The position numbers and the translations under genes are program-made. A stretch of 64,000 nucleotides of DNA from NCBI RefSeq assembly GCF_000419585.1, contig NZ_ATTH01000001.1, positions 270,005 to 334,004 of the forward strand, given 5' to 3'. How positions within the stretch are numbered: position 1 is the first letter of the stretch; every line of letters begins with the position of its first letter. This DNA comes from Salisaeta longa DSM 21114. GTDB lineage: Bacteria > Bacteroidota > Rhodothermia > Rhodothermales > Salinibacteraceae. Shown here in pieces: positions 1 to 64,000 of the stretch. Below the pieces are notes generated by a model that saw only the letters and a program-made list of their open reading frames with translations, was not told the DNA's origin and ran no database searches.

Positions 1-1
1 G

Positions 2-322
2 TTTGAGTATCTTTCACTTGGCTCCTCGCTCAACCTCTCCTATCGCTTCCTGCCGTACGCATCGGCAACGCCCTACATTACGCTCGGAGCGGGCCTGCGC
101 ACGCAGGGCACCAATCGGTTTGTGCTCGGCGAAACCCTGCTGCCACAAGCCACCGTGCGGGTGGGCATGGAAGCCATGGTTTCATCACGCTTCAGCGTTC
201 AGGTATCGGCCAATGGACAATATGTCTTTTATGATATGCTCGATGGCGTGAAGGTGGGTACCTACGACGATTCACTGTGGAGTGGGTCGATCGGATTTAT
301 TTACTACACCAGCTTTTTTTGA
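2..322 (+). CDS. C-terminal part of an outer-membrane beta-barrel protein (5' end outside window)
   Basis: The open frame enters from the left edge and ends after 107 residues, so only the C-terminus is visible. The residues alternate polar and hydrophobic in short strands separated by turns, and the last residues are aromatic (YYTSFF), as in outer-membrane barrels whose terminal Phe is the insertion signal. It lies directly upstream of two curlin-repeat genes. It could therefore be the barrel-like tail of a curli export component (CsgG-type) or of an unrelated porin-like protein. The visible part carries no motif that decides this, so a curli role is inferred only from position. Confidence 0.55.
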   Translation, partial: FEYLSLGSSLNLSYRFLPYASATPYITLGAGLRTQGTNRFVLGETLLPQATVRVGMEAMVSSRFSVQVSANGQYVFYDMLDGVKVGTYDDSLWSGSIGFIYYTSFF

Positions 323-624
323 TAAAAATTGTATACTACACAATGGTTATCCAAAGACGTACAGTTGCTGCATCTGGAAGCCGTTGCTTGGCCCTTTGCG
401 GACTGCTATACTGGCAATGCGCAACAAAAAATGCCTCCCGGCGCGTCTCTGCTGAACCCAGAGAACAACCGCGTGGAAGGCATGATGCGAGGCGCTGCAA
501 TGTTGCAACCTAGCGTTACACGCAATTCAGCGCGCCTCGCCGTTGTTCCTCTTGCCTCGCAATTTCTGCGGGCAAGAGTCTTTCTCTTACTCAACACAGA
601 CGCAGCGCAAGCTGCAGTAGACCC
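323..624. other. Intergenic region before the curlin genes
   Basis: About 300 bases separate the barrel gene from the first curlin gene. I see no convincing coding frame, hairpin terminator or consensus promoter. A TATACT hexamer lies near 338, without a matching -35 box. The curlin promoter is presumably in here. Confidence 0.4.
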
Positions 625-1314
625 ATGAAAAAAACACTCTCCTTAGTACTCACCCTGTTCCTGACGGTGGGATTGGCCTCGGCACAGAGCAGCGGCAGCG
701 AAGCCAAAATTAAAGCAACAGGAAACAACAATGACGTAACGGTCGAGCAAGTCCGTGGTGCGGACAATAACGCGTCGATCTGGGTTTCTGGTAATCAAAA
801 TGTGGTCTCCGAGTACCAGCGGGGCGATCGCAACCAGGTCCTGTTGGAAGTTGCCGGTGGCAGCAACGATGCCATACGGTCGAAGCAAATGGGCGACGAC
901 AACGCGATCTACGTTAATTTCCGCGGCGCCCGCCCGGCCCCGGTCTTCCAAAGCAATGATGTCGATAAGAACGACTTCTTGTTCCTCCAGGTTGGCAAAG
1001 AAAACATCTTTGGGGGTGCTGTTGCGGGTGACGGCAACAGTGGACAGTTCAAGCAATACGGCACAGGAAACACGCTGCTAGGTGATACTGATCTCGATGG
1101 AGATGGTGTCGACCGGTATGATGCCCAAGGGCTGATGATTGAAGGTCACCGCAATACCTTGCGTGGTCTTCAGCAGGGCCGTTTGAACACGGGCAAGATC
1201 ATGGCCACCGGAAACGGGAACCATCTGCGTTTCCAGCAGAAGGGCCAGCAGAACTACGGCGAAATCCTTGTGACGGGCGATGGCAACACCGCCCGTGTGA
1301 CGCAAGGGCAGTAG
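625..1314 (+). CDS. Curlin-repeat secreted protein (CsgA-like major fibre subunit)
   Basis: This 229-residue protein begins with a clear Sec signal peptide (MKKTLSLVLTLFLTVGLASA, cut before QSS). The rest is built of imperfect curlin-type repeats of about 20-25 residues rich in Asn, Gln and Gly, such as GNNNDVTVEQ, GNQNVVSEYQ, GDRNQVLLEV, GRLNTGKI and GDGNTARVTQ. In CsgA such repeats form the rungs of a beta-helical amyloid. The middle (about 95-175) is less regular, with inserted Asp-rich loops, one of which resembles a calcium-type DxDxDG motif. It is followed by a smaller curlin-like gene and a CsgH-like gene, so the cluster probably makes extracellular amyloid fibres. Which protein is the major subunit is inferred from size and order. 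Confidence 0.8.
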   Translation: MKKTLSLVLTLFLTVGLASAQSSGSEAKIKATGNNNDVTVEQVRGADNNASIWVSGNQNVVSEYQRGDRNQVLLEVAGGSNDAIRSKQMGDDNAIYVNFRGARPAPVFQSNDVDKNDFLFLQVGKENIFGGAVAGDGNSGQFKQYGTGNTLLGDTDLDGDGVDRYDAQGLMIEGHRNTLRGLQQGRLNTGKIMATGNGNHLRFQQKGQQNYGEILVTGDGNTARVTQGQ

Positions 1315-1453
1315 CGCGCGCGCAAGATTGCATTCACGCCGTAGGCGTACGTTGATCTTGCAGCCATCAGCGCCAACGTGCAAGGAGCGGGCAGCCCACC
1401 TCGGTGGTCGCGCCGGCTCCTTGCGCTTTTCTTTCACGTATCCCCTTAATCCT

Positions 1454-1993
1454 ATGAAAAACGTACGTACACCATTCGCCTATCTGCTGGGCTTTTTGCT
1501 AGGGATGGCCTGCCTAGCCCACTTGCCGCACACCATCCATGCGCAGCAAGCGCCCCAGGTGCCCGCAACAGAAGCGCCGACGGTGGTTCAGTCGTTGCAT
1601 CCATCGCTCGTGTTCACGACGCTCGATCGGTCCGAATTTCTGCTCACCGCGCCGTTCTTCACATCGGCCGCGGGCCGCGCGGGTAACAGCGCGCAGGTGC
1701 GAATTGACGGCAGGCAAAACGATCTGTCGCTCACGCAGGTGGGAAGGTTCAATGCCGCAACCATCCAACTGCTTCAGTCAGATGGCAACGTCGTGCGGGC
1801 CCGGCAGCAGGGGCGAGCCAACGAGCTCGGGCTGCTCATCCAAAACGGCGGCAGCAACCAACTGCACCTGTTGCAGCAGGGGCGGGGCCTGGAGCTCTCG
1901 CTCGAACTGCAGAACGTACGGGGGCTGAAGCCGCGGATTTCCCAAGTGGGCCCCCGGGCGTTGCCGCTCTACATAAAAGTCGAAGGCCCGTGA
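1454..1993 (+). CDS. Second curlin-repeat protein (CsgB-like minor subunit or nucleator)
   Basis: The chosen ATG gives a 179-residue protein with a signal peptide (MKNVRTPFAYLLGFLLGMAC, cut near AHA-QQ). The frame is open further upstream, but that extension is Arg-rich and not signal-like. From about residue 80 it has four curlin-type units with the spacing N-x5-Q-x-G-x-x-N, for example QNDLSLTQVGRFN, GNVVRARQQGRAN and NQLHLLQQG. It is shorter and less regular than the upstream curlin, which fits a nucleator. Its stop codon overlaps a GTG in the next frame, so translation of the CsgH-like gene may be coupled. The nucleator role is inference. Confidence 0.75.
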   Translation: MKNVRTPFAYLLGFLLGMACLAHLPHTIHAQQAPQVPATEAPTVVQSLHPSLVFTTLDRSEFLLTAPFFTSAAGRAGNSAQVRIDGRQNDLSLTQVGRFNAATIQLLQSDGNVVRARQQGRANELGLLIQNGGSNQLHLLQQGRGLELSLELQNVRGLKPRISQVGPRALPLYIKVEGP

Positions 1994-2037
1994 GCTGCGA
2001 CACGCTGCTACAAAGGAAGTGGAGATATGCCAAAGGT

Positions 2038-2439
2038 ATGCCCTCGATGAGCCATTGGCGCAAGCGTGCGTGGGGGCTCCTCCTGATTTTTCTTGTGCTG
2101 ACGATACTCGGCGCGCGCTTTACGTCTACCCATGACATTTGCGCGCGCGTCGTGTTTGACGGCCCGCCCCAGCAGTTGAGCGTTTACGGCGTGGTATCAT
2201 CCCCCACACCCATCCCGGATTCCCTTGAATACCGTTTGGTTGTGCGCCGCACCGGGCCTTCGGGAACGGTGCGTTCGGTACAAAGCGGTCGCTTTCGCGT
2301 CCGCCCACGTCCCGATACGCTGGGCCGCGTCACCATAAATGTTGCCGCGCACGATCGTCTCACGGCCACCCTGCGTATTCTGCACAACACGCAGGTGGTG
2401 GCAACCGATGAGCGGCAGGTGCGCGGCTCGCCTCCCTAA
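2038..2439 (+). CDS. CsgH-like curli assembly chaperone
   Basis: This is a small protein of about 133 residues with an N-terminal membrane or signal segment (WGLLLIFLVLTILGARF). It is followed by one beta-sandwich domain containing YRLVVRRTGPSGTVRSVQSG. That pattern matches the strand-Ser/Gly-loop-strand region of CsgC/CsgH periplasmic proteins, which hold back premature curlin amyloid formation. The start is uncertain. A GTG at 1990 overlaps the upstream stop, ATG 2038 is in frame, and ATG 2047 follows an AAAGG at good spacing and would begin directly at the signal segment. Its place behind two curlin genes supports the assignment, but the sequence match is only at fold or motif level. Confidence 0.6.
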   Translation: MPSMSHWRKRAWGLLLIFLVLTILGARFTSTHDICARVVFDGPPQQLSVYGVVSSPTPIPDSLEYRLVVRRTGPSGTVRSVQSGRFRVRPRPDTLGRVTINVAAHDRLTATLRILHNTQVVATDERQVRGSPP

Positions 2440-2458
2440 CCCCTTCATACGCATTCCC

Positions 2459-3106
2459 ATGTCCTACCTTATTCGCTTATGCCTAGCAGGCGCGTTCGTC
2501 CTGGCGGCAACCGCATGCGAAACCGCCACCCTCGGCCCTACGCTCTTAGGTAGCATTGACGGGCGCGTGCTCACGGCCAAAGACAATCGCCCGGTGCCCA
2601 ACGCAAACATAACGACCACGCCAGCCACGGGCGCGTACGTGACGGCCGAGGACGGCACATTTCGCATCAATGACATCGAGGCAGGCACCTACAACATTAC
2701 CGTGCGACGTACGGGCTACACGGCCAACACGGTGGCCGTGGCCGTGCGCGACGACGAGGTGACGCCCGCCACGATTTTTCTGGAAGCTGATGATGCAAAC
2801 GACCCTTCCAGCGCAGACTCCTTGCTATCGGCCGAGATTGTGAACTGGGCCAACCGGCGCATCAACAGCGACACAACGTTTGTTGACATCGAGTACCGCG
2901 TTCAGAACGTAGGATCCGATGATATTGCGCGGTACGAGCTATACATCCGCATTAACACGACCACCGATTCGTTCTACGGCGAGATCTCGGGCGATTCCTT
3001 GCGTGTAGCACAGTCCGATATCGGTACGTTCGTCAAGTTTATCCGGAGCAACCAGGCGCAGGAAGTGAACATCGAGGACGTCTACGTGGAGACGACCGAA
3101 GAATAA
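2459..3106 (+). CDS. Lipoprotein with carboxypeptidase-regulatory-like domain
   Basis: The 215-residue product starts with a lipoprotein signal ending in the lipobox LAATAC (Cys20), so it should be membrane-anchored by lipid. Residues about 30-110 form a carboxypeptidase-regulatory-like beta-sandwich (GRVLTAKDNRPVPNANI, GTYNITVRRTGY), a common surface-protein module in Bacteroidota. Residues 125-215 form a second beta-rich domain of unknown family (SAEIVNWANRRI, VDIEYRVQNVGSDDIARYEL). It starts 19 bases after the CsgH-like gene and is probably in the same transcript. Whether it helps anchor or assemble the fibres is unknown. Confidence 0.65.
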   Translation: MSYLIRLCLAGAFVLAATACETATLGPTLLGSIDGRVLTAKDNRPVPNANITTTPATGAYVTAEDGTFRINDIEAGTYNITVRRTGYTANTVAVAVRDDEVTPATIFLEADDANDPSSADSLLSAEIVNWANRRINSDTTFVDIEYRVQNVGSDDIARYELYIRINTTTDSFYGEISGDSLRVAQSDIGTFVKFIRSNQAQEVNIEDVYVETTEE

Positions 3107-3220
3107 CGATTCCACAGGGTGTGCATCCCCGCTGCAACCCGTTCCACGACGCAGCTGATGGACGGCGGTGCTGTGACCTTTTGGGCCTCGGTATTTCATT
3201 TGCCCGGATTGCTAAGTCCG

Positions 3221-3676
3221 TTAGCGCTCTTCAATGACCTGCGTATCGGCAAGCACATCCCCCCACCGGCGCCCGCGCTCGTCGGTGAGGGCGCGGTAGC
3301 CCTCGTACATCGCAAGGCCAAGGCTTAGGGCAACCACCCCCGGAATGAACAACCAGCCAATCAGCGGAATGTACAGGAGGACGCCGGCCAGTGCGCCGAT
3401 GCCAAACATCCAGTTCCGCCGTACGGACCGCTCAAGGTCGATCGGCCCGCCATCGGTATGGCGCACGTCCAGGTTGAGCACGTATTTGCCAACCGAGCGA
3501 CCGTTCAGCCCGTCGATTTCAAGCCCATCGCGCGCGACGAGGTACAGGCCCCCCACGAGGCCACCGATGAACGGAATAGCGCCAAAGAGGCCGGCGACGA
3601 GCCCGTCAATCAAGAGTGCGGCCAACCGACGAGTAAACGCAGGAGCTGCATAGGTAGGGGAAAAAGATGTGCGCAT
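3221..3676 (-). CDS. RDD family integral membrane protein
   Basis: This 151-residue protein matches the RDD family: an Arg-Asp pair near the start of the first helix (FTRRLAALLIDGLV), a GRSVGKYVLNLDV segment with the usual charged loop, and three hydrophobic segments. It ends with a short polar tail containing WGDVLADTQVIEER. RDD proteins are poorly understood, and some act as Na+/H+ antiporters in halophiles. It is downstream of and codirectional with the lipoprotein gene that ends at 3835, 158 bases away, so cotranscription is possible but not shown. Confidence 0.8.
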   Translation of the reverse strand: MRTSFSPTYAAPAFTRRLAALLIDGLVAGLFGAIPFIGGLVGGLYLVARDGLEIDGLNGRSVGKYVLNLDVRHTDGGPIDLERSVRRNWMFGIGALAGVLLYIPLIGWLFIPGVVALSLGLAMYEGYRALTDERGRRWGDVLADTQVIEER

Positions 3677-3834
3677 GACGTTGGGTGCCTAGGGGAGGGT
3701 GAGATTGCGATAGTGCACCGTAGTGGGAGTCCTGGCCTCGGTTGGGAAGAGCCGCGGGCGGCCAAAAAACAGCAGCAGGAGGAGCGCCCGATGCGTCTCC
3801 CCCTGCCGGCCCGATGAATGCTGTAGTGCAGCGT

Positions 3835-5010
3835 TTACCGAAGCGGTCGGTCGAAGGCCTCCAAGAGTGCGTTCTGCAGGCGCTCAGAGAGGACCTGCTG
3901 CTTATCAACCGGCCCGCGCAAGAACGTACCGGTATCGCTGGAGCTCGACGCCTGGTAGTAGCCAAACGTGTCGCCGCCGTTGTCGTCAATACTTGGCGTA
4001 CCGCCCGACACGTTGATCTCGAACACGCGCCAGGTATTGCCCGACTGGGCCGTGGCTGCCGGCGGATTGTACGTTTCAATCAGCCCGTTTTCGCCGTAGA
4101 AGTCCACCTTCGCGGGCGACGATTCGATGCCGAGCGCGCCATCTGCGCTTTGGTTGGCGTAGTTATGCACCGAGTAGCGATACATCCCATCGCGCAGGGC
4201 GGTGATGGTTACGGTCTCGGGCCCGTAGCTCGTGATATCGTCGAGGTCGAGGTTGGCCTCTGCGCCGCTGGGGGTTTGATTGGAGTAGTACACGTGGAAG
4301 CGCCCGCTGCCCGCATCGGGGCCGGTTAGGTGCGAGTCCAGGTCGTCCGGCGTCTCGCCCCACGAAAGCACAATGCGGAATTGACCGTCGGCCAGTTCCT
4401 CCGAGCTCGCCGAGCTGCCCAGGTCGTTGGTGCCCTCCTGGAGGGGTACCTCTTCCACAATCTGCGGGAAGTAGCCCGCGGCACGGATGACGCACAGGTA
4501 CGTGCCGGTTGGGGCGTTTTGTAGCTCGTACGTTCCGCTCTCGTTGGCCTCAAAGATGAGATCGGCCAGCGCCCGGCTGGTGTCCGTCTCCGTAGAGAAT
4601 GCAATCTCGGCGTTGGGGATGGGGTCGCCAGTGGTCGCGTCGAGCACCTGCCCGGTGATCGTTGCAGGGCCGAGGAGCGTTTCAGCCGGTGCGGTTATGT
4701 TGCCGGTTACATCAACAGAAAAGGACGTGCCTTCGTACCCCGGCGCTTCGACGGTAATGGTGTAGGTTCCTTCAGAGAGCCCGGTGATTTCGTAGGTGCC
4801 GTCTTCATTGGTTGTGCCGGATCCTACCGTTTCGCCGTCTTGGGTGGCGCGTACCGTTGCGTTTTCAACGCCCCGGTCGGTTACGTTCTGCAGTTCGCCC
4901 GTTAGGGTGAAGGTTTCTGGGGTGCTGCTGGAATCGCAACCGACGAACAGGAGCAAGCCCGTGAGAAGGAGGAGAAGCGTACCGCGCGTATATGTTTGTA
5001 AACGTAGCAT
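3835..5010 (-). CDS. Lipoprotein with two carboxypeptidase-regulatory domains and a YfaP-like (DUF2135) domain
   Basis: The chosen ATG gives 391 residues with a lipoprotein signal (MLRLQTYTRGTLLLLLTGLL) and lipobox LFVGC. A GGTGA ribosome site lies just upstream. ATG 5025 is also possible but lacks such a site. Two carboxypeptidase-regulatory-like sandwiches follow (about 30-105 and 107-190; GTYEITGLSEGTYTITV and GQVLDATTGDPIPNAEI). A domain resembling DUF2135/YfaP comes next, with the hallmark LSWGETPDDLDSHLTGP and YRYSVHNYANQS. The C-terminal 50 residues are polar. It probably sits on the outer membrane surface. No enzymatic motif is seen. Confidence 0.65.
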   Translation of the reverse strand: MLRLQTYTRGTLLLLLTGLLLFVGCDSSSTPETFTLTGELQNVTDRGVENATVRATQDGETVGSGTTNEDGTYEITGLSEGTYTITVEAPGYEGTSFSVDVTGNITAPAETLLGPATITGQVLDATTGDPIPNAEIAFSTETDTSRALADLIFEANESGTYELQNAPTGTYLCVIRAAGYFPQIVEEVPLQEGTNDLGSSASSEELADGQFRIVLSWGETPDDLDSHLTGPDAGSGRFHVYYSNQTPSGAEANLDLDDITSYGPETVTITALRDGMYRYSVHNYANQSADGALGIESSPAKVDFYGENGLIETYNPPAATAQSGNTWRVFEINVSGGTPSIDDNGGDTFGYYQASSSSDTGTFLRGPVDKQQVLSERLQNALLEAFDRPLR

Positions 5011-5193
5011 AGGTTTAGTCACCATCAATGTGTAATATGCGTGTGGGCACAATTGCAGGAGCAAGGTGCCCCAGTGATGTTCATATTGACGTGCGTAATT
5101 CGTGGGTGAAACCGGACACGCGCTGTGCTGCGGAGCACGCGCAACAGGCAGGCGTTTGCATATGGTGTGCACATTCCAACCAACGCAGCGCTT

Positions 5194-5400
5194 ATGTTTA
5201 CCAACCGCGCCTTTCGGTCGTGGCTGCACGTGGGAGTTGGTGCTGCGGCCTTTGCTGCCTGCTTCTTGCTCATTATGTTGCTCGTGGAGCAAGTGACCGT
5301 CGGGGCGGCGCGGGCCACGCCGGCGGTTTGGGCCGTGCCAGGGGCGGCCTTTCTGGGATATGTAGCGACGGCTTGGTTGCTGCGTAGCGCGCCCGAATAG
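5194..5400 (+). CDS. Small two-helix membrane protein (hypothetical)
   Basis: This possible 68-residue product has two hydrophobic stretches (HVGVGAAAFAACFLLIMLL and VWAVPGAAFLGYVATAWLL) separated by a short polar loop. The frame is open further upstream, but ATG 5194 places the first helix close to the N-terminus. No family is recognised. It lies between a divergent lipoprotein gene and the phenylalanine hydroxylase gene. The regular membrane pattern is the only support, so it may be spurious. Confidence 0.35.
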   Translation: MFTNRAFRSWLHVGVGAAAFAACFLLIMLLVEQVTVGAARATPAVWAVPGAAFLGYVATAWLLRSAPE

Positions 5401-5553
5401 ATTCCGGTGTACTCCGGACAAGAATCATAGCCCGGATGTGTGCATTGGTATACGGGCTGTAGCACTTGGCGACTATGCTCATTGCATGCACACTGGAAGC
5501 GGTTCCGAAATGGCCGTTTCGCTCGTTTTACTTTCACCAACTGCCTGTAGACC

Positions 5554-6396
5554 ATGGCTGAGGAACCAGTTGTTGACACCCCGACGCCCGAAGACGAATT
5601 GTCGGCGTACGAAAAAGCAACGGAAGATGGCGACGTCGATCCGCGGTGTATCCCGCAAAAGCTTGAAGGGCGCCCGCCCATCGGCGAAGAGATCGAGTAC
5701 CCCGAGTACCCTGCCGAGGATCATGAAACATGGCAGATCCTGGTGGAGCGCCAGATGGAGCAGCTCCCCGGGCGAGCCTGCGCGGCGTATCTGAAAGGAC
5801 AGGACGTGCTCAAGCTGGAGGCCGACCGGCTGCCGTCGCTGGCCAACCTGAGCGATCGCCTGCATGAGGCGACGGGCTGGAAGGTGGCCAAGGTGCCCGG
5901 GCTGATCCACGAGAAGGATTTCTTTAGCCTGCTGGCCGAGCGCATCTTTCCCTCGACCAACTACGTACGCGGCCGCGACGAAATTGACTACACGCCGGCG
6001 CCCGACTGCTTCCACGACATCTTCGGCCACATGCCGATGCTCACGCAGCCGGACTTTGCCGATTTCTATCAGTTGTTTGGGCAGGCGGCGCTGAACGCGG
6101 AGGGCGCCGACCGGCAGCGGCTGGAACGTTTCCACTGGTTCACGGTCGAGTTTGGATTGCTGCGCGAGAAAGGCGAAACGCGCATCTTTGGCGCGGGCAT
6201 CGTGTCGTCGAACAACGAGGTGACGCACGCCCTCTCCGACGAGGTGACCACGCATCCGTTTGATCCTGAGCACATCGTCGAGAAGGATTACGACGTGTGG
6301 CATCTGCAAGATGAGCTGTTTGTCCTCGATTCGTTCGAGCAGCTGGTCGATGGCTTCCGTCGCTGGACGACAAGCCGCGGCCTGCTCGACGGGTAG
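5554..6396 (+). CDS. phhA: Phenylalanine 4-monooxygenase (phenylalanine hydroxylase)
   Basis: This enzyme hydroxylates phenylalanine to tyrosine with tetrahydropterin and O2. The 280-residue protein has the biopterin-dependent aromatic amino acid hydroxylase catalytic domain without the animal regulatory domain, which is typical for bacteria. The iron ligands are visible as His154 and His159 in CFHDIFGHMPML and Glu199 in FTVEFGL. The pterin-binding region VPGLIHEKDFF is intact. The N-terminal 35 residues are acidic and probably disordered, as in halophiles. It is monocistronic, with a terminator hairpin directly downstream. Tyrosine is the precursor of the PYP chromophore encoded about 6 kb away, but this link is only suggestive. 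Confidence 0.93.
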   Translation: MAEEPVVDTPTPEDELSAYEKATEDGDVDPRCIPQKLEGRPPIGEEIEYPEYPAEDHETWQILVERQMEQLPGRACAAYLKGQDVLKLEADRLPSLANLSDRLHEATGWKVAKVPGLIHEKDFFSLLAERIFPSTNYVRGRDEIDYTPAPDCFHDIFGHMPMLTQPDFADFYQLFGQAALNAEGADRQRLERFHWFTVEFGLLREKGETRIFGAGIVSSNNEVTHALSDEVTTHPFDPEHIVEKDYDVWHLQDELFVLDSFEQLVDGFRRWTTSRGLLDG

Positions 6397-6421
6397 TGCG
6401 AACGTATCAACGAATGATGTG

Positions 6422-6460
6422 GAAAGGCCCTGGCGGAGGACTCCGCGAGGGCCTTTGCTT
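6422..6460 (+). terminator. Terminator hairpin of phhA
   Basis: A long stem pairs AAAGGCCCT with AGGGCCTTT, with an inner GCGGAG/CTCCGC stem, and is followed by GCTTT. It begins 26 bases after the phhA stop codon and is oriented for the plus strand. Confidence 0.6.
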
Positions 6461-6509
6461 TGCGGCAATCCACTACTTTTTGGGTGGAATCCGCCAATTA
6501 CGGCACAAA

Positions 6510-6536
6510 AAAGGCACGCCCCCACAGGGCGTGCCC
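6510..6536 (-). terminator. Terminator hairpin, copy within first repeat unit
   Basis: The stem GGCACGCCC/GGGCGTGCC has a 5-base loop and is followed on the minus strand by TTTTTT. It is the second, distal copy of the terminator behind the 2-oxoglutarate dehydrogenase gene. Confidence 0.7.
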
Positions 6537-6585
6537 TGCGGCAATCCACTACTTTTTGGGTGGAATCCGCCAATTACGGCACAAA

Positions 6586-6612
6586 AAAGGCACGCCCCCA
6601 CAGGGCGTGCCC
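6586..6612 (-). terminator. Terminator hairpin of the 2-oxoglutarate dehydrogenase gene
   Basis: It has the same 9-bp stem as the first repeat unit and lies 26 bases after the stop codon at 6639. A run of T follows on the minus strand, as in intrinsic terminators. Confidence 0.75.
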
Positions 6613-6638
6613 TTCGTCGTCAATCGTGCGTGCGCCTG

Positions 6639-9600
6639 TCAGACGTCGAGTGCTTCGGTGACGAGCTTCTCCTGCTCGCGCTTGTGCACCTTCGCCGACC
6701 CGGTGGCCGGGCTAGCGCTGGAGGGGCGTCCGACGTACCGAACGCGCTCCTCGCACGTGCCGCGCACGCCTTCGAGCAGTGCATCGAGGCGGGGGCGCAG
6801 GAAGGACCACGCGCCCATGTTTTCGGGCTCTTCTTGCACCCACAGCACATCGCGAGCCCCGGCGTAGCGCTCCAACTCGGCGCGCACATCGTCTTTCGGG
6901 AACGGATAGTACTGCTCGATACGGGTGATGGCAATGCGATCGCGCCGGTCGTCGTCTTCCAGCGCCTTCACAAGGTCGTAGTACACCTTGCCGCTACAGA
7001 AGATGTGGCGCTCGGCGGCGTCGGGATCGGTGGTGGCCGGAATCAGCTCTTGCACGCCGCCCTCTACAAGGTCCTGCGGCGACGATACGCACAGCGGATG
7101 CCGCAGCAGGCTCTTCGGCGTCATGATGACGAGCGGCTTCTTCTGGTCGCGCTTCACCTGCCGGCGCAGCGCGTGGAAGTAATTGGCCGGCGTCGAGAAG
7201 TTCGCCACGATCATGTTTTGCTCGGCACACAGCTGCAGGTAGCGCTCCAGGCGGGCCGACGAGTGCTCCGGGCCCTGGCCCTCGAAGCCGTGGGGCAGCA
7301 GCAGCACGAGGCTTGACGTTTGCCCCCACTTCTCCTCGGCCGAGGACACAAACTGATCCCAGATGATCTGGGCGCCGTTGGCAAAGTCGCCAAACTGCGC
7401 TTCCCACACCACAAGCGCCTCGGGATCGGCTACGGAATAGCCATACTCGAACCCGCTCGCGGCGTACTCCGAGAGGAGGCTGTCGTAAATAAGCAGCGTG
7501 GCCTGTTCGTCCGTCAGGTTGTTGAGGGGCGTGTACTCCTCGCCGGTTTCCTGATCGATGAGTACCGCGTGGCGCTGACTGAACGTGGCCCGGCGGGTGT
7601 CCTGGCCGCTCATGCGCACGGTGGTGCCTTCTTGCAGGAGGGTGCCCAGGGCGAGGGTCTCGGCAAACGCCCAGTCGATGCGTTCTTCTTCATAAAAGAG
7701 TGCATCGCGCTTATCAAACTGGCGCTTTAGCTTGCGGTGCACGTTAAAGTCGGCCGGCAGGTCGGTAAGAGCGGTTACCACGCGCTCCAGGTGCTCGCGC
7801 TGCGCGGTGGTGTCTACGCTGGGCAGCTGGGCATCGCCTTTTCGCTGCGCGCGCTGCTCAATGACCTTGTCGGCATCCTTCTCCTCCAGGTCTTTGGTCC
7901 GGTCGAAGGCCTCCTGCAGGCGGTCGCGGTAGTCGTCGAGCATCTGCTCGGCCTCGTCGGGTTCAATTTCGCCGCGGCGCAGCAGCAGCTCGGTGTACAG
8001 CTTGCGGGCCGACCGCTTGGCCTCAATCTTCTCGTACAAGAGGGGCTGCGTGAAGGTGGGCTCGTCGCCCTCGTTGTGCCCGTGCACGCGGTAGCACATC
8101 ATGTCGATGACGACATCTTTGTTGAAGCGCTGGCGGTACTCCAGCGCGAGGCGCGCGATGCGTACACACGCCTCGGGGTCATCGCCGTTGACGTGAAAGA
8201 TGGGCGCTTCGATGGCGCGCGCGAGGTCGGTGGCGTAGGTTGAAGAGCGGGCGTCGGCCGGGACGGTCGTAAAGCCAATCTGGTTGTTGATGACCAGGTG
8301 GATGGTGCCGCCCGTTTTATAGCCGCGCAGCTGGCTCAGGTTAAGCGTTTCGGCCACCACGCCCTGCCCTGGAAAGGCCGCATCGCCGTGCACGAGCAAC
8401 GGAAAGACGGCGTCGAACGACTCATCGTCGGCATCCATCGACGGATCGCCGGGGGCCGCGCCGCGCCGCAGGTTTTGCTTGGCGCGCACCATGCCCTCTA
8501 CGGTCGGGTTCACCGCTTCGAGGTGGCTGGGGTTCGAGGCGAGGTTCACCTCAATGGTTGCGCCGTTGCGCGACGTCACCGTTCCGCTGGCGCCCAGGTG
8601 ATACTTTACATCGCCCGAGCCCTGCGTGGTGCTCGGATCGATGTTGCCTTCAAACTCCGAGAAAATCTGCTCGTACGGCTTGCCAATGATGTTGGCCAGC
8701 ACGTTGAGGCGTCCGCGGTGGGCCATCCCCATGATGGCTTCTTGCACGCCGGCATCGGCCGCATCCGAAAGGATGGTGTCGATGAGTGGAATCATCGTCT
8801 CGGCACCTTCCAACGAAAACCGCTTGTGGCCGATGTACTTGGTGTGCAGAAAGCGCTCGAACGCCTCGGCGGCATTCAGCTTTTGCATGATGCGCTTGCG
8901 TTCCTCGTGGTCGAGCGGCTCGGCGTTGCGCATCGGCTCGATCCGATGCTGAATCCAGCCCTTCTCCTCGGGATCGGAGAGGTGCATGAAGGCCGTACCG
9001 ATCTTTCGCGTGTAGGCCTCGCGCAGGATGGAGAGGATCTCGCGCAGGGGCAGCACCTCTTCGCCGCCCAGCCCGCCGGTGATAAACTCGCGGTCGAGGT
9101 CCCACACGGTAAGGCCGTACGTGGCCGGATCGAGCTCCTTGTGGTACTGCCACTGGTAGCCCAGCGGGTTGGTGTCGGCCTGCAAGTGGCCGCGCACCCG
9201 GTAGGCGCGAATCAGCTGGAGGACCGCCGCCTGCTTCTCGGTCATGTCCAGCGTGTCCTTAAGCTGACCGTTGCCCAGCTGCGGGGTTGAGTCGGGCGTC
9301 AGGCGAAACGGCTGGTAGGGCACGTTCAGGTCGGCAAACAGGCCCTCGTAGAAGTCGTCCTCACCCATCAGGAGCGACTCGACATAGTTCAAGAAGGCGC
9401 CGCTCTCAGCGCCCTGAATGACACGGTGATCGTAGGTGGAGGTGAGCGTCATGACCGGCGAGACGCCCGTGCGGCTGACATCGTCGGGCGCGTAGCCGCG
9501 GTACTCGGGCGGGTAGCCGATGGCCCCGGCTCCAATGATGACGCCCTGCCCCGGCATCAGGCGGGCCACGCTCATCGACGTTCCAATCATGCCCGGATTG

Positions 9601-10400
9601 GTGAGTGAGGCGTTGGTGCCCTCAAAGTCGCTGATCTCCAGGTTTCCGTTGCGCGCCCGGTCGATCAGGTCGTTGTAGGTGCCCAGGAACTGCGCAAAGT
9701 TGAGGCTGCCGGCATCTTTTACGTTGGGCACGAGCAGCGTGCGCTTGCCGCGCCGCTCGATGTCGATGGCCAGGCCGAGGTTGATTTGCTTCGGTACAAT
9801 CCGCTCCGGCGTACCGTCATCGGCGTGGCGGAAGGTGGTGTACATGCTGTCATACGTCTTCAGGCCCTGCACAATCGCATACGCGATGATGTGCGTGAAG
9901 GAGACCTTCTCGCCGCCGACCTGCCGCTGGTACTCATTCAGCAGCTTTCGATTTTCGATGAGCAGCTTGACGGGCATGGTGCGCGCCGAGGTGGCCGTGG
10001 GCACGCCCAGGCTGTTCTCCATGTTCTCGACGATCTTCGCCGCCGGGCCGCGGAGCGCCTGTACGTCCACCGCGTCGGGGTTTACGTGGGGCGCCGAGGC
10101 CGGCATGAGGGGCGCAACCGCGGGCGCGCCATCGCCCTGGGCCGGCGTGGGGCGCGCCGGTGCTGCAGGAGAGGATGCGGTATCGGTTGTATCAGACGTT
10201 TCGGCTGATGTGCCGTCGCCGGCCGGAGCCGATGCCTCCTCGCGTGGAGCCGCTGCGGTGGTTTGTGCCGCCACAAACGACTCGTCGGGGTGATAATCAG
10301 CAAAGAACTCCCGCCAGCTTTCGCTTACGCTGTTGGGGTCTTCCTGATATTGCTTGTAGAGTTCTTCAATGTAGCCCGTGTTGAATCCGAGAGAGCTCAC
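6639..10400 (-). CDS. kgd: Fused 2-oxoglutarate dehydrogenase E2-E1 (KGD-type multifunctional enzyme)
   Basis: This giant protein of 1253 residues catalyses decarboxylation of 2-oxoglutarate in the TCA cycle. GTG at 10400 is preferred because it starts with the conserved E1 N-terminal segment (VSSLGFNTGYIEELYKQYQ); a TTG start at 10475 would add an unrelated 25 residues. Residues about 45-110 are an Ala/Pro/Asp linker. Residues 110-340 are an E2 acyltransferase catalytic domain with TSTYDHRVIQGAESG but no lipoyl domain. The rest is a thiamine-dependent E1, with motifs GMAHRGRLNVLAN, HVNGDDPEA, YRVHGHNEGDEP and LPHGFEGQGPEHSSAR. This layout is that of mycobacterial and corynebacterial KGD/OdhA rather than the separate SucA and SucB of most Bacteroidota. 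The partner lipoamide carrier must be elsewhere. Confidence 0.92.
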   Translation of the reverse strand: MSSLGFNTGYIEELYKQYQEDPNSVSESWREFFADYHPDESFVAAQTTAAAPREEASAPAGDGTSAETSDTTDTASSPAAPARPTPAQGDGAPAVAPLMPASAPHVNPDAVDVQALRGPAAKIVENMENSLGVPTATSARTMPVKLLIENRKLLNEYQRQVGGEKVSFTHIIAYAIVQGLKTYDSMYTTFRHADDGTPERIVPKQINLGLAIDIERRGKRTLLVPNVKDAGSLNFAQFLGTYNDLIDRARNGNLEISDFEGTNASLTNPGMIGTSMSVARLMPGQGVIIGAGAIGYPPEYRGYAPDDVSRTGVSPVMTLTSTYDHRVIQGAESGAFLNYVESLLMGEDDFYEGLFADLNVPYQPFRLTPDSTPQLGNGQLKDTLDMTEKQAAVLQLIRAYRVRGHLQADTNPLGYQWQYHKELDPATYGLTVWDLDREFITGGLGGEEVLPLREILSILREAYTRKIGTAFMHLSDPEEKGWIQHRIEPMRNAEPLDHEERKRIMQKLNAAEAFERFLHTKYIGHKRFSLEGAETMIPLIDTILSDAADAGVQEAIMGMAHRGRLNVLANIIGKPYEQIFSEFEGNIDPSTTQGSGDVKYHLGASGTVTSRNGATIEVNLASNPSHLEAVNPTVEGMVRAKQNLRRGAAPGDPSMDADDESFDAVFPLLVHGDAAFPGQGVVAETLNLSQLRGYKTGGTIHLVINNQIGFTTVPADARSSTYATDLARAIEAPIFHVNGDDPEACVRIARLALEYRQRFNKDVVIDMMCYRVHGHNEGDEPTFTQPLLYEKIEAKRSARKLYTELLLRRGEIEPDEAEQMLDDYRDRLQEAFDRTKDLEEKDADKVIEQRAQRKGDAQLPSVDTTAQREHLERVVTALTDLPADFNVHRKLKRQFDKRDALFYEEERIDWAFAETLALGTLLQEGTTVRMSGQDTRRATFSQRHAVLIDQETGEEYTPLNNLTDEQATLLIYDSLLSEYAASGFEYGYSVADPEALVVWEAQFGDFANGAQIIWDQFVSSAEEKWGQTSSLVLLLPHGFEGQGPEHSSARLERYLQLCAEQNMIVANFSTPANYFHALRRQVKRDQKKPLVIMTPKSLLRHPLCVSSPQDLVEGGVQELIPATTDPDAAERHIFCSGKVYYDLVKALEDDDRRDRIAITRIEQYYPFPKDDVRAELERYAGARDVLWVQEEPENMGAWSFLRPRLDALLEGVRGTCEERVRYVGRPSSASPATGSAKVHKREQEKLVTEALDV

Positions 10401-10490
10401 GTTGTCGCCGGGTCTTGAGACGAAAAAAGGTGCGCAGGTTGATGGTACCTCTGCGTTACGATGCGTTGCGGCCAAGGTTTTCGGCGCGCA

Positions 10491-10943
10491 CTATTTATCG
10501 AGGGCAGTCCACAAGGTGCGCATCGGGCGGCGCATGACGAGGTGGCCCGTGAGGAGCGACGGGGCATAGTTGATGAAGCCGTGGGCCGTGTACACGTCGG
10601 CGGGCGTGCACCGATAGAGCAGCTTGGCTTCGCGGCAACCGGTGCGGTAGTTTGTCGTCCAGATGAGGCCCACAAGACCGGTCGGCGCGTCGCCCACAAA
10701 GCAGTCCACCGGCTCGCCGTCTGTGCTGTGCGTGCCGTTGACGTACCCGTAGTTCAGCGGATAGATGATGGACGGATGCTCGGGGTGCGGGGCGTGCTTG
10801 GGCCGGTCGATGGTAAGGCCATGGCGCGTGATGAGGCGCTCCCACGCCGTCCACCGGAAGGCGCTGCGCAGCGCGTGGGTAAAAGAGGCCGCTTCGTGAC
10901 GGTGCGCGGGCCACGCGTGGAGAAGGGAAGGGCGGTTGCTCAT
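10491..10943 (-). CDS. Inorganic pyrophosphatase-like protein (divergent)
   Basis: The 150-residue protein contains the soluble pyrophosphatase signature region YPLNYGYVNGT...TDGEPVDCFVGD. The two tyrosines that bind phosphate are kept. In the usual metal-binding DGDPxD motif the central Asp is Glu. Around CREAKLLY the usual acidic ligands are partly replaced, although the Lys remains. It is shorter than typical enzymes (about 170-200 residues). Its ATG overlaps the stop of the upstream AMP-binding ligase by 4 bases (ATGA), implying translational coupling. A pyrophosphatase would pull an adenylate-forming reaction forward. Activity is not certain because of the changed ligands. Confidence 0.7.
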   Translation of the reverse strand: MSNRPSLLHAWPAHRHEAASFTHALRSAFRWTAWERLITRHGLTIDRPKHAPHPEHPSIIYPLNYGYVNGTHSTDGEPVDCFVGDAPTGLVGLIWTTNYRTGCREAKLLYRCTPADVYTAHGFINYAPSLLTGHLVMRRPMRTLWTALDK

Positions 10944-12499
10944 GCGGGCGGGGCATGCGCAACCGTTGGGTCGGACAACGCCCGCAGCGCCTCTTCCATC
11001 GCCGTGCGGTCTACATCACCCTTCGGGCGCGTTTTCCACTCCGCGGGGGCCATGCAGTGCAGCGCCACCACGCGCTCCGACAAGCCTCCTAGGTGCGTGG
11101 CCACGTCGCGTTGAGCGGGTGCTTCGGCGTCGGCGGGCAGGCACAACGCAGCGGCAACGTGATCGCCGTTGGGCGTGTACAGCAGGGCATCTTCGGCCGC
11201 CGGGTAGGCATGCTTCAGCACCGCTTCCCAGTGACCGGCGTGCACGAGCCGTCCGTTGGACAGCTTGAACGCGGTGTCGAGGCGGCCGCGGAAGTAGAAG
11301 CCCTCGTCCGCTCGTTCCACACGGTCGCCGGTGGCCACGGTGCGGGGCACCGGTTGGCGCTGCAGGCCCTCTTGTGCCGACCAGAAGCCGCAGCACGCGT
11401 TGGATCCCGTGAAATGCAGCTCGCCGTTGGAGGCTACGTCGACGGTGCAGCCCACCGGTGTGCCCAAAAAGTTGGGAGCCCACTGCCCCGGCGCCCCCAG
11501 CGTGATGCCCGGGCTGGCCTCGGTCTGTCCGTAGCCGACGCGGAGCTGTGTATCCGAGAGGGCATCGGCGAGGGGCGCAGCGATGGGTGCGCCGCCAACG
11601 ATGCCGCCCCGTAGCTCGCGCAAGAATGCGGGGCCACCTGGATGGTCGAGCAAGCGCTTGATGGTGAGGGGCACGGCGCTGAGGTGGGTGGCGCCCCACA
11701 CGTCGCGCAGGTGTAGCAGCTGCTGCGGATCGCGGCCGCCGTGGTCGTCGCGGATAAGTTCAGCATCGGAGAGAAGGGCGGGCAGCAGGTCGAGCACCAG
11801 CCCAAACGCGTGCGACCAGGGAAGGACCGACAGCACGCGGGCCTCCGCATGGTTCATGTGGGGCAGGTGGCTGGCCAGCACCGAGAGAATGTTTTCGTCG
11901 GAGAGCGCCACCCACTGGGCAGCGGCAATGGTGCCCGACGTCCGCAGCAGAAAGCGGGCCTCGGGGGTGGGCGGATGGGTGGCGGAGCGCAGGCCCTTGG
12001 GCGTTGTGAGCGGCCCGGCGCACCCTTGCGGCGACCAGCCGTGCGGATGCCGATCGCTGGCAATTACGGCAGCCGCGTCGGTGGTTTGCAGGGCATCGTC
12101 GAGCGGTTCGTTGGGCGGAACGAGTGCAACGGTGAGCTCCTCCCAGAGGGCGGCCACCAGCGCTTGGATAAACGCAGGCGAGGAAGGCAGAGCGATCACG
12201 ACGCGGGTGCCGGGGGCGAGGTCTGCCTGCCGGAAGGCCTCCACCCAAAGGCGGGCACCGGTCCAGAGCGAAGCGGCCGGCGTGATGGTGCCGTCGGCGA
12301 TGATGGCCGGAAGCGGGCGATCGCGCAGCCGGTCGTACAGCAATCCTTTCCAGGGATTGTGGTCTGATGACTTGTCCTGCGCGATCTCAAGCGCGTGCTG
12401 CGTGTTTTGTGCCACGTTTTCCTCCCCACGGGCCATCCCTTCGGACGTAACCTGTAATGAGCGGCAAGACCCGGTATGGTGTAAAGCGTGCTGTGACAT
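10940..12499 (-). CDS. AMP-binding (acyl-CoA synthetase-like) ligase with degenerate motifs
   Basis: The 519-residue protein has the fold markers of the ANL superfamily: a phosphate-loop region reading RTSGTIAAAQWVALS, the A5 motif GYGQTEAS, and A7-like TGDRVERADEGFYFRGRLD. The loop lacks the Gly-rich PK end of the usual TSGTTGxPK. Near the C-terminus the A10 region reads RPKGDVDR, so Asp replaces the usual catalytic Lys. It lies 168 bases downstream of and codirectional with a PYP gene, where 4-coumarate-CoA ligases occur in some purple bacteria. A role in chromophore activation is therefore possible but unproven. ATG 12436 is an alternative start. Confidence 0.7.
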   Translation of the reverse strand: MSQHALHHTGSCRSLQVTSEGMARGEENVAQNTQHALEIAQDKSSDHNPWKGLLYDRLRDRPLPAIIADGTITPAASLWTGARLWVEAFRQADLAPGTRVVIALPSSPAFIQALVAALWEELTVALVPPNEPLDDALQTTDAAAVIASDRHPHGWSPQGCAGPLTTPKGLRSATHPPTPEARFLLRTSGTIAAAQWVALSDENILSVLASHLPHMNHAEARVLSVLPWSHAFGLVLDLLPALLSDAELIRDDHGGRDPQQLLHLRDVWGATHLSAVPLTIKRLLDHPGGPAFLRELRGGIVGGAPIAAPLADALSDTQLRVGYGQTEASPGITLGAPGQWAPNFLGTPVGCTVDVASNGELHFTGSNACCGFWSAQEGLQRQPVPRTVATGDRVERADEGFYFRGRLDTAFKLSNGRLVHAGHWEAVLKHAYPAAEDALLYTPNGDHVAAALCLPADAEAPAQRDVATHLGGLSERVVALHCMAPAEWKTRPKGDVDRTAMEEALRALSDPTVAHAPPA

Positions 12500-12667
12500 G
12501 AAAACAAGCGCTGCATAGAAATCTACAGTACGACATATGGGGTTATACCCTGCGTCGTGTTAAAGTGCCGCTCATGGATTCCCTCAAGAGGGATGTTACG
12601 GTACTTTGTCAAGCGGAGTCCAACGCTTGATGCGGGTCTCGCCTAATGAACCTGACATGAATGCGCG

Positions 12668-13183
12668 CTATATTTTCTTTACCATGAACCAGTTGTTGCC
12701 GGCCTCGTCGCGGTACATGTTCACTTCCACGAGGGTTGGGCGCATCTTGTAGGTGTAGGTGTAGGTAAACGTCTCATCGAGCTGATCGCGGCGCACACCC
12801 TTCTTGAAGCGTCCGCGGAAGAGCCGGTTGTTGGTGCACGGCGCAACGTCGGTAAAAAAGTTGCGCCCCTCGGCGTCGTCGCGAGCAATACCGCTTAGCT
12901 CCGACTCGTACCGATTGAAAAACTGAACGATGCCCTCGTCGTCCACCTGAATGATGCCAAAGTCGGCGGCGTTGCGTGCTTCTGCAGAGGCATGACGCAG
13001 CTTCTCGCCCAGGTCGTCGTCAGCAAAAGAGAGCGTAACGGCCTCCGGTGCTGGGGCGTTATCGGCCGCGGGTGCCGCGTCATCGGCAGGCGCACCCGCT
13101 GCGTCCGCGGGTGCATCATTTGCCGAAGCATCGTCGTCGGCATCTAGAAAAGGATACGTGGTGTCGTTCTCTTGGTCGGCCAT
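12668..13183 (-). CDS. pyp: Photoactive yellow protein (PYP) with acidic N-terminal extension
   Basis: PYP is a blue-light receptor with p-coumaric acid thioester-linked to a Cys. The last 110 of 171 residues align with Halorhodospira PYP: DFGIIQVDDEGIVQFFN, GRNFFTDVAPCT, GRFKKGV and NNWFMVKKI. The chromophore Cys (Cys69 of PYP) is Cys116 in DVAPCT, and the Glu46 equivalent is Glu93. Tyr42 is replaced by Phe89 and Thr50 by Ser97. Residues 1-50 are Ala/Asp/Pro-rich and probably disordered. ATG 13183 is preferred over GTG 13189. It is cotranscribed behind a coiled-coil gene with a second PYP-like domain, 40 bases apart. No output domain is attached, so it must signal through partners. Confidence 0.9.
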   Translation of the reverse strand: MADQENDTTYPFLDADDDASANDAPADAAGAPADDAAPAADNAPAPEAVTLSFADDDLGEKLRHASAEARNAADFGIIQVDDEGIVQFFNRYESELSGIARDDAEGRNFFTDVAPCTNNRLFRGRFKKGVRRDQLDETFTYTYTYKMRPTLVEVNMYRDEAGNNWFMVKKI

Positions 13184-13223
13184 GGGCACAGTGAGTCAGC
13201 GATAAATGAGTGACGAGCGTTCG

Positions 13224-14915
13224 TTACAGCGGGCGTACGAACACCCAGTATACGTCGTTAGAGGCACGAAATAACTGTACAGCAAGATTTGTGGGGGCCA
13301 CGCGGGGGCTCACGTACGTGTAAGTGAATGTGGTGTCGAGCGCGCTAGCCGCCACGCCCTTGCGAAAGCGCCCGTAAAAGAGTGCGTTGTTGGCGCCGGG
13401 GGCCACGTCGAAGAAAAAGTCTGCCCCCACCGGGTCAGGGTCAATCATAAAGGGCAACTGCTGGGCTGCCGCGTTCACGTATTGTATAACACCGTCGCCG
13501 TCAAGTGCAATGGCTGCTGTATCCCACGCGTCGATTTCGTCAATCGGGGTATCAGGGAGGCGGTTGCACGCGGCTTCGTCTACGAGCGGTTCGGCCGATG
13601 TATGGGCTTGGGGGCGCTCACGTCGACGTTTCTCTTCGTACAGGTCATAGAGTTGATCCTCCATGCTTTGCATAAGCGCCTCGAAGCGCTCAGGGTCCTC
13701 GGTGCCCACAACCGATTGATACGCGTGCACCTGCTCGGCATACGTGTTGTTCTCTGCCGTTAGCGCATCGCGCGTCTCTTCGAGCGCTTCCTTCTCACGC
13801 TTCACCCGTTGGAGTTCCTGCTCTAGCGTGTCGATGCGTGCACTGATGGCCGTGGTATCGGCCCCCTCGGCGCGCATCTGGCGGCGCTCCTTATACACTG
13901 CATCTAATTGTTCTTGCATGTTATCGATCATCAAGAGCGCTTCCTCGAAGTTCTTGAACCCGCGTTCCGATAAGCGCTCGCGATCTTGATACATGGCTTC
14001 CAGCTGACCGCGCATGCTTTCAATCATCTGGGCGATATCATCAACGTTTTTCAGATCGTAATCTCCCAAGCGCTCGCGAGTCGCCTGCAGCCTGTCGAGT
14101 TGTTCGCTGAGTTGCTCCACCGTACTTATGATTTGCTCTGGGTTGCTTACTCCCAGTACATTTTCCAACTCTTCTTCGCGCCGCATGAGGGCCTGCAGGC
14201 GCTCGATACGTTCCGTGTCAAGCGACTGCTCCTCTGCGGGTTGTGCGCCGGGCAGGCCTGGCACATCGTGATCCGTCTCGGTTTCATCGCGATCTGTATA
14301 TACGTCCTCAAGCTGGTCGACCAGGTTGGTGACCATGTCCACCACGTCGTCCGTTGAAGAGACGCCCAGTTCGTTTTGCAGGCGTTCCTCGCGGGCGAGG
14401 AGTGTTTCCAGCTGCTCAAAGGTGTCGTTTTCCATGCTGAGCGACTCGAAGGGGGCGGGGGCCTGCGCTTCTGCTTCCTTATCACCGTACAGCTCTTCGA
14501 GCTGCTCTTCCATGCTATTGATCATCTGCACGGCTTGATCGCCGCCGCCAATGCCTTCAGCGCGCAGGGCCTCTATCTCATCCGAAAGCTCGTCCACCTG
14601 CGCCTGCAAGGTGTAAATCTCCTCAAGCGCGGCATCGGTTGTGGAAACGCCAAGGGCTTCGTGCAGCTGGTTTCGCTCCTTTGTTAGTTCCTTCACCTTA
14701 TCGTGCACGCGTTGCAGCACCGCGCGCGCATGGTCGGCGTCGGTCAGCCCGGTGGCCGCGATATGATCGGCCGTGTCTGCCAGCGACACTTCCTGCAGCG
14801 CTTGCACGGCCGGCAACACGTCCTCAGGAGTGTCTACAGAAAGGAGCTCTTGCAAGCGTTCCCACCGCGAGGGGTACCAGTCAGCAGGGGGAGCAGAAGG
14901 GGCGCTGTCGCTCAT
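13224..14915 (-). CDS. Long coiled-coil protein with C-terminal chromophore-less PYP-like domain
   Basis: The 563-residue protein is acidic and mostly coiled coil. Residues about 75-430 hold repeated units: LGVS occurs at 88, 183 and 254, and a motif of form M-x3-M-x2-QL-x3-Y-x2-(R/K) recurs at about 131, 194 (variant), 297, 329 and 414. Residues 455-563 align with PYP: IALDGDGVIQYVNAAA, DFFFDVAPGANN, GRFRKGV and DVYWVFVRPL. All three main chromophore-pocket residues are changed (Tyr42 to Val480, Glu46 to Ala484, Cys69 to Gly507), so it cannot attach p-coumarate in the known way. It lies immediately upstream of the true PYP. It may be a scaffold or dimerisation partner; the function is unknown. 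Confidence 0.8.
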   Translation of the reverse strand: MSDSAPSAPPADWYPSRWERLQELLSVDTPEDVLPAVQALQEVSLADTADHIAATGLTDADHARAVLQRVHDKVKELTKERNQLHEALGVSTTDAALEEIYTLQAQVDELSDEIEALRAEGIGGGDQAVQMINSMEEQLEELYGDKEAEAQAPAPFESLSMENDTFEQLETLLAREERLQNELGVSSTDDVVDMVTNLVDQLEDVYTDRDETETDHDVPGLPGAQPAEEQSLDTERIERLQALMRREEELENVLGVSNPEQIISTVEQLSEQLDRLQATRERLGDYDLKNVDDIAQMIESMRGQLEAMYQDRERLSERGFKNFEEALLMIDNMQEQLDAVYKERRQMRAEGADTTAISARIDTLEQELQRVKREKEALEETRDALTAENNTYAEQVHAYQSVVGTEDPERFEALMQSMEDQLYDLYEEKRRRERPQAHTSAEPLVDEAACNRLPDTPIDEIDAWDTAAIALDGDGVIQYVNAAAQQLPFMIDPDPVGADFFFDVAPGANNALFYGRFRKGVAASALDTTFTYTYVSPRVAPTNLAVQLFRASNDVYWVFVRPL

Positions 14916-14988
14916 AAGAAGCGGGAAAAAGCCATCAGAACCAGCGGAGTAACGGCAACTCGACGCACGGGTGCATCACGCTGCACCG

Positions 14989-15003
14989 TTACTGTATCAG
15001 TAA
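14989..15003. promoter_or_regulatory. Operator-like palindrome upstream of the PYP operon
   Basis: TTACTG-TAT-CAGTAA is a perfect 6-3-6 inverted repeat, 74 bases before the coiled-coil gene start and about 160 bases before the divergent acyltransferase gene. A direct pair of GTGTTA lies further on, at 15045 and 15053. A binding regulator is not identified, and a palindrome of this size can occur by chance. Confidence 0.35.
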
Positions 15004-15165
15004 TGAAAAACAACCGTTCCCGTAGGACACGGGCTGTTCCGCAAGTGTTACAGTGTTATGTCGCGGGCAGCGTTTGCACTTGTGGGGGATTGCGGTTCTT
15101 CTTAAAGGGTGTAGCGATCCGCCAATGATCCCTCCCGCTTCTTTTTTTCGAGTCTCTCCGTGTTC

Positions 15166-16542
15166 ATGAAAGATTACGAGCCGCTCTCGGGCGTCGATGC
15201 CGCGTGGTTGCGCATGGATCGGCCCACCAACTTGATGACCATCACGGCGGTGGTGGTGCTGCAGGATCCTATGGACACCGACGCCCTAAAGGCGCTCATC
15301 GAGGAGCGCTTCCTGGGGTTTACACGGTTTCGGCAGCGCATTGAAGACCTTGACGGGACGCCCCGCTGGGCGCTTGATCCGTACTTTGACCTCGACCAGC
15401 ATGTGCGCCCTGCTGCGTTGCCCGGTGCGGCCGACCAGCGCGCGTTGCAGGCGTACGTGAGTCAGCAGATGAGCACGCCGCTGGACAAGACGAAGCCGCT
15501 GTGGACGATGGACTGCATTGAGGAGTACCAGGGCGGAACGGCAATTGTGATACGGTTGCATCACTGCATCGCGGATGGCATTGCGCTGGTACAGGTGCTG
15601 CTTTCGCTCACAGATGAGTATTTCGATCCGTCGCGCTTTCCCCACACCCGCGCTGCCGGCGGATGGGGCGTGTTGAAGGGGGCGTGGCAGGCCGGACAGG
15701 CGGCGGCTTCGGTGGGCCGGCGGGCCGTGGCGGAGGGACTGGCGGCGGTGCAGCATCCGCATCATGCGTTGGAGCGGGCCCGTGAGGGCATGAGCCTGGG
15801 CGCGGCGCTCTCGAAGTTTGCCCTGCTCAGCGAAGACAACGACACGCTGTTGCGCGGGCCGCTGCGGGTGGCGCAGCGGGCGGCGTGGTCGGGGCCGCTG
15901 GCGCTGGAGCGCATCAAGAGCATTGGCTACCGGCTCGATGCCAAGGTGAACGACGTGCTGCTTGGGGCGGTGGCGGGAGCGCTGCGTGCGTACTTTGAAC
16001 AGCGCGGGGCGGCTACGGACACCACGGCGCGCGCGCTCATCCCCGTAAACTTGCGCTCGGCAGAGCGCGCGTTTCAATTGGGCAACCACTTTGGGCTCGT
16101 GTACCTCGATTTGCCCTTGTACCTCGACGATCCCATACGCCGCGTGCAAGCGGTGAAGCGCCAGATGGACGAAATCAAGGGCTCGTCGGAAGCGGTGACG
16201 GCGCTGGGCCTGCTGGAGGTATTAGGCAACTTCCCGCTCACGTTGGAGGAGCAGGCGGTCGAGTTTTTCAGCAACAAGGCCAGTGCCGTCATCACCAACG
16301 TGCCGGGCCCGCGCGAGCAGGTGCACATGAAGGGCCGGCGCGTGCAGCACATCATGCCGTGGGTGCCGCGCGCCGGCGGCATTGGGCTGGGCATTAGCAT
16401 CTTCAGCTACGACGGCGAAGTGCGCACCGGTATTGCATGCGACGCCGGCCGCATCCCCGACCCGGAGACGATTCTGGCTGCCTACAACCGCGAGGTCGAC
16501 GCGCTCTATGCAGAAGCCGAGGCGTCTGCCCCGGCCGACTGA
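15166..16542 (+). CDS. Wax ester synthase/diacylglycerol acyltransferase family protein
   Basis: This bifunctional WS/DGAT-type enzyme transfers acyl groups from acyl-CoA to fatty alcohols or diacylglycerol, making storage lipid. The 458-residue length is normal for the family. The catalytic HHxxxDG motif is visible as HHCIADG at 132-138, after the conserved N-terminal PLSGVDAAWLRMDRPTNLM. The C-terminal DUF1298-like half has VNLRSAERAFQLGNHFG, and NVPGPREQVHMKGR near 380. ATG 15166 is chosen over GTG 15160. It is divergent from the PYP operon and convergent with the EamA-like gene. Substrate preference cannot be read from the sequence. Confidence 0.88.
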   Translation: MKDYEPLSGVDAAWLRMDRPTNLMTITAVVVLQDPMDTDALKALIEERFLGFTRFRQRIEDLDGTPRWALDPYFDLDQHVRPAALPGAADQRALQAYVSQQMSTPLDKTKPLWTMDCIEEYQGGTAIVIRLHHCIADGIALVQVLLSLTDEYFDPSRFPHTRAAGGWGVLKGAWQAGQAAASVGRRAVAEGLAAVQHPHHALERAREGMSLGAALSKFALLSEDNDTLLRGPLRVAQRAAWSGPLALERIKSIGYRLDAKVNDVLLGAVAGALRAYFEQRGAATDTTARALIPVNLRSAERAFQLGNHFGLVYLDLPLYLDDPIRRVQAVKRQMDEIKGSSEAVTALGLLEVLGNFPLTLEEQAVEFFSNKASAVITNVPGPREQVHMKGRRVQHIMPWVPRAGGIGLGISIFSYDGEVRTGIACDAGRIPDPETILAAYNREVDALYAEAEASAPAD

Positions 16543-16554
16543 GTCAGGCATCGG

Positions 16555-16980
16555 TTAATCGCCGCCCACAACCAAATACACGGCAACGGCCGCCAGCGCG
16601 ATGCCCGCAAGCTTACGGGGCGTGAGCGCTTCCTCGAGCAAAAAGTAGCCCGCGACGGGGCTAAGCACCAGAAACATGCCAAAGATGGGTACAACGACGC
16701 TCACCGGACCGGTCGACAAGGCGTAGTAATACGCGATAATGCCCACCGACAGAAAGCCCCCGGCGAGGTAGGCGCTGTTGGCCGCCGGGCGTTGCAGCTG
16801 CGTCCAGCGGAAGTCGCCGCTAGCCACCGCAACGCCTGCCGCCGCAATCAGGAGGATGGTGGAGGTGATGAGCAAGGTCGAAAAGCCGGGGAGGCCGCGC
16901 GTAACCGACTGGCGCACAAACGGGGCGACGAACGAATAAGCCAGCATGGCCACGAGGGCCCAAACGACGTGAGAAGCCAT
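16555..16980 (-). CDS. EamA-like small transporter (DMT superfamily, single repeat)
   Basis: The 141-residue protein has about five hydrophobic helices and ends with the EamA signature region: ALSTGPVSVVVPIFGMFLVL, then LEEALTPRKLAGIALAAVAVYLVV. It is half the size of normal ten-helix DMT transporters, so it probably works as a dimer. ATG 16980 is preferred over the TTG five codons upstream. It faces the acyltransferase gene end to end with a 12-base gap. The substrate is unknown. Confidence 0.8.
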   Translation of the reverse strand: MASHVVWALVAMLAYSFVAPFVRQSVTRGLPGFSTLLITSTILLIAAAGVAVASGDFRWTQLQRPAANSAYLAGGFLSVGIIAYYYALSTGPVSVVVPIFGMFLVLSPVAGYFLLEEALTPRKLAGIALAAVAVYLVVGGD

Positions 16981-17097
16981 CAAGAAAGCGTGCAAAAGTG
17001 AGTACAGCAGCGAAGAGGCGCACAGGCCTCCTATAGCCGCTGCCCTACGACCCGTTCTGCACAGAAGTTCATGGTTGGCCGAAAGCTCACGCCCTCG

Positions 17098-18261
17098 TCA
17101 CAGCCACAGCGCTACCTGTTGGATGAGCACGCCGCACCCGAAGGCCGCGTAGATCCCCAGGATGTAGCCTGCTACGCCCATCAGAAGGCCCACCGGGGCG
17201 AGGGCCGGACTGTACACGCCCGCTACGATGGGCGCGCTGGCGGCGCCGCCTACGTTGGCCATGCTTCCGGTGGCCACAAAAAACAACGGCGCGCGCAGGA
17301 GGCGGGCGGCGATGAGGAGGACCACCACGTGAATGGCAATCCAGAAGGCCCCGGCGGCAAGGTATAACGGGACATCGAGCACGGCCTGCAGGTTGGCCTT
17401 GGCGCCGATGGAGGTGAGGAGGAGGTAGAGCGCCACGTACCCCACGCGCGACGCGCCCACATCTTCGAGGCGGCGCAGCGGCGTAAACGACAGCAACAAC
17501 CCAATCGTAACCACGAGCAGGATGGCCCACGTGCTCGCGCTAATGATGGTGGGGTCGCCCAGGGCCGGAAACAGCCCCCCCAGTTGCCGCGACCCGACGG
17601 CCGCGACGAGTCCGAGCCCTACGATCATGGCAAGCTGCTCGATGGTGATGGGGCGCTTGGTTGAGTCGTCCGTCATGCGCTGGTTCATCTTCTCCACGGC
17701 CGACGTGTCGGCGCCCACCCAGCGGTCGAAGGTCTGCTGGTAGGAGCTCAGCACAATCAGAATGCCCATCCAGCCGTATCCGGCCACCACGTCAACCACA
17801 AGAAGGGGGGCGAGGGTACTATCGGGCGTGCCAAAGCTTTGCTTCATCGCCACGAGGTTGGCCGTTCCACCAATCCAACTGCCCGACAGCGCCGCAAACC
17901 CCTTCCACGCCACGGGGTCCTCAAAAAATCCGCCAAACACGGCAAACGTAAGCGGGCCGCCAATGACGATGCCTAGCGTACCAGCGAGCATCATGCCAAG
18001 CGCTAACGGCCCGAGGCGCAAGATGGCCTTCAGGTCGACGGTCATCATGAGCAAAAAGAGCGAGAACGGGAGCAGGTAGGTCGACATCCAGTCGTATACC
18101 ACGCTATCGGCCGGAATAATGCCAAACGTCGTGGCCAGCATGGGTACAAAGTACGCCCAGATGACCGGCGGCAAAAATTTAAAGATCGGTGCCAGTGGGC
18201 CTATGCGGCTGAGCCAAAAGACGATGCCCAAGACGCCTACCAGGAAGGCGAGAACGGGCAT
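17098..18261 (-). CDS. DUF819 family membrane protein
   Basis: The 387-residue product is a polytopic membrane protein with about 10-11 helices and the features of the DUF819/YjcL family: GIIPADSVVYDWMSTYLLPFS, FAALSGSWIGGTANLVAMK, and a C-terminal ATGSMANVGGAASAPIVAG stretch. The two Gly-Thr/Gly-Gly-Ala re-entrant-like motifs suggest a secondary transporter with inverted repeats. The frame is open well upstream, but ATG 18261 starts directly at the first helix and gives the usual family length. It is monocistronic as far as can be seen. No substrate is known for the family. Confidence 0.8.
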   Translation of the reverse strand: MPVLAFLVGVLGIVFWLSRIGPLAPIFKFLPPVIWAYFVPMLATTFGIIPADSVVYDWMSTYLLPFSLFLLMMTVDLKAILRLGPLALGMMLAGTLGIVIGGPLTFAVFGGFFEDPVAWKGFAALSGSWIGGTANLVAMKQSFGTPDSTLAPLLVVDVVAGYGWMGILIVLSSYQQTFDRWVGADTSAVEKMNQRMTDDSTKRPITIEQLAMIVGLGLVAAVGSRQLGGLFPALGDPTIISASTWAILLVVTIGLLLSFTPLRRLEDVGASRVGYVALYLLLTSIGAKANLQAVLDVPLYLAAGAFWIAIHVVVLLIAARLLRAPLFFVATGSMANVGGAASAPIVAGVYSPALAPVGLLMGVAGYILGIYAAFGCGVLIQQVALWL

Positions 18262-18510
18262 GGGCGACGCAAAAAGCGTAGAAGGCACGATGCGGGTGGG
18301 ATTAGGAAAAAGAAGACCGGCTTGTAAGATGCCGGTCATGCGCCTCAGGTGCAAGCGGCATGGTGTCAATGTCACGGACGCGCAATGGGCGTCGCCGTGG
18401 CGGTGCTGAAGGCGCCGTAGAGGCCAACTGCGCGCTGCGTGATGCGTAGGGGCAAGCATGTGGCAGGCCAAACGATTCGTAAGATGTAGCGAACCGAAAA
18501 GCACCAGGGT

Positions 18511-18984
18511 ATGATTGAGACGATTGTGTCGGGGGGACAAACAGGGGTCGACCGCGCGGCGCTCGATGCGGCACAGCGCGAGCAGGTGGCCATTGGCGGA
18601 TGGTGCCCGCGCGGGCGCCGGGCCGCAGATGGTGTCATCCCCGAGCGGTATCCACTGAAGGAAACCCCGGAGGCAGACTACGCGCAGCGGACCACCTGGA
18701 ACGTGCGCGACAGCGACGGCACGCTCATCCTGTCGCCTGAGCCGCTGACCGGTGGAACGGCCTTTACGCGGCAGGAGGCGCAACGGCTGGGGCGGCCGCT
18801 GATGCAGGTGGAGCCGTCGCTTGCGCACGTCACGCGCATCCTGAGCTGGGTGCAGCAGCACCGCATCCGCCGCCTGAACGTGGCCGGGCCGCGGGCGCGC
18901 ACCGAGCCGGGCATATACAAGCGGGCGCTGCGCGTGATGGAAGGCGTGTTGCGCGCCGATCGTGCGAAGACAATCGTTTCGTAG
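18511..18984 (+). CDS. Putative molybdenum carrier / cpYpsA-like Rossmann protein
   Basis: The 157-residue protein begins with IVSGGQTGVDRAALDAA and GGWCPRGRRAADGVIPERYPL, the signature of the putative molybdenum carrier family (cpYpsA-like, SLOG/LOG-related Rossmann fold). The Gly-rich first loop probably binds a nucleotide or cofactor. The later ESPE-like and GPRARTEPGIY segments are also family-like. Molybdenum-cofactor carriage has been shown only for distant relatives, so the biochemical role here is open. No molybdenum genes are nearby. Confidence 0.8.
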   Translation: MIETIVSGGQTGVDRAALDAAQREQVAIGGWCPRGRRAADGVIPERYPLKETPEADYAQRTTWNVRDSDGTLILSPEPLTGGTAFTRQEAQRLGRPLMQVEPSLAHVTRILSWVQQHRIRRLNVAGPRARTEPGIYKRALRVMEGVLRADRAKTIVS

Positions 18985-19153
18985 CGCGCCGGTAATGCCT
19001 GTGTAACATCTGGATGCTATACTTTGACTGATAGCTGTGTACGCTTGCGCTTCGCTGTGTGATGTTGCCTTTGACGCAGACGCGTGAGTGCGCCGACGGA
19101 AGAGATCCACGAGGGGTTACACAACACAATCATCTTTGCCGGTTCCATCCACT

Positions 19154-19990
19154 ATGGCCTCGCGCACGCGGTACCGCACCATCTGGCTCTCTGACATACA
19201 TTTAGGCATGCGCGCCTCGAAGGCGTCGTTTGTTCTAGATTTTTTGGAGCATCACCAGGCCGATGCGCTGTACCTGGTGGGAGACATCTTTGATGGGTGG
19301 GCGCTGCAGCGCTCGTGGTACTGGCCGCCCTCGCACAACGAGGTGGTGCAGGCCCTTCTCCAAATCGCCCGCCATGCCGATGTGACCTACATTCCCGGAA
19401 ATCACGACGAGGCCGCACGTCGTTTTCCGGGACTTTCATTAGGGGGAATCACCATTCGCGACGAAGCCCTGCACACCACGGCCGACGGACGCCAATTCTT
19501 GGTGCTTCATGGTGATGCGTTTGATGGCGTGGTGCGCCATGCCCGCTGGCTGTCGGTGCTGGGCGGGATGGCGTACAACGCGCTGCTTCGCCTCAATCGT
19601 CCGCTCAACCGGATGCAGCGCTGGCTGGGGCGGCCGTACTGGTCGCTTTCGAGTTACCTGAAGCGCCGCACCAAGCGCGCCGTACAATTCATCGCCGACT
19701 TTGAGGCGGCCGTAGCCCGCCGGGCGCGCAGCGACGGGGCCGATGGCGTCATCTGCGGGCATATTCACCATGCGGAGATGCGCATGATTGACGGCGTGCA
19801 ATACGTAAACACGGGCGACTGGGTCGAGAGCTGCACCGCGCTGGTGGAGCACTACGATGGGCGCTTGGAGATCAAGCAATGGGTGCCGTCCGATCGCGGG
19901 CCGCGCCGGGTGGTGGCGGCCGAGCCGCAGCCGCAGGCCTTCGCGGGCGACGGCCAAGATACCGCCCTGCCTGTCTTCGCCGATGCTTAA
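19154..19990 (+). CDS. UDP-2,3-diacylglucosamine diphosphatase-like metallophosphatase (LpxH-type)
   Basis: The 278-residue protein has the calcineurin-like two-metal site: Asp14 and His16 in LSDIHLG, Asp44 and Asp47 in GDIFDGW, GNHD at 82-85, HGDAFD near 117 and GHIHH near 199. The bulky helical insert between 120 and 185 is typical of LpxH-type enzymes (COG2908), which cleave UDP-diacylglucosamine in lipid A synthesis. LpxI- or LpxG-type functions and other lipid phosphatases are possible, and no other lpx gene is in the window. ATG 19154 begins right before the first metal motif. Confidence 0.75.
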   Translation: MASRTRYRTIWLSDIHLGMRASKASFVLDFLEHHQADALYLVGDIFDGWALQRSWYWPPSHNEVVQALLQIARHADVTYIPGNHDEAARRFPGLSLGGITIRDEALHTTADGRQFLVLHGDAFDGVVRHARWLSVLGGMAYNALLRLNRPLNRMQRWLGRPYWSLSSYLKRRTKRAVQFIADFEAAVARRARSDGADGVICGHIHHAEMRMIDGVQYVNTGDWVESCTALVEHYDGRLEIKQWVPSDRGPRRVVAAEPQPQAFAGDGQDTALPVFADA

Positions 19991-20042
19991 CCCCGATGCC
20001 TAAACGAAGCACCGCTGGCGCGTTGCACGACGCCCCGGCGGG

Positions 20043-21788
20043 TCAGTAGCCAACAGCAGCGCCGTCGCGCCGCGGGTCGGAGCCGCCAAAGTACGACGGG
20101 TCATCGGGCGTGCGGTAGCGGGCGCGAATTCCCTGGGCTCGGCCCCACGTCTCGTAGCCAAAGAAGCCAAGCTGCACCGGCCAGCCGCGGGCCGCCAGCC
20201 GCTGCTCGGTATCGCGCGACAGCGCGTACGCTTCCATCATGAGCGCGCGCGGCTTCCACTGGTGGTGAAACCGCCGGGCCGTCACGGCCTCCTCGATGTT
20301 CATGCCATGATCGATGACGTTCATGATGCACTGAAACACCGTGGTGATGATGGTGGACCCGCCCGGCGCGCCAATGACCATGTGCAGCCGCCCCTGCCGG
20401 TCTTCCACGATGGTGGGCGACATCGAAGAGACCATGCGCCGCCCGGGGGCCACCAGGTTGCGCTTCGTACCCGACAGGCCGTACAGGTTGGGCACGCCCG
20501 GCTTCAGGACAAAGTCGTTCATCTCGTTGTTCATGAAGAAGCCGAGGCCATCAATCACGACTTTCGAGCCGTAGCCGCTGTTGATGGTCGTGGTCACGCT
20601 CACCGCCATGCCGCTGTCGTCGGCCACGGAGTAGTGGGTGGTCTCCATCGACTCGCCCGCAAGCACGGGCGCGCCGGCGTGCACCGAGTCGCTGGGCGTG
20701 ATGCGGTAGGGATGAAACGACGCCATGCGCTGCTGCATGTAGCTGGAATCGGTGAGCGCGTCGGTGGGGACGGCGACGTGGTCGGGGTCGCCCAGCCACT
20801 TGGCACGGTCGGCATATACGCGGCGCATCGCTTCGCCCAGGTAGTGCACCGTGGCGCTGCTGTTGTAGCCCATTGCCCCGATGTTGCGCTGTTCGGCCGC
20901 ATGAAAGAGCTGCGCCAGCGCCACGCCGCCGGAGGAGGGCGGGCCCATCGAGTGCACAGTGTAGCCGCGATAGTCCACCGAGACCGGCGCCCGCTCCACC
21001 GCCTCGTAGCGCGCGAGGTCCTGCCGATCGATCAGGCCGCCGTGGGCCGCCATCTGCTCGGCGATGCGCGCCGCCGTTGGGCCCTGGTAGAAGCCCGCGC
21101 GGCCCTTGTCACGGATGCGCCGCAGGACCTTGGCGAGGTCGCGTTGCACAAACACCTCGCCGGCCCGGTAGCGCCGTGTCGAATCGCCCTTGGTGAAGTA
21201 TTTCCTCGTAGCGGGAAACGCTGCGAAGGCATCGTATGCCTCGTTGAAGCGCTGCGCCTGCAAGTACGACAGCGGAAAGCCGTCGGCCGCCAGTTGAATG
21301 GCCGGAGCCATCACCTCGGCGCGCGTCATGGTCCCGTAGCGTTCCAGCGCCATCAGCAGGCCGGCCACGGTGCCCGGCACGCCCGAAGCCAGGTAGCCAC
21401 GGCGGCTCCGCGCGCGGGCCGCGTTTCCCTGAGCGTCCAAAAAGACCTCTTGCGTAGCGCCGGTGGGCGCCTCCTCGCGGTGGTCGATGGTCGTCACCGA
21501 TCCATCCGGCAGGCGAATGACCATAAAGCCCCCGCCGCCCAGGTTGCCCGCCACCGGATGCACAACGGCCAGGGCAAAGCCCGTAGCCACCGCTGCGTCA
21601 ACGGCGTTGCCGCCTTGTTTGAGCATCTGCACCCCAGCCGCGGAGGCGAGCCGGCGGGCCGAGACGACCATGCCCGATTCGGCATACTCCGGCGCTGCCG
21701 GTGCGGGGTGCGAGCGAATGTGCTCGTAGGGGGTAGGCGAACCGCTGCCCAGAAAGAGCAGCACAAGAAATCCACATACGATGCGCAT
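20043..21788 (-). CDS. ggt: Gamma-glutamyltransferase (self-processing, exported)
   Basis: The enzyme hydrolyses or transfers the gamma-glutamyl group of glutathione and related peptides. The 581-residue proenzyme has an N-terminal signal segment (MRIVCGFLVLLFLGSGS). The autocleavage site and N-terminal nucleophile Thr383 lie in METTHYSVAD, and the small subunit has TTTINSGYGSKV and GFFMNNEMNDF. The Arg of DHREEAP near 98-104 matches the substrate-binding position. Also conserved are PPSSGGVALAQ and SSMSPTIV. It should act in the periplasm. It is convergent with the LpxH-like gene and lies 59 bases behind a TonB receptor gene, possibly cotranscribed with it. Confidence 0.93.
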   Translation of the reverse strand: MRIVCGFLVLLFLGSGSPTPYEHIRSHPAPAAPEYAESGMVVSARRLASAAGVQMLKQGGNAVDAAVATGFALAVVHPVAGNLGGGGFMVIRLPDGSVTTIDHREEAPTGATQEVFLDAQGNAARARSRRGYLASGVPGTVAGLLMALERYGTMTRAEVMAPAIQLAADGFPLSYLQAQRFNEAYDAFAAFPATRKYFTKGDSTRRYRAGEVFVQRDLAKVLRRIRDKGRAGFYQGPTAARIAEQMAAHGGLIDRQDLARYEAVERAPVSVDYRGYTVHSMGPPSSGGVALAQLFHAAEQRNIGAMGYNSSATVHYLGEAMRRVYADRAKWLGDPDHVAVPTDALTDSSYMQQRMASFHPYRITPSDSVHAGAPVLAGESMETTHYSVADDSGMAVSVTTTINSGYGSKVVIDGLGFFMNNEMNDFVLKPGVPNLYGLSGTKRNLVAPGRRMVSSMSPTIVEDRQGRLHMVIGAPGGSTIITTVFQCIMNVIDHGMNIEEAVTARRFHHQWKPRALMMEAYALSRDTEQRLAARGWPVQLGFFGYETWGRAQGIRARYRTPDDPSYFGGSDPRRDGAAVGY

Positions 21789-21847
21789 AGGCTAGCAGAT
21801 CAATTGAGGAAGAGTGCGGACGTCGGCGCATTGCCGCTGGCGTGCGG

Positions 21848-24571
21848 CTACAGCTGCACCGAAATCCGTGTGTACACAAACCGTCCGTTGAACCCGAAGG
21901 GCGACGCCGTCGGAAACGGAAAGATGCCATTGAAGTTTTCGCCCGGCGGCGTGGGATCGGGGTAGTTATCGAGCAAGTTCCGAGCCCCTACCGACAGCGT
22001 GGCGTAATCGGGCACGATATCGTAGGCAACCTCCATGCTTATGACGGTTTCCGGCGACAGTGTAAAATCTTCCTGCGGCGTATCGTCGGGAACGAGCACC
22101 TGACCGTAGCGCGTGCCACGCACGTTTACCCGAAACGGTCCTTCCTCGTAGGTCACCGACAGCTTGGTGGTGCTTTCGGGGCGCTCTTTGGTCAGTTCCA
22201 GACGCGCCTCGCGCCCAAAGATGCTAGCATCGAACGTCTCGTCGAGCCGCGTGGGGGTGGCAATATCGCTCACCACAGCGTTTCGGGTAAAGTTAAAGGA
22301 GCCCGTGAGGGTAAGCACTGCATCGTTGCCGACGGGCGTTCGGTAGTCGGCGGTTAGGTCCATGCCCCACGTATCGGTGTCGATGGCATTGGAAAAGACC
22401 TGCACCCGCTGCGCGCCAAACTGTCCGACGAGATCTTCAATCCGCGGCCCGCCCAAGTTCCCTGACAGGATGATGCGGTCGTAGATGCGGGCGTAAAACA
22501 CGTCGGTGGTAAACGTGAGTTTATCGGACGGGCTGAGCGCAAAGCCGCCGCTCAGGTTCACCGCGCGCTCCTCGGTCAGCTCGGGAACGCCCAGGGCGTT
22601 GGCCACTTGGCTGTCGTTCGGGAAGAGACCCACCTCGAAGGGCACATTGTCGATAAAGGTGGTAGAGATCTTCGAAAAATAACGCTGTGCAAGATTGGGT
22701 GCCCGAAAGCCAGTGCCGGCCGCCGCCCGAAAGACGAGGTTCTCCTGTGCCTGATACCGCAGGGCCAGCTTGCCGTTGACCGTCGAACCGAAGTCGCTGT
22801 AGCGTTCAAAGCGCCCGGCAACGTTAGCCAGCAGCCGGTCGGTAAGGTCGGCTTCCAGGTCGAGGTAAACGCCCACGTTCGAGCGAGATTCGTCTACCGC
22901 CTGTGAGGGGCGAAAGCCGGGAAAGACCTGCGCGCCCGGCGCTGCGCGGCCGCCGTTTTGGTTTGTTTTGACGGGGCCATCCACCCAACTCGCACGTTCG
23001 CCGGCTTCAATCTGGTATTCGTCGATGCGGAAGATAGCGCCGGCGGCAACGTTCAGCGGACCCGCCAGCCCCACCTCGTAGGTGTTGCGAACGTCAAGCT
23101 GGGTACTCGATTGCCGCAGCGAAACGGTGCCCGCGTAAAAGCGCGTCTTGTTCGAGTTGGGGCCGAGGGTGACGTTCAGCGAGTTGGCGATGTTGTACTC
23201 AAACCCATTGTATCCCGTTTGCGCATTGAGATCGTAGTTCCAGTCGCCCAGCAGACCGCGCAGCCCCACGGAACCGGAATAGTCATTGATCTTGATGTCG
23301 AACTCAGGCAAAAACCCAAGGGGGTAGATGGAAGGCCAGTTGCGATTGCCCATGGCGCGCCGGTAGAACCCCTGGCCTAAGGCATCGCGATAGCTATAGC
23401 CTCCGAAGGCATAGATCTCCGTAGGCGTGGCCGTATCCCGATTACCAATCGGAATCGCACTGTTCGTCCACAGGTAGTAGTTATCGGATGCGCCGTTGCC
23501 CCAGTGAAAGCTGGGTTGCGGCACCGGGTTGTTCTTCTCGATGACCTCGTTTGCGTTGTCGCCGTCAATATCCTGCACGATGTCTCCATCGCCGGCGGCC
23601 ACTTGGTCGCGCGGGTCGGGGCCCGCCCGGTTGGTGGGGTCACGAAAGCGCAGCTCACCAAACACGTTAATGAACCCCTCGTCGCCCACAGGAATGCCGT
23701 ACGCCGCATTTATATTGTAGGACGTACCGTCCCGCTGAAAGCCCTCCGAGACGTGACCACCCAGTTGGGCGCCCACGGTGAGCGGCACCGGGTCGTTTTT
23801 GAGCTGGATGTTGACGACCCCGGCAATGGCGTCCGAGCCGTACTGTGCCGCTGCGCCGTCGCGGAGTACTTCGATGCCCAAAATGGCGCTGCTAGGAATC
23901 GCATTTAGGTCGACGGTGCTCGACCCTTTGGGAATGCCAGATCCCAGCCGGTTGACAAGGGCCGAACGGTGGCGGCGCTTGCCGTTAATCAGCACGAGCG
24001 TGTGATCGGGGCTTAGGCCGCGCAGCGTGAACGGCCGCAAGGCGTCCATGCCGTCTGCAACGGTTTGACGCGGAAAGTTGATGGAGGGCGACACCTGCTG
24101 CAGGATCAGTGCCGTTTCGGTAGTGCCGGTAACCTCAAGCTGTTCGGGGCCATACACGTCAACCGGCACCGCCAGCTCATCGGCGGCAGTGTGCGCGGCC
24201 CGCGAGCCAACCGTCACCGTAATTTGTCGCGCCTGCAGCGCCTCTTCGCGCAGTTCAATGTCGCGCCGCGTGGTTTCCCCGGCACGAATGCGCACGTCGG
24301 GGATGCGTTTGCGCTCGAACCCGACGAACGAAACGACCAGCGTATAACGCCCCGATGGAATGTTTTCAATGCGATACCGCCCATCCGTTCCAGCAGCTGC
24401 GCCCAGCTGGGTGCCATCCAACACAACGTTCGCTCCCGGCAACGAGTCGCCCGCGGCCGATGTGACGCGCCCAATGAGCTCTCCCGTGCCTTGCCCGAAA
24501 CCAACCGAGGGGGCCGCGCAGAAAACCGAGAAAATGAGTGTTAAGACAGCCAGCAGCTTGGAGTAAGTCAT
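21848..24571 (-). CDS. TonB-dependent outer membrane receptor
   Basis: The 907-residue protein has a signal peptide (MTYSKLLAVLTLIFSVFCAA), a carboxypeptidase-regulatory-like domain (about 28-110; GRVTSAAGDSLPGANVVLDG), a plug domain (about 120-240; DALRPFTLRGLSPDHTLVLI, then VEVLRDGAAAQYGSDAIAG-like text) and a large beta-barrel to the C-terminus, which ends FVYTRISVQL. It imports an unidentified ligand across the outer membrane using TonB energy. No SusD partner follows, so it is not a classical SusCD pair. The long plug and many Asp-rich loops fit a halophile. Confidence 0.9.
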   Translation of the reverse strand: MTYSKLLAVLTLIFSVFCAAPSVGFGQGTGELIGRVTSAAGDSLPGANVVLDGTQLGAAAGTDGRYRIENIPSGRYTLVVSFVGFERKRIPDVRIRAGETTRRDIELREEALQARQITVTVGSRAAHTAADELAVPVDVYGPEQLEVTGTTETALILQQVSPSINFPRQTVADGMDALRPFTLRGLSPDHTLVLINGKRRHRSALVNRLGSGIPKGSSTVDLNAIPSSAILGIEVLRDGAAAQYGSDAIAGVVNIQLKNDPVPLTVGAQLGGHVSEGFQRDGTSYNINAAYGIPVGDEGFINVFGELRFRDPTNRAGPDPRDQVAAGDGDIVQDIDGDNANEVIEKNNPVPQPSFHWGNGASDNYYLWTNSAIPIGNRDTATPTEIYAFGGYSYRDALGQGFYRRAMGNRNWPSIYPLGFLPEFDIKINDYSGSVGLRGLLGDWNYDLNAQTGYNGFEYNIANSLNVTLGPNSNKTRFYAGTVSLRQSSTQLDVRNTYEVGLAGPLNVAAGAIFRIDEYQIEAGERASWVDGPVKTNQNGGRAAPGAQVFPGFRPSQAVDESRSNVGVYLDLEADLTDRLLANVAGRFERYSDFGSTVNGKLALRYQAQENLVFRAAAGTGFRAPNLAQRYFSKISTTFIDNVPFEVGLFPNDSQVANALGVPELTEERAVNLSGGFALSPSDKLTFTTDVFYARIYDRIILSGNLGGPRIEDLVGQFGAQRVQVFSNAIDTDTWGMDLTADYRTPVGNDAVLTLTGSFNFTRNAVVSDIATPTRLDETFDASIFGREARLELTKERPESTTKLSVTYEEGPFRVNVRGTRYGQVLVPDDTPQEDFTLSPETVISMEVAYDIVPDYATLSVGARNLLDNYPDPTPPGENFNGIFPFPTASPFGFNGRFVYTRISVQL

Positions 24572-25017
24572 CGCAGTATCTATGCGAACATTTGATGGTT
24601 TGTTTGCGAAACAAGTCTACAGAGACTTCCAGTGAACTTCAAATAGCAAAAATTGACGGGTGTACTGAAAGTGTTACGATGTTGAACGGATAGGGCCGTA
24701 TTGCGACAGGTAGACGTGCGTGTGCAGGAGACACGGCAGCCCGCGTGAGCAGCCTGCAGGTTACCGGCGTGAGCGTCGCATTCTGCCCTTATGACGCGTT
24801 CTTTTGGCCCGTCGCGCGGGCTGCTGCGTGCAATCGTACCGTGCCTGAAGCGCCAGCGACGAAACGAAGCCGAGGCATGTGGCGCTGCTGTACTGCCGTG
24901 TGCCGTGCCCAGAGGGTTTTCAGGCACTGCTCCAGCGAAAAGGAACAGCTGTTTTCGGCGCGTGGTACACCCCATGCTTACGCACGAAGTACTTGCCTGA
25001 CTGAACGCACGCGTCTT
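24572..25017. other. Intergenic region between divergent TonB receptor and IscA-like genes
   Basis: About 450 bases contain the promoters of two divergent genes. A short plus-strand frame (24791-25000) exists but has Arg/Cys-rich, non-protein-like composition. I see no clear hairpin, repeat or RNA gene. Confidence 0.4.
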
Positions 25018-25365
25018 ATGCCAGCAACTGCTCAGAAAACGCCCATCGACATGAGCCCCACCGCGGCTCGCGAGATCCGCAAGATTATGCAGACGAAGAA
25101 GATTCCGGACGGCTATGGTCTGCGCGTGGGCGTGAAAGGTGGCGGCTGTTCGGGGATGAGCTACGTGCTTGGCTTCGACAAAGAGCGCGAGCACGACACC
25201 TCGTTTACCATCGACGGCATCCCCGTCTTTATGGACAAGCGCCATGGCCTTTACCTGATGGGCACGACGGTGGACTACCACGATGGGCTCAACGCCCGCG
25301 GCTTTACGTTCGATAATCCCAATGCCACCGAAACGTGCGGCTGCGGTTCGAGCTTCGCAGCCTAA
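25018..25365 (+). CDS. IscA/ErpA/HesB-type iron-sulfur carrier protein
   Basis: This A-type carrier binds Fe-S clusters or iron and hands them to apoproteins. The 115-residue protein has the three invariant cysteines: Cys44 in GGGCSG, and Cys107 and Cys109 in ETCGCGSSF. Its length is normal. ATG 25018 is preferred; the open frame continues upstream without similarity. No isc or suf genes adjoin it, so assembly proteins must be elsewhere. ErpA, IscA and SufA cannot be told apart here. Confidence 0.9.
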   Translation: MPATAQKTPIDMSPTAAREIRKIMQTKKIPDGYGLRVGVKGGGCSGMSYVLGFDKEREHDTSFTIDGIPVFMDKRHGLYLMGTTVDYHDGLNARGFTFDNPNATETCGCGSSFAA

Positions 25366-25683
25366 GCCCTAGTCCTATCCGGCGCTAAATGAAAGACGGG
25401 GCCTGTACTTCCCCAACCCGGGGTGCCCGCTTGATCTCTGCACGGCGTGCGTGGCCCTAGCCGTCCGCTGGACGGCCGTACAGCTTCGTCTACGCTCCGC
25501 AACCGTTTCATTCTCGTTTCGGATGCCGCTGCGCGCCGCATGAGAGGAACAGTGCTCGGAAGCGGACGGTTGCCTTGGTGACGTACCGCTCACGGGTCCT
25601 TCTGCACGCATGGGAAGAACCCGACGCGCGTCGTTCGTCCGTTCTGCGCCCTTGCGCGCACGCACCCCTGGATCCTGTAGAGC
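25366..25683. other. Intergenic region before clpC
   Basis: About 320 bases without a convincing gene. A perfect 7-bp stem with a 3-base loop (GCCGTCC-GCT-GGACGGC) lies at 25460-25476 and lacks a T tract. The clpC promoter should be here, but I cannot place it with confidence. Confidence 0.4.
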
Positions 25684-28251
25684 ATGGAAGGCAACTTTTC
25701 AAACCGCGTACGCGATGTCATTTCCTACAGTCGTGAAGAAGCCCTGCGGCTTGGGCACGACTACATCGGCACCGAGCATTTGCTGCTGGGCATCATTCGC
25801 GAGGGAGAAGGGGTTGCCGTAAAGATTCTTCGGAACCTGGGGTGTGATTTGTTAAAGCTTAAAAAGGCCGTCGAGGACTCGGTACGTAGCCCCGGCGGCT
25901 CCCTGTCGGTGGGCAACATTCCGCTCACGAAGCAGGCCGAGAAGGTTCTCAAAATTACGTACCTCGAAGCAAAGCTGTACAAAAGTGACGTCATCGGGAC
26001 CGAGCACCTGCTGCTAAGCTTGCTCCGCGATGACGAAAACATTGCCGCTCAGATCCTGCAACAAGGATTCTCGATTACCTACGATGCGGTACGCAGTGAG
26101 CTAGACTCCATCATTAGCGGCAAGGCCTCCTCGAGCACCAGCAGCGGTTCGGGCGGTGGCCTGTCATCGGGATACGGAAAAGAGGGAAGCAAAATGGCAG
26201 ACAAGAGCAAAACGCCCGTACTGGACAATTTCGGCCGCGACCTGACGGAACTGGCCGAAGAGAACGAGCTCGACCCCATCATTGGGCGCGAGAAAGAAAT
26301 TGAGCGTGTGGCGCAAATTTTGAGCCGCCGCAAGAAAAACAACCCGGTGCTCATTGGCGAGCCGGGGGTTGGAAAAACCGCTATTGCCGAGGGCCTGGCC
26401 ATGCGCATCGTGGAGCGCAAGGTAAGCCGCGTGCTCTACGACAAGCGCATCATCACGCTCGACCTAGCCTCGCTGGTGGCCGGTACGAAGTACCGCGGCC
26501 AGTTCGAGGAGCGCATGAAGGCCGTGATGAAGGAGCTTGAAAAGAGCCCCGAGGTCGTTCTCTTCATCGACGAGATTCATACAATTGTGGGCGCCGGTGG
26601 GGCCTCCGGCTCGCTCGACGCCTCCAACATGTTCAAGCCCGCCCTTGCGCGCGGCGATCTGCAGTGCATTGGCGCAACCACGCTGGACGAGTACCGGCAA
26701 AACATCGAGAAGGACGGGGCGCTCGACCGCCGCTTCCAGAAGATCATCGTCGATCCGACCACGACCGAGGAGACGATCCACATTCTGGAAAACATCAAGC
26801 GGTACTACGAGGAGCACCACAACGTTCGCTACTCGACCGATGCCATCGAGCTCGCGGTGCAGCTGGCCGATCGCTACATCACCGACCGGTTCATGCCGGA
26901 CAAGGCCATCGACGTGATGGACGAAGCCGGTGCGCGCGTGCACCTGTCCAACATCAAGGTGCCCCCGGAAATCCTGGAGCTCGAAGAGCGCATCGAGGAA
27001 GTCCAAGAAGAGAAAAACCAGGTTGTAAAAAGTCAGAAGTTTGAAGAGGCCGCGCGCCTCCGCGACAAAGAGAAGACGCTGCAGGAGAAGCTGGAACAGG
27101 CCAAGAAAGAGTGGGAGGAGCAGGCCGAGCACGAGGTGTACGACGTCTCGGAGCGCGACATCTCACAGGTCGTGGCTATGATGACCGGCATTCCGGTCGA
27201 CAAGATCAGCGAGCCGGAGCAGAAGAAGCTCCTCAAGATGGAGGAGACGCTCAAGGAGCGCGTGGTGGGCCAGGACGAAGCCATCAAGAAGCTCTCCAAG
27301 GCCATTCGCCGCACGCGCGCCGGTCTCAAAGACCCAGAGAAGCCGATCGGGTCGTTCATCTTCCTCGGACCCACCGGCGTCGGCAAAACCGAGATGGCGA
27401 AGGTGCTCACCGAGTACCTGTTCGAGTCGCAGGAGTCGCTCATCCGCATCGACATGAGCGAGTACATGGAGAAGTTCTCCGTGAGCCGCTTGGTAGGGGC
27501 GCCTCCTGGCTACGTTGGATACGAAGAGGGCGGACAGCTTACCGAGAAGGTGCGCCGCAAGCCGTACTCGGTCATCCTGTTGGATGAAATCGAGAAGGCG
27601 CACCCCGACGTGTTCAACATTCTCTTGCAGGTGCTGGATGACGGCATCCTCACCGATGGGCTGGGCCGCCGGGTGGACTTCCGCAACACCATCATCATCA
27701 TGACGTCCAACATTGGCGCGCGCGACATCAAGTCGCTCGGCAAGGGCATAGGCTTTAGCCAGGACGAAGGCGACGCGGCCATCAACTACCAGTCGATGAA
27801 GTCGACGGTAGAGGACGCGCTCAAGAACGTCTTCAACCCCGAGTTCCTGAACCGCATCGACGATGTGATCGTCTTCCACGCCCTGGAGAAGGATCACATC
27901 TTCCAGATCATCGACATCATGTCCGAGGATCTGTTTGAGCGGGCCGAGGAGCTGGGCCTCACGATCGAGTTCGACACGTCGGCCAAGGAGTTCTTGACGG
28001 AGAAAGGGTTCGATCCGAAGTACGGTGCCCGCCCGCTCCGCCGGGCCTTGCAAAAGTACGTGGAGGATCCGATGGCCGAGGCCATCCTGCACGGCGAGAT
28101 CGAGGAAGGCAACACGGTGGTGCTCACGCACAACGACGGCGCCGAAGAGCTCGATTTTGCTGTAGAGGGAAAAGACGACGATGCCAAGCCGGCGGCCGAT
28201 GAGGAAGCGCCTGCGGCGTCGGCTGAAGAAGCCGCGGCCGAGGAGGAATAA
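25684..28251 (+). CDS. clpC: ATP-dependent Clp protease ATP-binding subunit ClpC
   Basis: ClpC is a hexameric AAA+ unfoldase that feeds substrates to ClpP. The 855-residue protein has two N-terminal Clp repeat motifs (1-145), a Ser/Gly-rich linker (150-170) and AAA-1 with Walker A GEPGVGKT near 224. A UVR motif within a coiled-coil middle domain (about 435-475) distinguishes ClpC from ClpB and ClpA. AAA-2 has GPTGVGKTE near 563 and [13 protein letters not shown]. The last 35 residues are an acidic Ala/Glu tail beyond the usual end, consistent with a halophile. No ctsR or mcsAB genes precede it. Confidence 0.95.
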
Positions 28252-28283
28252 TCGGTGCGCCGCACATCCGATACAACGCACCG

Positions 28284-28314
28284 CGCCCGGGGCCCACATC
28301 GCCTCGGGCGTTTT
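28284..28314 (+). terminator. Terminator-like hairpin after clpC
   Basis: CGCCCGGGG pairs with CCTCGGGCG around a short loop and is followed by TTTT. It lies 32 bases after the clpC stop. Confidence 0.6.
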
Positions 28315-28387
28315 GCGTTGGGCACAAAACGGAGGGGCTGCGGTTGAGCACTCCGACGCGCCCTGTTCCGTAAACCATCCCGCTGCC

Positions 28388-29956
28388 ATGCCGCACACGC
28401 CCCGCATCCTGTGGACGGATGACGAGATCGACCTGCTCCGCCCACACGTCCTCTTCCTGGAGGACAAGGGCTACGCCGTAGACACGGCCGCCAACGGCGC
28501 CGACGCCATCAACCTGGTGCGCGAACAGGCCTACGACCTCGTGCTGCTCGACGAGCAGATGCCCGGCATGGACGGGCTGGAGACGCTCACGGAAATCAAG
28601 AGGCTCCGGGCGGACGTGCCTGTCGTGATGGTGACCAAGAGCGAGGAAGAGCGCCTGATGGAGGAGGCGCTGGGCGAGCGCATCAGCGATTACCTCACAA
28701 AGCCGGTAAACCCCAGCCAAATCCTGCTCACGTGCAAGCGCCTGCTGGAGCGCACCCGGCTGCGGCAGGAGTCGACGGCGCAGGGCTACTTGCAGTCGTT
28801 TGGGGAAATTGGACATGCCGTGGATACCGCGCGCACCGCGGATGCATGGGTAACGCTCTACCAGCGCCTGGTGCGCTACGACATGGAGCTGCAGGGCGAC
28901 GAGGGCGCGCGGCAAATCTTCCACGACCAGTACCAGAAAGCCAATCGCGCGTTTGGGCAGTTTGTGGAGGACCGGTACGCCGACTGGGTGGCCACCGACC
29001 GCTCGCGCGATGACGAGCGCCCGCTGCTCTCGCACGAAGTGGTGGCGCAGCACGTCCTCCCGCACGTGGAGGCCGACGACGCCCCGGTCGTCTTCTTTGT
29101 CATCGATTGCATGCGGTACGACCAGTGGCAGATGCTGCGGCCCTTGCTGCAGGATCGGTTCGACATGCAGGTCGACTTTCACTTTGGCATCCTGCCCACC
29201 GCCACGCCCTACGCGCGCAACGCCATCTTCAGCGGCCTGCTGCCCCGTGACTTTGTAGAGCGCTTCCCGCAGGTGTGGGCGGGCGAGGATACCGAGCACA
29301 GCCGCAACCAGCACGAGGAGCTGCTGCTGCAGCAACTGGTGAAGCGCCACCGGATGCAGCTCAATCTGCGCTACGACAAGCTCATCACCACCGACGACGG
29401 CCGCTCGTTCGCGCAGTCGGTGCATAACGTGACGCAGCACGACCTGGCCGCCGTCGTCGTCAACTTCGTAGACATCCTGGCGCACAGCCGCTCCGACTCG
29501 GACGTGCTCAAGGAGCTGGCGCCCAACGAGCCGGCGTACCGCAGCCTCACGCGCACGTGGTTCGAGCACTCGTGGCTGCTTGAAGCGCTCCAGTCGCTGG
29601 CCGCGCAGGGCGCCACCGTCGTCCTTACCACCGACCACGGCGCCATTCGCAGCCTGCGCTCCAGCAAAGTCATTGGCGACCGCGAAACCTCCACGGCCCT
29701 CCGCTACAAATACGGCCGCAACCTGCAGTGCGACGAAGAAGACGCCGTGTTCGTCCGCAATCCCGAGACGTTCGGCCTCCCGCAGCACTCCTTGAGCACC
29801 AACTACATCTTCGCAAAGGAAGACTTCTACTTCGTCTACCCGACCAACTTCCATCACTACGAAAACCGCTACCGCGATACCATGCAGCACGGCGGCATCT
29901 CGATGGAAGAAATGATGTTGCCTGTTGCCACGCTTACGCCCAAGTCGCGTGCCTGA
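28388..29956 (+). CDS. porX: PorX-like response regulator with PglZ domain
   Basis: PorX links a two-component receiver to an alkaline-phosphatase-fold PglZ domain and controls type IX secretion genes in Bacteroidota. Residues 1-120 are the receiver: acidic pair Asp11/Asp12, phospho-acceptor Asp55 in LVLLDEQMPGMDG, and Lys in LTKPVNP. Residues 200-522 are PglZ: Asp240 in FFVIDCMRYDQW, the nucleophile candidate Thr271/Thr273 in LPTATPYARN, and the metal motif TTDHGAIRS. PorX of Porphyromonas gingivalis is a zinc phosphodiesterase, which is family knowledge. The cognate kinase PorY is not adjacent. ATG 28388 begins just before the receiver. Confidence 0.9.
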   Translation: MPHTPRILWTDDEIDLLRPHVLFLEDKGYAVDTAANGADAINLVREQAYDLVLLDEQMPGMDGLETLTEIKRLRADVPVVMVTKSEEERLMEEALGERISDYLTKPVNPSQILLTCKRLLERTRLRQESTAQGYLQSFGEIGHAVDTARTADAWVTLYQRLVRYDMELQGDEGARQIFHDQYQKANRAFGQFVEDRYADWVATDRSRDDERPLLSHEVVAQHVLPHVEADDAPVVFFVIDCMRYDQWQMLRPLLQDRFDMQVDFHFGILPTATPYARNAIFSGLLPRDFVERFPQVWAGEDTEHSRNQHEELLLQQLVKRHRMQLNLRYDKLITTDDGRSFAQSVHNVTQHDLAAVVVNFVDILAHSRSDSDVLKELAPNEPAYRSLTRTWFEHSWLLEALQSLAAQGATVVLTTDHGAIRSLRSSKVIGDRETSTALRYKYGRNLQCDEEDAVFVRNPETFGLPQHSLSTNYIFAKEDFYFVYPTNFHHYENRYRDTMQHGGISMEEMMLPVATLTPKSRA

Positions 29957-30058
29957 CCGTGCACCCGCTTCCGAAAAAATGATGCAACGCAACAAACTGC
30001 AGGCGGACGTGCCCGTGCGAAGAAGCCCCTCTGCAACCATCGACCGCCAAGCGAGCCC

Positions 30059-31429
30059 ATGACCGCCATGCCACGCGCCACCTCTGCCCTGCATACCGAC
30101 TTGTATCAGCTCACCATGCTTCGCGCCTACCAGCGCGAGGGCATGCAGGAGACGGCCGTCTTCGATTTGTTTGTGCGGCGCCTGAAGGATCGGGGCTACC
30201 TCGTTGCGGCGGGACTGGAGACGGTGCTCGACTTTTTGGAGGGCGTCGGGTTTACGTCTGAAGACCAGGCGTATCTGCGCTCGCTGGACGACTTCGACGA
30301 TGCGTTCGTCGATGGCCTGGCGGATTTTTCGTTTACGGGCGACGTGTACGCGGTGCCGGAAGGCACGCCGGTGTTTCCGGAGGAGCCGCTGCTGGAGGTG
30401 GTGGCCCCGATTGGCGAGGCGCAGCTGGTGGAGACCTACCTGCTCAACCAGATGACGCTGCAGACGACCATCGCCTCGAAGGCGGCGCGGGTGGTGCAGG
30501 CCGCCACCGCCGACGGCACCGACCGCCTTGTGGCCGACTTTGGCATGCGCCGCGCACAAGGCCTCGATGCGGCGTTGAAAGGCGCGCGGGCCGCGTACAT
30601 TGCGGGCGTCGATGCGACCTCCAACGTGGCGGCCGGGCAGGCGTACGGCCTCCCGGTAACCGGCACCATGGCCCACAGCTACATCGAAGCGCACGATCAG
30701 GAGGCGGCGGCGTTTACGGCCTTCATGGATACGTACCCGGAGACGATTTTGCTGGTGGACACCTACGACACGCTGCGCGGCGTGCGCAAGGTCATTGACC
30801 TGGCCCAGCGGATGGGCGACGACTTTAAGGTGCGGGGGGTGCGCCTCGACTCTGGAGACCTCGCGGCCCTCGCGAAGGAGGCGCGTCGCCTGCTCGACGA
30901 CGCCGGGCTGCACGACATACAGCTCGTTGCCAGCAGCAGCCTCGACGAGTACCGCATCGCCGAGCTCCTGGCCGATGGCGCGCCCATCGATGGGTTTGGC
31001 GTGGGCACGCGCATGGCCACCAGCGCCGATCAGCCGTACCTCGATAGCGCCTACAAGCTAAGCGGCTACGACGGCACGCCACGCATGAAGCTCGCAACCG
31101 ACAAGTCGAACCTGCCCGGTCGCAAGCAGGTGTACCGCCAGCTAAAGAACGGCACGGCCGTGCAAGACGTCATTGCCACCGAAGAAGAGACGGTGGAGGG
31201 CACGCCGCTGCTGCAGAAAGTTATGGAAGCGGGGCAGCGCGTGGGCGAGCGGCCGTCGGCGGATGCGCTGCGGGCCCGGTGCGCGGCGGCTACCGCCCAG
31301 CTTCCGGAAGCGCTGCGCACGCTCGATGCCGATGCCGCGTACCCGGTGGCCTACAGCGAAGGGCTTCAAGAGCGCATCCGCGACACCAAGGCCGCCATTG
31401 AAGCACGGCTGGCCACCCCTGCGGCATAA
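30059..31429 (+). CDS. pncB: Nicotinate phosphoribosyltransferase
   Basis: It salvages nicotinate to NaMN for NAD synthesis using PRPP and ATP. The 456-residue protein has the NAPRTase family features: DLYQLTMLRAYQREGM at the N-terminus, the phosphoribosyl region DFGMRRAQGLDAA, GTMAHSYIEAHDQE with the candidate regulatory His, and RLDSGDLAALAKEARR. ATG 30059 is used; an ATG three codons on is equally possible. It is 102 bases after porX on the same strand, and its relation to porX is unclear. Confidence 0.92.
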   Translation: MTAMPRATSALHTDLYQLTMLRAYQREGMQETAVFDLFVRRLKDRGYLVAAGLETVLDFLEGVGFTSEDQAYLRSLDDFDDAFVDGLADFSFTGDVYAVPEGTPVFPEEPLLEVVAPIGEAQLVETYLLNQMTLQTTIASKAARVVQAATADGTDRLVADFGMRRAQGLDAALKGARAAYIAGVDATSNVAAGQAYGLPVTGTMAHSYIEAHDQEAAAFTAFMDTYPETILLVDTYDTLRGVRKVIDLAQRMGDDFKVRGVRLDSGDLAALAKEARRLLDDAGLHDIQLVASSSLDEYRIAELLADGAPIDGFGVGTRMATSADQPYLDSAYKLSGYDGTPRMKLATDKSNLPGRKQVYRQLKNGTAVQDVIATEEETVEGTPLLQKVMEAGQRVGERPSADALRARCAAATAQLPEALRTLDADAAYPVAYSEGLQERIRDTKAAIEARLATPAA

Positions 31430-31455
31430 TAACCCGCGCCGTTTTATTGCCTCGC

Positions 31456-33039
31456 ATGAGTGCTGCCATGACCTCCTCTAACGAATCCGCCCGGCTGCGT
31501 ACCCTGGCCCAGTACGCAGTGGTGGATGCGCCGCCGAAGGCCCCGCTGAACCGGATCGTGCGGCTGGCCCGCCGCCTCTTTGACGTGCCCATCGCGCTCG
31601 TAAACTTTATCGACCGGGATCAGCAGTGGTGCGTTGCCGGAGAGAACACGGCCGATGCTACGATGTCGCGCGATCTGTCGTTTTGCACGCACCTTGTAGA
31701 CAGCGAGGCGCCATTTCTGGTGGTGGAAGACACGCGCGATGATGCACGCTTCGCCAACCACCCGATGGTGACTGGAGGGCTCCAGATACGGTTTTATGCC
31801 GGCGCGCCGCTGGTGGCCCCAAATGGCCACCGGCTAGGGTCGCTGTGCCTCATCGACCACGAGCCGCACACGTTTGATGCCGAGGACCGGGCGCTGCTCG
31901 CCGATCTTGCCCACGTGGTGATGGACGAGATCAACATGCGGCACTATGCTTTTCATCTGGGAAACGAAGCCGTCACGGCCAACCGGCATCCGCATGCCAC
32001 CCGGATCCTGGAGAGCATCACCGACGCCTTTGTGGCGATCGACGCGTCGTGGCGCTTCACGTACGTCAACCGGCATGCCGAAGACCTTTTGGGGCAGTCG
32101 CGCGATGCGCTGTTGGGCCGCAAGGCGTGGGCGGTGCTGCCGGAGGCGCTCGATCCCGCATTCCGGCAGCAGTTTGAGCGGGCGGCGGCGGAGCAAACCA
32201 CCGTAGCGTTTACCGACTACTACCCGCCGCTAGCGCGCTGGCTGGCGCTCAAGATATTTCCATTTCCGGGCGGCCTCACCGTGTACTTCAACGATGTGAC
32301 CGAGCAGGTGGAGCAGCAGCGGGCGCTCGAAGACGCCAAAGAAGCCGCCGAGCGATCCAGCCGGCTCAAGTCGTCGTTCCTAACGAACCTCAGCCACGAC
32401 GTGCGCACGCCGCTTGCCTCCATCATGAACAGCACCAAGCTGTTGGAGCGCGAGGTGGAGGCGGCCCTTCAGCCACGCGTGGCGCTCATCCAGCGCAGCA
32501 GCGAACGACTGCTCGCCACCATCAACGCCGTGCTCGATTTCTCGAAACTCGAAGCAGGCAGCGTAACGCCTGCGCCGCGGCGCGTTGACGTGGCCGATGA
32601 AGTGCTGGGCACCGTTGAGTGTTTTCAGGCCGAGGCCCGCGCGCAAGACATAACGCTGCGCGCAACCGCCACGCCCGATGTCATCGAAGCCACGCTGTGC
32701 CCGTCGTGCCTGCACCGCATCGCCGACCACTTGGTAAGCAACGCCCTCACGTTTACCGACGCCGGCGGGCGCGTGACTGTTACCGTAGAAGGCACCGAGG
32801 AAACGGTGCGCATGTGCGTAGCCGATACCGGTCCGGGCATTGCCGAGGATTTTCAGGACGTGCTGTTTGAGCCCTTTACCCGCAACGACGACCACAGCGG
32901 CCGCGAGGGCACGGGCCTTGGACTTGCCATCTGCCACCGCCTCACCGAACTGATGGGCGGCACGATAACGATGGAGTCGACCGACGGCGAGGGCGCTACC
33001 TTTGTTGTCACGTTGCCGCGCGCGTTTAGCGACAAATAA
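31456..33039 (+). CDS. Sensor histidine kinase with GAF and PAS domains (cytosolic)
   Basis: The 527-residue protein has an N-terminal GAF domain (about 20-165; LSFCTHLVD, GAPLVAPNGHRLGSLCLID), a PAS domain (about 185-285; FVAIDASWRFTYVNRHAEDLLG), a HisKA dimerisation helix with the phospho-accepting His in NLSHDVRTPLASIM, and an ATPase domain with N-box LVSNALTFTDAGG, DTGPGI and GTGLGLAI. There are no membrane helices, so it senses an internal signal. No response regulator is adjacent; the nearest receiver is PorX, 1.5 kb upstream. ATG 31456 is favoured over TTG 31447. Confidence 0.9.
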   Translation: MSAAMTSSNESARLRTLAQYAVVDAPPKAPLNRIVRLARRLFDVPIALVNFIDRDQQWCVAGENTADATMSRDLSFCTHLVDSEAPFLVVEDTRDDARFANHPMVTGGLQIRFYAGAPLVAPNGHRLGSLCLIDHEPHTFDAEDRALLADLAHVVMDEINMRHYAFHLGNEAVTANRHPHATRILESITDAFVAIDASWRFTYVNRHAEDLLGQSRDALLGRKAWAVLPEALDPAFRQQFERAAAEQTTVAFTDYYPPLARWLALKIFPFPGGLTVYFNDVTEQVEQQRALEDAKEAAERSSRLKSSFLTNLSHDVRTPLASIMNSTKLLEREVEAALQPRVALIQRSSERLLATINAVLDFSKLEAGSVTPAPRRVDVADEVLGTVECFQAEARAQDITLRATATPDVIEATLCPSCLHRIADHLVSNALTFTDAGGRVTVTVEGTEETVRMCVADTGPGIAEDFQDVLFEPFTRNDDHSGREGTGLGLAICHRLTELMGGTITMESTDGEGATFVVTLPRAFSDK

Positions 33040-33040
33040 A

Positions 33041-33073
33041 AAGCGACCCTCACATGCCGTGAGAGCCGCTTCA
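33041..33073 (-). terminator. Terminator-like hairpin after tRNA-Arg
   Basis: On the minus strand, a stem around GTGAG/CTCAC with flanking GCG/CGC pairs is followed by CTTTTTAT. It lies right after the tRNA 3' end and also close to the stop of the plus-strand kinase gene. Confidence 0.55.
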
Positions 33074-33074
33074 G

Positions 33075-33148
33075 CCTGCCCGGGAGGATTCGAACCCCCG
33101 ACCTGCGCATCCGTAGTGCGCCGCTCTGTCCATCTGAGCTACGGGCAG
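33075..33148 (-). tRNA. tRNA-Arg (anticodon ACG)
   Basis: Reading the minus strand, the 74-base cloverleaf has acceptor CTGCCCG/CGGGCAG, D-stem GCTC/GAGC, an anticodon stem GCGCA/TGCGC with loop CTACGGA (anticodon ACG, read as ICG for Arg CGN codons), and a T-stem with loop TTCGAAT. CCA is not encoded. The T-stem contains one G-U pair. Confidence 0.95.
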
Positions 33149-33491
33149 AAAACCGGATGTTGCAGCGTCCGTGCCGCAACAGGAATCACAGGGTAGCACG
33201 CGCGGTGCGCACTTGCAAGCAAAGCCTTGGTGAAAGTAATCACACGCGCTCGGCGGTGGTGCGGCTGCCCTGCATATCCAGGCGACGTACACGCAGCGCA
33301 CGCCCTGAAAGATCCGCGGCCCGCGATTCTCATGGAGGGTTCACAGGGCACGCAGGCGCCGATCTTCGGGCACGTTTTACGGATGTAACCGGCCCGTGAA
33401 GGGAAAACAAAGCCCACCAGTGGAGTGTACAGGATTGACGCAACGCAGATGCCCAATTTCGCACGGTTATTTCCCACGACATACAGCGACT
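33149..33491. other. Intergenic region before the superoxide dismutase gene
   Basis: About 340 bases between tRNA-Arg and sodA. No coding frame or repeat stands out. A TTGACG hexamer near 33433 might be a -35 box, but no good -10 follows at the right spacing. Confidence 0.4.
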
Positions 33492-34106
33492 ATGGCTTTT
33501 ACACTCCCCGATCTTCCGTACGATTACGACGCCCTGGAGCCGCACATCGACGAGCAAACGATGCGGATTCACCACGGCAAGCATCACCAAGGATACACCA
33601 ACAAATTGAATGCTGCGCTTGAAGGGCGCGACGACCTGGCCCAGCATTCCATTGAGGAGCTCCTGACGAGCATCGACAACCTGCCGGCCGACATCCAAAC
33701 GGCGGTGCGCAACAACGGCGGCGGGTTTTACAACCACCGGCTGTTCTGGACCATCCTGTCGCCCAACGGCGGCGGCACGCCTTCGGGCGCACTGGCCGAT
33801 GCCATTGACGAGGCGTTCGGCTCGTACGACGATTTCAAGAGCGCCTTTAAAGACGCGGCCACTGGGCAGTTTGGCAGCGGATGGGGCTGGCTCGTGGCGC
33901 ATCCCGACGGCTCGCTTGAGGTGACCTCGACGCCCAACCAAGACAATCCGCTGATGGAGGGACACACGCCCATCCTCGGTGTTGATGTGTGGGAACACGC
34001 GTACTACCTGCACTACCAGAACGAACGCGGCACGTACGTCGATCACTTCTGGGAAATCGTCGACTGGGATGCCGTTGCTGAAAACTACGAAGCGGCCACC
34101 AGCTAA
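33492..34106 (+). CDS. sodA: Superoxide dismutase, Mn-type
   Basis: It converts superoxide to O2 and H2O2. The 204-residue protein has all four metal ligands: His27 in MRIHHGKHH, His82 in FYNHRLFW, Asp165 and His169 in [10 protein letters not shown]. The second-sphere Gln sits in PNQDNPLM (about 150) and the matching early position is Gly, the pattern of Mn enzymes rather than Fe enzymes, although cambialistic use is possible. There is no signal peptide, so it is cytoplasmic. The upstream in-frame extension is not protein-like. Confidence 0.95.
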
Positions 34107-34129
34107 ACACGACGGCACGTATTTCGCAT

Positions 34130-34160
34130 GAGGGGCAGAAGGCACTCCCTTCTGTCCCTC
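34130..34160 (+). terminator. Hairpin after sodA
   Basis: A 13-bp stem (GAGGGGCAGAAGG with CCTTCTGTCCCTC, one mismatch-type pair) has a 5-base loop, 24 bases after the sodA stop. Only GTT follows, so it may be a weak terminator or an mRNA-stabilising end. Confidence 0.5.
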
Positions 34161-34358
34161 GTTCGTATCTGGGCCGTGCATCACCGGGCCAACCGCTTGT
34201 TGCACCAAGCAATCGTGATTCTGCGTGAAAGCCACGAGCTGCACGGCTTGCGTTGCCAATCGAGTGGATAGATTCGCGGCTGTCTTCTATTTTAGATTGT
34301 GCGTGGTGTCTCCACCGATACACGGCCGGGACGTATCCTCACTTGACCCACCTTTGTG

Positions 34359-34661
34359 ATGGCTTCTCTCGACGGATTAATGCTCTGGACGGTCTACGGC
34401 ACGCTTGCGGCCCTTAGTTTGGGCATCGCGGCGGCCTTCGTTCGGGTACTGCGCGGGCCTACGCTGGCCGATCGTATCGTGGCACTTGATCTGGTGGCGT
34501 ACCTTGCCATTGGCTTTTTAGGTACGTACGCGGTGCTGGCCGACGAGTCGACGTACATCGATGCGGCGCTTGTGCTTGGCCTGCTCGCCTTCTTGGGAAC
34601 GGTAGCTGTGGCGCGCTACATCGAACGCATGCATCTCGACGAAACCACTGAGCGTCCATGA
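34359..34661 (+). CDS. mrpF: Mrp Na+/H+ antiporter subunit F
   Basis: This 100-residue protein has three hydrophobic helices. The conserved RVLRGPTLADRIVALDL segment after the first helix is diagnostic of MrpF/MnhF. It opens the seven-gene mrp operon and its end overlaps mrpG by 4 bases (ATGA). The Mrp complex expels Na+ and keeps internal pH in salty or alkaline surroundings. ATG 34359 is preferred over the GTG one codon earlier. Confidence 0.9.
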   Translation: MASLDGLMLWTVYGTLAALSLGIAAAFVRVLRGPTLADRIVALDLVAYLAIGFLGTYAVLADESTYIDAALVLGLLAFLGTVAVARYIERMHLDETTERP

Positions 34662-35056
34662 CCGACCTGGTTGCAGCGCTGCTGATGATTGGCGGCACCC
34701 TGTTCATGCTGATTGCCGTGGTGGGGCTCTTGCGCTTGCCCGACCTTTACACCCGCATGCATGCCATCTCAAAGGCGGGCACGGTAGGGGTTGGTCTTTT
34801 GCTCATTGGGCTGACCGTGCACTTTAGCCACTTCAGTTTTACGACGCGGGCCGTGGCGGTCATCCTCTTCATCTTGCTCACGGCGCCGGTGTCGTCGCAT
34901 CTGATTGGGCGGGCGGCGTATCTGTCGGGCATTGCGCTGTGGGATCGCTCGCGCTTCGATCAGTGGGAAGCGTCGCTTGAGAATGTGCCGCACGAGTCGG
35001 TGGTCGACGAGTCGGCGGTGGAGCGCGCTGCGCCCGATGATGCGCCCGAGGCCTAG
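34658..35056 (+). CDS. mrpG: Mrp Na+/H+ antiporter subunit G
   Basis: The 132-residue protein has three membrane segments and the MrpG/MnhG motif LRLPDLYTRMHAISKAGTVG followed by LLLIGLTVHF. The C-terminal 40 residues are acidic and cytosolic, longer than in Bacillus. Translation is coupled to mrpF by the overlapping stop and start codons. MrpG is a small subunit near MrpE and MrpF in known complex structures. Confidence 0.9.
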   Translation: MTDLVAALLMIGGTLFMLIAVVGLLRLPDLYTRMHAISKAGTVGVGLLLIGLTVHFSHFSFTTRAVAVILFILLTAPVSSHLIGRAAYLSGIALWDRSRFDQWEASLENVPHESVVDESAVERAAPDDAPEA

Positions 35057-35090
35057 CACCGGATTTCTCCTCAAAACTCTCTGATCTCTT

Positions 35091-37454
35091 ATGCTCTGGG
35101 CAGTTCTTGCCATCTTTGGAGGGGCGGTGCTCGCGCCGCTGATTACACGCGTGGCCCGGCGCCAAGCTGGCGTTGTGCTGGCCCTGTTGCCGGCGGCGGC
35201 CTTCGTGTTCTTCGTGCAGCAGGCGCCGTCTATTGCTGCAGGCGCGGTGGTCAAAGAGGCCTATCCCTGGGTGCCGGCCTATGGCCTGTCGCTCAGCTTT
35301 TACCTCGACGGGCTGAGCTTGCTGTTCGCTCTGCTCGTTACGGGCATTGGTACGCTCATCGTGCTGTATGCGGGCGGCTACCTGGCGGGCAACGACGAGC
35401 TGGGACGCTTTTACGTGCAGCTGTTGGCGTTCATGGGCGCGATGCTGGGGCTCGTGCTGGCTGACGACATCATTCTCTTCTTTATCTTCTTTGAGCTTAC
35501 GAGCCTCACGTCGTACCTCCTCATTGGCTTTTACCACAACGAGGAGAGTGCGCGGCGGGCGGCGCGTAAGGCGCTCGTGGTGACGGGCGGCGGCGGCCTT
35601 GCTCTGATGGCGGGGTTGCTCTTGCTGCAGCAGGTGACGGGCGCGTGGGCGTTCTCCGACATGCTGTCGATGGGCGCGGCGGTAACGGGCGACTCGCTCT
35701 ACACCCCAATCTTTGTGCTCGTGGCGATTGGCGCGTTCACGAAGTCGGCGCAGTTTCCGTTTCATTTTTGGCTGCCGGCTGCCATGGCCGGGCCCACCCC
35801 GGTGAGCGCGTATCTACACTCGGCGACGATGGTCAAGGCCGGGGTGTTCGTGCTGGCCCGGCTGCTGCCGGTGCTGGGCGGCACGGCCCTGTGGACGAAC
35901 ACGCTCGTGGCGTTTGGCGGGTTTACGATGCTTCTTACGGCCTGGCTGGCGCTGCGCTACACCGATTTGAAACAGATTCTGGCGTACACCACCACCATGG
36001 TGCTGGGGCTGCTGGTGCTGCTGCTGGGCGTGGGCACCGAAGCGGCCGTCGCGGCAATGGTCGTCTTTACCCTGGTGCATGCCTTGTACAAGGGCGGCCT
36101 GTTCATGATGGCGGGTAACATTGACCACGAGACCGGCACGCGCGACGTGCGCGAGCTGGGTGGTTTGAGGGAAGAAATGCCCTTTACGATGGCCGGCGGA
36201 CTGGCGGTGGCGCTCTCGATGGCGGGTATTCCGCTGCTGTTTGGGTTTGTGGGCAAGGAGCTGGTGTACGAGGCGGCGCTGCACGCCGGGGCGCTCAGTA
36301 GCGGATTGTTGGTGGTGGCCGTGCTTTCCAACGCGGCCCTCGTGGCATCGGGGCTTGTGGTGGGCATCAAGCCTTTCTTTGGGCGCGAGAAGGGGGCCTT
36401 CACGCGGCATCCGCACGAGGCGCCCTGGGATATGTGGCTGGGGCCGGTGGTGCTGGGGGCGCTCAGCATTCTCTTTGGCATCCTGCCGGGGCTGGTGGAC
36501 CATGCGCTGTTGCAAGGCGCGCAGGCCGCCATCCTGCAGGAAACCCATGCGATGCACCTGGCGCTGTGGCACGGCATTACGCCTGCGCTCATCGCGAGCC
36601 TTGTGACGTTTGCGCTGGGCGGCGCGCTCTACTACTTCTGGGAGCGCCTGCAAGCAAGTGCGCCCATGGCGGCCCTCGATCGCTTCTTTGGCGACGGCCC
36701 CGGCGCGGTGTTCGAGCGCGGCCTGTACGAAACGGCGCGCCTCAGCGCGGCCGCAACGCGCGTAGCGCAGCCCGGACAGTTCCGGACGTACCTCGTAACA
36801 GTTTTTGTGGCCTTCATCCTTATTGCAGGGGGCGGCTTTGTGGCACAGGCCAATGTAACGTGGACGCACACCCTGGGCACGATCAAATATTACGAGCTGG
36901 CCCTCGCCGTCCTGATTGTGCTCTCGGCGTTTGCGGCCATCCGGGCCCGTGAACGCTTTACGTCCATCCTGGCGCTTAGCATTGGCGGGTACAGCGTGTC
37001 GCTGCTGTGGCTGCTGTTTGGGGCGCCGGATTTGGCCCTCACGCAGTTTTCCGTCGAAACGCTGTCGCTCATCCTGCTCGTCATCGTGCTGATTCACTTG
37101 CCGGGCATCGAGGAGCGCGAGCCGCTATCCCGCCGCATACGCGATGCCCTGGTTGCAACCGGTGTGGGCGCCGTGCTCACCACAGCGATGCTGGCGGCCC
37201 TCACCATGCCGCTGAACACACGCCTCAGCGAGTATATGGTGGATATGACCTTGCCGCGCGCGAAGGGGCACAACGTCGTTAATGTCATCCTGGTCGACAT
37301 CCGCGGGTTTGATACGATGGGCGAAATCACGGTGCTCACCATCGCCGCGCTGGGCGTGTTTGTGATGATGCGGATGCGCCGCACCCCGCTGCCCTTCGCG
37401 GCCTCGGACGATGACGGTTCTGGTTCCTCTTCTGCAAACGCCTCTTCGGCATGA
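35091..37454 (+). CDS. mrpA: Mrp Na+/H+ antiporter subunit A
   Basis: This is the large proton-translocating subunit, homologous to NuoL of complex I. The 787-residue protein has many helices. Conserved charged residues occur in [19 protein letters not shown] and [18 protein letters not shown], then STATM-like HSATMVKAG. The C-terminal third has the MbhD-like segment [20 protein letters not shown] followed by a long hydrophobic stretch, typical of full-length MrpA. The last 15 residues are Ser/Asp-rich. Its stop overlaps mrpB by 4 bases. Confidence 0.93.
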
Positions 37455-37888
37455 TCTACTCGCTTATTTTTCGGGTGGCGGCCCGGTTGCTGGTGCCGCT
37501 CTTGCTCCTGTTCTCGGTCTTCATGCTGCTGCGCGGGCATAGCTATCCCGGTGGCGGCTTTGTCGGCGGCTTGGTGGCGAGTAGCGCGTTTGTGATGTAC
37601 GCACTGGCTGCCGGCGTAACGACGGCGCGCAAGCTGCTGGGCTTCGAGCCCCAATCATTGCTGGGGGTGGGGCTTAGCTGTGCCGTGGGCGCAGGGCTCA
37701 TTGGGCTCTTTTCCGGCACAGCGTTCATGACGAGCCTCTGGTTGAAGGTGCATCTGCCGCTGCTGGGCCTCGTAAAGCTGGGAACGACGCTGCTCTTTGA
37801 CATCGGCGTAATGCTCGTGGTCATTGGCACGGTGCTGCTGATGGTGTTTTCTGTGGAAGACCGCTTGCCGGGATTGGTAGAAGACTGA
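37451..37888 (+). CDS. mrpB: Mrp Na+/H+ antiporter subunit B
   Basis: The 145-residue protein has four helices and the MnhB motif [20 protein letters not shown], whose Gly-rich loop lies against MrpA. It ends shortly after a fourth helix, with LPGLVED. It starts within the end of mrpA and is followed by mrpC 41 bases later. Confidence 0.92.
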
Positions 37889-37929
37889 TCCGCGGCCTCC
37901 TTTGCATGTGCATTCGATGACGCAACGCT

Positions 37930-38328
37930 ATGGAAATTGTACTGGCCATCGTCTCTGGGCTTCTTTTTGCGTGCAGCTTCTACCTGATGATGCGGCGCAA
38001 CCTGCTGCGCTTCGTGATTGGCCTCATCATCCTGAGCAATGCCGTTAACCTGCTGATCTTTACGATGGGCCGCCTCACCCGCGGCGAGCCGCCGCTGATT
38101 CCGCACCATGGGGCGTCTACGCTAGCGCCTCCGTATGCCAATCCGTTGCCGCAGGCGCTTATCCTCACAGCGATTGTGATTAGCTTTGGCTTGCTGGCGT
38201 TCACGTTGGTGCTGGTATATCGCAACTACACCGTGGGCCGCACCGTCGACGCGGATGCGTTGCAGGCTTCGGAGCCCGCCCGTCCGCCCGCCATCAACCC
38301 CGAGGGTACGCCGCGCCTGCCTGCGTAG
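37930..38328 (+). CDS. mrpC: Mrp Na+/H+ antiporter subunit C
   Basis: This NuoK homologue of 132 residues has three helices and the conserved RFVIGLIILSNAVNLLIFTM, then LPQALILTAIVISFGLLAF. About 35 polar residues follow the last helix, a C-terminal extension beyond most MrpC proteins. Confidence 0.92.
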   Translation: MEIVLAIVSGLLFACSFYLMMRRNLLRFVIGLIILSNAVNLLIFTMGRLTRGEPPLIPHHGASTLAPPYANPLPQALILTAIVISFGLLAFTLVLVYRNYTVGRTVDADALQASEPARPPAINPEGTPRLPA

Positions 38329-38368
38329 CGCCCGCCTGCTCGTTTCTCCCGCCTGATCTTTGCGCTTT

Positions 38369-39859
38369 ATGGACGTCTTGCTTGTTCTGCCCGTTATCGT
38401 GCCGATGATCACCGGCATCATCGCGTTGCTGCTGCGCAACCACCTCACGGCGCAGCGGGTGGTAAGCGTGCTGGGCACCGTAGTGCTCGCGGGCGTTTCC
38501 GGTACCATCCTCTGGCGTGTTATGACCAGCGGCATTCAGGCCGTCCAAATGGGCAGCTGGCCCGCACCGTTTGGCATCACGCTCGTCGCCGACCCGCTAA
38601 GCGCGGGCCTCGTGGCCGTGGTGGGCCTCGTGGCCGTGGGCATCGCGGTGTACGCCCTGGGCGGCATCGACCTTGAGCGACAGCGCTTTGGCTTTCACAC
38701 CCTGTTTCACATCCAGCTGATGGGCGTGAACGGTGCGTTCCTTACGGGCGACCTGTTCAACATGTACGTGTGGTACGAGGTGCTGCTTATCGCGTCGTTT
38801 GTGCTGCTCGTGCTGGGCAACGAAAAGCGTCAGCTGGACGGTGCCGTGAAATATGTGGGGATCAATCTCGTGGCCTCGGCGGCTTTTCTGTCGGCCATTG
38901 GCCTGATGTACGGCATGACCGGCACGCTTAACCTGGCCGACCTCGCAGGCAGCATGCAAAACATTCGCGGATCGGGGCTGGAGGCGATGATGGCAGGTCT
39001 CTTCCTGGTCGCCTTCGGGCTCAAGACAGCGATTTTTCCGCTCTACTTCTGGCTGCCGGCCTCGTATCATACGCCGCCCGCCGCCATTGGGGCCATCTTC
39101 GCCGGGCTGTTAACCAAGGTGGGCGCTTACTCGCTCATCCGCGTGTTTACCCTGCTCTTTCCCGATCCCACCGGATACACGCAGACGTTGCTGCTTGTCC
39201 TGGCCGCCGCCACCATGATTGTGGGCGTGCTGGGGGCGCTGGTCGAACACGAGGTGCAGCGCCTGCTGGCCTTCCTGGTTATCAGCGCGATGGGCTACGT
39301 GATCATGGGGCTCGGGTTTTTTACCACCTTGGGCCTTGTGGGCGCGATCTTCTACATTTTGCAGGATGTGCCCGTCAAGGCGACGGTTTTCCTGGTGGGC
39401 GGCCTCATGGAGCGCGAGACCCAGGCGCGGTCGCTCAAAGAAATGGGCGGGTTGTATTGGCACCGTCCGGTACTGGCGCTGTCGTTCATCGTGCCGGCGT
39501 TTTCGCTCGCGGGCTTTCCGCCGTTTCCCGGGTTCTGGGGAAAGTTGACCCTCGTGCAAGCGGGCCTCGCGAGCGGGCAGTACGTGATGGTGGCGGTTGC
39601 TCTTGTGGTTGGGCTCTTAACGCTGCTTGCGGTCGCGCAGCTGTGGTCGCAGGCGTTTTGGGCGCCCACTGAGGCGGATGAGCTGCCGGTGCGTGGCACG
39701 TGGCGCGAGCGATTGAGTATGCATGCTCCGGTGGTCGTGCTGGCGTTGGTCCTGTTTGTGGCCGGACTGTACGCGCAGCCGCTGTACGTGGTGGCACAGG
39801 CCGCCGCGGCCTCCCTCATGGATCCCGCACCCTACATTCAAGCCGTCCTCGGTTCGTAA
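38369..39859 (+). CDS. mrpD: Mrp Na+/H+ antiporter subunit D
   Basis: This NuoN/NuoM-like subunit of 496 residues carries about 14 helices. Key segments are FNMYVWYEVLLIASFVLL (with the conserved Glu), GLKTAIFPLYFWLPASYHT (with the conserved Lys) and the later KVGAYSLIRVFTLLF. It is the second proton-path subunit of the complex. ATG 38369 is preferred over TTG 38360. Confidence 0.93.
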   Translation: MDVLLVLPVIVPMITGIIALLLRNHLTAQRVVSVLGTVVLAGVSGTILWRVMTSGIQAVQMGSWPAPFGITLVADPLSAGLVAVVGLVAVGIAVYALGGIDLERQRFGFHTLFHIQLMGVNGAFLTGDLFNMYVWYEVLLIASFVLLVLGNEKRQLDGAVKYVGINLVASAAFLSAIGLMYGMTGTLNLADLAGSMQNIRGSGLEAMMAGLFLVAFGLKTAIFPLYFWLPASYHTPPAAIGAIFAGLLTKVGAYSLIRVFTLLFPDPTGYTQTLLLVLAAATMIVGVLGALVEHEVQRLLAFLVISAMGYVIMGLGFFTTLGLVGAIFYILQDVPVKATVFLVGGLMERETQARSLKEMGGLYWHRPVLALSFIVPAFSLAGFPPFPGFWGKLTLVQAGLASGQYVMVAVALVVGLLTLLAVAQLWSQAFWAPTEADELPVRGTWRERLSMHAPVVVLALVLFVAGLYAQPLYVVAQAAAASLMDPAPYIQAVLGS

Positions 39860-39885
39860 GCCTCCCCTGATTTGCTTGGGCTGTT

Positions 39886-40413
39886 ATGATCTTTACGCTG
39901 GTTCGCATTCTGATTTTTACGCTCATCTGGGCGGCGCTGCAGGGGTCGTTTAGCGTGGGGAACGTGCTTGTGGGCGTGTTGGTGAGCGGCGCGGTGCTCG
40001 CGGTCGTCCGCCCCTTGTATGCCGATGACGCCGCCAGCGGAGCCGCCCCACGGCCCATACGGCGCTTATGGAAATTTGTCGTTCTGGTGCTGGTGTTCCT
40101 GCGCGAGTTGGCCCTGTCGGCCACGCGGGTGGCGCAGATCGTCCTGAAGCCGACGCTCGACATTCAACCGGGCATCGTGGCTTATCCGCTCGACGTAGCG
40201 ACGGATCGGGAGATTACGGCGCTGGCCAACCTCATCACGCTAACGCCCGGCACCATGAGCCTGCACGTTTCCGAAGATCGCTCGACGCTGTATGTGCACG
40301 CCATCACGGTTGCGTCGGAGGATGGCCACGACGTGATTGAAGACATCAAGGGTTCGTTGGAGAAGCATGTGCAACGTGCGCTCGGCCCCCGATCGGCAAC
40401 AGAGGTGGCATGA
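39886..40413 (+). CDS. mrpE: Mrp Na+/H+ antiporter subunit E
   Basis: The 175-residue protein has two N-terminal helices and a soluble C-terminal domain with the MrpE signature LANLITLTPGTMSLHVSEDRS and YVHAI. It completes the seven-subunit set, placed last instead of between D and F as in Bacillus. Its end overlaps the phosphopantetheinyl transferase start by 4 bases. Confidence 0.92.
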   Translation: MIFTLVRILIFTLIWAALQGSFSVGNVLVGVLVSGAVLAVVRPLYADDAASGAAPRPIRRLWKFVVLVLVFLRELALSATRVAQIVLKPTLDIQPGIVAYPLDVATDREITALANLITLTPGTMSLHVSEDRSTLYVHAITVASEDGHDVIEDIKGSLEKHVQRALGPRSATEVA

Positions 40414-41069
40414 CGCTTGACGCTGCAGCGGGATCGGTGGCGGCGCGTTGCGCGACGGTGCACCTTCGCACCTGCACGTACACGGCAGCTGCGGCAGCGC
40501 GCTGGCACGCGTGGCTATCGCCGCCCGAGCAGGCCCGCGTGGCATCGTTTGGGCACCCGAAGCGGCAGCGCGCCTTTGTGTGCGGGCGGGCGGCGGCACG
40601 GCAGGCGCTGGGGCAGGTCCTGGAGCGGCCCCCGGCCGAGGTGCCGCTCATTAAGGCCGACGATGGCGGCGTAACGGTAGCGGGCACGCCCTGGCATTGC
40701 AGCATCGCGCACTCCGGGCCCTATGCCCTTGCCGCATGCGCCCGGCACCCTGTGGGCGGCGACCTGGAAAAGATTCAGCCGCGTGATGCGTCGGTTCGTC
40801 GGTTTCTGTTTGCGCCCGAGCAGCGCACCCTCCCCGATACGCTGCCGTACCCGCCCGACAGCGCGCTCATTTTGTGCTGGACGCTGAAAGAGGCGGTGCT
40901 CAAGGCCCAGCGCACCGGCTTTCAGTGCTCCCCCAAGCACTTGTACCTCACCGTGCATCCCGACGCGCGCTTCGCCGTAGCCGACCTCAACGGCGCGCGG
41001 TGGCATGTGCACTTTGCGCAAGGCGCCGGGTACTGGCTGAGCGTGGCCGTGCCTGCTTCCCTTTCATGA
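40410..41069 (+). CDS. 4'-phosphopantetheinyl transferase (Sfp-like)
   Basis: It moves phosphopantetheine from CoA to a carrier protein Ser. The 219-residue protein has the Sfp-type motifs: HCSIAHSGPYALAA near 95, the Mg-binding GGDLEKIQ near 116 (Asp and Glu), and LCWTLKEAVLKAQRTGF near 155 with WxxKEA. Its start overlaps mrpE (ATGA), so it is translated from the antiporter transcript, although no functional link is known. The carrier protein it serves is not in the window; fatty acid ACP is the likeliest. Confidence 0.85.
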   Translation: MTLDAAAGSVAARCATVHLRTCTYTAAAAARWHAWLSPPEQARVASFGHPKRQRAFVCGRAAARQALGQVLERPPAEVPLIKADDGGVTVAGTPWHCSIAHSGPYALAACARHPVGGDLEKIQPRDASVRRFLFAPEQRTLPDTLPYPPDSALILCWTLKEAVLKAQRTGFQCSPKHLYLTVHPDARFAVADLNGARWHVHFAQGAGYWLSVAVPASLS

Positions 41070-41081
41070 ATCACTCCGCCA

Positions 41082-41885
41082 ATGATGTCGTCGGTCTCTT
41101 CGCTTCTATCCGCCGAGTGGCAGCGCCTGCGCGGGGCCCTGCAGCGCCTCGACACCCAAACCATGACGGTCTGCACGCTCACGGCCTTCCTGGTCGTGGC
41201 GCAGTATGTGCTGGGCGGGCGCGACATGTACTACGCGGTGGTGGCCGATGTCCTCCCGGCGGCGTGGCGCGGCCTCGGGGCCTGGGCGTGGTGGTTTGGC
41301 GTACAGGGCGTGTTGGGCTTTGTCGTTCCGCTGGCCGTGCTGCGGGGCGCGTTCAAGCGGTCGTGGGCCGATATGGGGCTGGGGGCGGGCAACGCGCGTC
41401 TGGCGGGCGCGGGCCTCGCGGTGTATCTGCCACTGGTGGCGGTGGGCACGTGGGTGCTGTCGGACGGCGCGGCCTTTCAGCAGCAGTACCCGCACTACCA
41501 GCCCGCCGCTCATGCATGGGACGTGTGGTTGCTGTATGAGGCCCTGTTCTTGTTTTACTGGATGGGGTGGGAGTATCTGTGGCGCGGGTTCATGATCTTT
41601 GGCACGCGTCATACGCTGGGCGCGTATGCCATCTTCGTGCAGGCCATTCCCTTTGCTGCGCTGCACGTGCAAAAGCCCTGGCCCGAAGCTTTCCTTTCGG
41701 TGGTGGGCGGCCTGGCGCTGGGGGCGTTGGTGTGGCGCTGCCGGTCGTTTTGGATTGCGGTGCCGCTGCATGCCGCCCAGATGATGCTGCTGGATTTTTG
41801 GTGCACCCTGCGCATCCGCAGCGGCGCCTCGGGCCTTGGCCTTGGGGCGCTCATGGACGCGCTGCAGGCGATGAGTCGCTCGTAG
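41082..41885 (+). CDS. CPBP-like intramembrane metalloprotease family protein
   Basis: The 267-residue protein has about seven helices and CPBP/Abi-type motifs: WEYLWRGFMIFG (usually EExxxRG; here the first Glu is Trp), FAALHVQKPWPEA (FxxxH) and a final HAAQ in place of HxxxN/D. The changed residues leave protease activity uncertain. It follows the transferase by 12 bases and overlaps the convergent flippase-like gene by 35 bases at the 3' end. Confidence 0.7.
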   Translation: MMSSVSSLLSAEWQRLRGALQRLDTQTMTVCTLTAFLVVAQYVLGGRDMYYAVVADVLPAAWRGLGAWAWWFGVQGVLGFVVPLAVLRGAFKRSWADMGLGAGNARLAGAGLAVYLPLVAVGTWVLSDGAAFQQQYPHYQPAAHAWDVWLLYEALFLFYWMGWEYLWRGFMIFGTRHTLGAYAIFVQAIPFAALHVQKPWPEAFLSVVGGLALGALVWRCRSFWIAVPLHAAQMMLLDFWCTLRIRSGASGLGLGALMDALQAMSRS

Positions 41886-42939
41886 CGGTGGTCCGCTGAA
41901 AGAGGCGTCGCCAGTGCGGGCCTTGCACGATGAGCGCGCCGGCACCAAACGCCACGTAAAAGATGAACTGCGCGGCGTGCGTGAGCACTGCATAGGTGGC
42001 CGCTTCGGCAGCGGGGACGCCGTACAGCAGCGTGAGCGCTTGAATGGTGATGTAATGATACGAGCCCAAGCCCCCGGGGGTGGGCACGAGCAGGCCCAGC
42101 GCGCCGAGGGCCATGAGGGTCCATGCATCGACCAACCCAATGTCGTAGGGCGCCGCCAGGTGAAGCATCCGAAAGGGCAAGTAGGCCATCAGCAGGTAGC
42201 CGCCCCACATGGCCAGCGTGGTGCCCAGGATGGTGCCGCGGCGCGGCGAGGTGAGGAGGGTGCGCAACCCCGACCGAAATGACGCGAGCGCCGGGCGGAA
42301 GTGCGTCGTCCACCAGCGGCGCAGCGTAGAGCCTTCGCGGCGCAGGGCGTACCACGTACCGCCCCCGAGGAGCAAGACAGCGAGCAGGACGAGGCCCGCG
42401 ATCCAAAGCAAGCGGGCATCGGAGAGGACCGACAGGCGCGTGGTGATCGGCGCCAGGAAATGCGTGTACAACGTGTCGATCTTCGAGAAGAGCAATCCAA
42501 CGGCGCTAAGCAACGCCAGGCCCAGGACGATCGTGTCGAAGATGCGCTCGCTGACCACCGTGCCAAAGAGCGCGCTGAACCGCCGGCCGGTGCGCGTGCT
42601 CATGTTTACCGTGCGGGCCACTTCCCCCATGCGCGGGGCTACGTAATTCATCATGTAGCCAATCATGATGGACGCAAACGAGGCCCGTAGCGTGTTTTTC
42701 TCGGGCGGTGCCTCGGGCGAGGACGGCAGCGCGTCGATGAGGACGTTCCAGCGCCAAGCGCGCATCACGTTGCTCGCCACAATCAGAAGGGCCAAAGGCG
42801 CCAGCCAGCGGTAGTCGGCCTGTCGAAGGGCCGTCCACAGCCGGTCGAGGTCTACGCCGTAGAGCGCAACCAGAAGCAACCCGGCAGCAAACAGCAAGCT
42901 GCCGATGTGAAGGAGCAAGCGGCGAAGGCGAGAACTCAC
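41851..42939 (-). CDS. Lysylphosphatidylglycerol synthase-type TM protein (UPF0104 / flippase-like)
   Basis: The 362-residue protein has about eight helices and belongs to the LPG synthase N-terminal membrane family (AglD/MprF flippase-like): RAWRWNVLIDALP after helix 2, MIGYMMNYVAPRMGEVARTV, and the closing VPTPGGLGSYHYITIQAL. It has no C-terminal synthetase domain, so it may move a lipid rather than make one. It begins 6 bases after lolA on the same strand, an envelope operon. Confidence 0.85.
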   Translation of the reverse strand: MSSRLRRLLLHIGSLLFAAGLLLVALYGVDLDRLWTALRQADYRWLAPLALLIVASNVMRAWRWNVLIDALPSSPEAPPEKNTLRASFASIMIGYMMNYVAPRMGEVARTVNMSTRTGRRFSALFGTVVSERIFDTIVLGLALLSAVGLLFSKIDTLYTHFLAPITTRLSVLSDARLLWIAGLVLLAVLLLGGGTWYALRREGSTLRRWWTTHFRPALASFRSGLRTLLTSPRRGTILGTTLAMWGGYLLMAYLPFRMLHLAAPYDIGLVDAWTLMALGALGLLVPTPGGLGSYHYITIQALTLLYGVPAAEAATYAVLTHAAQFIFYVAFGAGALIVQGPHWRRLFQRTTATSDSSPAARP

Positions 42940-42945
42940 AGGCGG

Positions 42946-43587
42946 TCAGGATGAGCGAAGGTCAACAACGTCGGCGGTGTCGGGCGGGGTGAAGCGGAAG
43001 GTGTTCGCCGGAAGGGAAGGATTGGGCACGAGCGTGCGCAGCGCAATCTCGAACGACGTGCCGTTACGGTCGCGCGCCACGAGTTGCGTGATGAGCCGGT
43101 CGGTGGTGCGCACCCACAGCGTAAGGGCCTCGAAGCGCGTGGTATCGGACTGCGCGGCCAGCGTGAGTACGGCGTGCGGCGCCCCGAGGCGCGTCCCCGA
43201 ACGACGCTCGGTGACCGCGAAGCGCGCGGCGAAGTCAGAAAAAAACGCGGTGGGCGTAAGGCCCTGCGCACGGTCGTCAACCCGGTCGATGATCACCTGT
43301 TCTTGCACGCGGTCGTAAATCCACAGCGTCGTGCCGTTCGAAACGATCGTCTCCGTGCCGGTCTCAATCCGATACCGATTGCGCTGCAGCCAGATGATGC
43401 CGTCGGTGGTTTGGCTGCCGTCGCCAAAGGTAGACGTGGTGCGCTGCGTGAACTGTGCGCGCAGCCCGTCGAGTGCGTTGTAGCGCGCTTGAACCGCCTG
43501 GAGCGTCACCGTAGCGGGTGCCGGCTGGGCTACCAGGCCGCCGGCGGCAAGAACAAGCCACAAGACACAAACGAGAAGCGAACGCAT
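42946..43587 (-). CDS. lolA: Outer-membrane lipoprotein carrier LolA-like protein
   Basis: LolA carries lipoproteins through the periplasm to the outer membrane. The 213-residue protein has a signal peptide (MRSLLVCVLWLVLAAGGLVA) and the LolA-like fold pattern: VQARYNALDGLRAQFTQ, then IIWLQRNRYRIETG and LWIYDRVQEQVIID. The C-terminal half has the strand-turn pattern ending NTFRFTPPDTADVVDL. ATG 43587 is chosen because it starts the signal peptide. No lolB is needed in Bacteroidota. It heads the operon with the flippase-like gene. Confidence 0.87.
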   Translation of the reverse strand: MRSLLVCVLWLVLAAGGLVAQPAPATVTLQAVQARYNALDGLRAQFTQRTTSTFGDGSQTTDGIIWLQRNRYRIETGTETIVSNGTTLWIYDRVQEQVIIDRVDDRAQGLTPTAFFSDFAARFAVTERRSGTRLGAPHAVLTLAAQSDTTRFEALTLWVRTTDRLITQLVARDRNGTSFEIALRTLVPNPSLPANTFRFTPPDTADVVDLRSS

Positions 43588-43838
43588 GGCACCGAACGGT
43601 TGAATGAAACGAAGCAGGGGGCAGGCCATCGAGGCCTACGCACAGATGGGGCGCGGTTCACGCCGCATGGCCGGACGCACGCCGCCGATTGTGCAGCCTC
43701 AACGATGCACGATCGCGCATTGTTGTTCGGGGCGTGGTGCTTTCCATCGGTGTTTCACGCCGGAGCTTTTCGGAACGGCCCGCGGCTTCGTACCTTTGCA
43801 CGCACCGCCGCCCGCTATTCACCGACGGCTGATTGCCT

Positions 43839-44531
43839 GTGATCATTACCATTGACGGCCCCGCCGGGTCGGGAAAAAGCACCACGGCCCGCGCCGTGGC
43901 GACCCGCCTCAGCTACGTGTACCTCGACACCGGCGCCATGTACCGCGCCGTAGCGCTCGCCTTTGTAGAAGCCGATGCCGATCCCACCGCCGACGCCGCC
44001 TCGCGCGTGCTCGACGACCTGCGCGTCGACGTGTTCTACACCGGCGATACGATGGGCGTTCGCCTCAACGGCCGCGACGTCACCGACCAGATCCGCACGC
44101 AGGCGGTGGGCACCATGGCAAGCCAAATTAGCACCCTGCAGGCCGTGCGCGAGAAGATGGTGGCCGAGCAGCGCCGCCTCGGAACGCACCACGTCGAAAC
44201 GCACGGCGGGGTGGTGTTGGACGGGCGCGACACCGGCACGGTTGTCTTTCCGGAGGCCGACGTCAAGATTTTTATGGACGCCGATCCGTGGGAGCGCGCG
44301 CGGCGGCGGAAGAAAGAACAAGAAGCCGAGGGGCGCAGCGTATCGCTCGAAGCGGTTCACAAAGAGATCGTTGCCCGCGACGCGCAAGACCGCACGCGCG
44401 ACATCGCCCCACTCCGAAAAGCCGAAGACGCCGTCGTTTTAGACACCACCGCGCGCACAATTGAAGAGCAGGTGGACTTTGTGGTAGCACAGGTGGAAGA
44501 CGCCCGGCGCCCCGATGCAAACGGAACGTAG
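43839..44531 (+). CDS. cmk: Cytidylate kinase
   Basis: It phosphorylates CMP and dCMP with ATP. The 230-residue protein opens with the P-loop IDGPAGSGKST, then DTGAMYRAVAL, and has LDGRDTGTVVFPEADVKIFM (the NMP-binding DGRDxGT) and a lid with RARRRKKE followed by DRTRDIAPL. The start codon is GTG at 43839 or TTG at 43833. It lies just upstream of rpsA, an order seen in many bacteria (cmk-rpsA), which supports both assignments. Confidence 0.93.
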   Translation: MIITIDGPAGSGKSTTARAVATRLSYVYLDTGAMYRAVALAFVEADADPTADAASRVLDDLRVDVFYTGDTMGVRLNGRDVTDQIRTQAVGTMASQISTLQAVREKMVAEQRRLGTHHVETHGGVVLDGRDTGTVVFPEADVKIFMDADPWERARRRKKEQEAEGRSVSLEAVHKEIVARDAQDRTRDIAPLRKAEDAVVLDTTARTIEEQVDFVVAQVEDARRPDANGT

Positions 44532-44565
44532 GATGGGGGCGGCGCTTTAACACCTTTCCGAACCC

Positions 44566-44600
44566 GGTGCTGTCCTCATCTTGAGGCCTGGCACAGCACC
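44566..44600 (+). promoter_or_regulatory. RNA hairpin in the cmk-rpsA intergenic leader
   Basis: An outer 8-bp stem GGTGCTGT/ACAGCACC encloses an inner CCTCA/TGAGG stem, with a six-base bulge on the 3' side. No T tract follows, so it is unlikely to be a cmk terminator. It may be a leader structure of rpsA, whose mRNA is self-regulated in some bacteria. Function here is inference. Confidence 0.4.
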
Positions 44601-44727
44601 GCCAACACCCCGAAACTTTCATCCGCCGGCATTGCCGACGCGCCAGGCGCCGCGTGCTGCGCACTATGTTGTTTGCGGCGTTGCAGCATGACGCTGTCAG
44701 ACAAATTCATTCACCCAACCAACGTAT

Positions 44728-47190
44728 ATGGCACAAGAGCAAGAACAAGCCCCTCCTTCCACAACGCCCACGCCCGACGCGTCCGACGTCGAAACAACGG
44801 ACGCTGGTGACGCCCCCGCCGCCGAAGGACAAGAAGCGGAAGCGGCGCACAAGCCCGTGGACACCGATGCGCCGGCCGACGGCGAAGTCGAGACCGAAGC
44901 ATCTGCGACGGACGACGCACCCGCTGCCGAGGCAACCGACGAGACCCCGGCCGACGAAGCAGCAGCCGAAGACGAAGAAGCGCCAGAACCGGCCGAGGTG
45001 AGCCGCCTGATTGAGGAAGCGGTAGAGGAAGCCTCGCACGAGATGCAAATTCCGACCGGCGATGCCGTAACGCCCGACAGTGGCGCGGCTACCGAGGAAC
45101 CCATGTCGATGGCCGCCACCGACCTGGTACGGTCGGAAGAAGCCCAGGGCTTCACCGGCGACATCATGGGGCGTACCGTAACCCTTGAGGAGCTGGAAGC
45201 CGAGGAGCGTAGCCACACCGAAGATCCGGTGTACGAGCAGTTCCGCCAGCTGATTGACCGCACCACCACCGACCTCCGCGAGCTGGAAATCGTGCAAGGG
45301 CGCGTGCTGGAGGTCAACGATGACGATGTCATCATCGACATCGGATACAAGAGCGACGGCATCGTATCGCGTGACGAGTTCGACCGCGAGCTGAAGCGCG
45401 GCGATACCGTTGAGGTGTGGCTGGAGCGCAAGGAAGATCGCAACGGCCAACTCGTGCTCTCGAAGGAGCGCGCCGATCAGGAACGTCGTTGGCAGCGCGT
45501 GGAAGAAGCCTACGAGAACGAAGATGTGCTCGAAGGTACGATTATCCGTCGCATCAAGGGCGGCATGATCGTCGACTTGTTCGAAGGGCTCGAAGCCTTC
45601 CTGCCGGGTTCGCAAATCGATGTGCGCCCCGTGCGCGACTTCGATGCGTACCTCGAGAAGCGCATGGAGTTCAAGATTGTCAAGCTCAACCCGGAGAACG
45701 AGAACATCGTGGTCTCGCACCGCGAGCTCATCCAGGCCGAACTGGAAGAGCAGCGCGAGCAGATCCTCTCCGAGCTCGAAGTGGGGCAGGTGCTGCAAGG
45801 AACCGTCAAAAACATCGTCGACTTTGGCGTCTTTATCGACCTCGGCGGCGTGGATGGCCTCCTGCACATCACCGACCTCTCGTGGGGGCGCGTCTCGCAC
45901 CCGAGCGAGGTGGTAGACCTCGACGAGGAGATCCAGGTGGTAGTGCTCGATTACGAAGAAGAGCGCCAGCGCATTTCGCTGGGGCTGAAGCAGCTGCAGC
46001 CGCACCCGTGGGACAACATCGGGGAGAAGTACGACGAAGGCGAAACGGTGGAGGGCAAAGTGGTCTCCATCACCAACTACGGGGCCTTCGTGGAGCTGGA
46101 GAAAGGCATCGAGGGGCTCGTTCACATCAGCGAGATGTCGTGGACGCGTCACATCAAGCACCCCTCGCAGATGGTCTCGCTTGGCCAGCTCGTGGAGGTG
46201 AAGATCCTCAATATCGACGAGGAGGAGAAGAAGATCTCGCTGGGCATGAAGCAGCTGGAGCCCGACCCGTGGGACGGCATCAGCGATCGGTATCCGGCGG
46301 GCACCGTGCTTACCGGCACCGTGCGCAACATCACCAACTTCGGCGTCTTTGTCGAGATCGAGCCGGGCATCGACGGCCTCGTGCACATCTCGGATCTGTC
46401 GTGGACGAAGAAGGTGCGCCATCCGTCCGATATGGTCAAGAAGGGCCAAGAGATGGATGTGGTGATCCTCAACATCGATGAGGACCGCCGCCGCATCTCG
46501 CTGGGCCACAAGCAGGTGAAGACGAATCCGTGGGACCAGTTCTCCGAGGCGTACGCCGAGGGCAACGACACCACCGGAGAGGTTGTACGCGTGGAAGACA
46601 AGGGCCTCGTGGTCGAGCTTCCCCTCGATGTGGAGGCCTTTGTGCCCGGCAGCGAGCTCAAAAACGGTCCGCGCGACTTCGAGACCTTCTACCGCATCGG
46701 GCAAGAGCTCGAGTTGCGCGTCATTCGCTTCGACAAGGGGCGCAAGGATATCGTCCTCAGCGAAACGGCGAAAGACCGCGAAGAAGAGCAAGCGGAGCGT
46801 CGTCAGGAACGGCACGCCGAGCGTCAAGAGAAGCGCGAACAGAAGCAGGCCGTACGCAGCTATCAGCAATCGCAAAGCAGCAGCGAGTCGACCGGTGGTC
46901 CGACCACGGGCCCGACCACGCTGGGCGAGCTTTCGGGCTTGGCTGACCTCAAAGCCGAGATGGAAGAGGCAGAGCGTCAGACCGATGAAGATACCGACGC
47001 CGCGGGCTTTGACGAGAGCGCTGGCTTCCCGGACAACTTCCCGCATGTGAGCGTGCTGGAAGGTGCCGACATCAACTCGGTGGCTGAGCTCCGTGCGATC
47101 GACGACTTCCAGTCCATTAAGGGCATCGGCGAAGTGTACGCCGGCGAGCTCGAAGATGCACTGGCGGCTATGGACGAAGCGCGCAGCTAA
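44728..47190 (+). CDS. rpsA: 30S ribosomal protein S1 with acidic N-terminal and helix-hairpin-helix-like C-terminal extensions
   Basis: S1 binds mRNA near the ribosome entry. The 820-residue product is much longer than E. coli S1 (557). Residues 1-150 are low-complexity Asp/Glu/Ala. Six S1 domains follow (about 190-680), including the strong repeats GTVKNIVDFGVFIDLGGVDG, GKVVSITNYGAFVELEKGIE and GTVRNITNFGVFVEIEPGID. A charged region and Ser-rich linker come next. The last 45 residues read ELRAIDDFQSIKGIGEVYAG and further, a helix-hairpin-helix-like motif that is not part of classical S1. The cmk neighbour upstream fits ribosomal S1. Confidence 0.93.
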   Translation: MAQEQEQAPPSTTPTPDASDVETTDAGDAPAAEGQEAEAAHKPVDTDAPADGEVETEASATDDAPAAEATDETPADEAAAEDEEAPEPAEVSRLIEEAVEEASHEMQIPTGDAVTPDSGAATEEPMSMAATDLVRSEEAQGFTGDIMGRTVTLEELEAEERSHTEDPVYEQFRQLIDRTTTDLRELEIVQGRVLEVNDDDVIIDIGYKSDGIVSRDEFDRELKRGDTVEVWLERKEDRNGQLVLSKERADQERRWQRVEEAYENEDVLEGTIIRRIKGGMIVDLFEGLEAFLPGSQIDVRPVRDFDAYLEKRMEFKIVKLNPENENIVVSHRELIQAELEEQREQILSELEVGQVLQGTVKNIVDFGVFIDLGGVDGLLHITDLSWGRVSHPSEVVDLDEEIQVVVLDYEEERQRISLGLKQLQPHPWDNIGEKYDEGETVEGKVVSITNYGAFVELEKGIEGLVHISEMSWTRHIKHPSQMVSLGQLVEVKILNIDEEEKKISLGMKQLEPDPWDGISDRYPAGTVLTGTVRNITNFGVFVEIEPGIDGLVHISDLSWTKKVRHPSDMVKKGQEMDVVILNIDEDRRRISLGHKQVKTNPWDQFSEAYAEGNDTTGEVVRVEDKGLVVELPLDVEAFVPGSELKNGPRDFETFYRIGQELELRVIRFDKGRKDIVLSETAKDREEEQAERRQERHAERQEKREQKQAVRSYQQSQSSSESTGGPTTGPTTLGELSGLADLKAEMEEAERQTDEDTDAAGFDESAGFPDNFPHVSVLEGADINSVAELRAIDDFQSIKGIGEVYAGELEDALAAMDEARS

Positions 47191-47224
47191 TCGCGCCTCC
47201 CACATACCGGAGCATTCCGCACAG

Positions 47225-47257
47225 CGGGCGATGGGGCGTAGCCCTGTCGCCCGTTTT
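47225..47257 (+). terminator. Intrinsic terminator of rpsA
   Basis: The outer stem CGGGCGA/TCGCCCG and inner GGGC/GCCC stem are followed by TTTTG, 35 bases after the rpsA stop codon. Confidence 0.8.
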
Positions 47258-47370
47258 GCATGATGCATGGGCGCCAGCCCGACGGCCGACAGCGTGTGAC
47301 GGGAGTTGCAGGTTCCACGCCCGAAACGCCTGTGTTGCTTTCAGTATGGTTGTTTGGTTGCGATTGGCAC

Positions 47371-47545
47371 AACTGCACGCCCAACGCACAAAAAGCAGCA
47401 CGCTTCTTATCATTGCGAGGACTGAGGGGCTGGAGGTCATGCCACTGGTGCGATCTCCATGTACGTGCAATAGCGCCCGATTGCGGAGATTGCCCCCGCG
47501 GGATGACCTAAGGGCCCCCACGCTCACTTCGTTCGCTCGCAATGA
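47371..47545. repeat. Intergenic palindromic repeat element, copy A
   Basis: A 10-bp perfect inverted repeat, TCATTGCGAG at 47410 and CTCGCAATGA at 47536, encloses an inner pair GCGATCTCC at 47450 and GGAGATTGC at 47485. This layout resembles widespread intergenic palindromes that begin GTCATTGCGAG. One 24-bp unit (47426-47449) is also found four times in copy B. Confidence 0.65.
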
Positions 47546-47609
47546 CAAAAGGGCTGAAATGCAAAACGATACGTGAATGGTTCAGATGGCTGTTCGGACG
47601 GGCCTGACC

Positions 47610-47794
47610 AACTGCACGCCCAACGTCAAGAAATGCAGCACGCTTCTTGTCATCGCGAGGAATGAACACACGTGAGTGACGCGGGGGCCGGAGGTCATAC
47701 CCCTGGTGGGGCCGAAGGTCATATCTATGATGGGGCCGGAGGTCATGCTACTAGTGGGGCCGAAGGTCATATCTATGATGCGATCTCCATGTAC
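47610..47794. repeat. Intergenic repeat element, copy B, with expanded 24-bp units
   Basis: Its left part (47610-47664) matches copy A closely, apart from a few substitutions and indels. It ends with the same GCGATCTCCATGTAC at 47780-47794, but the right palindrome arm is missing. Confidence 0.65.
47684..47779. repeat. Four tandem 24-bp repeats
   Basis: Units start at 47684, 47708, 47732 and 47756. Units 2 and 4 are identical, and units 1 and 3 are variants. Each begins GGGGCCG(G/A)AGGTCAT. There are no unique spacers, so it is not a CRISPR array. A multiple of three bases per unit would keep a reading frame open, but no start context is seen. Confidence 0.9.
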
Positions 47795-47899
47795 ACAGAC
47801 AAACGCCGCATCATGGAGACCACTCCACAGCAGAGAAGTCCATTGCCGATGAACGGCGGGTTGCTCCATCCATCGGTCGCTTGCAGAAAAACGAAGGAC

Positions 47900-47928
47900 T
47901 TGCAAAACATAACACTGTTAAGTATGTA
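47900..47928 (+). promoter_or_regulatory. Candidate promoter of the FadE-type gene
   Basis: TTGCAA at 47900 and TATGTA at 47923 are separated by 17 bases. The hexamers match the housekeeping consensus only partly, but the first operator lies exactly in the spacer. Confidence 0.4.
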
Positions 47929-47954
47929 GTAGTGTGTGCTTAACGGTGTTAAGC
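47910..47954. promoter_or_regulatory. Twin operator-like palindromes upstream of the FadE-type gene
   Basis: Both sites share TAAC-N3-GTTA: TAACACTGTTA at 47910-47920 and the longer perfect GCTTAAC-GGT-GTTAAGC at 47938-47954. Their centres are 31 bases apart, about three helical turns, so one protein dimer could bind each on the same face. A TetR-like fatty-acid repressor is a reasonable guess, but the regulator is not in the window. Confidence 0.5.
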
Positions 47955-48027
47955 AGTCGGTCGAGGCGTTGCCGTTGTAAGCCCTTCCAGCTGCGCTGCT
48001 CGTCGAACAAATTGAAGAACAACAGCC

Positions 48028-50640
48028 ATGGATGCTTTAAACCTACTTGCGCCCTATGCCGAGGCGCTCCCCACCTGGGGGCTCGTCGTTAGCGGTCTGG
48101 TCGTGCTCTTTGTGCTGGGCTTTACCGGTGCCCCGCTCATCGTGTGGGCCCTAGCGGGCGCCGCGGCGCTCTCGGGACTGGGCGCGCCGCTGGCCGTCTG
48201 GATTCCCTATCTCGCCCTCGCGGTGCTCTTCAACGTGCCGCCCATCCGCCGCGCCCTCTCGGCCGGCGTCATGAAGGCAATGGAGGCACTGCAATTTCTG
48301 CCGGTCATTTCCGAGACCGAGCAAACCGCCATCGACGCCGGGACGGTATGGATGGACGCGGAGCTCTTTTCCGGAAAGCCCGACTTCAAAAAATCGCTGG
48401 ATCAGCTCTATCCGGAGCTGTCCGACAAGGAGCGCGCGTTTATCGACGGTCCGGTGGAAGAACTCTGCGCGATGGTGGACGACTGGGAGGTGCACCAGCG
48501 CGGTGATTTGCCGCAGGAAGCCTGGGACTTCATGAAGGAAAAGGGCTTCTTCGGTCTTATCATCCCGGAGGCGTTTGGCGGGTTGGGCTTCTCGGCTGAA
48601 GGGCGCAGCGCGGTCGTGCAGAAACTGGGCACGCGCTCGCTGCCGCTCTCCATTTCGGTGATGGTGCCCAACTCGCTGGGGCCGGGCGAACTGCTGCTGC
48701 ACTACGGCACCGATCGTCAGAAAGAGCATTACCTGCCGAAGCTCGCGAGCGGCGAGCTCATTCCGGCGTTTGCACTTACCGAACCGAAGGCCGGCTCGGA
48801 TGCGGGCGCTATGACGTCGCGCGGCGAGGTCTTCAAAGACGAAGACGGCGAGCTGAAGCTCCGCCTGAACTGGAACAAGCGCTACATTTCGCTGGCGGCC
48901 ATCTCGGGCGTGCTGGGGCTCGCATTCAAGCTGCGCGATCCCGAAAATCACCTGGGCAAGGGCGAAGACCTGGGCATCACCTGTGCCTTGGTGCCCACCG
49001 ACACGCCTGGCGTTAAGCTGGGGCGCCGCCACGATCCGCTGGGCATTGCCTTTTATAACTGCCCGACGGAAGGCGAGGACGTGGTGCTTCCCATTGACGC
49101 GATTATCGGCGAAGCAGATGGCGCCGGACGGGGCTGGGCCATGCTCATGGATGCCCTCTCGGCCGGGCGTGGCATCATGCTGCCTGCGCAATCGACGGGC
49201 GGCCTCAAGTACTTCACCCGTGTGGCAGGCGGTCATGCCGCCATCCGGCAGCAATTTGGGCTCAACATCGGCAAGTTTGAAGGCGTCGAGGAGCCACTGG
49301 CGCGCATTGCCGGACAAACGTACATTCTGGACGCGGCCCGCAAGTACACCAACGGTGCCGTAGATAGCGGCGAGAAGCCGTCGGTGGTATCGGCCATTGC
49401 GAAGTACAACTTCACGGAGATCCAGCGTGACGCTGTGAACGATGCGATGGATGTGCTGTCGGGCAACGGCATCTCACGCGGCCCGCGCAACCTGTTGGCC
49501 AATGCCTACATCGGCACGCCCATCAGCATCACGGTGGAGGGCGCGAACATCTTAACGCGCACCATGATGATCTTTGGCCAGGGCGCCATTCGCTGCCATC
49601 CGTACGCGCTCAAGGAAATTGAGGCGCTCATGGACGGCGATGTGAAGGCGTTCGACAAGGCCTTCTGGAGCCACATCGGGCATGTGGTGCGGAACGGATT
49701 CCGGGCCTTTGGACTCAGTCTCAGCCGCGGCACCCTCGCCGGCACCCCCGTAAGCGGTCCACACGCGTCGTACTACCGCAAGCTGGCCTGGGCTTCGGCG
49801 AGCTTCGCGTTCTGGGCCGACATGGCCATGGGCAGCCTGGGCGGCGCCCTGAAGCGGAAGGAGAAGATTACCGGTCGTTTTGCCGATATCCTGTCGTGGA
49901 TGTACCTGGGCATGGCCACGCTGGCGCGCTTCGAAAAAGAAGGACGCAAACCCGAGCAAGAGCCGTTTATGCACTGGGCGATGCAGCACAGCTTGGCCCA
50001 GATCCAGGAGGCGTTCGATGGGCTCTTTGCAAACCTGAAGGTGCCGGGCCTCACGTGGCTCATCCGCGGCATCGTAGCCCCGTGGGCGCGCTTCAACACC
50101 ATCGGCACGCCACCGTCCGATGCGCTCGGCCACGAAATTGCGCAGGCGATTCAGGAAAAGGACGGAGCCCGCGAGTGGCTCACGCGCGACGGGGTGTACA
50201 TCCCTACCGACAAGAACGAAGCCCTTGGCCGCCTGGAGTGGGCCTTTGGCCTCACGCGCGACGCGTACCACATTGCGCAGAAGATCAAGGACGCCGTGCG
50301 CAACAAGCAGCTGCCGAAGAAGCGTCCGGCGGCGTTGCTCGACGAGGCTCTGGCCGAAGGCGTGATCTCGCAGGACGAGTACGATACCGTAAAGGCTGCG
50401 GAGGAAGCGCGCGCCGAGTACATCAAGGTCGACTCGTTCGAGCTGGAAGCGTACCGCACCAACCGCGACATGCCGGGCGATCCTGTGGGCGAGGGCGCGT
50501 TGGCGTCCAGCATCCAAGAGACGCTCGACCGCGACCTTACCGACACGGAGGTGACGCCCGACGACGTGGGCGACGGGGCCCCGGGCGTACGGGGCGACGG
50601 TGCCACGAAGTCGCCTGAGCCGCCGCAAGAAACGGTGTAG
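48028..50640 (+). CDS. fadE: FadE-type long acyl-CoA dehydrogenase
   Basis: It catalyses the first oxidation of fatty acyl-CoA in beta-oxidation with FAD. The 870-residue protein has two or three N-terminal hydrophobic segments (WGLVVSGLVVLFVLGFTG and LAVWIPYLALAVLFNVPP) that anchor it to the membrane, like E. coli FadE. The acyl-CoA dehydrogenase core spans about 110-530, with FFGLIIPEAFGGLGFSAEG, ALTEPKAGSDAGAM and GRGWAMLMDALSAGRG. A DUF1974-type C-terminal half follows (560-800). The last 60 residues are acidic. It has its own promoter-operator region and terminator. Confidence 0.9.
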   Translation: MDALNLLAPYAEALPTWGLVVSGLVVLFVLGFTGAPLIVWALAGAAALSGLGAPLAVWIPYLALAVLFNVPPIRRALSAGVMKAMEALQFLPVISETEQTAIDAGTVWMDAELFSGKPDFKKSLDQLYPELSDKERAFIDGPVEELCAMVDDWEVHQRGDLPQEAWDFMKEKGFFGLIIPEAFGGLGFSAEGRSAVVQKLGTRSLPLSISVMVPNSLGPGELLLHYGTDRQKEHYLPKLASGELIPAFALTEPKAGSDAGAMTSRGEVFKDEDGELKLRLNWNKRYISLAAISGVLGLAFKLRDPENHLGKGEDLGITCALVPTDTPGVKLGRRHDPLGIAFYNCPTEGEDVVLPIDAIIGEADGAGRGWAMLMDALSAGRGIMLPAQSTGGLKYFTRVAGGHAAIRQQFGLNIGKFEGVEEPLARIAGQTYILDAARKYTNGAVDSGEKPSVVSAIAKYNFTEIQRDAVNDAMDVLSGNGISRGPRNLLANAYIGTPISITVEGANILTRTMMIFGQGAIRCHPYALKEIEALMDGDVKAFDKAFWSHIGHVVRNGFRAFGLSLSRGTLAGTPVSGPHASYYRKLAWASASFAFWADMAMGSLGGALKRKEKITGRFADILSWMYLGMATLARFEKEGRKPEQEPFMHWAMQHSLAQIQEAFDGLFANLKVPGLTWLIRGIVAPWARFNTIGTPPSDALGHEIAQAIQEKDGAREWLTRDGVYIPTDKNEALGRLEWAFGLTRDAYHIAQKIKDAVRNKQLPKKRPAALLDEALAEGVISQDEYDTVKAAEEARAEYIKVDSFELEAYRTNRDMPGDPVGEGALASSIQETLDRDLTDTEVTPDDVGDGAPGVRGDGATKSPEPPQETV

Positions 50641-50677
50641 GGACGATCTGCCATAGCGCAATCGTGAATGCTTGTGA

Positions 50678-50709
50678 GGGGCCTAGCCGGGCAACCGGTT
50701 GGGCCCTTT
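50678..50709 (+). terminator. Terminator-like hairpin after fadE
   Basis: GGGGCC pairs with GGGCCCT (one G-T pair) around an inner CCGG/CCGG stem, and TTT follows. It lies between the convergent fadE and rRNA methyltransferase genes. Confidence 0.55.
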
Positions 50710-50726
50710 GGCATGGATGGCGGCGC

Positions 50727-51635
50727 TTACGCGATGCGTTCGAGCAGGGCCACGAAGAACCCGCCGGTGTTGTTGTGGTGGGGCCAGAGGCGCGCCGCGT
50801 GCTGCAGCGAGGCATCGAAGGAGGTGCCGTTCCACTCCGTACAGCCGGGCGCTGTGCGTAGGGCCTCTACCGCAATGGGGCGCAGCGTTGCACGGCCGTC
50901 CCATTGTGTGAGGACGGCATCCACCACCGCTTCGTTTTCCTCGGGAGCATACGTGCAGGTGGAGTACACCACGCGCCCTCCGACGCGGCAGTGCGTGAGG
51001 GCCTTGCTCAGCAGCGCTCGCTGCGTAGCGGCCAGCGCATCGTAGTCGGAATCTGCTGTGGCCATGGGGTGCTTGCGCGAGGTGCCTTCGCACGAACATG
51101 GAGCGTCGACCAGGACGCGGTCGAAGCGCCCGACGTCGTGAGGGAGCTGGGTGCCGTCGTGCTGTGTTACGGCGCAGTTGGCAATGCCCATGCGGTTGAG
51201 GGTGCTGCGCAGCACGTAGAGGCGTCCGCTGCTTCGGTCGTTGGCCACCACGGTGCCGCGGTTGTTCATGTGCACAGCCAGCTGTGCGGTCTTATTCCCG
51301 GGGGCCGCGCACAGGTCGAGGACGCGCTCGCCGAGCTGTGGATCGAGAATGGGCACCGGAAGCAAGGAGGCGGCCTCTTGAATGTGCACGTGCCCTGTCA
51401 CAAACGGCAGCAAGGTGCCGGGGGTGGCATCGGACGCGAGCTGAAAGGCATACGGCAGCCACGGCAGCGGCGTGGGCTGCACCCCCAGGGCGTCCAGATG
51501 GCGGCGTATGCGGCGGGGCGTGGTGCGGAGCGTGTTGGTCCACACCACCTCGGGCAACGGACGCGCGAGCGCCTCGGTAAAAGCCGTCCACCGGTCAATT
51601 AACGGGCGGTAGCGCGCAAAAGGATGAGCAGGCAT
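50727..51635 (-). CDS. RNA cytosine-C5 methyltransferase (RsmB/RsmF/NSUN family)
   Basis: The 302-residue protein has the m5C RNA methyltransferase motifs: SAM site VLDLCAAPGNKTAQLA, motif IV DAPCSCEGTSRK and motif VI YSTCTYAPEENEAVVD with the catalytic Cys. It lacks a separate NusB or PUA RNA-binding domain and is shorter than RsmB, so RsmF-like rRNA or tRNA targets are likely. It is the last gene of a minus-strand group with the unknown membrane protein and SAM hydrolase genes, 36 bases behind the former. Confidence 0.88.
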   Translation of the reverse strand: MPAHPFARYRPLIDRWTAFTEALARPLPEVVWTNTLRTTPRRIRRHLDALGVQPTPLPWLPYAFQLASDATPGTLLPFVTGHVHIQEAASLLPVPILDPQLGERVLDLCAAPGNKTAQLAVHMNNRGTVVANDRSSGRLYVLRSTLNRMGIANCAVTQHDGTQLPHDVGRFDRVLVDAPCSCEGTSRKHPMATADSDYDALAATQRALLSKALTHCRVGGRVVYSTCTYAPEENEAVVDAVLTQWDGRATLRPIAVEALRTAPGCTEWNGTSFDASLQHAARLWPHHNNTGGFFVALLERIA

Positions 51636-51671
51636 GCAGGGAAGAAATGAAACGGAGGGGGAAGCGCACGG

Positions 51672-52874
51672 TCAGGGACGGATGCGATCGCGCCAGCGCG
51701 CCGGTGGGCCGGGCGTTACGGCTACGAAGATGTCGTCGCGCACGCGCCAGGCCAGCGCGCCGCGATCGGTGTAGCGGCGCGTAAAGACGGCCGAGCTATC
51801 TTCGAGCACGACGCGCACTTCGCGCGGTACGGAGGCGCGGTCGGCGAGGGCATCAAAGAGCGCGTAGGAGTACGCATACACCACGAGGCGCATCGTCGTC
51901 GTGGTATCGTTGAGAACAAACGCCGGAACGGGCGTGCTGCCCAGGCGCAAGGTGCCCACGCCGGTGAGCCGCGTTCCGTCAATGCGAGGCATCGACACGC
52001 GCCGTCCAAACGTCGTGCGGATGTAAGCTGCCGCCGCTTCAGGGGAGGGCTGGGGGGCGACGGGGCGCACGGTTTCGGAGCGCCGAACCGACAGTTGCAA
52101 GAGATCGGGAGTGGGCGCGGGCGCAGGCTCCAAAAAGCTCATGAGGGCCCAGGCACTTCCGCCAATGACGAGCAGCGCTGTGACGGCTGCGATGAGGCGC
52201 CGCCACGGCACGAACGCAAGCGCGCTGGTTGAAGATGGGGGCGACGTGGAGGCGTCGCTGTTTGTGGGCGAAGCCTCGGCGGCCGCGTTTGTACCAGCGG
52301 AGGCGACCAGGCTCGCTACGCTGGCGCGGAGTGTGCTGGGCGCCGGGTGGTAGTAGTCCTCGAGGACCGACCGAACAACCGCATACAGCCGGTCGTCCGC
52401 CACCGAGTGGAGGAGGGCATGGGTACCCTGCGGTGTGACGGCCCGGAGCGCGCGCCGCAGGGGCGTCGTTACCGCATCGGGCGGCGCCGTCGCGGAACGC
52501 TGCAGCGCCGCGTGTGCAATGCGCAGGCGCTGCATGGGCATGCAGTGCGCCAGGGCCAGCGGAACGACCGTATGGAGCCAATCGGCAAGGGCGCGATCGG
52601 AGAACGTTTGTGGGGGGGATGCAGCGTCAGTTGGCGCTTCCGGCGCCTGTTCGGGAGCGGACCACGAGGCGTCCGTCGGCGCATCCTCAGACGCGGCGAG
52701 CGTGCGCACGGCGTAGGTGAAGAGCATGGAGCGGTTGGCAGTGGCCGGCTCGTGCTCGTCGCAAAGCGCCTCGTAGATGGCACGCGTGGCCGCTTCGGCT
52801 GCATCGGGGGCGCGAACGGTGCACGCGAGGGCATACACGTCGTCCACAAACTGCGTAAGGGGGGCAGAGGGCAT
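51672..52874 (-). CDS. Single-pass membrane protein of unknown function
   Basis: The 400-residue protein is not recognised. Residues 1-200 are Ala-rich and helical, with a pattern reminiscent of small regulatory or sigma-interacting domains. Residues 205-225 are a polar Ser/Thr linker. Residues about 231-252 form one membrane helix (LIAAVTALLVIGGSAWALMSF). The rest is a beta-rich outer domain with Arg/Thr-rich strands, for example VSMPRIDGTRLTGVGTLRLG. The layout resembles anti-sigma factors with an extracytoplasmic domain, but no zinc motif is seen. It is 3 bases after the SAM hydrolase gene, so cotranscribed. Confidence 0.55.
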   Translation of the reverse strand: MPSAPLTQFVDDVYALACTVRAPDAAEAATRAIYEALCDEHEPATANRSMLFTYAVRTLAASEDAPTDASWSAPEQAPEAPTDAASPPQTFSDRALADWLHTVVPLALAHCMPMQRLRIAHAALQRSATAPPDAVTTPLRRALRAVTPQGTHALLHSVADDRLYAVVRSVLEDYYHPAPSTLRASVASLVASAGTNAAAEASPTNSDASTSPPSSTSALAFVPWRRLIAAVTALLVIGGSAWALMSFLEPAPAPTPDLLQLSVRRSETVRPVAPQPSPEAAAAYIRTTFGRRVSMPRIDGTRLTGVGTLRLGSTPVPAFVLNDTTTTMRLVVYAYSYALFDALADRASVPREVRVVLEDSSAVFTRRYTDRGALAWRVRDDIFVAVTPGPPARWRDRIRP

Positions 52875-52877
52875 AAG

Positions 52878-53684
52878 CTAGGACAACGTTTCCTGAAACA
52901 CGATCTTCGCAGTGTCGCCTTTGGAGATGCTCAGAAGCTCGGCGGCACTACCGCCGCGCACGGCGACCTCCAAGAAGCCGGAGCTGCCAAACAGCAGGAC
53001 GGGTTCGTTGGCGGCAACGTCGCCGTAGGTGCGGTGCAGCTGGTCGAGAATCGTGTTGCCCACGTAGCACTTCACAGCGGGCTGGCCATCGGCCGCATCT
53101 GGCGCCGCCGCGGCCAGCGTTTCGCGTCGGATGTTGGTGATGCAGTTGCCAAAGCGGTCGACATGCACCACCCAACCTTCAATGCTCTGCGCATCGCTCA
53201 TGGGAACGGCCCAGCGCAGCGGCTCTAGGGCGTCGATCGGCGTTCCCACGCTGGTAAGCGCGCGTCCCGCGTCGAGGTGCGCGGCCACCGGGGCAAAAAT
53301 GTCGCGTCCGTGAAAGGTGTCGCTCGGCGTTTCGGTGCGCCACACACCGGGCTTGTCGAGCGACACGATCGCGTCGGGTTCGCCGTCCATCACCAGTGGA
53401 AGGACGCCGTTGTCGGGGCCCACATAGTACGCGTCGTTGTAGCGCACCGCCACGGCCTTGCGGCGGGTGCCCACGCCCGGATCCACAACGACGAGGTGGA
53501 CGGTGCCGTCGCCAAAGTACGGACACGCCGTGCGCAGCGTAAAGGCGGCCTCCATTACGTCTTGCGGATCCACCTTGTGGGTCACGTCGACGAGGCGGGC
53601 CTGCGGATGGATGCCCAGAATCACGCCCTTCATGGCGGCCACATAGGCATCGCGCGTGCCAAAATCGGTAGTCAGGGTAATCAT
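52878..53684 (-). CDS. SAM hydrolase / SAM-hydroxide adenosyltransferase (DUF62 family)
   Basis: The 268-residue protein belongs to the fluorinase-like family that in most bacteria splits S-adenosylmethionine to adenosine and methionine using water. Conserved elements are LTTDFGTRDAYVAAMKGV at the N-terminus, DVTHKVDPQDV, VVVDPGVGTRRKAVAV, GPDNGVL and a C-terminal GWVVHVDRFGNCITNI. It lacks the chlorinase/fluorinase loop context, so halogenation is not suggested. The ATG at 53684 starts directly at the conserved N-terminus. It is divergent from the GbsR-type regulator. Confidence 0.88.
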   Translation of the reverse strand: MITLTTDFGTRDAYVAAMKGVILGIHPQARLVDVTHKVDPQDVMEAAFTLRTACPYFGDGTVHLVVVDPGVGTRRKAVAVRYNDAYYVGPDNGVLPLVMDGEPDAIVSLDKPGVWRTETPSDTFHGRDIFAPVAAHLDAGRALTSVGTPIDALEPLRWAVPMSDAQSIEGWVVHVDRFGNCITNIRRETLAAAAPDAADGQPAVKCYVGNTILDQLHRTYGDVAANEPVLLFGSSGFLEVAVRGGSAAELLSISKGDTAKIVFQETLS

Positions 53685-53872
53685 GCAGCGGATAAGCAGT
53701 CGAGAAGATACGGAGACGAAGGCACTGGCGATAGCCAACGTACAAAGCGCGCGCCTCGAATGACAACCCACCGGCCGGAACCACAGCCAAGGCGCAACGG
53801 AATAACTACGAACGATCACCTCCCCTGGAGTTGTTCGGTCGTGTGCTTCTCTCGTCTTTCCCGTACTGCGCT

Positions 53873-54493
53873 ATGTCCAACGCCGCTGCTCCTTCTACGC
53901 CCAATGGGGCGTCTCCGAGCCCACGGCACGCGAAGGTCGTGCAGCAATTTGTTGATTTTTGGGGAGAGATGGCGTCTACCTGGGGCATCAACCGCACGAT
54001 GGCGCAAATCCACGCGCTCTTGTACTGCGTGGAAAGGCCCCTCAACACCGACGATATCATGGAGCGCCTAGACATCAGCCGCGGCAACGCCAACATGAAC
54101 TTGCGGTCGCTTACCGACTGGGAGCTGGTCGAGAAGATTCGGATGGACGGGTCACGCAAGGACTACTACGTTGCGGAAAAAGACGTGTGGCAGATTACGG
54201 CGCGCATCATACGGGAGCGCGAGCAGCGCGAGCTGCGCCCGGTGCACGCCGCCCTCGACGATTGCACGCGCGCGCTGGTGCCGGAGCAGGCCTCACCGCA
54301 GGACCTCCCCGAGCCCGACCGTGTGCTGCATGCGCGCATCGAGAGCCTAAAGGAACTCATGGAGGTGTTTGAGGGCTTCTCTGAGGCGCTTCTGCCGCTC
54401 GTGCGGCGGCGCAACGAACCGGTGATTCGCCAGCTCATCGCCTTTGTGCGCACCATCGAAGCCACGGAGTTTTCTAATTCCAGCGGGGCCTGA
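53873..54493 (+). CDS. GbsR/MarR-family transcriptional regulator
   Basis: The 206-residue protein has an N-terminal winged helix (about 20-110): VVQQFVDFWGEMASTWGIN and ALLYCVERPLNTDDIMERL, then a recognition helix in SRGNANMNLRSLTDWELVEK, all typical of GbsR-like regulators. The C-terminal helical part (120-206) probably dimerises. GbsR controls osmoprotectant genes in Bacillus, but here the closest candidate targets are its own gene and the adjoining SAM hydrolase and NTF2-like genes. Its stop codon shares one base with the next start. Confidence 0.8.
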   Translation: MSNAAAPSTPNGASPSPRHAKVVQQFVDFWGEMASTWGINRTMAQIHALLYCVERPLNTDDIMERLDISRGNANMNLRSLTDWELVEKIRMDGSRKDYYVAEKDVWQITARIIREREQRELRPVHAALDDCTRALVPEQASPQDLPEPDRVLHARIESLKELMEVFEGFSEALLPLVRRRNEPVIRQLIAFVRTIEATEFSNSSGA

Positions 54494-54978
54494 TGGCAGA
54501 CCTACAACGCACGCCCGCCGACATCCCGAACGCCTTTGTAGCGGCCTGGAACGCACGCGACCCCCAAGCGATTGGTGCGCTTTTCGACGACGACGCCGAG
54601 TTTGTGAACGTGACGGGCCTCTGGTGGCATTCGCGCGCGGCTATTGAACAGGCGCATGCCTATGGCCTCCGGCAGATCTTTGATGCGTCGACGCTCACAT
54701 GTGTGGAAACGCGCGTAAAGCAGTTGGCAGACTCGGTGGCGGTGGTGCACGCCAAGCTGCGCCTTACGGGGCAAACGCCACCGCCGGGAACGGCCGCGCG
54801 CCCCGGCACGCGGCACACCGTGTTCACGTTTGTGGTGCATCGGGTGGCGGACGGCTGGCGCTGCGCGGCCGCGCACAACACCGACGTTGTGCCGGGCAGC
54901 GAAACCAATGTGGCCGTTCGGGGGGAGGGCCTAGAGCCGGTGAGCTACCAGACGCGCCCCAATGCCGAGCGGGCGTAG
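54493..54978 (+). CDS. SnoaL/NTF2-like (SgcJ/EcaC-type) protein
   Basis: The 161-residue protein has the cone-shaped NTF2-like fold pattern of SgcJ/EcaC-type proteins: FVAAWNARDPQAIGALFDDD, EFVNVTGLWWHSRAAI and then strands ending FTFVVHRVADGWRCAAAHNT. Members are enzymes or binding proteins of varied function, so none is assigned. It is tightly coupled to the regulator gene (TGATG overlap), which may mean shared regulation or that it senses a small ligand. The last 30 residues are not part of the fold. Confidence 0.75.
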   Translation: MADLQRTPADIPNAFVAAWNARDPQAIGALFDDDAEFVNVTGLWWHSRAAIEQAHAYGLRQIFDASTLTCVETRVKQLADSVAVVHAKLRLTGQTPPPGTAARPGTRHTVFTFVVHRVADGWRCAAAHNTDVVPGSETNVAVRGEGLEPVSYQTRPNAERA

Positions 54979-55115
54979 CGCACTAAGCGGCGTTTGAAAA
55001 ATTAGCGTGAGCGCGCGCCCGCGAGGGGTTCGCACACACAGCCCAAGCAACATGCGCGGCGCATGGTCGTTGGGGGGACGTCTCGCAACATATCCATGCA
55101 ACGGCCCTGCTAATT

Positions 55116-55814
55116 GTGCGCCTCGCTGTCATCTCGGATATTCACTCGAACCTCGAAGCCCTCACCAAAGCCCTCGATGCCATCGAGCAGGCGGGCGTAG
55201 ATGCGATCTACTGCCTTGGGGATATTGTGGGCTACGGGGCCGATCCGGCAGCGTGCGTCGAGCTGGTGCGCACACGGTGTGCGGGCGCGGTGGCCGGAAA
55301 TCACGATCAGGCCTTGGTGGAAAACGAGGGCGCCTGGCTGCCGTCCGACGCGCAGGCCGCGATCCAGCACAACCGCGACGCCCTCTCGCCCGACGCCATT
55401 GCGTATCTTGGCGCGCTGCCCCTGTCACGCACCGTCGAAAATTGCACGTTGGTGCACGCCACGCCCGACGAGCCCCGCGCCTGGAAGCGTCTCACGGCGT
55501 ATCCGGCAGCACAGGCCCAGTTTGAGCACTTCGACACCGACGTGTGCTTTATCGGACACACGCACGTGCCGGCAGTGATGGCCAACCGGCTGGGCGTGCT
55601 GCAGCCGCGGCCCGGCCACCGCTTCTTAATTAACGTGGGCAGCGTGGGCCAGCCCCGCGACCATAACCCACGGCTTTCGTTTGCGCTGTTCGATACGGAG
55701 ACGTTCCAGCATCAAACGGTGCGGCTGCGATACGATGTGGATGCCGCGGCTGCGAAGATTAAAGCGGCCGGACTTCCCCACAGCCTTGCGCGACGCCTCT
55801 TTGAGGGTACGTAA
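55116..55814 (+). CDS. YfcE-like metallophosphoesterase
   Basis: The 232-residue protein is a calcineurin-like phosphoesterase with the dinuclear metal motifs: AVISDIHSNLEAL (Asp and His), CLGDIVGYGADP, VAGNHDQAL, VHATPDE and FIGHTHVPAV. The C-terminus, NVGSVGQPRDHNPRLSFAL, is typical of the YfcE/MJ0936 group, small cytosolic phosphodiesterases. It starts with GTG at 55116; the preceding region has no better start. It is followed by a bidirectional terminator. Substrate is unknown. Confidence 0.85.
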   Translation: MRLAVISDIHSNLEALTKALDAIEQAGVDAIYCLGDIVGYGADPAACVELVRTRCAGAVAGNHDQALVENEGAWLPSDAQAAIQHNRDALSPDAIAYLGALPLSRTVENCTLVHATPDEPRAWKRLTAYPAAQAQFEHFDTDVCFIGHTHVPAVMANRLGVLQPRPGHRFLINVGSVGQPRDHNPRLSFALFDTETFQHQTVRLRYDVDAAAAKIKAAGLPHSLARRLFEGT

Positions 55815-55849
55815 CGCCGAAGGTGCACGTGTCAGCCCCAAAGGCAAAA

Positions 55850-55872
55850 GCCGCTCGAGGGAGCGGCCTTTA
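55850..55872. terminator. Bidirectional terminator between phosphoesterase and rho
   Basis: GCCGCTC-GAGG-GAGCGGC forms a 7-bp stem. It is flanked by AAAA on the left and CTTTA on the right, so it can serve both converging genes. Confidence 0.75.
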
Positions 55873-55898
55873 CCCAACAAGCAGTAAATGCCTGCCCG

Positions 55899-57011
55899 CT
55901 ACTCCGGCACGAGCTCGTTGAGCAGGTGGGCGTTGGTTGGGCTGTTGCGCAGGTGGCGCAGCAACGCCTCCATAGCCTGTGTGGGCGGCCGGGAGTTGAG
56001 GGCCCGAAACAGCTGATTGTGCTTCTGCAGGCGAATGTCGTTCAGGAGCCGCTCCTCGTTGCGCGTTCCGCTTTCGCGGAGGTTGACCGCCGGGTAGATG
56101 CGCTTGTCAGCCATCTCGCGGTCGAGCACGATCTCGGCATTGCCGGTGCCCTTGAACTCCTCAAAGATCACATCGTCCATGCGGCTGCCGGTCTCCACAA
56201 GCGCCGTGGCGATGATGGTAAGCGACCCGCCGTTCTCGATGTTGCGCGCGGCGCCAAAGATCTGACGTGGAACTTTTAGGGCTTTCGCATCGAGGCCGCC
56301 CGAAAGCGTGCGCCCGCTGCCGTCCACGTACAGGTTGAACGTGCGCCCCAGGCGCGTCAGCGAGTCGAGCAGCATCACTACGTCCTTTCCGGTTTCCACA
56401 AGCCGCTTGGCGTGCTCTAGGGCAAGCACCGAAACGCGCACGTGGTTGTCCTCGCCGCGGTCGTTCGAAGAGGCAAAGACCTGGGCATTGGTCGAGCGCC
56501 GGAAGTCGGTTACCTCCTCAGGCCGCTCGTCCACGAGGAGCGTGACGAGTTCTACCTCGGGGTGGTTTTGGGAAACGCCGGCCGCGATTTGCTTCAGCAA
56601 GACGGTTTTACCGGCGCGCGGCGGCGCAACGATGAGGGCCCGCTGCCCCTTGCCCAGCGGCGTGGCGAGGTCCAAGACGCGCATCGAGATGTCGTCGGGC
56701 CCGGTGATGAGATTGAGCTTCTCGTCCGGGTAGATGATGGCGCCGTTGTCAAAGTCTTTGACCTGTGCCCATTCCTTGGGGGGCATGCCCATCACTTCAT
56801 CGATCCAGCCCACCTGCATCCCGCCTTTGCGTCCGGGCTTGAGGGTGCCCTCAATCACAACGCCATCCCGAAGGTTGAACTTCCGGATGAGGGGCGGGGG
56901 CATGAACGGGTCGTCGTCGTCCTTGGGAAGGGCGGGATGCAGCTCCCGCATGAAGCCGTACTTCTTCTCCCCAATGAGTTCGAGCATTCTGCGAAACGGT
57001 GGTTTTGACAT
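55899..57011 (-). CDS. rho: Transcription termination factor Rho (short form)
   Basis: Rho is the hexameric RNA helicase that ends transcription. The 370-residue protein has the cold-shock-like RNA-binding domain ([35 protein letters not shown]) directly at the N-terminus and lacks the helical Rho_N domain of E. coli. The ATPase core follows: Walker [17 protein letters not shown] near 129, [27 protein letters not shown] and the Q/R loop [12 protein letters not shown]. It ends [20 protein letters not shown] 530-base leader precedes it, which may hold regulatory sequence since Rho often controls itself. Confidence 0.94.
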
Positions 57012-57541
57012 GGGTGATTGGTGCGTAAGTGAGTACGTGGTGGGCTCAACGTAGCACGGTAACCCGGCACGTTAGAAGCCGTCGAATACGGATGATGGAA
57101 CGTATGGGACGTTAGGCAGCCGCTGTGCGGTGGTCTCTGCCGAGCGATGCTACGGGGCGCCGTTCAGCGGAGCGCGCGGGCCTGCGAAAGCCACGAAACA
57201 AGGCGGTTGGTAGGGTGTGAGCGGCAGACGAGCCGCGAGCATTAAGCACAGAGCGTGCGTGATAAACGGTTGAGGTACGACGTAGGTGATGCGAGGTCTG
57301 ACCATCTGCAAACGCCGGAGCAGATGCGCAAGCTGCGCCCCCGATGGTGCAAACGTTGGGTCGCTGCACAACGGTTGATGATGCGCGTTCACGTGAACGC
57401 TGTGCATCGCAAACAACCAGCACGCACGAGGACGTACAACGAACGCGCGGAGGTGCGCAGGCAGACAGGATGACAAGTCTACTACTACGGAACGCCCGGT
57501 ATATTTGATGGTTTCCCGCACTGCTTTTTAAGAACGTGCAA
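57012..57541. other. Intergenic region between divergent rho and hydrolase genes
   Basis: About 530 bases without a believable coding frame. It holds a perfect 16-bp palindrome, GCGTTCACGTGAACGC, at 57385-57400, flanked by GATGC and GCATC. Nothing else is recognised. Rho and hydrolase promoters must lie here. Confidence 0.45.
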
Positions 57542-58372
57542 ATGACGTCGCAGGTACGCTCCTCAGTCTTTTCTTTGTCTGTGAATCACCCCGATTTGAC
57601 CCCCCACGATTTGCACCTGGAGACGCACGGTCCGGAAGCGGCGCCCCGGCTGTTGCTGCTGCACGGATGGGGCAGTGCATCGACCCACATGCGCCCGCTG
57701 GCCCGCGCCCTCTCCGATACGTATCGCACGTACACCGTCGATCTGCCGGGCCATGGGGCTTCGCCGCCCCCGCCCACGCCGTGGGGCGTCCCCGAGCACG
57801 CGGCGCTGCTGCACATGCTGATCGACGACGTCATTGGCGCGCCGGTAACAATCATTGGGCACTCCAACGGCGGCCGCCTGGGCCTGTACCTGGCAAGCAC
57901 GCCCGAAACGGCCGATGCCGTTGCGCGGCTCGTGCTCATCAGCCCGTCGGGCATGACGCCCAACCGCTCGTGGGACTACTACGCGCGGAAGTACGCGGCC
58001 CGGGCGCTGAAGGCTCCACTGCGGATGCTGCCCGCGGCGGCACGGGCGCCCGCGGAGGATTTTCTGCGGCACTCGCTGCTGTGGAAGGCGCTCGGCTCCT
58101 CCGACTACAATGCCCTCTCGGGCGTGATGCGCGACACGTTCGTTAAAACCGTGACGCACCACCTGGATGGTCCGGTGCATCGCATCACCGCCCCCACCCT
58201 CATCTTTTGGGGAACGCACGATACGGCCATCAGCCGCGACCAGATGGCGCGCCTCGAAGCGGCCATCCCCGACGCGGGCTTGGTCGAGCTGGAGGGCGCC
58301 GGGCACTACGGGCAGCTGGATCAGCTTGAAACCGTCGCGGCGGCGACCCGATACTTTCTGGAGCATTCGTAA
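57542..58372 (+). CDS. Alpha/beta hydrolase
   Basis: The 276-residue protein has the alpha/beta hydrolase triad: nucleophile Ser in IIGHSNGGRLG, acid Asp in FWGTHDTAIS, and His in EGAGHYGQLDQ. The oxyanion region is LLLHGWGSASTH and a DLPGHGAS segment follows. It resembles small-ester hydrolases or C-C bond hydrolases, but the substrate is unknown. ATG 57542 is chosen over GTG 57536. It is followed by the membrane Mur ligase gene 26 bases later, so the two may be cotranscribed. Confidence 0.85.
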   Translation: MTSQVRSSVFSLSVNHPDLTPHDLHLETHGPEAAPRLLLLHGWGSASTHMRPLARALSDTYRTYTVDLPGHGASPPPPTPWGVPEHAALLHMLIDDVIGAPVTIIGHSNGGRLGLYLASTPETADAVARLVLISPSGMTPNRSWDYYARKYAARALKAPLRMLPAAARAPAEDFLRHSLLWKALGSSDYNALSGVMRDTFVKTVTHHLDGPVHRITAPTLIFWGTHDTAISRDQMARLEAAIPDAGLVELEGAGHYGQLDQLETVAAATRYFLEHS

Positions 58373-58398
58373 CCCTGGGCCTCCTGCCTCTTTCGTCT

Positions 58399-60027
58399 AT
58401 GGCCGTTTTGGTTGGACTCGCTGCTGCCTGCGCTGTTGGATTTGCCGGATGGCGCATCTGGCGCCGCACGCGCTTCTTTCTGCATATTTTTCAGCTGGAG
58501 ACCTACAAACCGGATCGCTACGGGCGATGGCTGAAGACCCACGTGCGGGATGCGGTGATCCGGCGCTCGCATGGGGCCGGGGCGGTGGTGCTCGGCGCGG
58601 GCCTCGGGCTCTTGGAAGGCGGCGCGCTGGGGGGGGCGGCGGCGCTGCTGGTGGCCTGGGCGGGCGTCTTCATCTCCTCAAAACGCTACCGCAGCGATCA
58701 GGAGAAGAAGCCGCTGGCGTTTACGGCGCGCATGACCCGCTTGGCCGTTACGGCGGTCCTGCTTGCGGTGTTGCTTGTGGGGGGCGGGGCATTCCTCGCC
58801 GCTACGGCCGACACCGTGCGTGGTGTCTGCTGGCTGCTCGGCGGGCTGTACCTGGCCGATGTGGGCGCGCCGGTGTGGGTAGCGCTTGCGGCGTTTCTGA
58901 TGCAGCCGGTGGAGACGGCCATCCACAACGGATTTAAGCGCCAGGCGCGGCAGCGCCTCGCCGCCCGCCCCGATCTGACCGTGATCGGCATTACGGGCTC
59001 GTATGGCAAGACGAGCACCAAATTCATCGTGGCCGAGCTGCTTCGCCAGAAGTACAACGTCCTCGCCACGCCGAGCTCCTACAACACCCCGATGGGCGTA
59101 TGCCTGGTCGTCAACGAGAAGCTGAAGCCGGAGCATCAGGTGCTGGTGCTGGAAATGGGCATCCGCTATCCTGGCGACATCAAGGAGCTGTGCGACATTG
59201 CCACGCCCGACCTGGCGGTGGTTACCACTGTAGGCGTGGCGCACCTCGAAACGATGGGCAGTATCGAAAACATCGCCCAGGAGAAGGGGTCGATCCTGGA
59301 GCATGCGGCACCCGGCGCCCCGGCGGTGCTAAACGTGGACAACGCGCACGTAGCCGCGATGGAAGCGCGTGCCCGGGGGCCGATTTGGCGCGCCTCGGTA
59401 GACGACAACCCCAAGGCCGATCTCACGGCGCACGACATCCGCTACGACACCACCGGCTGCACGTTTACGGCCCGCGACGACACCGGCACCGAGGTCACCA
59501 TCCGCTCGAAGCTGCTGGGGCGTCACAACATCCAAAATCTGCTGTTGGGGCTGGCCGTGGGCCGCGCCATGGGCCTGCGGCTGCGGCAGATGGCCCACGC
59601 GGTGCGACGCATCGAGCCGGTGGAGCACCGGCTGCAGCTCCGCCAAAACGGCGACATCACGATCATCGACGATGCGTTCAATTCTAACCCCATCGGTGCT
59701 CGCAATGCCGTCGAGATCCTATCGCAGATGGGCGACGGGCGGCGCATCATGGTCACGCCCGGCATGGTTGAGCTGGGCGATCGGGCGTGGGAGGAGAACA
59801 AGGCCCTGGGCGTGCATATCGCCGAGCATGCCATCGACCGGGTGGTGCTCATTGGCGAAGAGCAAACCGCCGCATTGCAGGCGGGCCTGCGCGCGGCCCA
59901 TTTCCCGAGTGAGCAGGTAGCGGTCTACGATTCGCTGTTCGAGGCGCAGGAGGCACTGCAGGCATACCTGCAGCCCGGCGACGTCGTCCTCTACGAAAAC
60001 GACCTGCCCGACCAGTACAGCACCTGA
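58399..60027 (+). CDS. Membrane-anchored Mur ligase family protein (MurF-like)
   Basis: The 542-residue protein carries a Mur ligase domain: P-loop IGITGSYGKTSTKF near 196, SSYNTPMGVCLVVNEKL, EMGIRYPGDI, GVAHLETMGSIENIAQEKG, a C-terminal Mur domain (GRHNIQNLLLGLAVG) and DDAFNSNPIGA. The order and residues resemble MurF, which adds D-Ala-D-Ala to the cell-wall precursor. Residues 1-190 are not MurF-like; they have three or four hydrophobic helices (for example AVTAVLLAVLLVGGGAFLAA). The N-terminal substrate-binding MurF domain seems missing, so it may add an amino acid to another lipid or wall polymer. Confidence 0.8.
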   Translation: MAVLVGLAAACAVGFAGWRIWRRTRFFLHIFQLETYKPDRYGRWLKTHVRDAVIRRSHGAGAVVLGAGLGLLEGGALGGAAALLVAWAGVFISSKRYRSDQEKKPLAFTARMTRLAVTAVLLAVLLVGGGAFLAATADTVRGVCWLLGGLYLADVGAPVWVALAAFLMQPVETAIHNGFKRQARQRLAARPDLTVIGITGSYGKTSTKFIVAELLRQKYNVLATPSSYNTPMGVCLVVNEKLKPEHQVLVLEMGIRYPGDIKELCDIATPDLAVVTTVGVAHLETMGSIENIAQEKGSILEHAAPGAPAVLNVDNAHVAAMEARARGPIWRASVDDNPKADLTAHDIRYDTTGCTFTARDDTGTEVTIRSKLLGRHNIQNLLLGLAVGRAMGLRLRQMAHAVRRIEPVEHRLQLRQNGDITIIDDAFNSNPIGARNAVEILSQMGDGRRIMVTPGMVELGDRAWEENKALGVHIAEHAIDRVVLIGEEQTAALQAGLRAAHFPSEQVAVYDSLFEAQEALQAYLQPGDVVLYENDLPDQYST

Positions 60028-60041
60028 TGGGGCACGAGGGC

Positions 60042-61358
60042 TCAATGCACGCGCTTGAGGGCGCGGCGCTGGGCCTTCAACGTGGCATCGAGCGTGTCCT
60101 CGTCGTGGAGAGCGCCAAAGAAGTACGCTTCGAACTGCGAGGGCGCCAGGTACACGCCTTCTTCGAGCATGGCGTGGAAGTAGTCCGCGTAGCGTTCGGT
60201 ATCGCAGGCCTTGGCGTCGTCTAGGTCGGTCACCGTGCGTTCGGTGAAGAACAAGCAGCCCATGGCGCCGACCTGCGTGGTGTAATACGACAGGCCGAGG
60301 GCGTCCAGGTTGTGGCGCGTGCCGCGGGCGAGGGCCTCAGCGTAATCTTCGAGCTGGTCGTAGAGCGTGTCGCGCCGGTCATGAATCTTTTGGAGCACCG
60401 TGTAGCCCGCGTGCATCGCCAGCGGGTTGCCGCTAAGCGTGCCGGCCTGGTACACCGGACCCTCGGGCGACACGTGGTCCATGACGGCTTGCTTGCCGCC
60501 GTACGCGCCCACGGGCAGTCCGCCGCCAATAATTTTGCCCAGGGTGGTAAGGTCGGGAATGACGCCGTAGCGTTCCTGCGCGCCGCCGGGGGCCACGCGA
60601 AAGCCCGTCATCACCTCGTCAAAGATCAAGAGGGCGTCGTGATGGTCGCACAGCCGCCGCAAGCCCTCCAAGAAGCCGGGTTCGGGCGGGATGCAGCCCA
60701 TGTTGCCGGCAATGGGCTCCACGATGATGCAGGCCACTTCGCCTGCATGGGCCTCCAGGAGTTGTTCGACGTGGTCGAGGTCGTTGTAGCGGGCCAGGAG
60801 GGTGTCTTTGGCATTGCCCTCGGTTACGCCGGGCGAATCGGGCGTGCCGTGGGTGAGCGGCCCGCTGCCGGCACCGATAAGGAAAAAGTCGCCGTGGCCG
60901 TGGTAGTTGCCGGCGAACTTGATGATTTTGTCGCGCCCGGTGTAGCCGCGCGCCACGCGGGCCGCGCTCATCGTGGCCTCGGTGCCCGAGTTCACCATGC
61001 GCACTTTGTCAATCGAGGGGACCAGGTCGACGACCAGTTCGGCAACGTCGATTTCGATGGATGTGGGGGCGCCGTAGGAGGTGGAGCGCGTTGCGGCGTC
61101 TTGCACCGCCGCAACCGTATCGGGGTCGGCGTGGCCAAACAGCATGGGGCCCCACGAGCCCACGTAGTCGATGTAGGTGTTGCCGTCTACGTCAGTAAGC
61201 GTGGTGCCCTGGGCATCCTGAATGAACAGCGGCGTGCCGCCAACGCTCTTGAAGGCGCGCGCCGGAGAGTTGACGCCGCCCGGGATGGTGTGGCGGGCCT
61301 TCGCGTAGAGGGCTTCGCTGGTGCGAATGTCGAGGGCAGGAGAAGCTACGTCGTCCAT
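60042..61358 (-). CDS. hemL: Glutamate-1-semialdehyde 2,1-aminomutase
   Basis: It converts glutamate-1-semialdehyde to 5-aminolevulinate for haem. The 438-residue PLP enzyme has IPGGVNSPARAFKSVGG near the N-terminus, DYVGSWGPMLFGHADP, MVNSGTEATMSAARVARG, LIFDEVMTGFRVAPGG and TLGKIIGGGLPVGAYGG with the PLP-binding Lys. ATG 61358 is preferred over TTG 61361. It is last of three minus-strand genes with a methyltransferase and hemH, so they probably form a haem-related transcript. Confidence 0.95.
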   Translation of the reverse strand: MDDVASPALDIRTSEALYAKARHTIPGGVNSPARAFKSVGGTPLFIQDAQGTTLTDVDGNTYIDYVGSWGPMLFGHADPDTVAAVQDAATRSTSYGAPTSIEIDVAELVVDLVPSIDKVRMVNSGTEATMSAARVARGYTGRDKIIKFAGNYHGHGDFFLIGAGSGPLTHGTPDSPGVTEGNAKDTLLARYNDLDHVEQLLEAHAGEVACIIVEPIAGNMGCIPPEPGFLEGLRRLCDHHDALLIFDEVMTGFRVAPGGAQERYGVIPDLTTLGKIIGGGLPVGAYGGKQAVMDHVSPEGPVYQAGTLSGNPLAMHAGYTVLQKIHDRRDTLYDQLEDYAEALARGTRHNLDALGLSYYTTQVGAMGCLFFTERTVTDLDDAKACDTERYADYFHAMLEEGVYLAPSQFEAYFFGALHDEDTLDATLKAQRRALKRVH

Positions 61359-61512
61359 CAAAGGCGGGTCGGTTGTTCGGGGGGAAGCGCCGGTATAGAA
61401 AACACCACCGGCGCACCGGATGATTCCGGAAGCAGACGGGGGAAGCCCGGTATTACGCGCGGTTCACGAAGCGGAGCGCATTGCATCATGCCCAGGCGCC
61501 GCGCCACAGCCG

Positions 61513-62112
61513 CTACTGCGGATCGAGGCAGCGGAAGATCATGCGCACACGCGGCCCGCGCGGGGTGTCGGTCGCAAGCGTAGGCGCAGAGGCCTCGGCC
61601 AGCCCAGCCGCAACACGGGCTTCATTCAGCGCGTCGATGGTAAGTGCCGGATCCGCGGGCGTTTCGGAAGGCGCGCCGTCGCCCTGCGTCTGCAGCTCGG
61701 TGGCAACGTCAGCGGGCGCCGCAGGCAGGTCGAGGTAGCACCAGCCGCCGGGCTTAAGGACGCGCCGCGCCGTCTGCAGCACCGTAGCGAGCGTTTCGGG
61801 ACCGGAGACGTAGCGCTCGGCGACCGGCAGCACCACCCAGTCGAAGGTGGCCTCCGGCAGGTCGGGTGCCGCGGCGGTCGCGTGGCGCACGCAGCGTGCG
61901 GCGGTCGCGTCGTCAACCAGCTCCGCAACAACCGCGCGCGTCGCTTCTGCAGCTTCGGGGGTTGCGGCGCAGGCGTGCAGCGGAAAGCCCAGGCGCAAGA
62001 GCGCCTCGGTGTGCGTGCCGGTGCCGCTGCCTATCTCCAGGATGGTGCTTTGCGGCGGCACCGCGGCGAGGGTACGCAGGAGATGGTCGGAGAGCGTTTG
62101 GGTGGCAGCCAT
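61513..62112 (-). CDS. SAM-dependent methyltransferase (class I)
   Basis: The 199-residue protein has SAM motif I ILEIGSGTGTHTEAL near 24-38, and a motif IV-like WVVLPVAERYVSGPE. A later LKPGGWCYLDLPA gives motif post-I, all as in class I methyltransferases. Substrate is unknown. It lies 19 bases after hemH and precedes hemL, so a link to tetrapyrrole or quinone metabolism is possible, but there is no specific evidence. Confidence 0.8.
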   Translation of the reverse strand: MAATQTLSDHLLRTLAAVPPQSTILEIGSGTGTHTEALLRLGFPLHACAATPEAAEATRAVVAELVDDATAARCVRHATAAAPDLPEATFDWVVLPVAERYVSGPETLATVLQTARRVLKPGGWCYLDLPAAPADVATELQTQGDGAPSETPADPALTIDALNEARVAAGLAEASAPTLATDTPRGPRVRMIFRCLDPQ

Positions 62113-62131
62113 GGGCCAGGTGCGGGTTCAC

Positions 62132-63508
62132 TTACGCGGTCGACGACGGGTTGGCAACCGGCACGGGCGGGTGCTCGGCAGACGACTCCTCCGGTCCATC
62201 GGCTTTCGGGTTGCCGGTCCAGCAGCGGGCTTCGGTTACGCACTGGCAGTTGGGGCAGCGGGTGTCGCGGCCCTCGGTGGGGTAGCGGGGCAACTCGTTG
62301 ATGGGCGTCAGGTCGTAGCGCTCGGTAGCGCCATCGCCACGCTGGCGGAGCTGGTTGGCGTCGACCGGCAGGTCGAGCTGGGCGATGGTGGCCTCGGCCA
62401 AGGCTTCAATGAACAGCGGATGACTGTTGAGGCCGCTCGTCACTTCGTAGTGTTCAATGCCAAACTCCTCGGCTTCCTCGCGCACCTCGATGTCGAGCTC
62501 GTAGCTCGTCTCTACGTGATCGGTAACAAAGGCGACGGGGATAACGAGCACCGCGGTGTGGCCGTGGTCGGCAAGTTCCTCGAGCTTGTCGGGCGTTGAG
62601 GGCGTGAGCCATTCGTTGGGGCCCACCTTGCTTTGAAACGCGGTGTGGAAGGGCCGGTCGTGGCCGCGCCGTCGCATGAGCTGTTCGACGGTCGAGTGGA
62701 CGAGGCAGCAATATGGGTCGCGGCGCTTCAGCATTTCGTTGACGGGCGTGCCGTGGGCGCTAAAGAGCAGATGCACATCGCCGCGCACGTCGGCCGGAAA
62801 GCGCTGCAGGCCTTCGTCGATGCGCTCGGAGAGCGCCTGCAGGTACTTCGGGTGTGCCGCGTACTCGAACACCGTGGTGGTGGGCCACTCTGGAATCTCG
62901 TCGTTGTCTTCGAGGGCCTTCCAGTAGACGAGCGAGGAGCCCGTGGTGGTCTTGGAGTAGTGCGGGTAGAGCGGCAGCAGGACGACCTTGTTGATGTCAT
63001 CGTCCTGCATCTGGCGGGCCGCGTCTTCGCTAAACGGCTTCCAGTAGCGCATGGCGATGTACGTCTTGAAGGTCGCGCCCGCCGCGTCGCCGTACTGCGC
63101 GTTCAGGTGCTTCTCCAGCCCATCGGCCTGTTCACGCGTGAGCCGGTTGATGGGCGAGCCGCCGCCAATCATCTCATAATCTTCGGAGACCGACTCGGAC
63201 CGCTTGCGCGCTACGAACGAGAAGAGGTTGTCGCGCAAGGCCCCGCCCGCAAACTTATCGAACAGCCAGTTCAGCGAGATCTCTTTTCGGCCCCACACCG
63301 GCACCTGAATGTCGATGATGGCCGGATCCATGAACAGGTTGTACAGAAACGGCTCCACGTCATCAAGCGTGTCGGGACCGCCCAGGTTCATCATCACCAC
63401 GCCCACACGGTCGCCCGCCTCAATGGTCAGCGGGTCGTGCGAAAAGTAGGTTCCGCGGATGATGCGCTTGTCGTACTCGTACTCCGAAAGAAACTCGCGG
63501 GGCGTCAT
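62132..63508 (-). CDS. hemH: Ferrochelatase with cysteine-rich C-terminal tail
   Basis: It inserts Fe2+ into protoporphyrin IX to make haem. The 458-residue protein has VGVVMMNLGGPDTLDDVEPFL, the catalytic His in LLFSAHGTPVNE and the acidic helix TSYELDIEVREEAEEFG. It is longer than the usual 310-350 residues. The tail (about 400-458) holds CPNCQC and, after five residues, another Cys, then an acidic end. Some ferrochelatases bind a [2Fe-2S] cluster with C-terminal Cys, so these four may be ligands. GTG 63535 is an alternative start. Confidence 0.93.
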   Translation of the reverse strand: MTPREFLSEYEYDKRIIRGTYFSHDPLTIEAGDRVGVVMMNLGGPDTLDDVEPFLYNLFMDPAIIDIQVPVWGRKEISLNWLFDKFAGGALRDNLFSFVARKRSESVSEDYEMIGGGSPINRLTREQADGLEKHLNAQYGDAAGATFKTYIAMRYWKPFSEDAARQMQDDDINKVVLLPLYPHYSKTTTGSSLVYWKALEDNDEIPEWPTTTVFEYAAHPKYLQALSERIDEGLQRFPADVRGDVHLLFSAHGTPVNEMLKRRDPYCCLVHSTVEQLMRRRGHDRPFHTAFQSKVGPNEWLTPSTPDKLEELADHGHTAVLVIPVAFVTDHVETSYELDIEVREEAEEFGIEHYEVTSGLNSHPLFIEALAEATIAQLDLPVDANQLRQRGDGATERYDLTPINELPRYPTEGRDTRCPNCQCVTEARCWTGNPKADGPEESSAEHPPVPVANPSSTA

Positions 63509-63657
63509 AGAAAGTGGCGGTTTGGTAGAAAGCACCCGTTTGATTGATCAATCGAATGCGGTCCGTGCGGCAACCGATTCCATGCCGCGTTGAACTTTCC
63601 CCTAAAACCTTGTCTGCGCGTATGTTGGCGGGGCTGTGCCAGGACCGCTCGTTGGTG

Positions 63658-64000
63658 TTAAACCGACGCGGCGGTGGGCCCTTTGGAAAGGGATTGTGCG
63701 GCCCCGCCGTGGCGCAGGTCGGTGCCTTCGATGAGAAAGACGATGCTTTGCGCCACGTTTTTGATGTGGTCGGAGATGCGTTCGAGCGCCTTGCTGGCGT
63801 GCAAGAGGTGCGCTACGGCGTCGGGGTTGGTGGTGGTACGCACGCACTCGTCGACGAGGTAGCGGAAGGTGCGGGCGTGCATGCGGTTCACCTGCAGGTC
63901 GCGGGCGATGACCTTTCGGGCGCGCAGCCGGTCGCGCGTGAGAAAGGCCGATTCGGTTTCGCGCAGCATGAGGCGCGCCATGTCGGCCATGGCCCGGAGG
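63658..64000 (-). CDS. phoU: PhoU-like phosphate regulator, C-terminal part (5' end outside window)
   Basis: At least 114 residues are visible and the frame continues past the right edge. The segment AKVIARDLQVNRMHARTFRY-like region reads ARKVIARDLQVNRMHARTFR, and then LHASKALERISDHIKNVAQS, the PhoU helical motif with the E-x-x-x-D metal-binding pattern (ERISDH). PhoU proteins restrain phosphate uptake by the Pst transporter. The end is normal (about 25 residues past the motif). Confidence 0.85.
   Translation of the reverse strand, partial: LRAMADMARLMLRETESAFLTRDRLRARKVIARDLQVNRMHARTFRYLVDECVRTTTNPDAVAHLLHASKALERISDHIKNVAQSIVFLIEGTDLRHGGAAQSLSKGPTAASV

Follow-up and report, generated by a model that had tools for sequence, protein, structure and literature searches.

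A chromophore-less PYP domain that terminates a helical-repeat rod, encoded beside an intact PYP in Salisaeta longa, is a candidate partner of that photoreceptor

Photoactive yellow protein (PYP), a blue-light sensor, signals through a light-driven conformational change, and a single-domain PYP must act on another protein. In the stretch of Salisaeta longa DSM 21114 DNA analysed here (64,000 nucleotides, referred to as the window), an intact PYP gene directly follows a gene whose product, designated CC-pseudoPYP, carries a PYP-like domain of its own, C-terminal to a long helical rod. The question raised by this locus is whether the second protein serves the first as its partner. The features concerned are as follows:

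13224..14915, minus strand: CC-pseudoPYP gene, 563 aa, a helical-repeat rod followed by a C-terminal chromophore-less PYP domain
13617..14879, minus strand: helical rod, residues 13-433, from AlphaFold2 secondary structure, autocorrelation, repeat consensus, hydropathy and charge
13227..13589, minus strand: pseudo-PYP domain, residues 443-563, from TIGR02373, VIA-align and Foldseek
13395..13397, minus strand: Gly507 codon, at the position of the chromophore cysteine (Cys69) in the alignment to PYP
12668..13189, minus strand: PYP, 173 aa, with Cys118 (=69), Glu95 (=46) and Phe91 (=42)
10940..12499, minus strand: AMP-binding enzyme, probable p-coumarate:CoA ligase (pCL), Pfam AMP-binding E 6.7e-24
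10491..10943, minus strand: small gene whose start overlaps the end of pCL; a short part of it is pyrophosphatase-like (Pfam 23.1 bits, under its cut-off)

The CC-pseudoPYP reading frame extends from an ATG at 14915 to a TAA at 13224-13226. The NCBIfam model TIGR02373 ('photo_yellow') matched residues 451-561 (E 7.6e-18, 64.8 bits), which is below the curated cut-off of 143.05 bits; since the intact neighbouring PYP (99.3 bits) also falls under it, this cut-off is a weak test of PYP function. The matches of a phmmer search against the PDB were PYP entries (best E 3.3e-17), and a profile built from PYP-like relatives gave CC-pseudoPYP 89.4 bits, as against a top score of 9.2 among 1000 shuffles of the domain. 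An AlphaFold2 model, with 24 related sequences as input, had pLDDT values mostly >90 in residues 443-563 (block values 89-98). PYP entries ranked top in a Foldseek search (1gsv, E 1.2e-11, target TM 0.89), and VIA-align superposed the modelled domain on the PYP structure 1ote with a Z of 20.1 and an rmsd of 1.9 over 120 aligned residues, compared with Z values of 11.9 or less for non-PYP PAS domains. Identity to 1gsv and 1ote was 36-38% over approximately 120 residues. The pseudo-PYP and PYP are of common descent. The C-terminal PYP fold claimed in the original prediction was borne out by the family model, the PDB matches and the structure prediction that it had proposed. Its alignment to PYP had covered residues 455-563; the core does align there, but the domain begins at about residue 443, and residues 443-563 correspond in VIA-align to PYP 5-125 with the PYP N-terminal cap included.

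A position-by-position check confirmed, as originally predicted, that Tyr42, Glu46 and Cys69 of PYP are replaced by Val480, Ala484 and Gly507. With these three residues gone, the pseudo-PYP should form no p-coumaryl thioester and undergo no known photocycle. Cys69 was absent from all 27 CC-type domains that 245 genomes of the same class yielded, and the solo PYPs of the set all keep Cys69, Glu46 and either Tyr or Phe at position 42. The pocket has been rebuilt consistently in nearly all CC-type members, with a small residue at 69, Ala or Gly at 46, Ala, Val or Leu at 42, and Pro at 50. Searches of the 563 aa with Pfam and NCBIfam revealed no output domain of the MCP, HisKA, GGDEF/EAL, PHY or c-di-GMP type, and hydropathy analysis revealed no transmembrane segment. 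The protein as a whole is acidic (120 D/E vs 49 K/R).

In the AlphaFold2 monomer the rod consists of about 13 helices of some 27 aa each, separated by turns of 4-6 residues; because the pTM of this model was 0.32, it does not fix how the helices pack on one another. Autocorrelation of the window protein gave lag 32 first and lag 7 second, and over the 27 CC-pseudoPYP proteins the strongest lag was 7. A total of 131 units from these 27 proteins gave the 32-residue repeat consensus ELGVSSaDdALeMIESMEeQLeDLYEEREAL, in which the Q, L and Y near the end had been specified in the search motif and the remaining positions are independent of it. The long coiled coil originally described ahead of the domain therefore stands as regards its heptad periodicity, but the helix is interrupted by turns and follows a 32-residue repeat. 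Rods vary widely in length, and the CC-pseudoPYP reading frames range from 354 to 1225 aa.

Between the CC-pseudoPYP stop and the start of the neighbouring PYP downstream lie 34 nt. This PYP has Phe91 at the position of Tyr42 in H. halophila PYP, and an acidic N-terminal extension of about 50 aa that includes the peptide TTYPFLDAD. Short N-terminal peptides of this kind (DLYSFLK, NPYSYLRED, YPFLDAD; DLYSFLK is the type II form), each leading into an acidic tether that is probably disordered, are conserved in PYPs of the same family (window 12668-13189, L041, L043, L045, L048, L049, L051 and L059-L065) and are not present in the PYPs of G056 and G519, two genomes of other families. The probable pCL gene follows PYP here, as its orthologue does in other loci of the same type. 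The ligase reaction releases pyrophosphate, and the small gene that overlaps the pCL stop contains the pyrophosphatase-like stretch listed above. The sole aromatic ammonia-lyase of the S. longa genome lies outside the pyp locus. Further along the minus strand (6639-10475), a 1278-aa reading frame resembles by eye a fused 2-oxoglutarate dehydrogenase, with what we take to be an E2-type acyltransferase portion towards the N-terminal end, the layout of the KGD enzyme of actinobacteria.

The co-occurrence of the two genes in other genomes, put forward as a check at the outset, was examined in the same 245 genomes, and the pair was found to recur. CC-pseudoPYP is present in 15 of them, salt-loving bacteria with a few relatives, belonging to three families (13 genomes of the S. 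longa family, G056 and G519). Each of these 15 encodes a Cys-bearing PYP as well, and PYP alone is present in 9 further genomes of the class. A same-strand PYP adjoins 24 of the 27 CC-pseudoPYP genes, of which 22 are directly upstream of it, at 93-465 nt from the start of the PYP domain, and 2 directly downstream. Two of the three genes that have no adjacent PYP are in S. longa itself, whose six PYP-like domains belong to the window pair, a second pair (locus L037) located 320 kb away, and these two solitary CC-pseudoPYP genes. At L037:6139-15407 (C1:598139-607407) the second pair is followed on the same strand by genes for a 279-aa coiled-coil protein, a helix-hairpin-helix protein, GvpG, a double ArsA ATPase and a GvpA-family protein. 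A scan of named genomes yielded five loci, all of them metagenome-assembled; the relatives that have names are mostly Bacteroidetes assembled from metagenomes, including GSL.Bin3 and a Salinivenus sp. In two operons PYP is followed by an additional pseudo-PYP, which is more degenerate and has a short rod (L044:11058-12230 and L046:11535-12605).

The pairs fall into two types. In type I, to which the window pair belongs, the rod protein is about 350-615 aa long and is followed by PYP and then pCL; most loci add genes for an aromatic ammonia-lyase and for a DUF427 protein. Type II has a rod protein of 780-1225 aa, a PYP with Tyr42 and a small divergent gene, c1; pCL or lyase genes are not adjacent. 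On the tree both partners are of the same type in every pair, types I and II never being mixed, and the pseudo-PYPs and PYPs lie on opposite sides of one branch (support 94/89). In a second tree the pseudo-PYPs form a single clade (support 100/97). Whether the pseudo-PYPs split off before or after the outgroup PYPs is not separated by the AU test (p 0.17); as the outgroup PYPs retain the cysteine, loss of Cys69 is the simpler reading. Within type II, pN/pS was 0.11-0.19 for the pseudo-PYP domain vs 0.10-0.23 for the PYPs, with the L053/L055 pair counted as type II, and within type I it was 0.20-0.44 vs 0.06-0.17. Judged from its sequences, the pseudo-PYP is an old, maintained and evidently non-photoactive lineage and did not arise through the recent decay of a PYP. 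A recent pseudogene was considered and rejected, given the old single clade and pN/pS values of 0.11-0.44.

In G519, c1, CC-pseudoPYP, PYP and a pCL/lyase reading frame lie together in one locus, with c1 divergent, and G056 has the same gene set divided between two contig ends. The 1023-aa reading frame behind the G519 PYP (L113:6306-9377, minus strand) matches both pCL (1.8e-126) and aromatic ammonia-lyase (1.1e-152) and is probably a fusion. The ancestral arrangement would have been a full locus like that of G519, the pair having been duplicated later. Losses have also occurred. In five Salinibacter-like genomes (G007, G012, G015, G020 and G022) the type I locus is reduced to a rod stub of approximately 95-105 aa ahead of pCL; the pseudo-PYP domain and the type I PYP are missing, and the type II PYP is retained with no rod beside it. 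The stubs are located as follows:

L069:9041-9329, L070:9786-10079, L071:9221-9520, and in L129 and L130: N-terminal stubs of the rod

Since it is conserved in five genomes, the stub is perhaps still functional. Another genome, G021, has a type I rod without PYP together with a type II PYP without a rod. The link between CC-pseudoPYP and PYP is therefore strong but not absolute, and PYP can exist without its CC partner, since the Salinibacter-like genomes keep the one and not the other.

The small gene c1 encodes a helical protein of 140-160 aa and lies divergently beside type II CC-pseudoPYP or PYP genes:

L038:11798-12217, plus strand (G000:C1:2302798-2303214): c1 of the S. longa genome, with orthologues at L041, L045, L058, L059 and L113

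In the class search it was present in 19/19 genomes of the S. longa family that have PYP and 0/8 of those that do not, as well as in both genomes of other families that have the pair. No Pfam or PHROG match and no convincing NCBIfam or PDB match was obtained by which to assign it to a family. It is a candidate third component of the PYP/CC-pseudoPYP system.

Because the two genes have been together for a long time, CC-pseudoPYP is a good candidate for the missing partner of PYP. Its role is best read as that of a dedicated non-photoactive partner or scaffold. That it is the partner of the adjacent PYP, through a light-dependent association relayed by the rod, is the leading reading because the PYP-fold model and the recurrence of the pair both hold, and we would put its probability at roughly 0.6. 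The joint inheritance of the two pair types, the constraint on the pseudo-PYP domain and the operons of G519 and G056, in which the pair precedes the enzymes that make the pigment, also speak for it. PYP, a small sensor with no output domain, would be the half that responds to light. The pseudo-PYP domain, as the tip of the rod, would engage PYP or a PYP-related surface, for which the PYP-related fold would offer a natural docking site, and the N-terminal peptide of PYP on its acidic tether may form a second contact. Blue light, in altering the shape of PYP, would alter its association with the pseudo-PYP, and the rod would relay the state of this association to a further component. Physical contact, light dependence and a downstream output are what we infer for this pair. 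A docking or signalling partner had been suggested originally; the fold and the pairing support a partner, though not physical docking as such. A tentative extension, which we hold slightly less likely than its opposite, is a two-protein photoreceptor in which intact PYP and the pseudo-PYP rod undergo light-switched hetero-association and c1 is the third component.

The G519 pair was folded as one chain, consisting of the pseudo-PYP domain, the intergenic stretch and PYP in the same frame with the stop codon read as Gln. This model had a pTM of 0.58, with pLDDT mostly >88 in both domains and no pairwise error map. A mirror-tree comparison of distance matrices gave r 0.42, a value as high as which was seen in 1/5000 random permutations. 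When partners were swapped within genomes, the true pairing ranked 22/256 and was not singled out by distance-matrix covariation, so the mirror-tree was dropped as evidence of contact and the concordance of clades was used instead.

Adjacency could also reflect co-regulation alone, and two other readings dispense with contact between the proteins. It is possible, if rather unlikely, that the pseudo-PYP is an independent PAS sensor for some other, probably apolar, ligand, so that light and chemical inputs operate without touching each other. A pocket rebuilt consistently, and not randomly decayed, in a domain under purifying selection is what such a sensor would have, and a functional change has been proposed for Ppr-PYPs with a substituted Cys69 (PMC9664959); the ligand is hypothetical, however, and direct adjacency to PYP in 24/27 cases is left unexplained. 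Less probable again is a domain that merely caps or oligomerises a cytoplasmic rod, with PYP next to it through co-regulation. The great length and variability of the rods (reading frames of 354-1225 aa), their 32-residue repeat and the clearly faster evolution of type I pseudo-PYPs relative to their PYPs agree with this, but the type II pseudo-PYPs are about as constrained as PYPs, and details of the PYP fold, the N-terminal cap included, have been kept.

An accessory function was weighed in two forms. We consider it improbable that CC-pseudoPYP helps to make holo-PYP, as a chaperone or loading factor alongside pCL: type I pairs do stand at the head of an operon with pCL and mostly an aromatic ammonia-lyase as well, but neither gene adjoins the type II pairs. 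In addition, a photocycle has been characterised for S. ruber PYP (PMC12826048), and the partner is missing from the Salinibacter-like genomes searched. Least probable of all is a gas-vesicle accessory that links buoyancy to light. The S. longa pair at L037 stands at the head of same-strand genes that include GvpG, an ArsA-type ATPase and a member of the GvpA family, GvpG is nearby in G005 (L041), and Rhodobacter capsulatus and Loktanella have been noted to carry PYP close to gas-vesicle genes (PMC3646047). GvpG scored above cut-off in just 4/27 genomes of the family, though, many genomes have the pair without it, and there are no such genes near the window pair. Gas vesicles as a general output were rejected on the count of 4/27, the linkage at L037 being real.

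The partner reading matters because PYP is among the best-studied photoreceptors, and a co-inherited pseudo-PYP rod is a concrete candidate for its partner, with the practical advantage that both can be cloned together as adjacent genes of an operon. If the hetero-association is true, a single-domain PYP would have its first native partner, and if CC-pseudoPYP binds, a natural pair switched by light would be available for research and application. CC-pseudoPYP would, moreover, add to the cases of a sensor's dead paralogue acting as its relay, as exemplified by pseudo-receivers and pseudokinases. The downstream partners of PYP have been described as not known (PMC9664959) and its signal chain as an important gap (PMC12826048).

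Functional PYPs (TIGR02373; H. halophila 1nwz and S. ruber Q2S0F2) share the PAS fold and N-terminal cap with CC-pseudoPYP, which differs in lacking Cys69, Glu46 and Tyr42 and in its fusion to a helical-repeat rod. Relatives of PYP that likewise lack Cys69 have been reported, with substitutions in clades A and B and in a PYP_like branch (PMC9664959, 2022); the multidomain cases in the main text of that study are methylobacterial Ppr kinases, unlike a rod fusion paired with an intact PYP. A 2025 survey of multidomain PYPs and operons covers only homologues that contain Cys69 (PMC12826048). Neither main text includes a coiled-coil or helical-repeat fusion or its pairing with an intact PYP, while the supplementary lists may include such sequences. 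The MCP-PYP fusions of the later survey resemble CC-pseudoPYP in having a C-terminal PYP domain on a long helical protein, but they keep Cys69 and are chemoreceptors; in CC-pseudoPYP, Pfam recognised no chemoreceptor, kinase or c-di-GMP domain. The Leptospira PYP beside a sensor-less chemoreceptor, and CetA/CetB (PMC9664959), also combine a single-domain PYP with a putative helical partner; unlike those partners, CC-pseudoPYP has a degenerate PYP domain of its own and no chemoreceptor signalling module. CC-pseudoPYP stands outside the functional PYP photoreceptors, as a maintained pseudo-PYP that most likely works with one of them.
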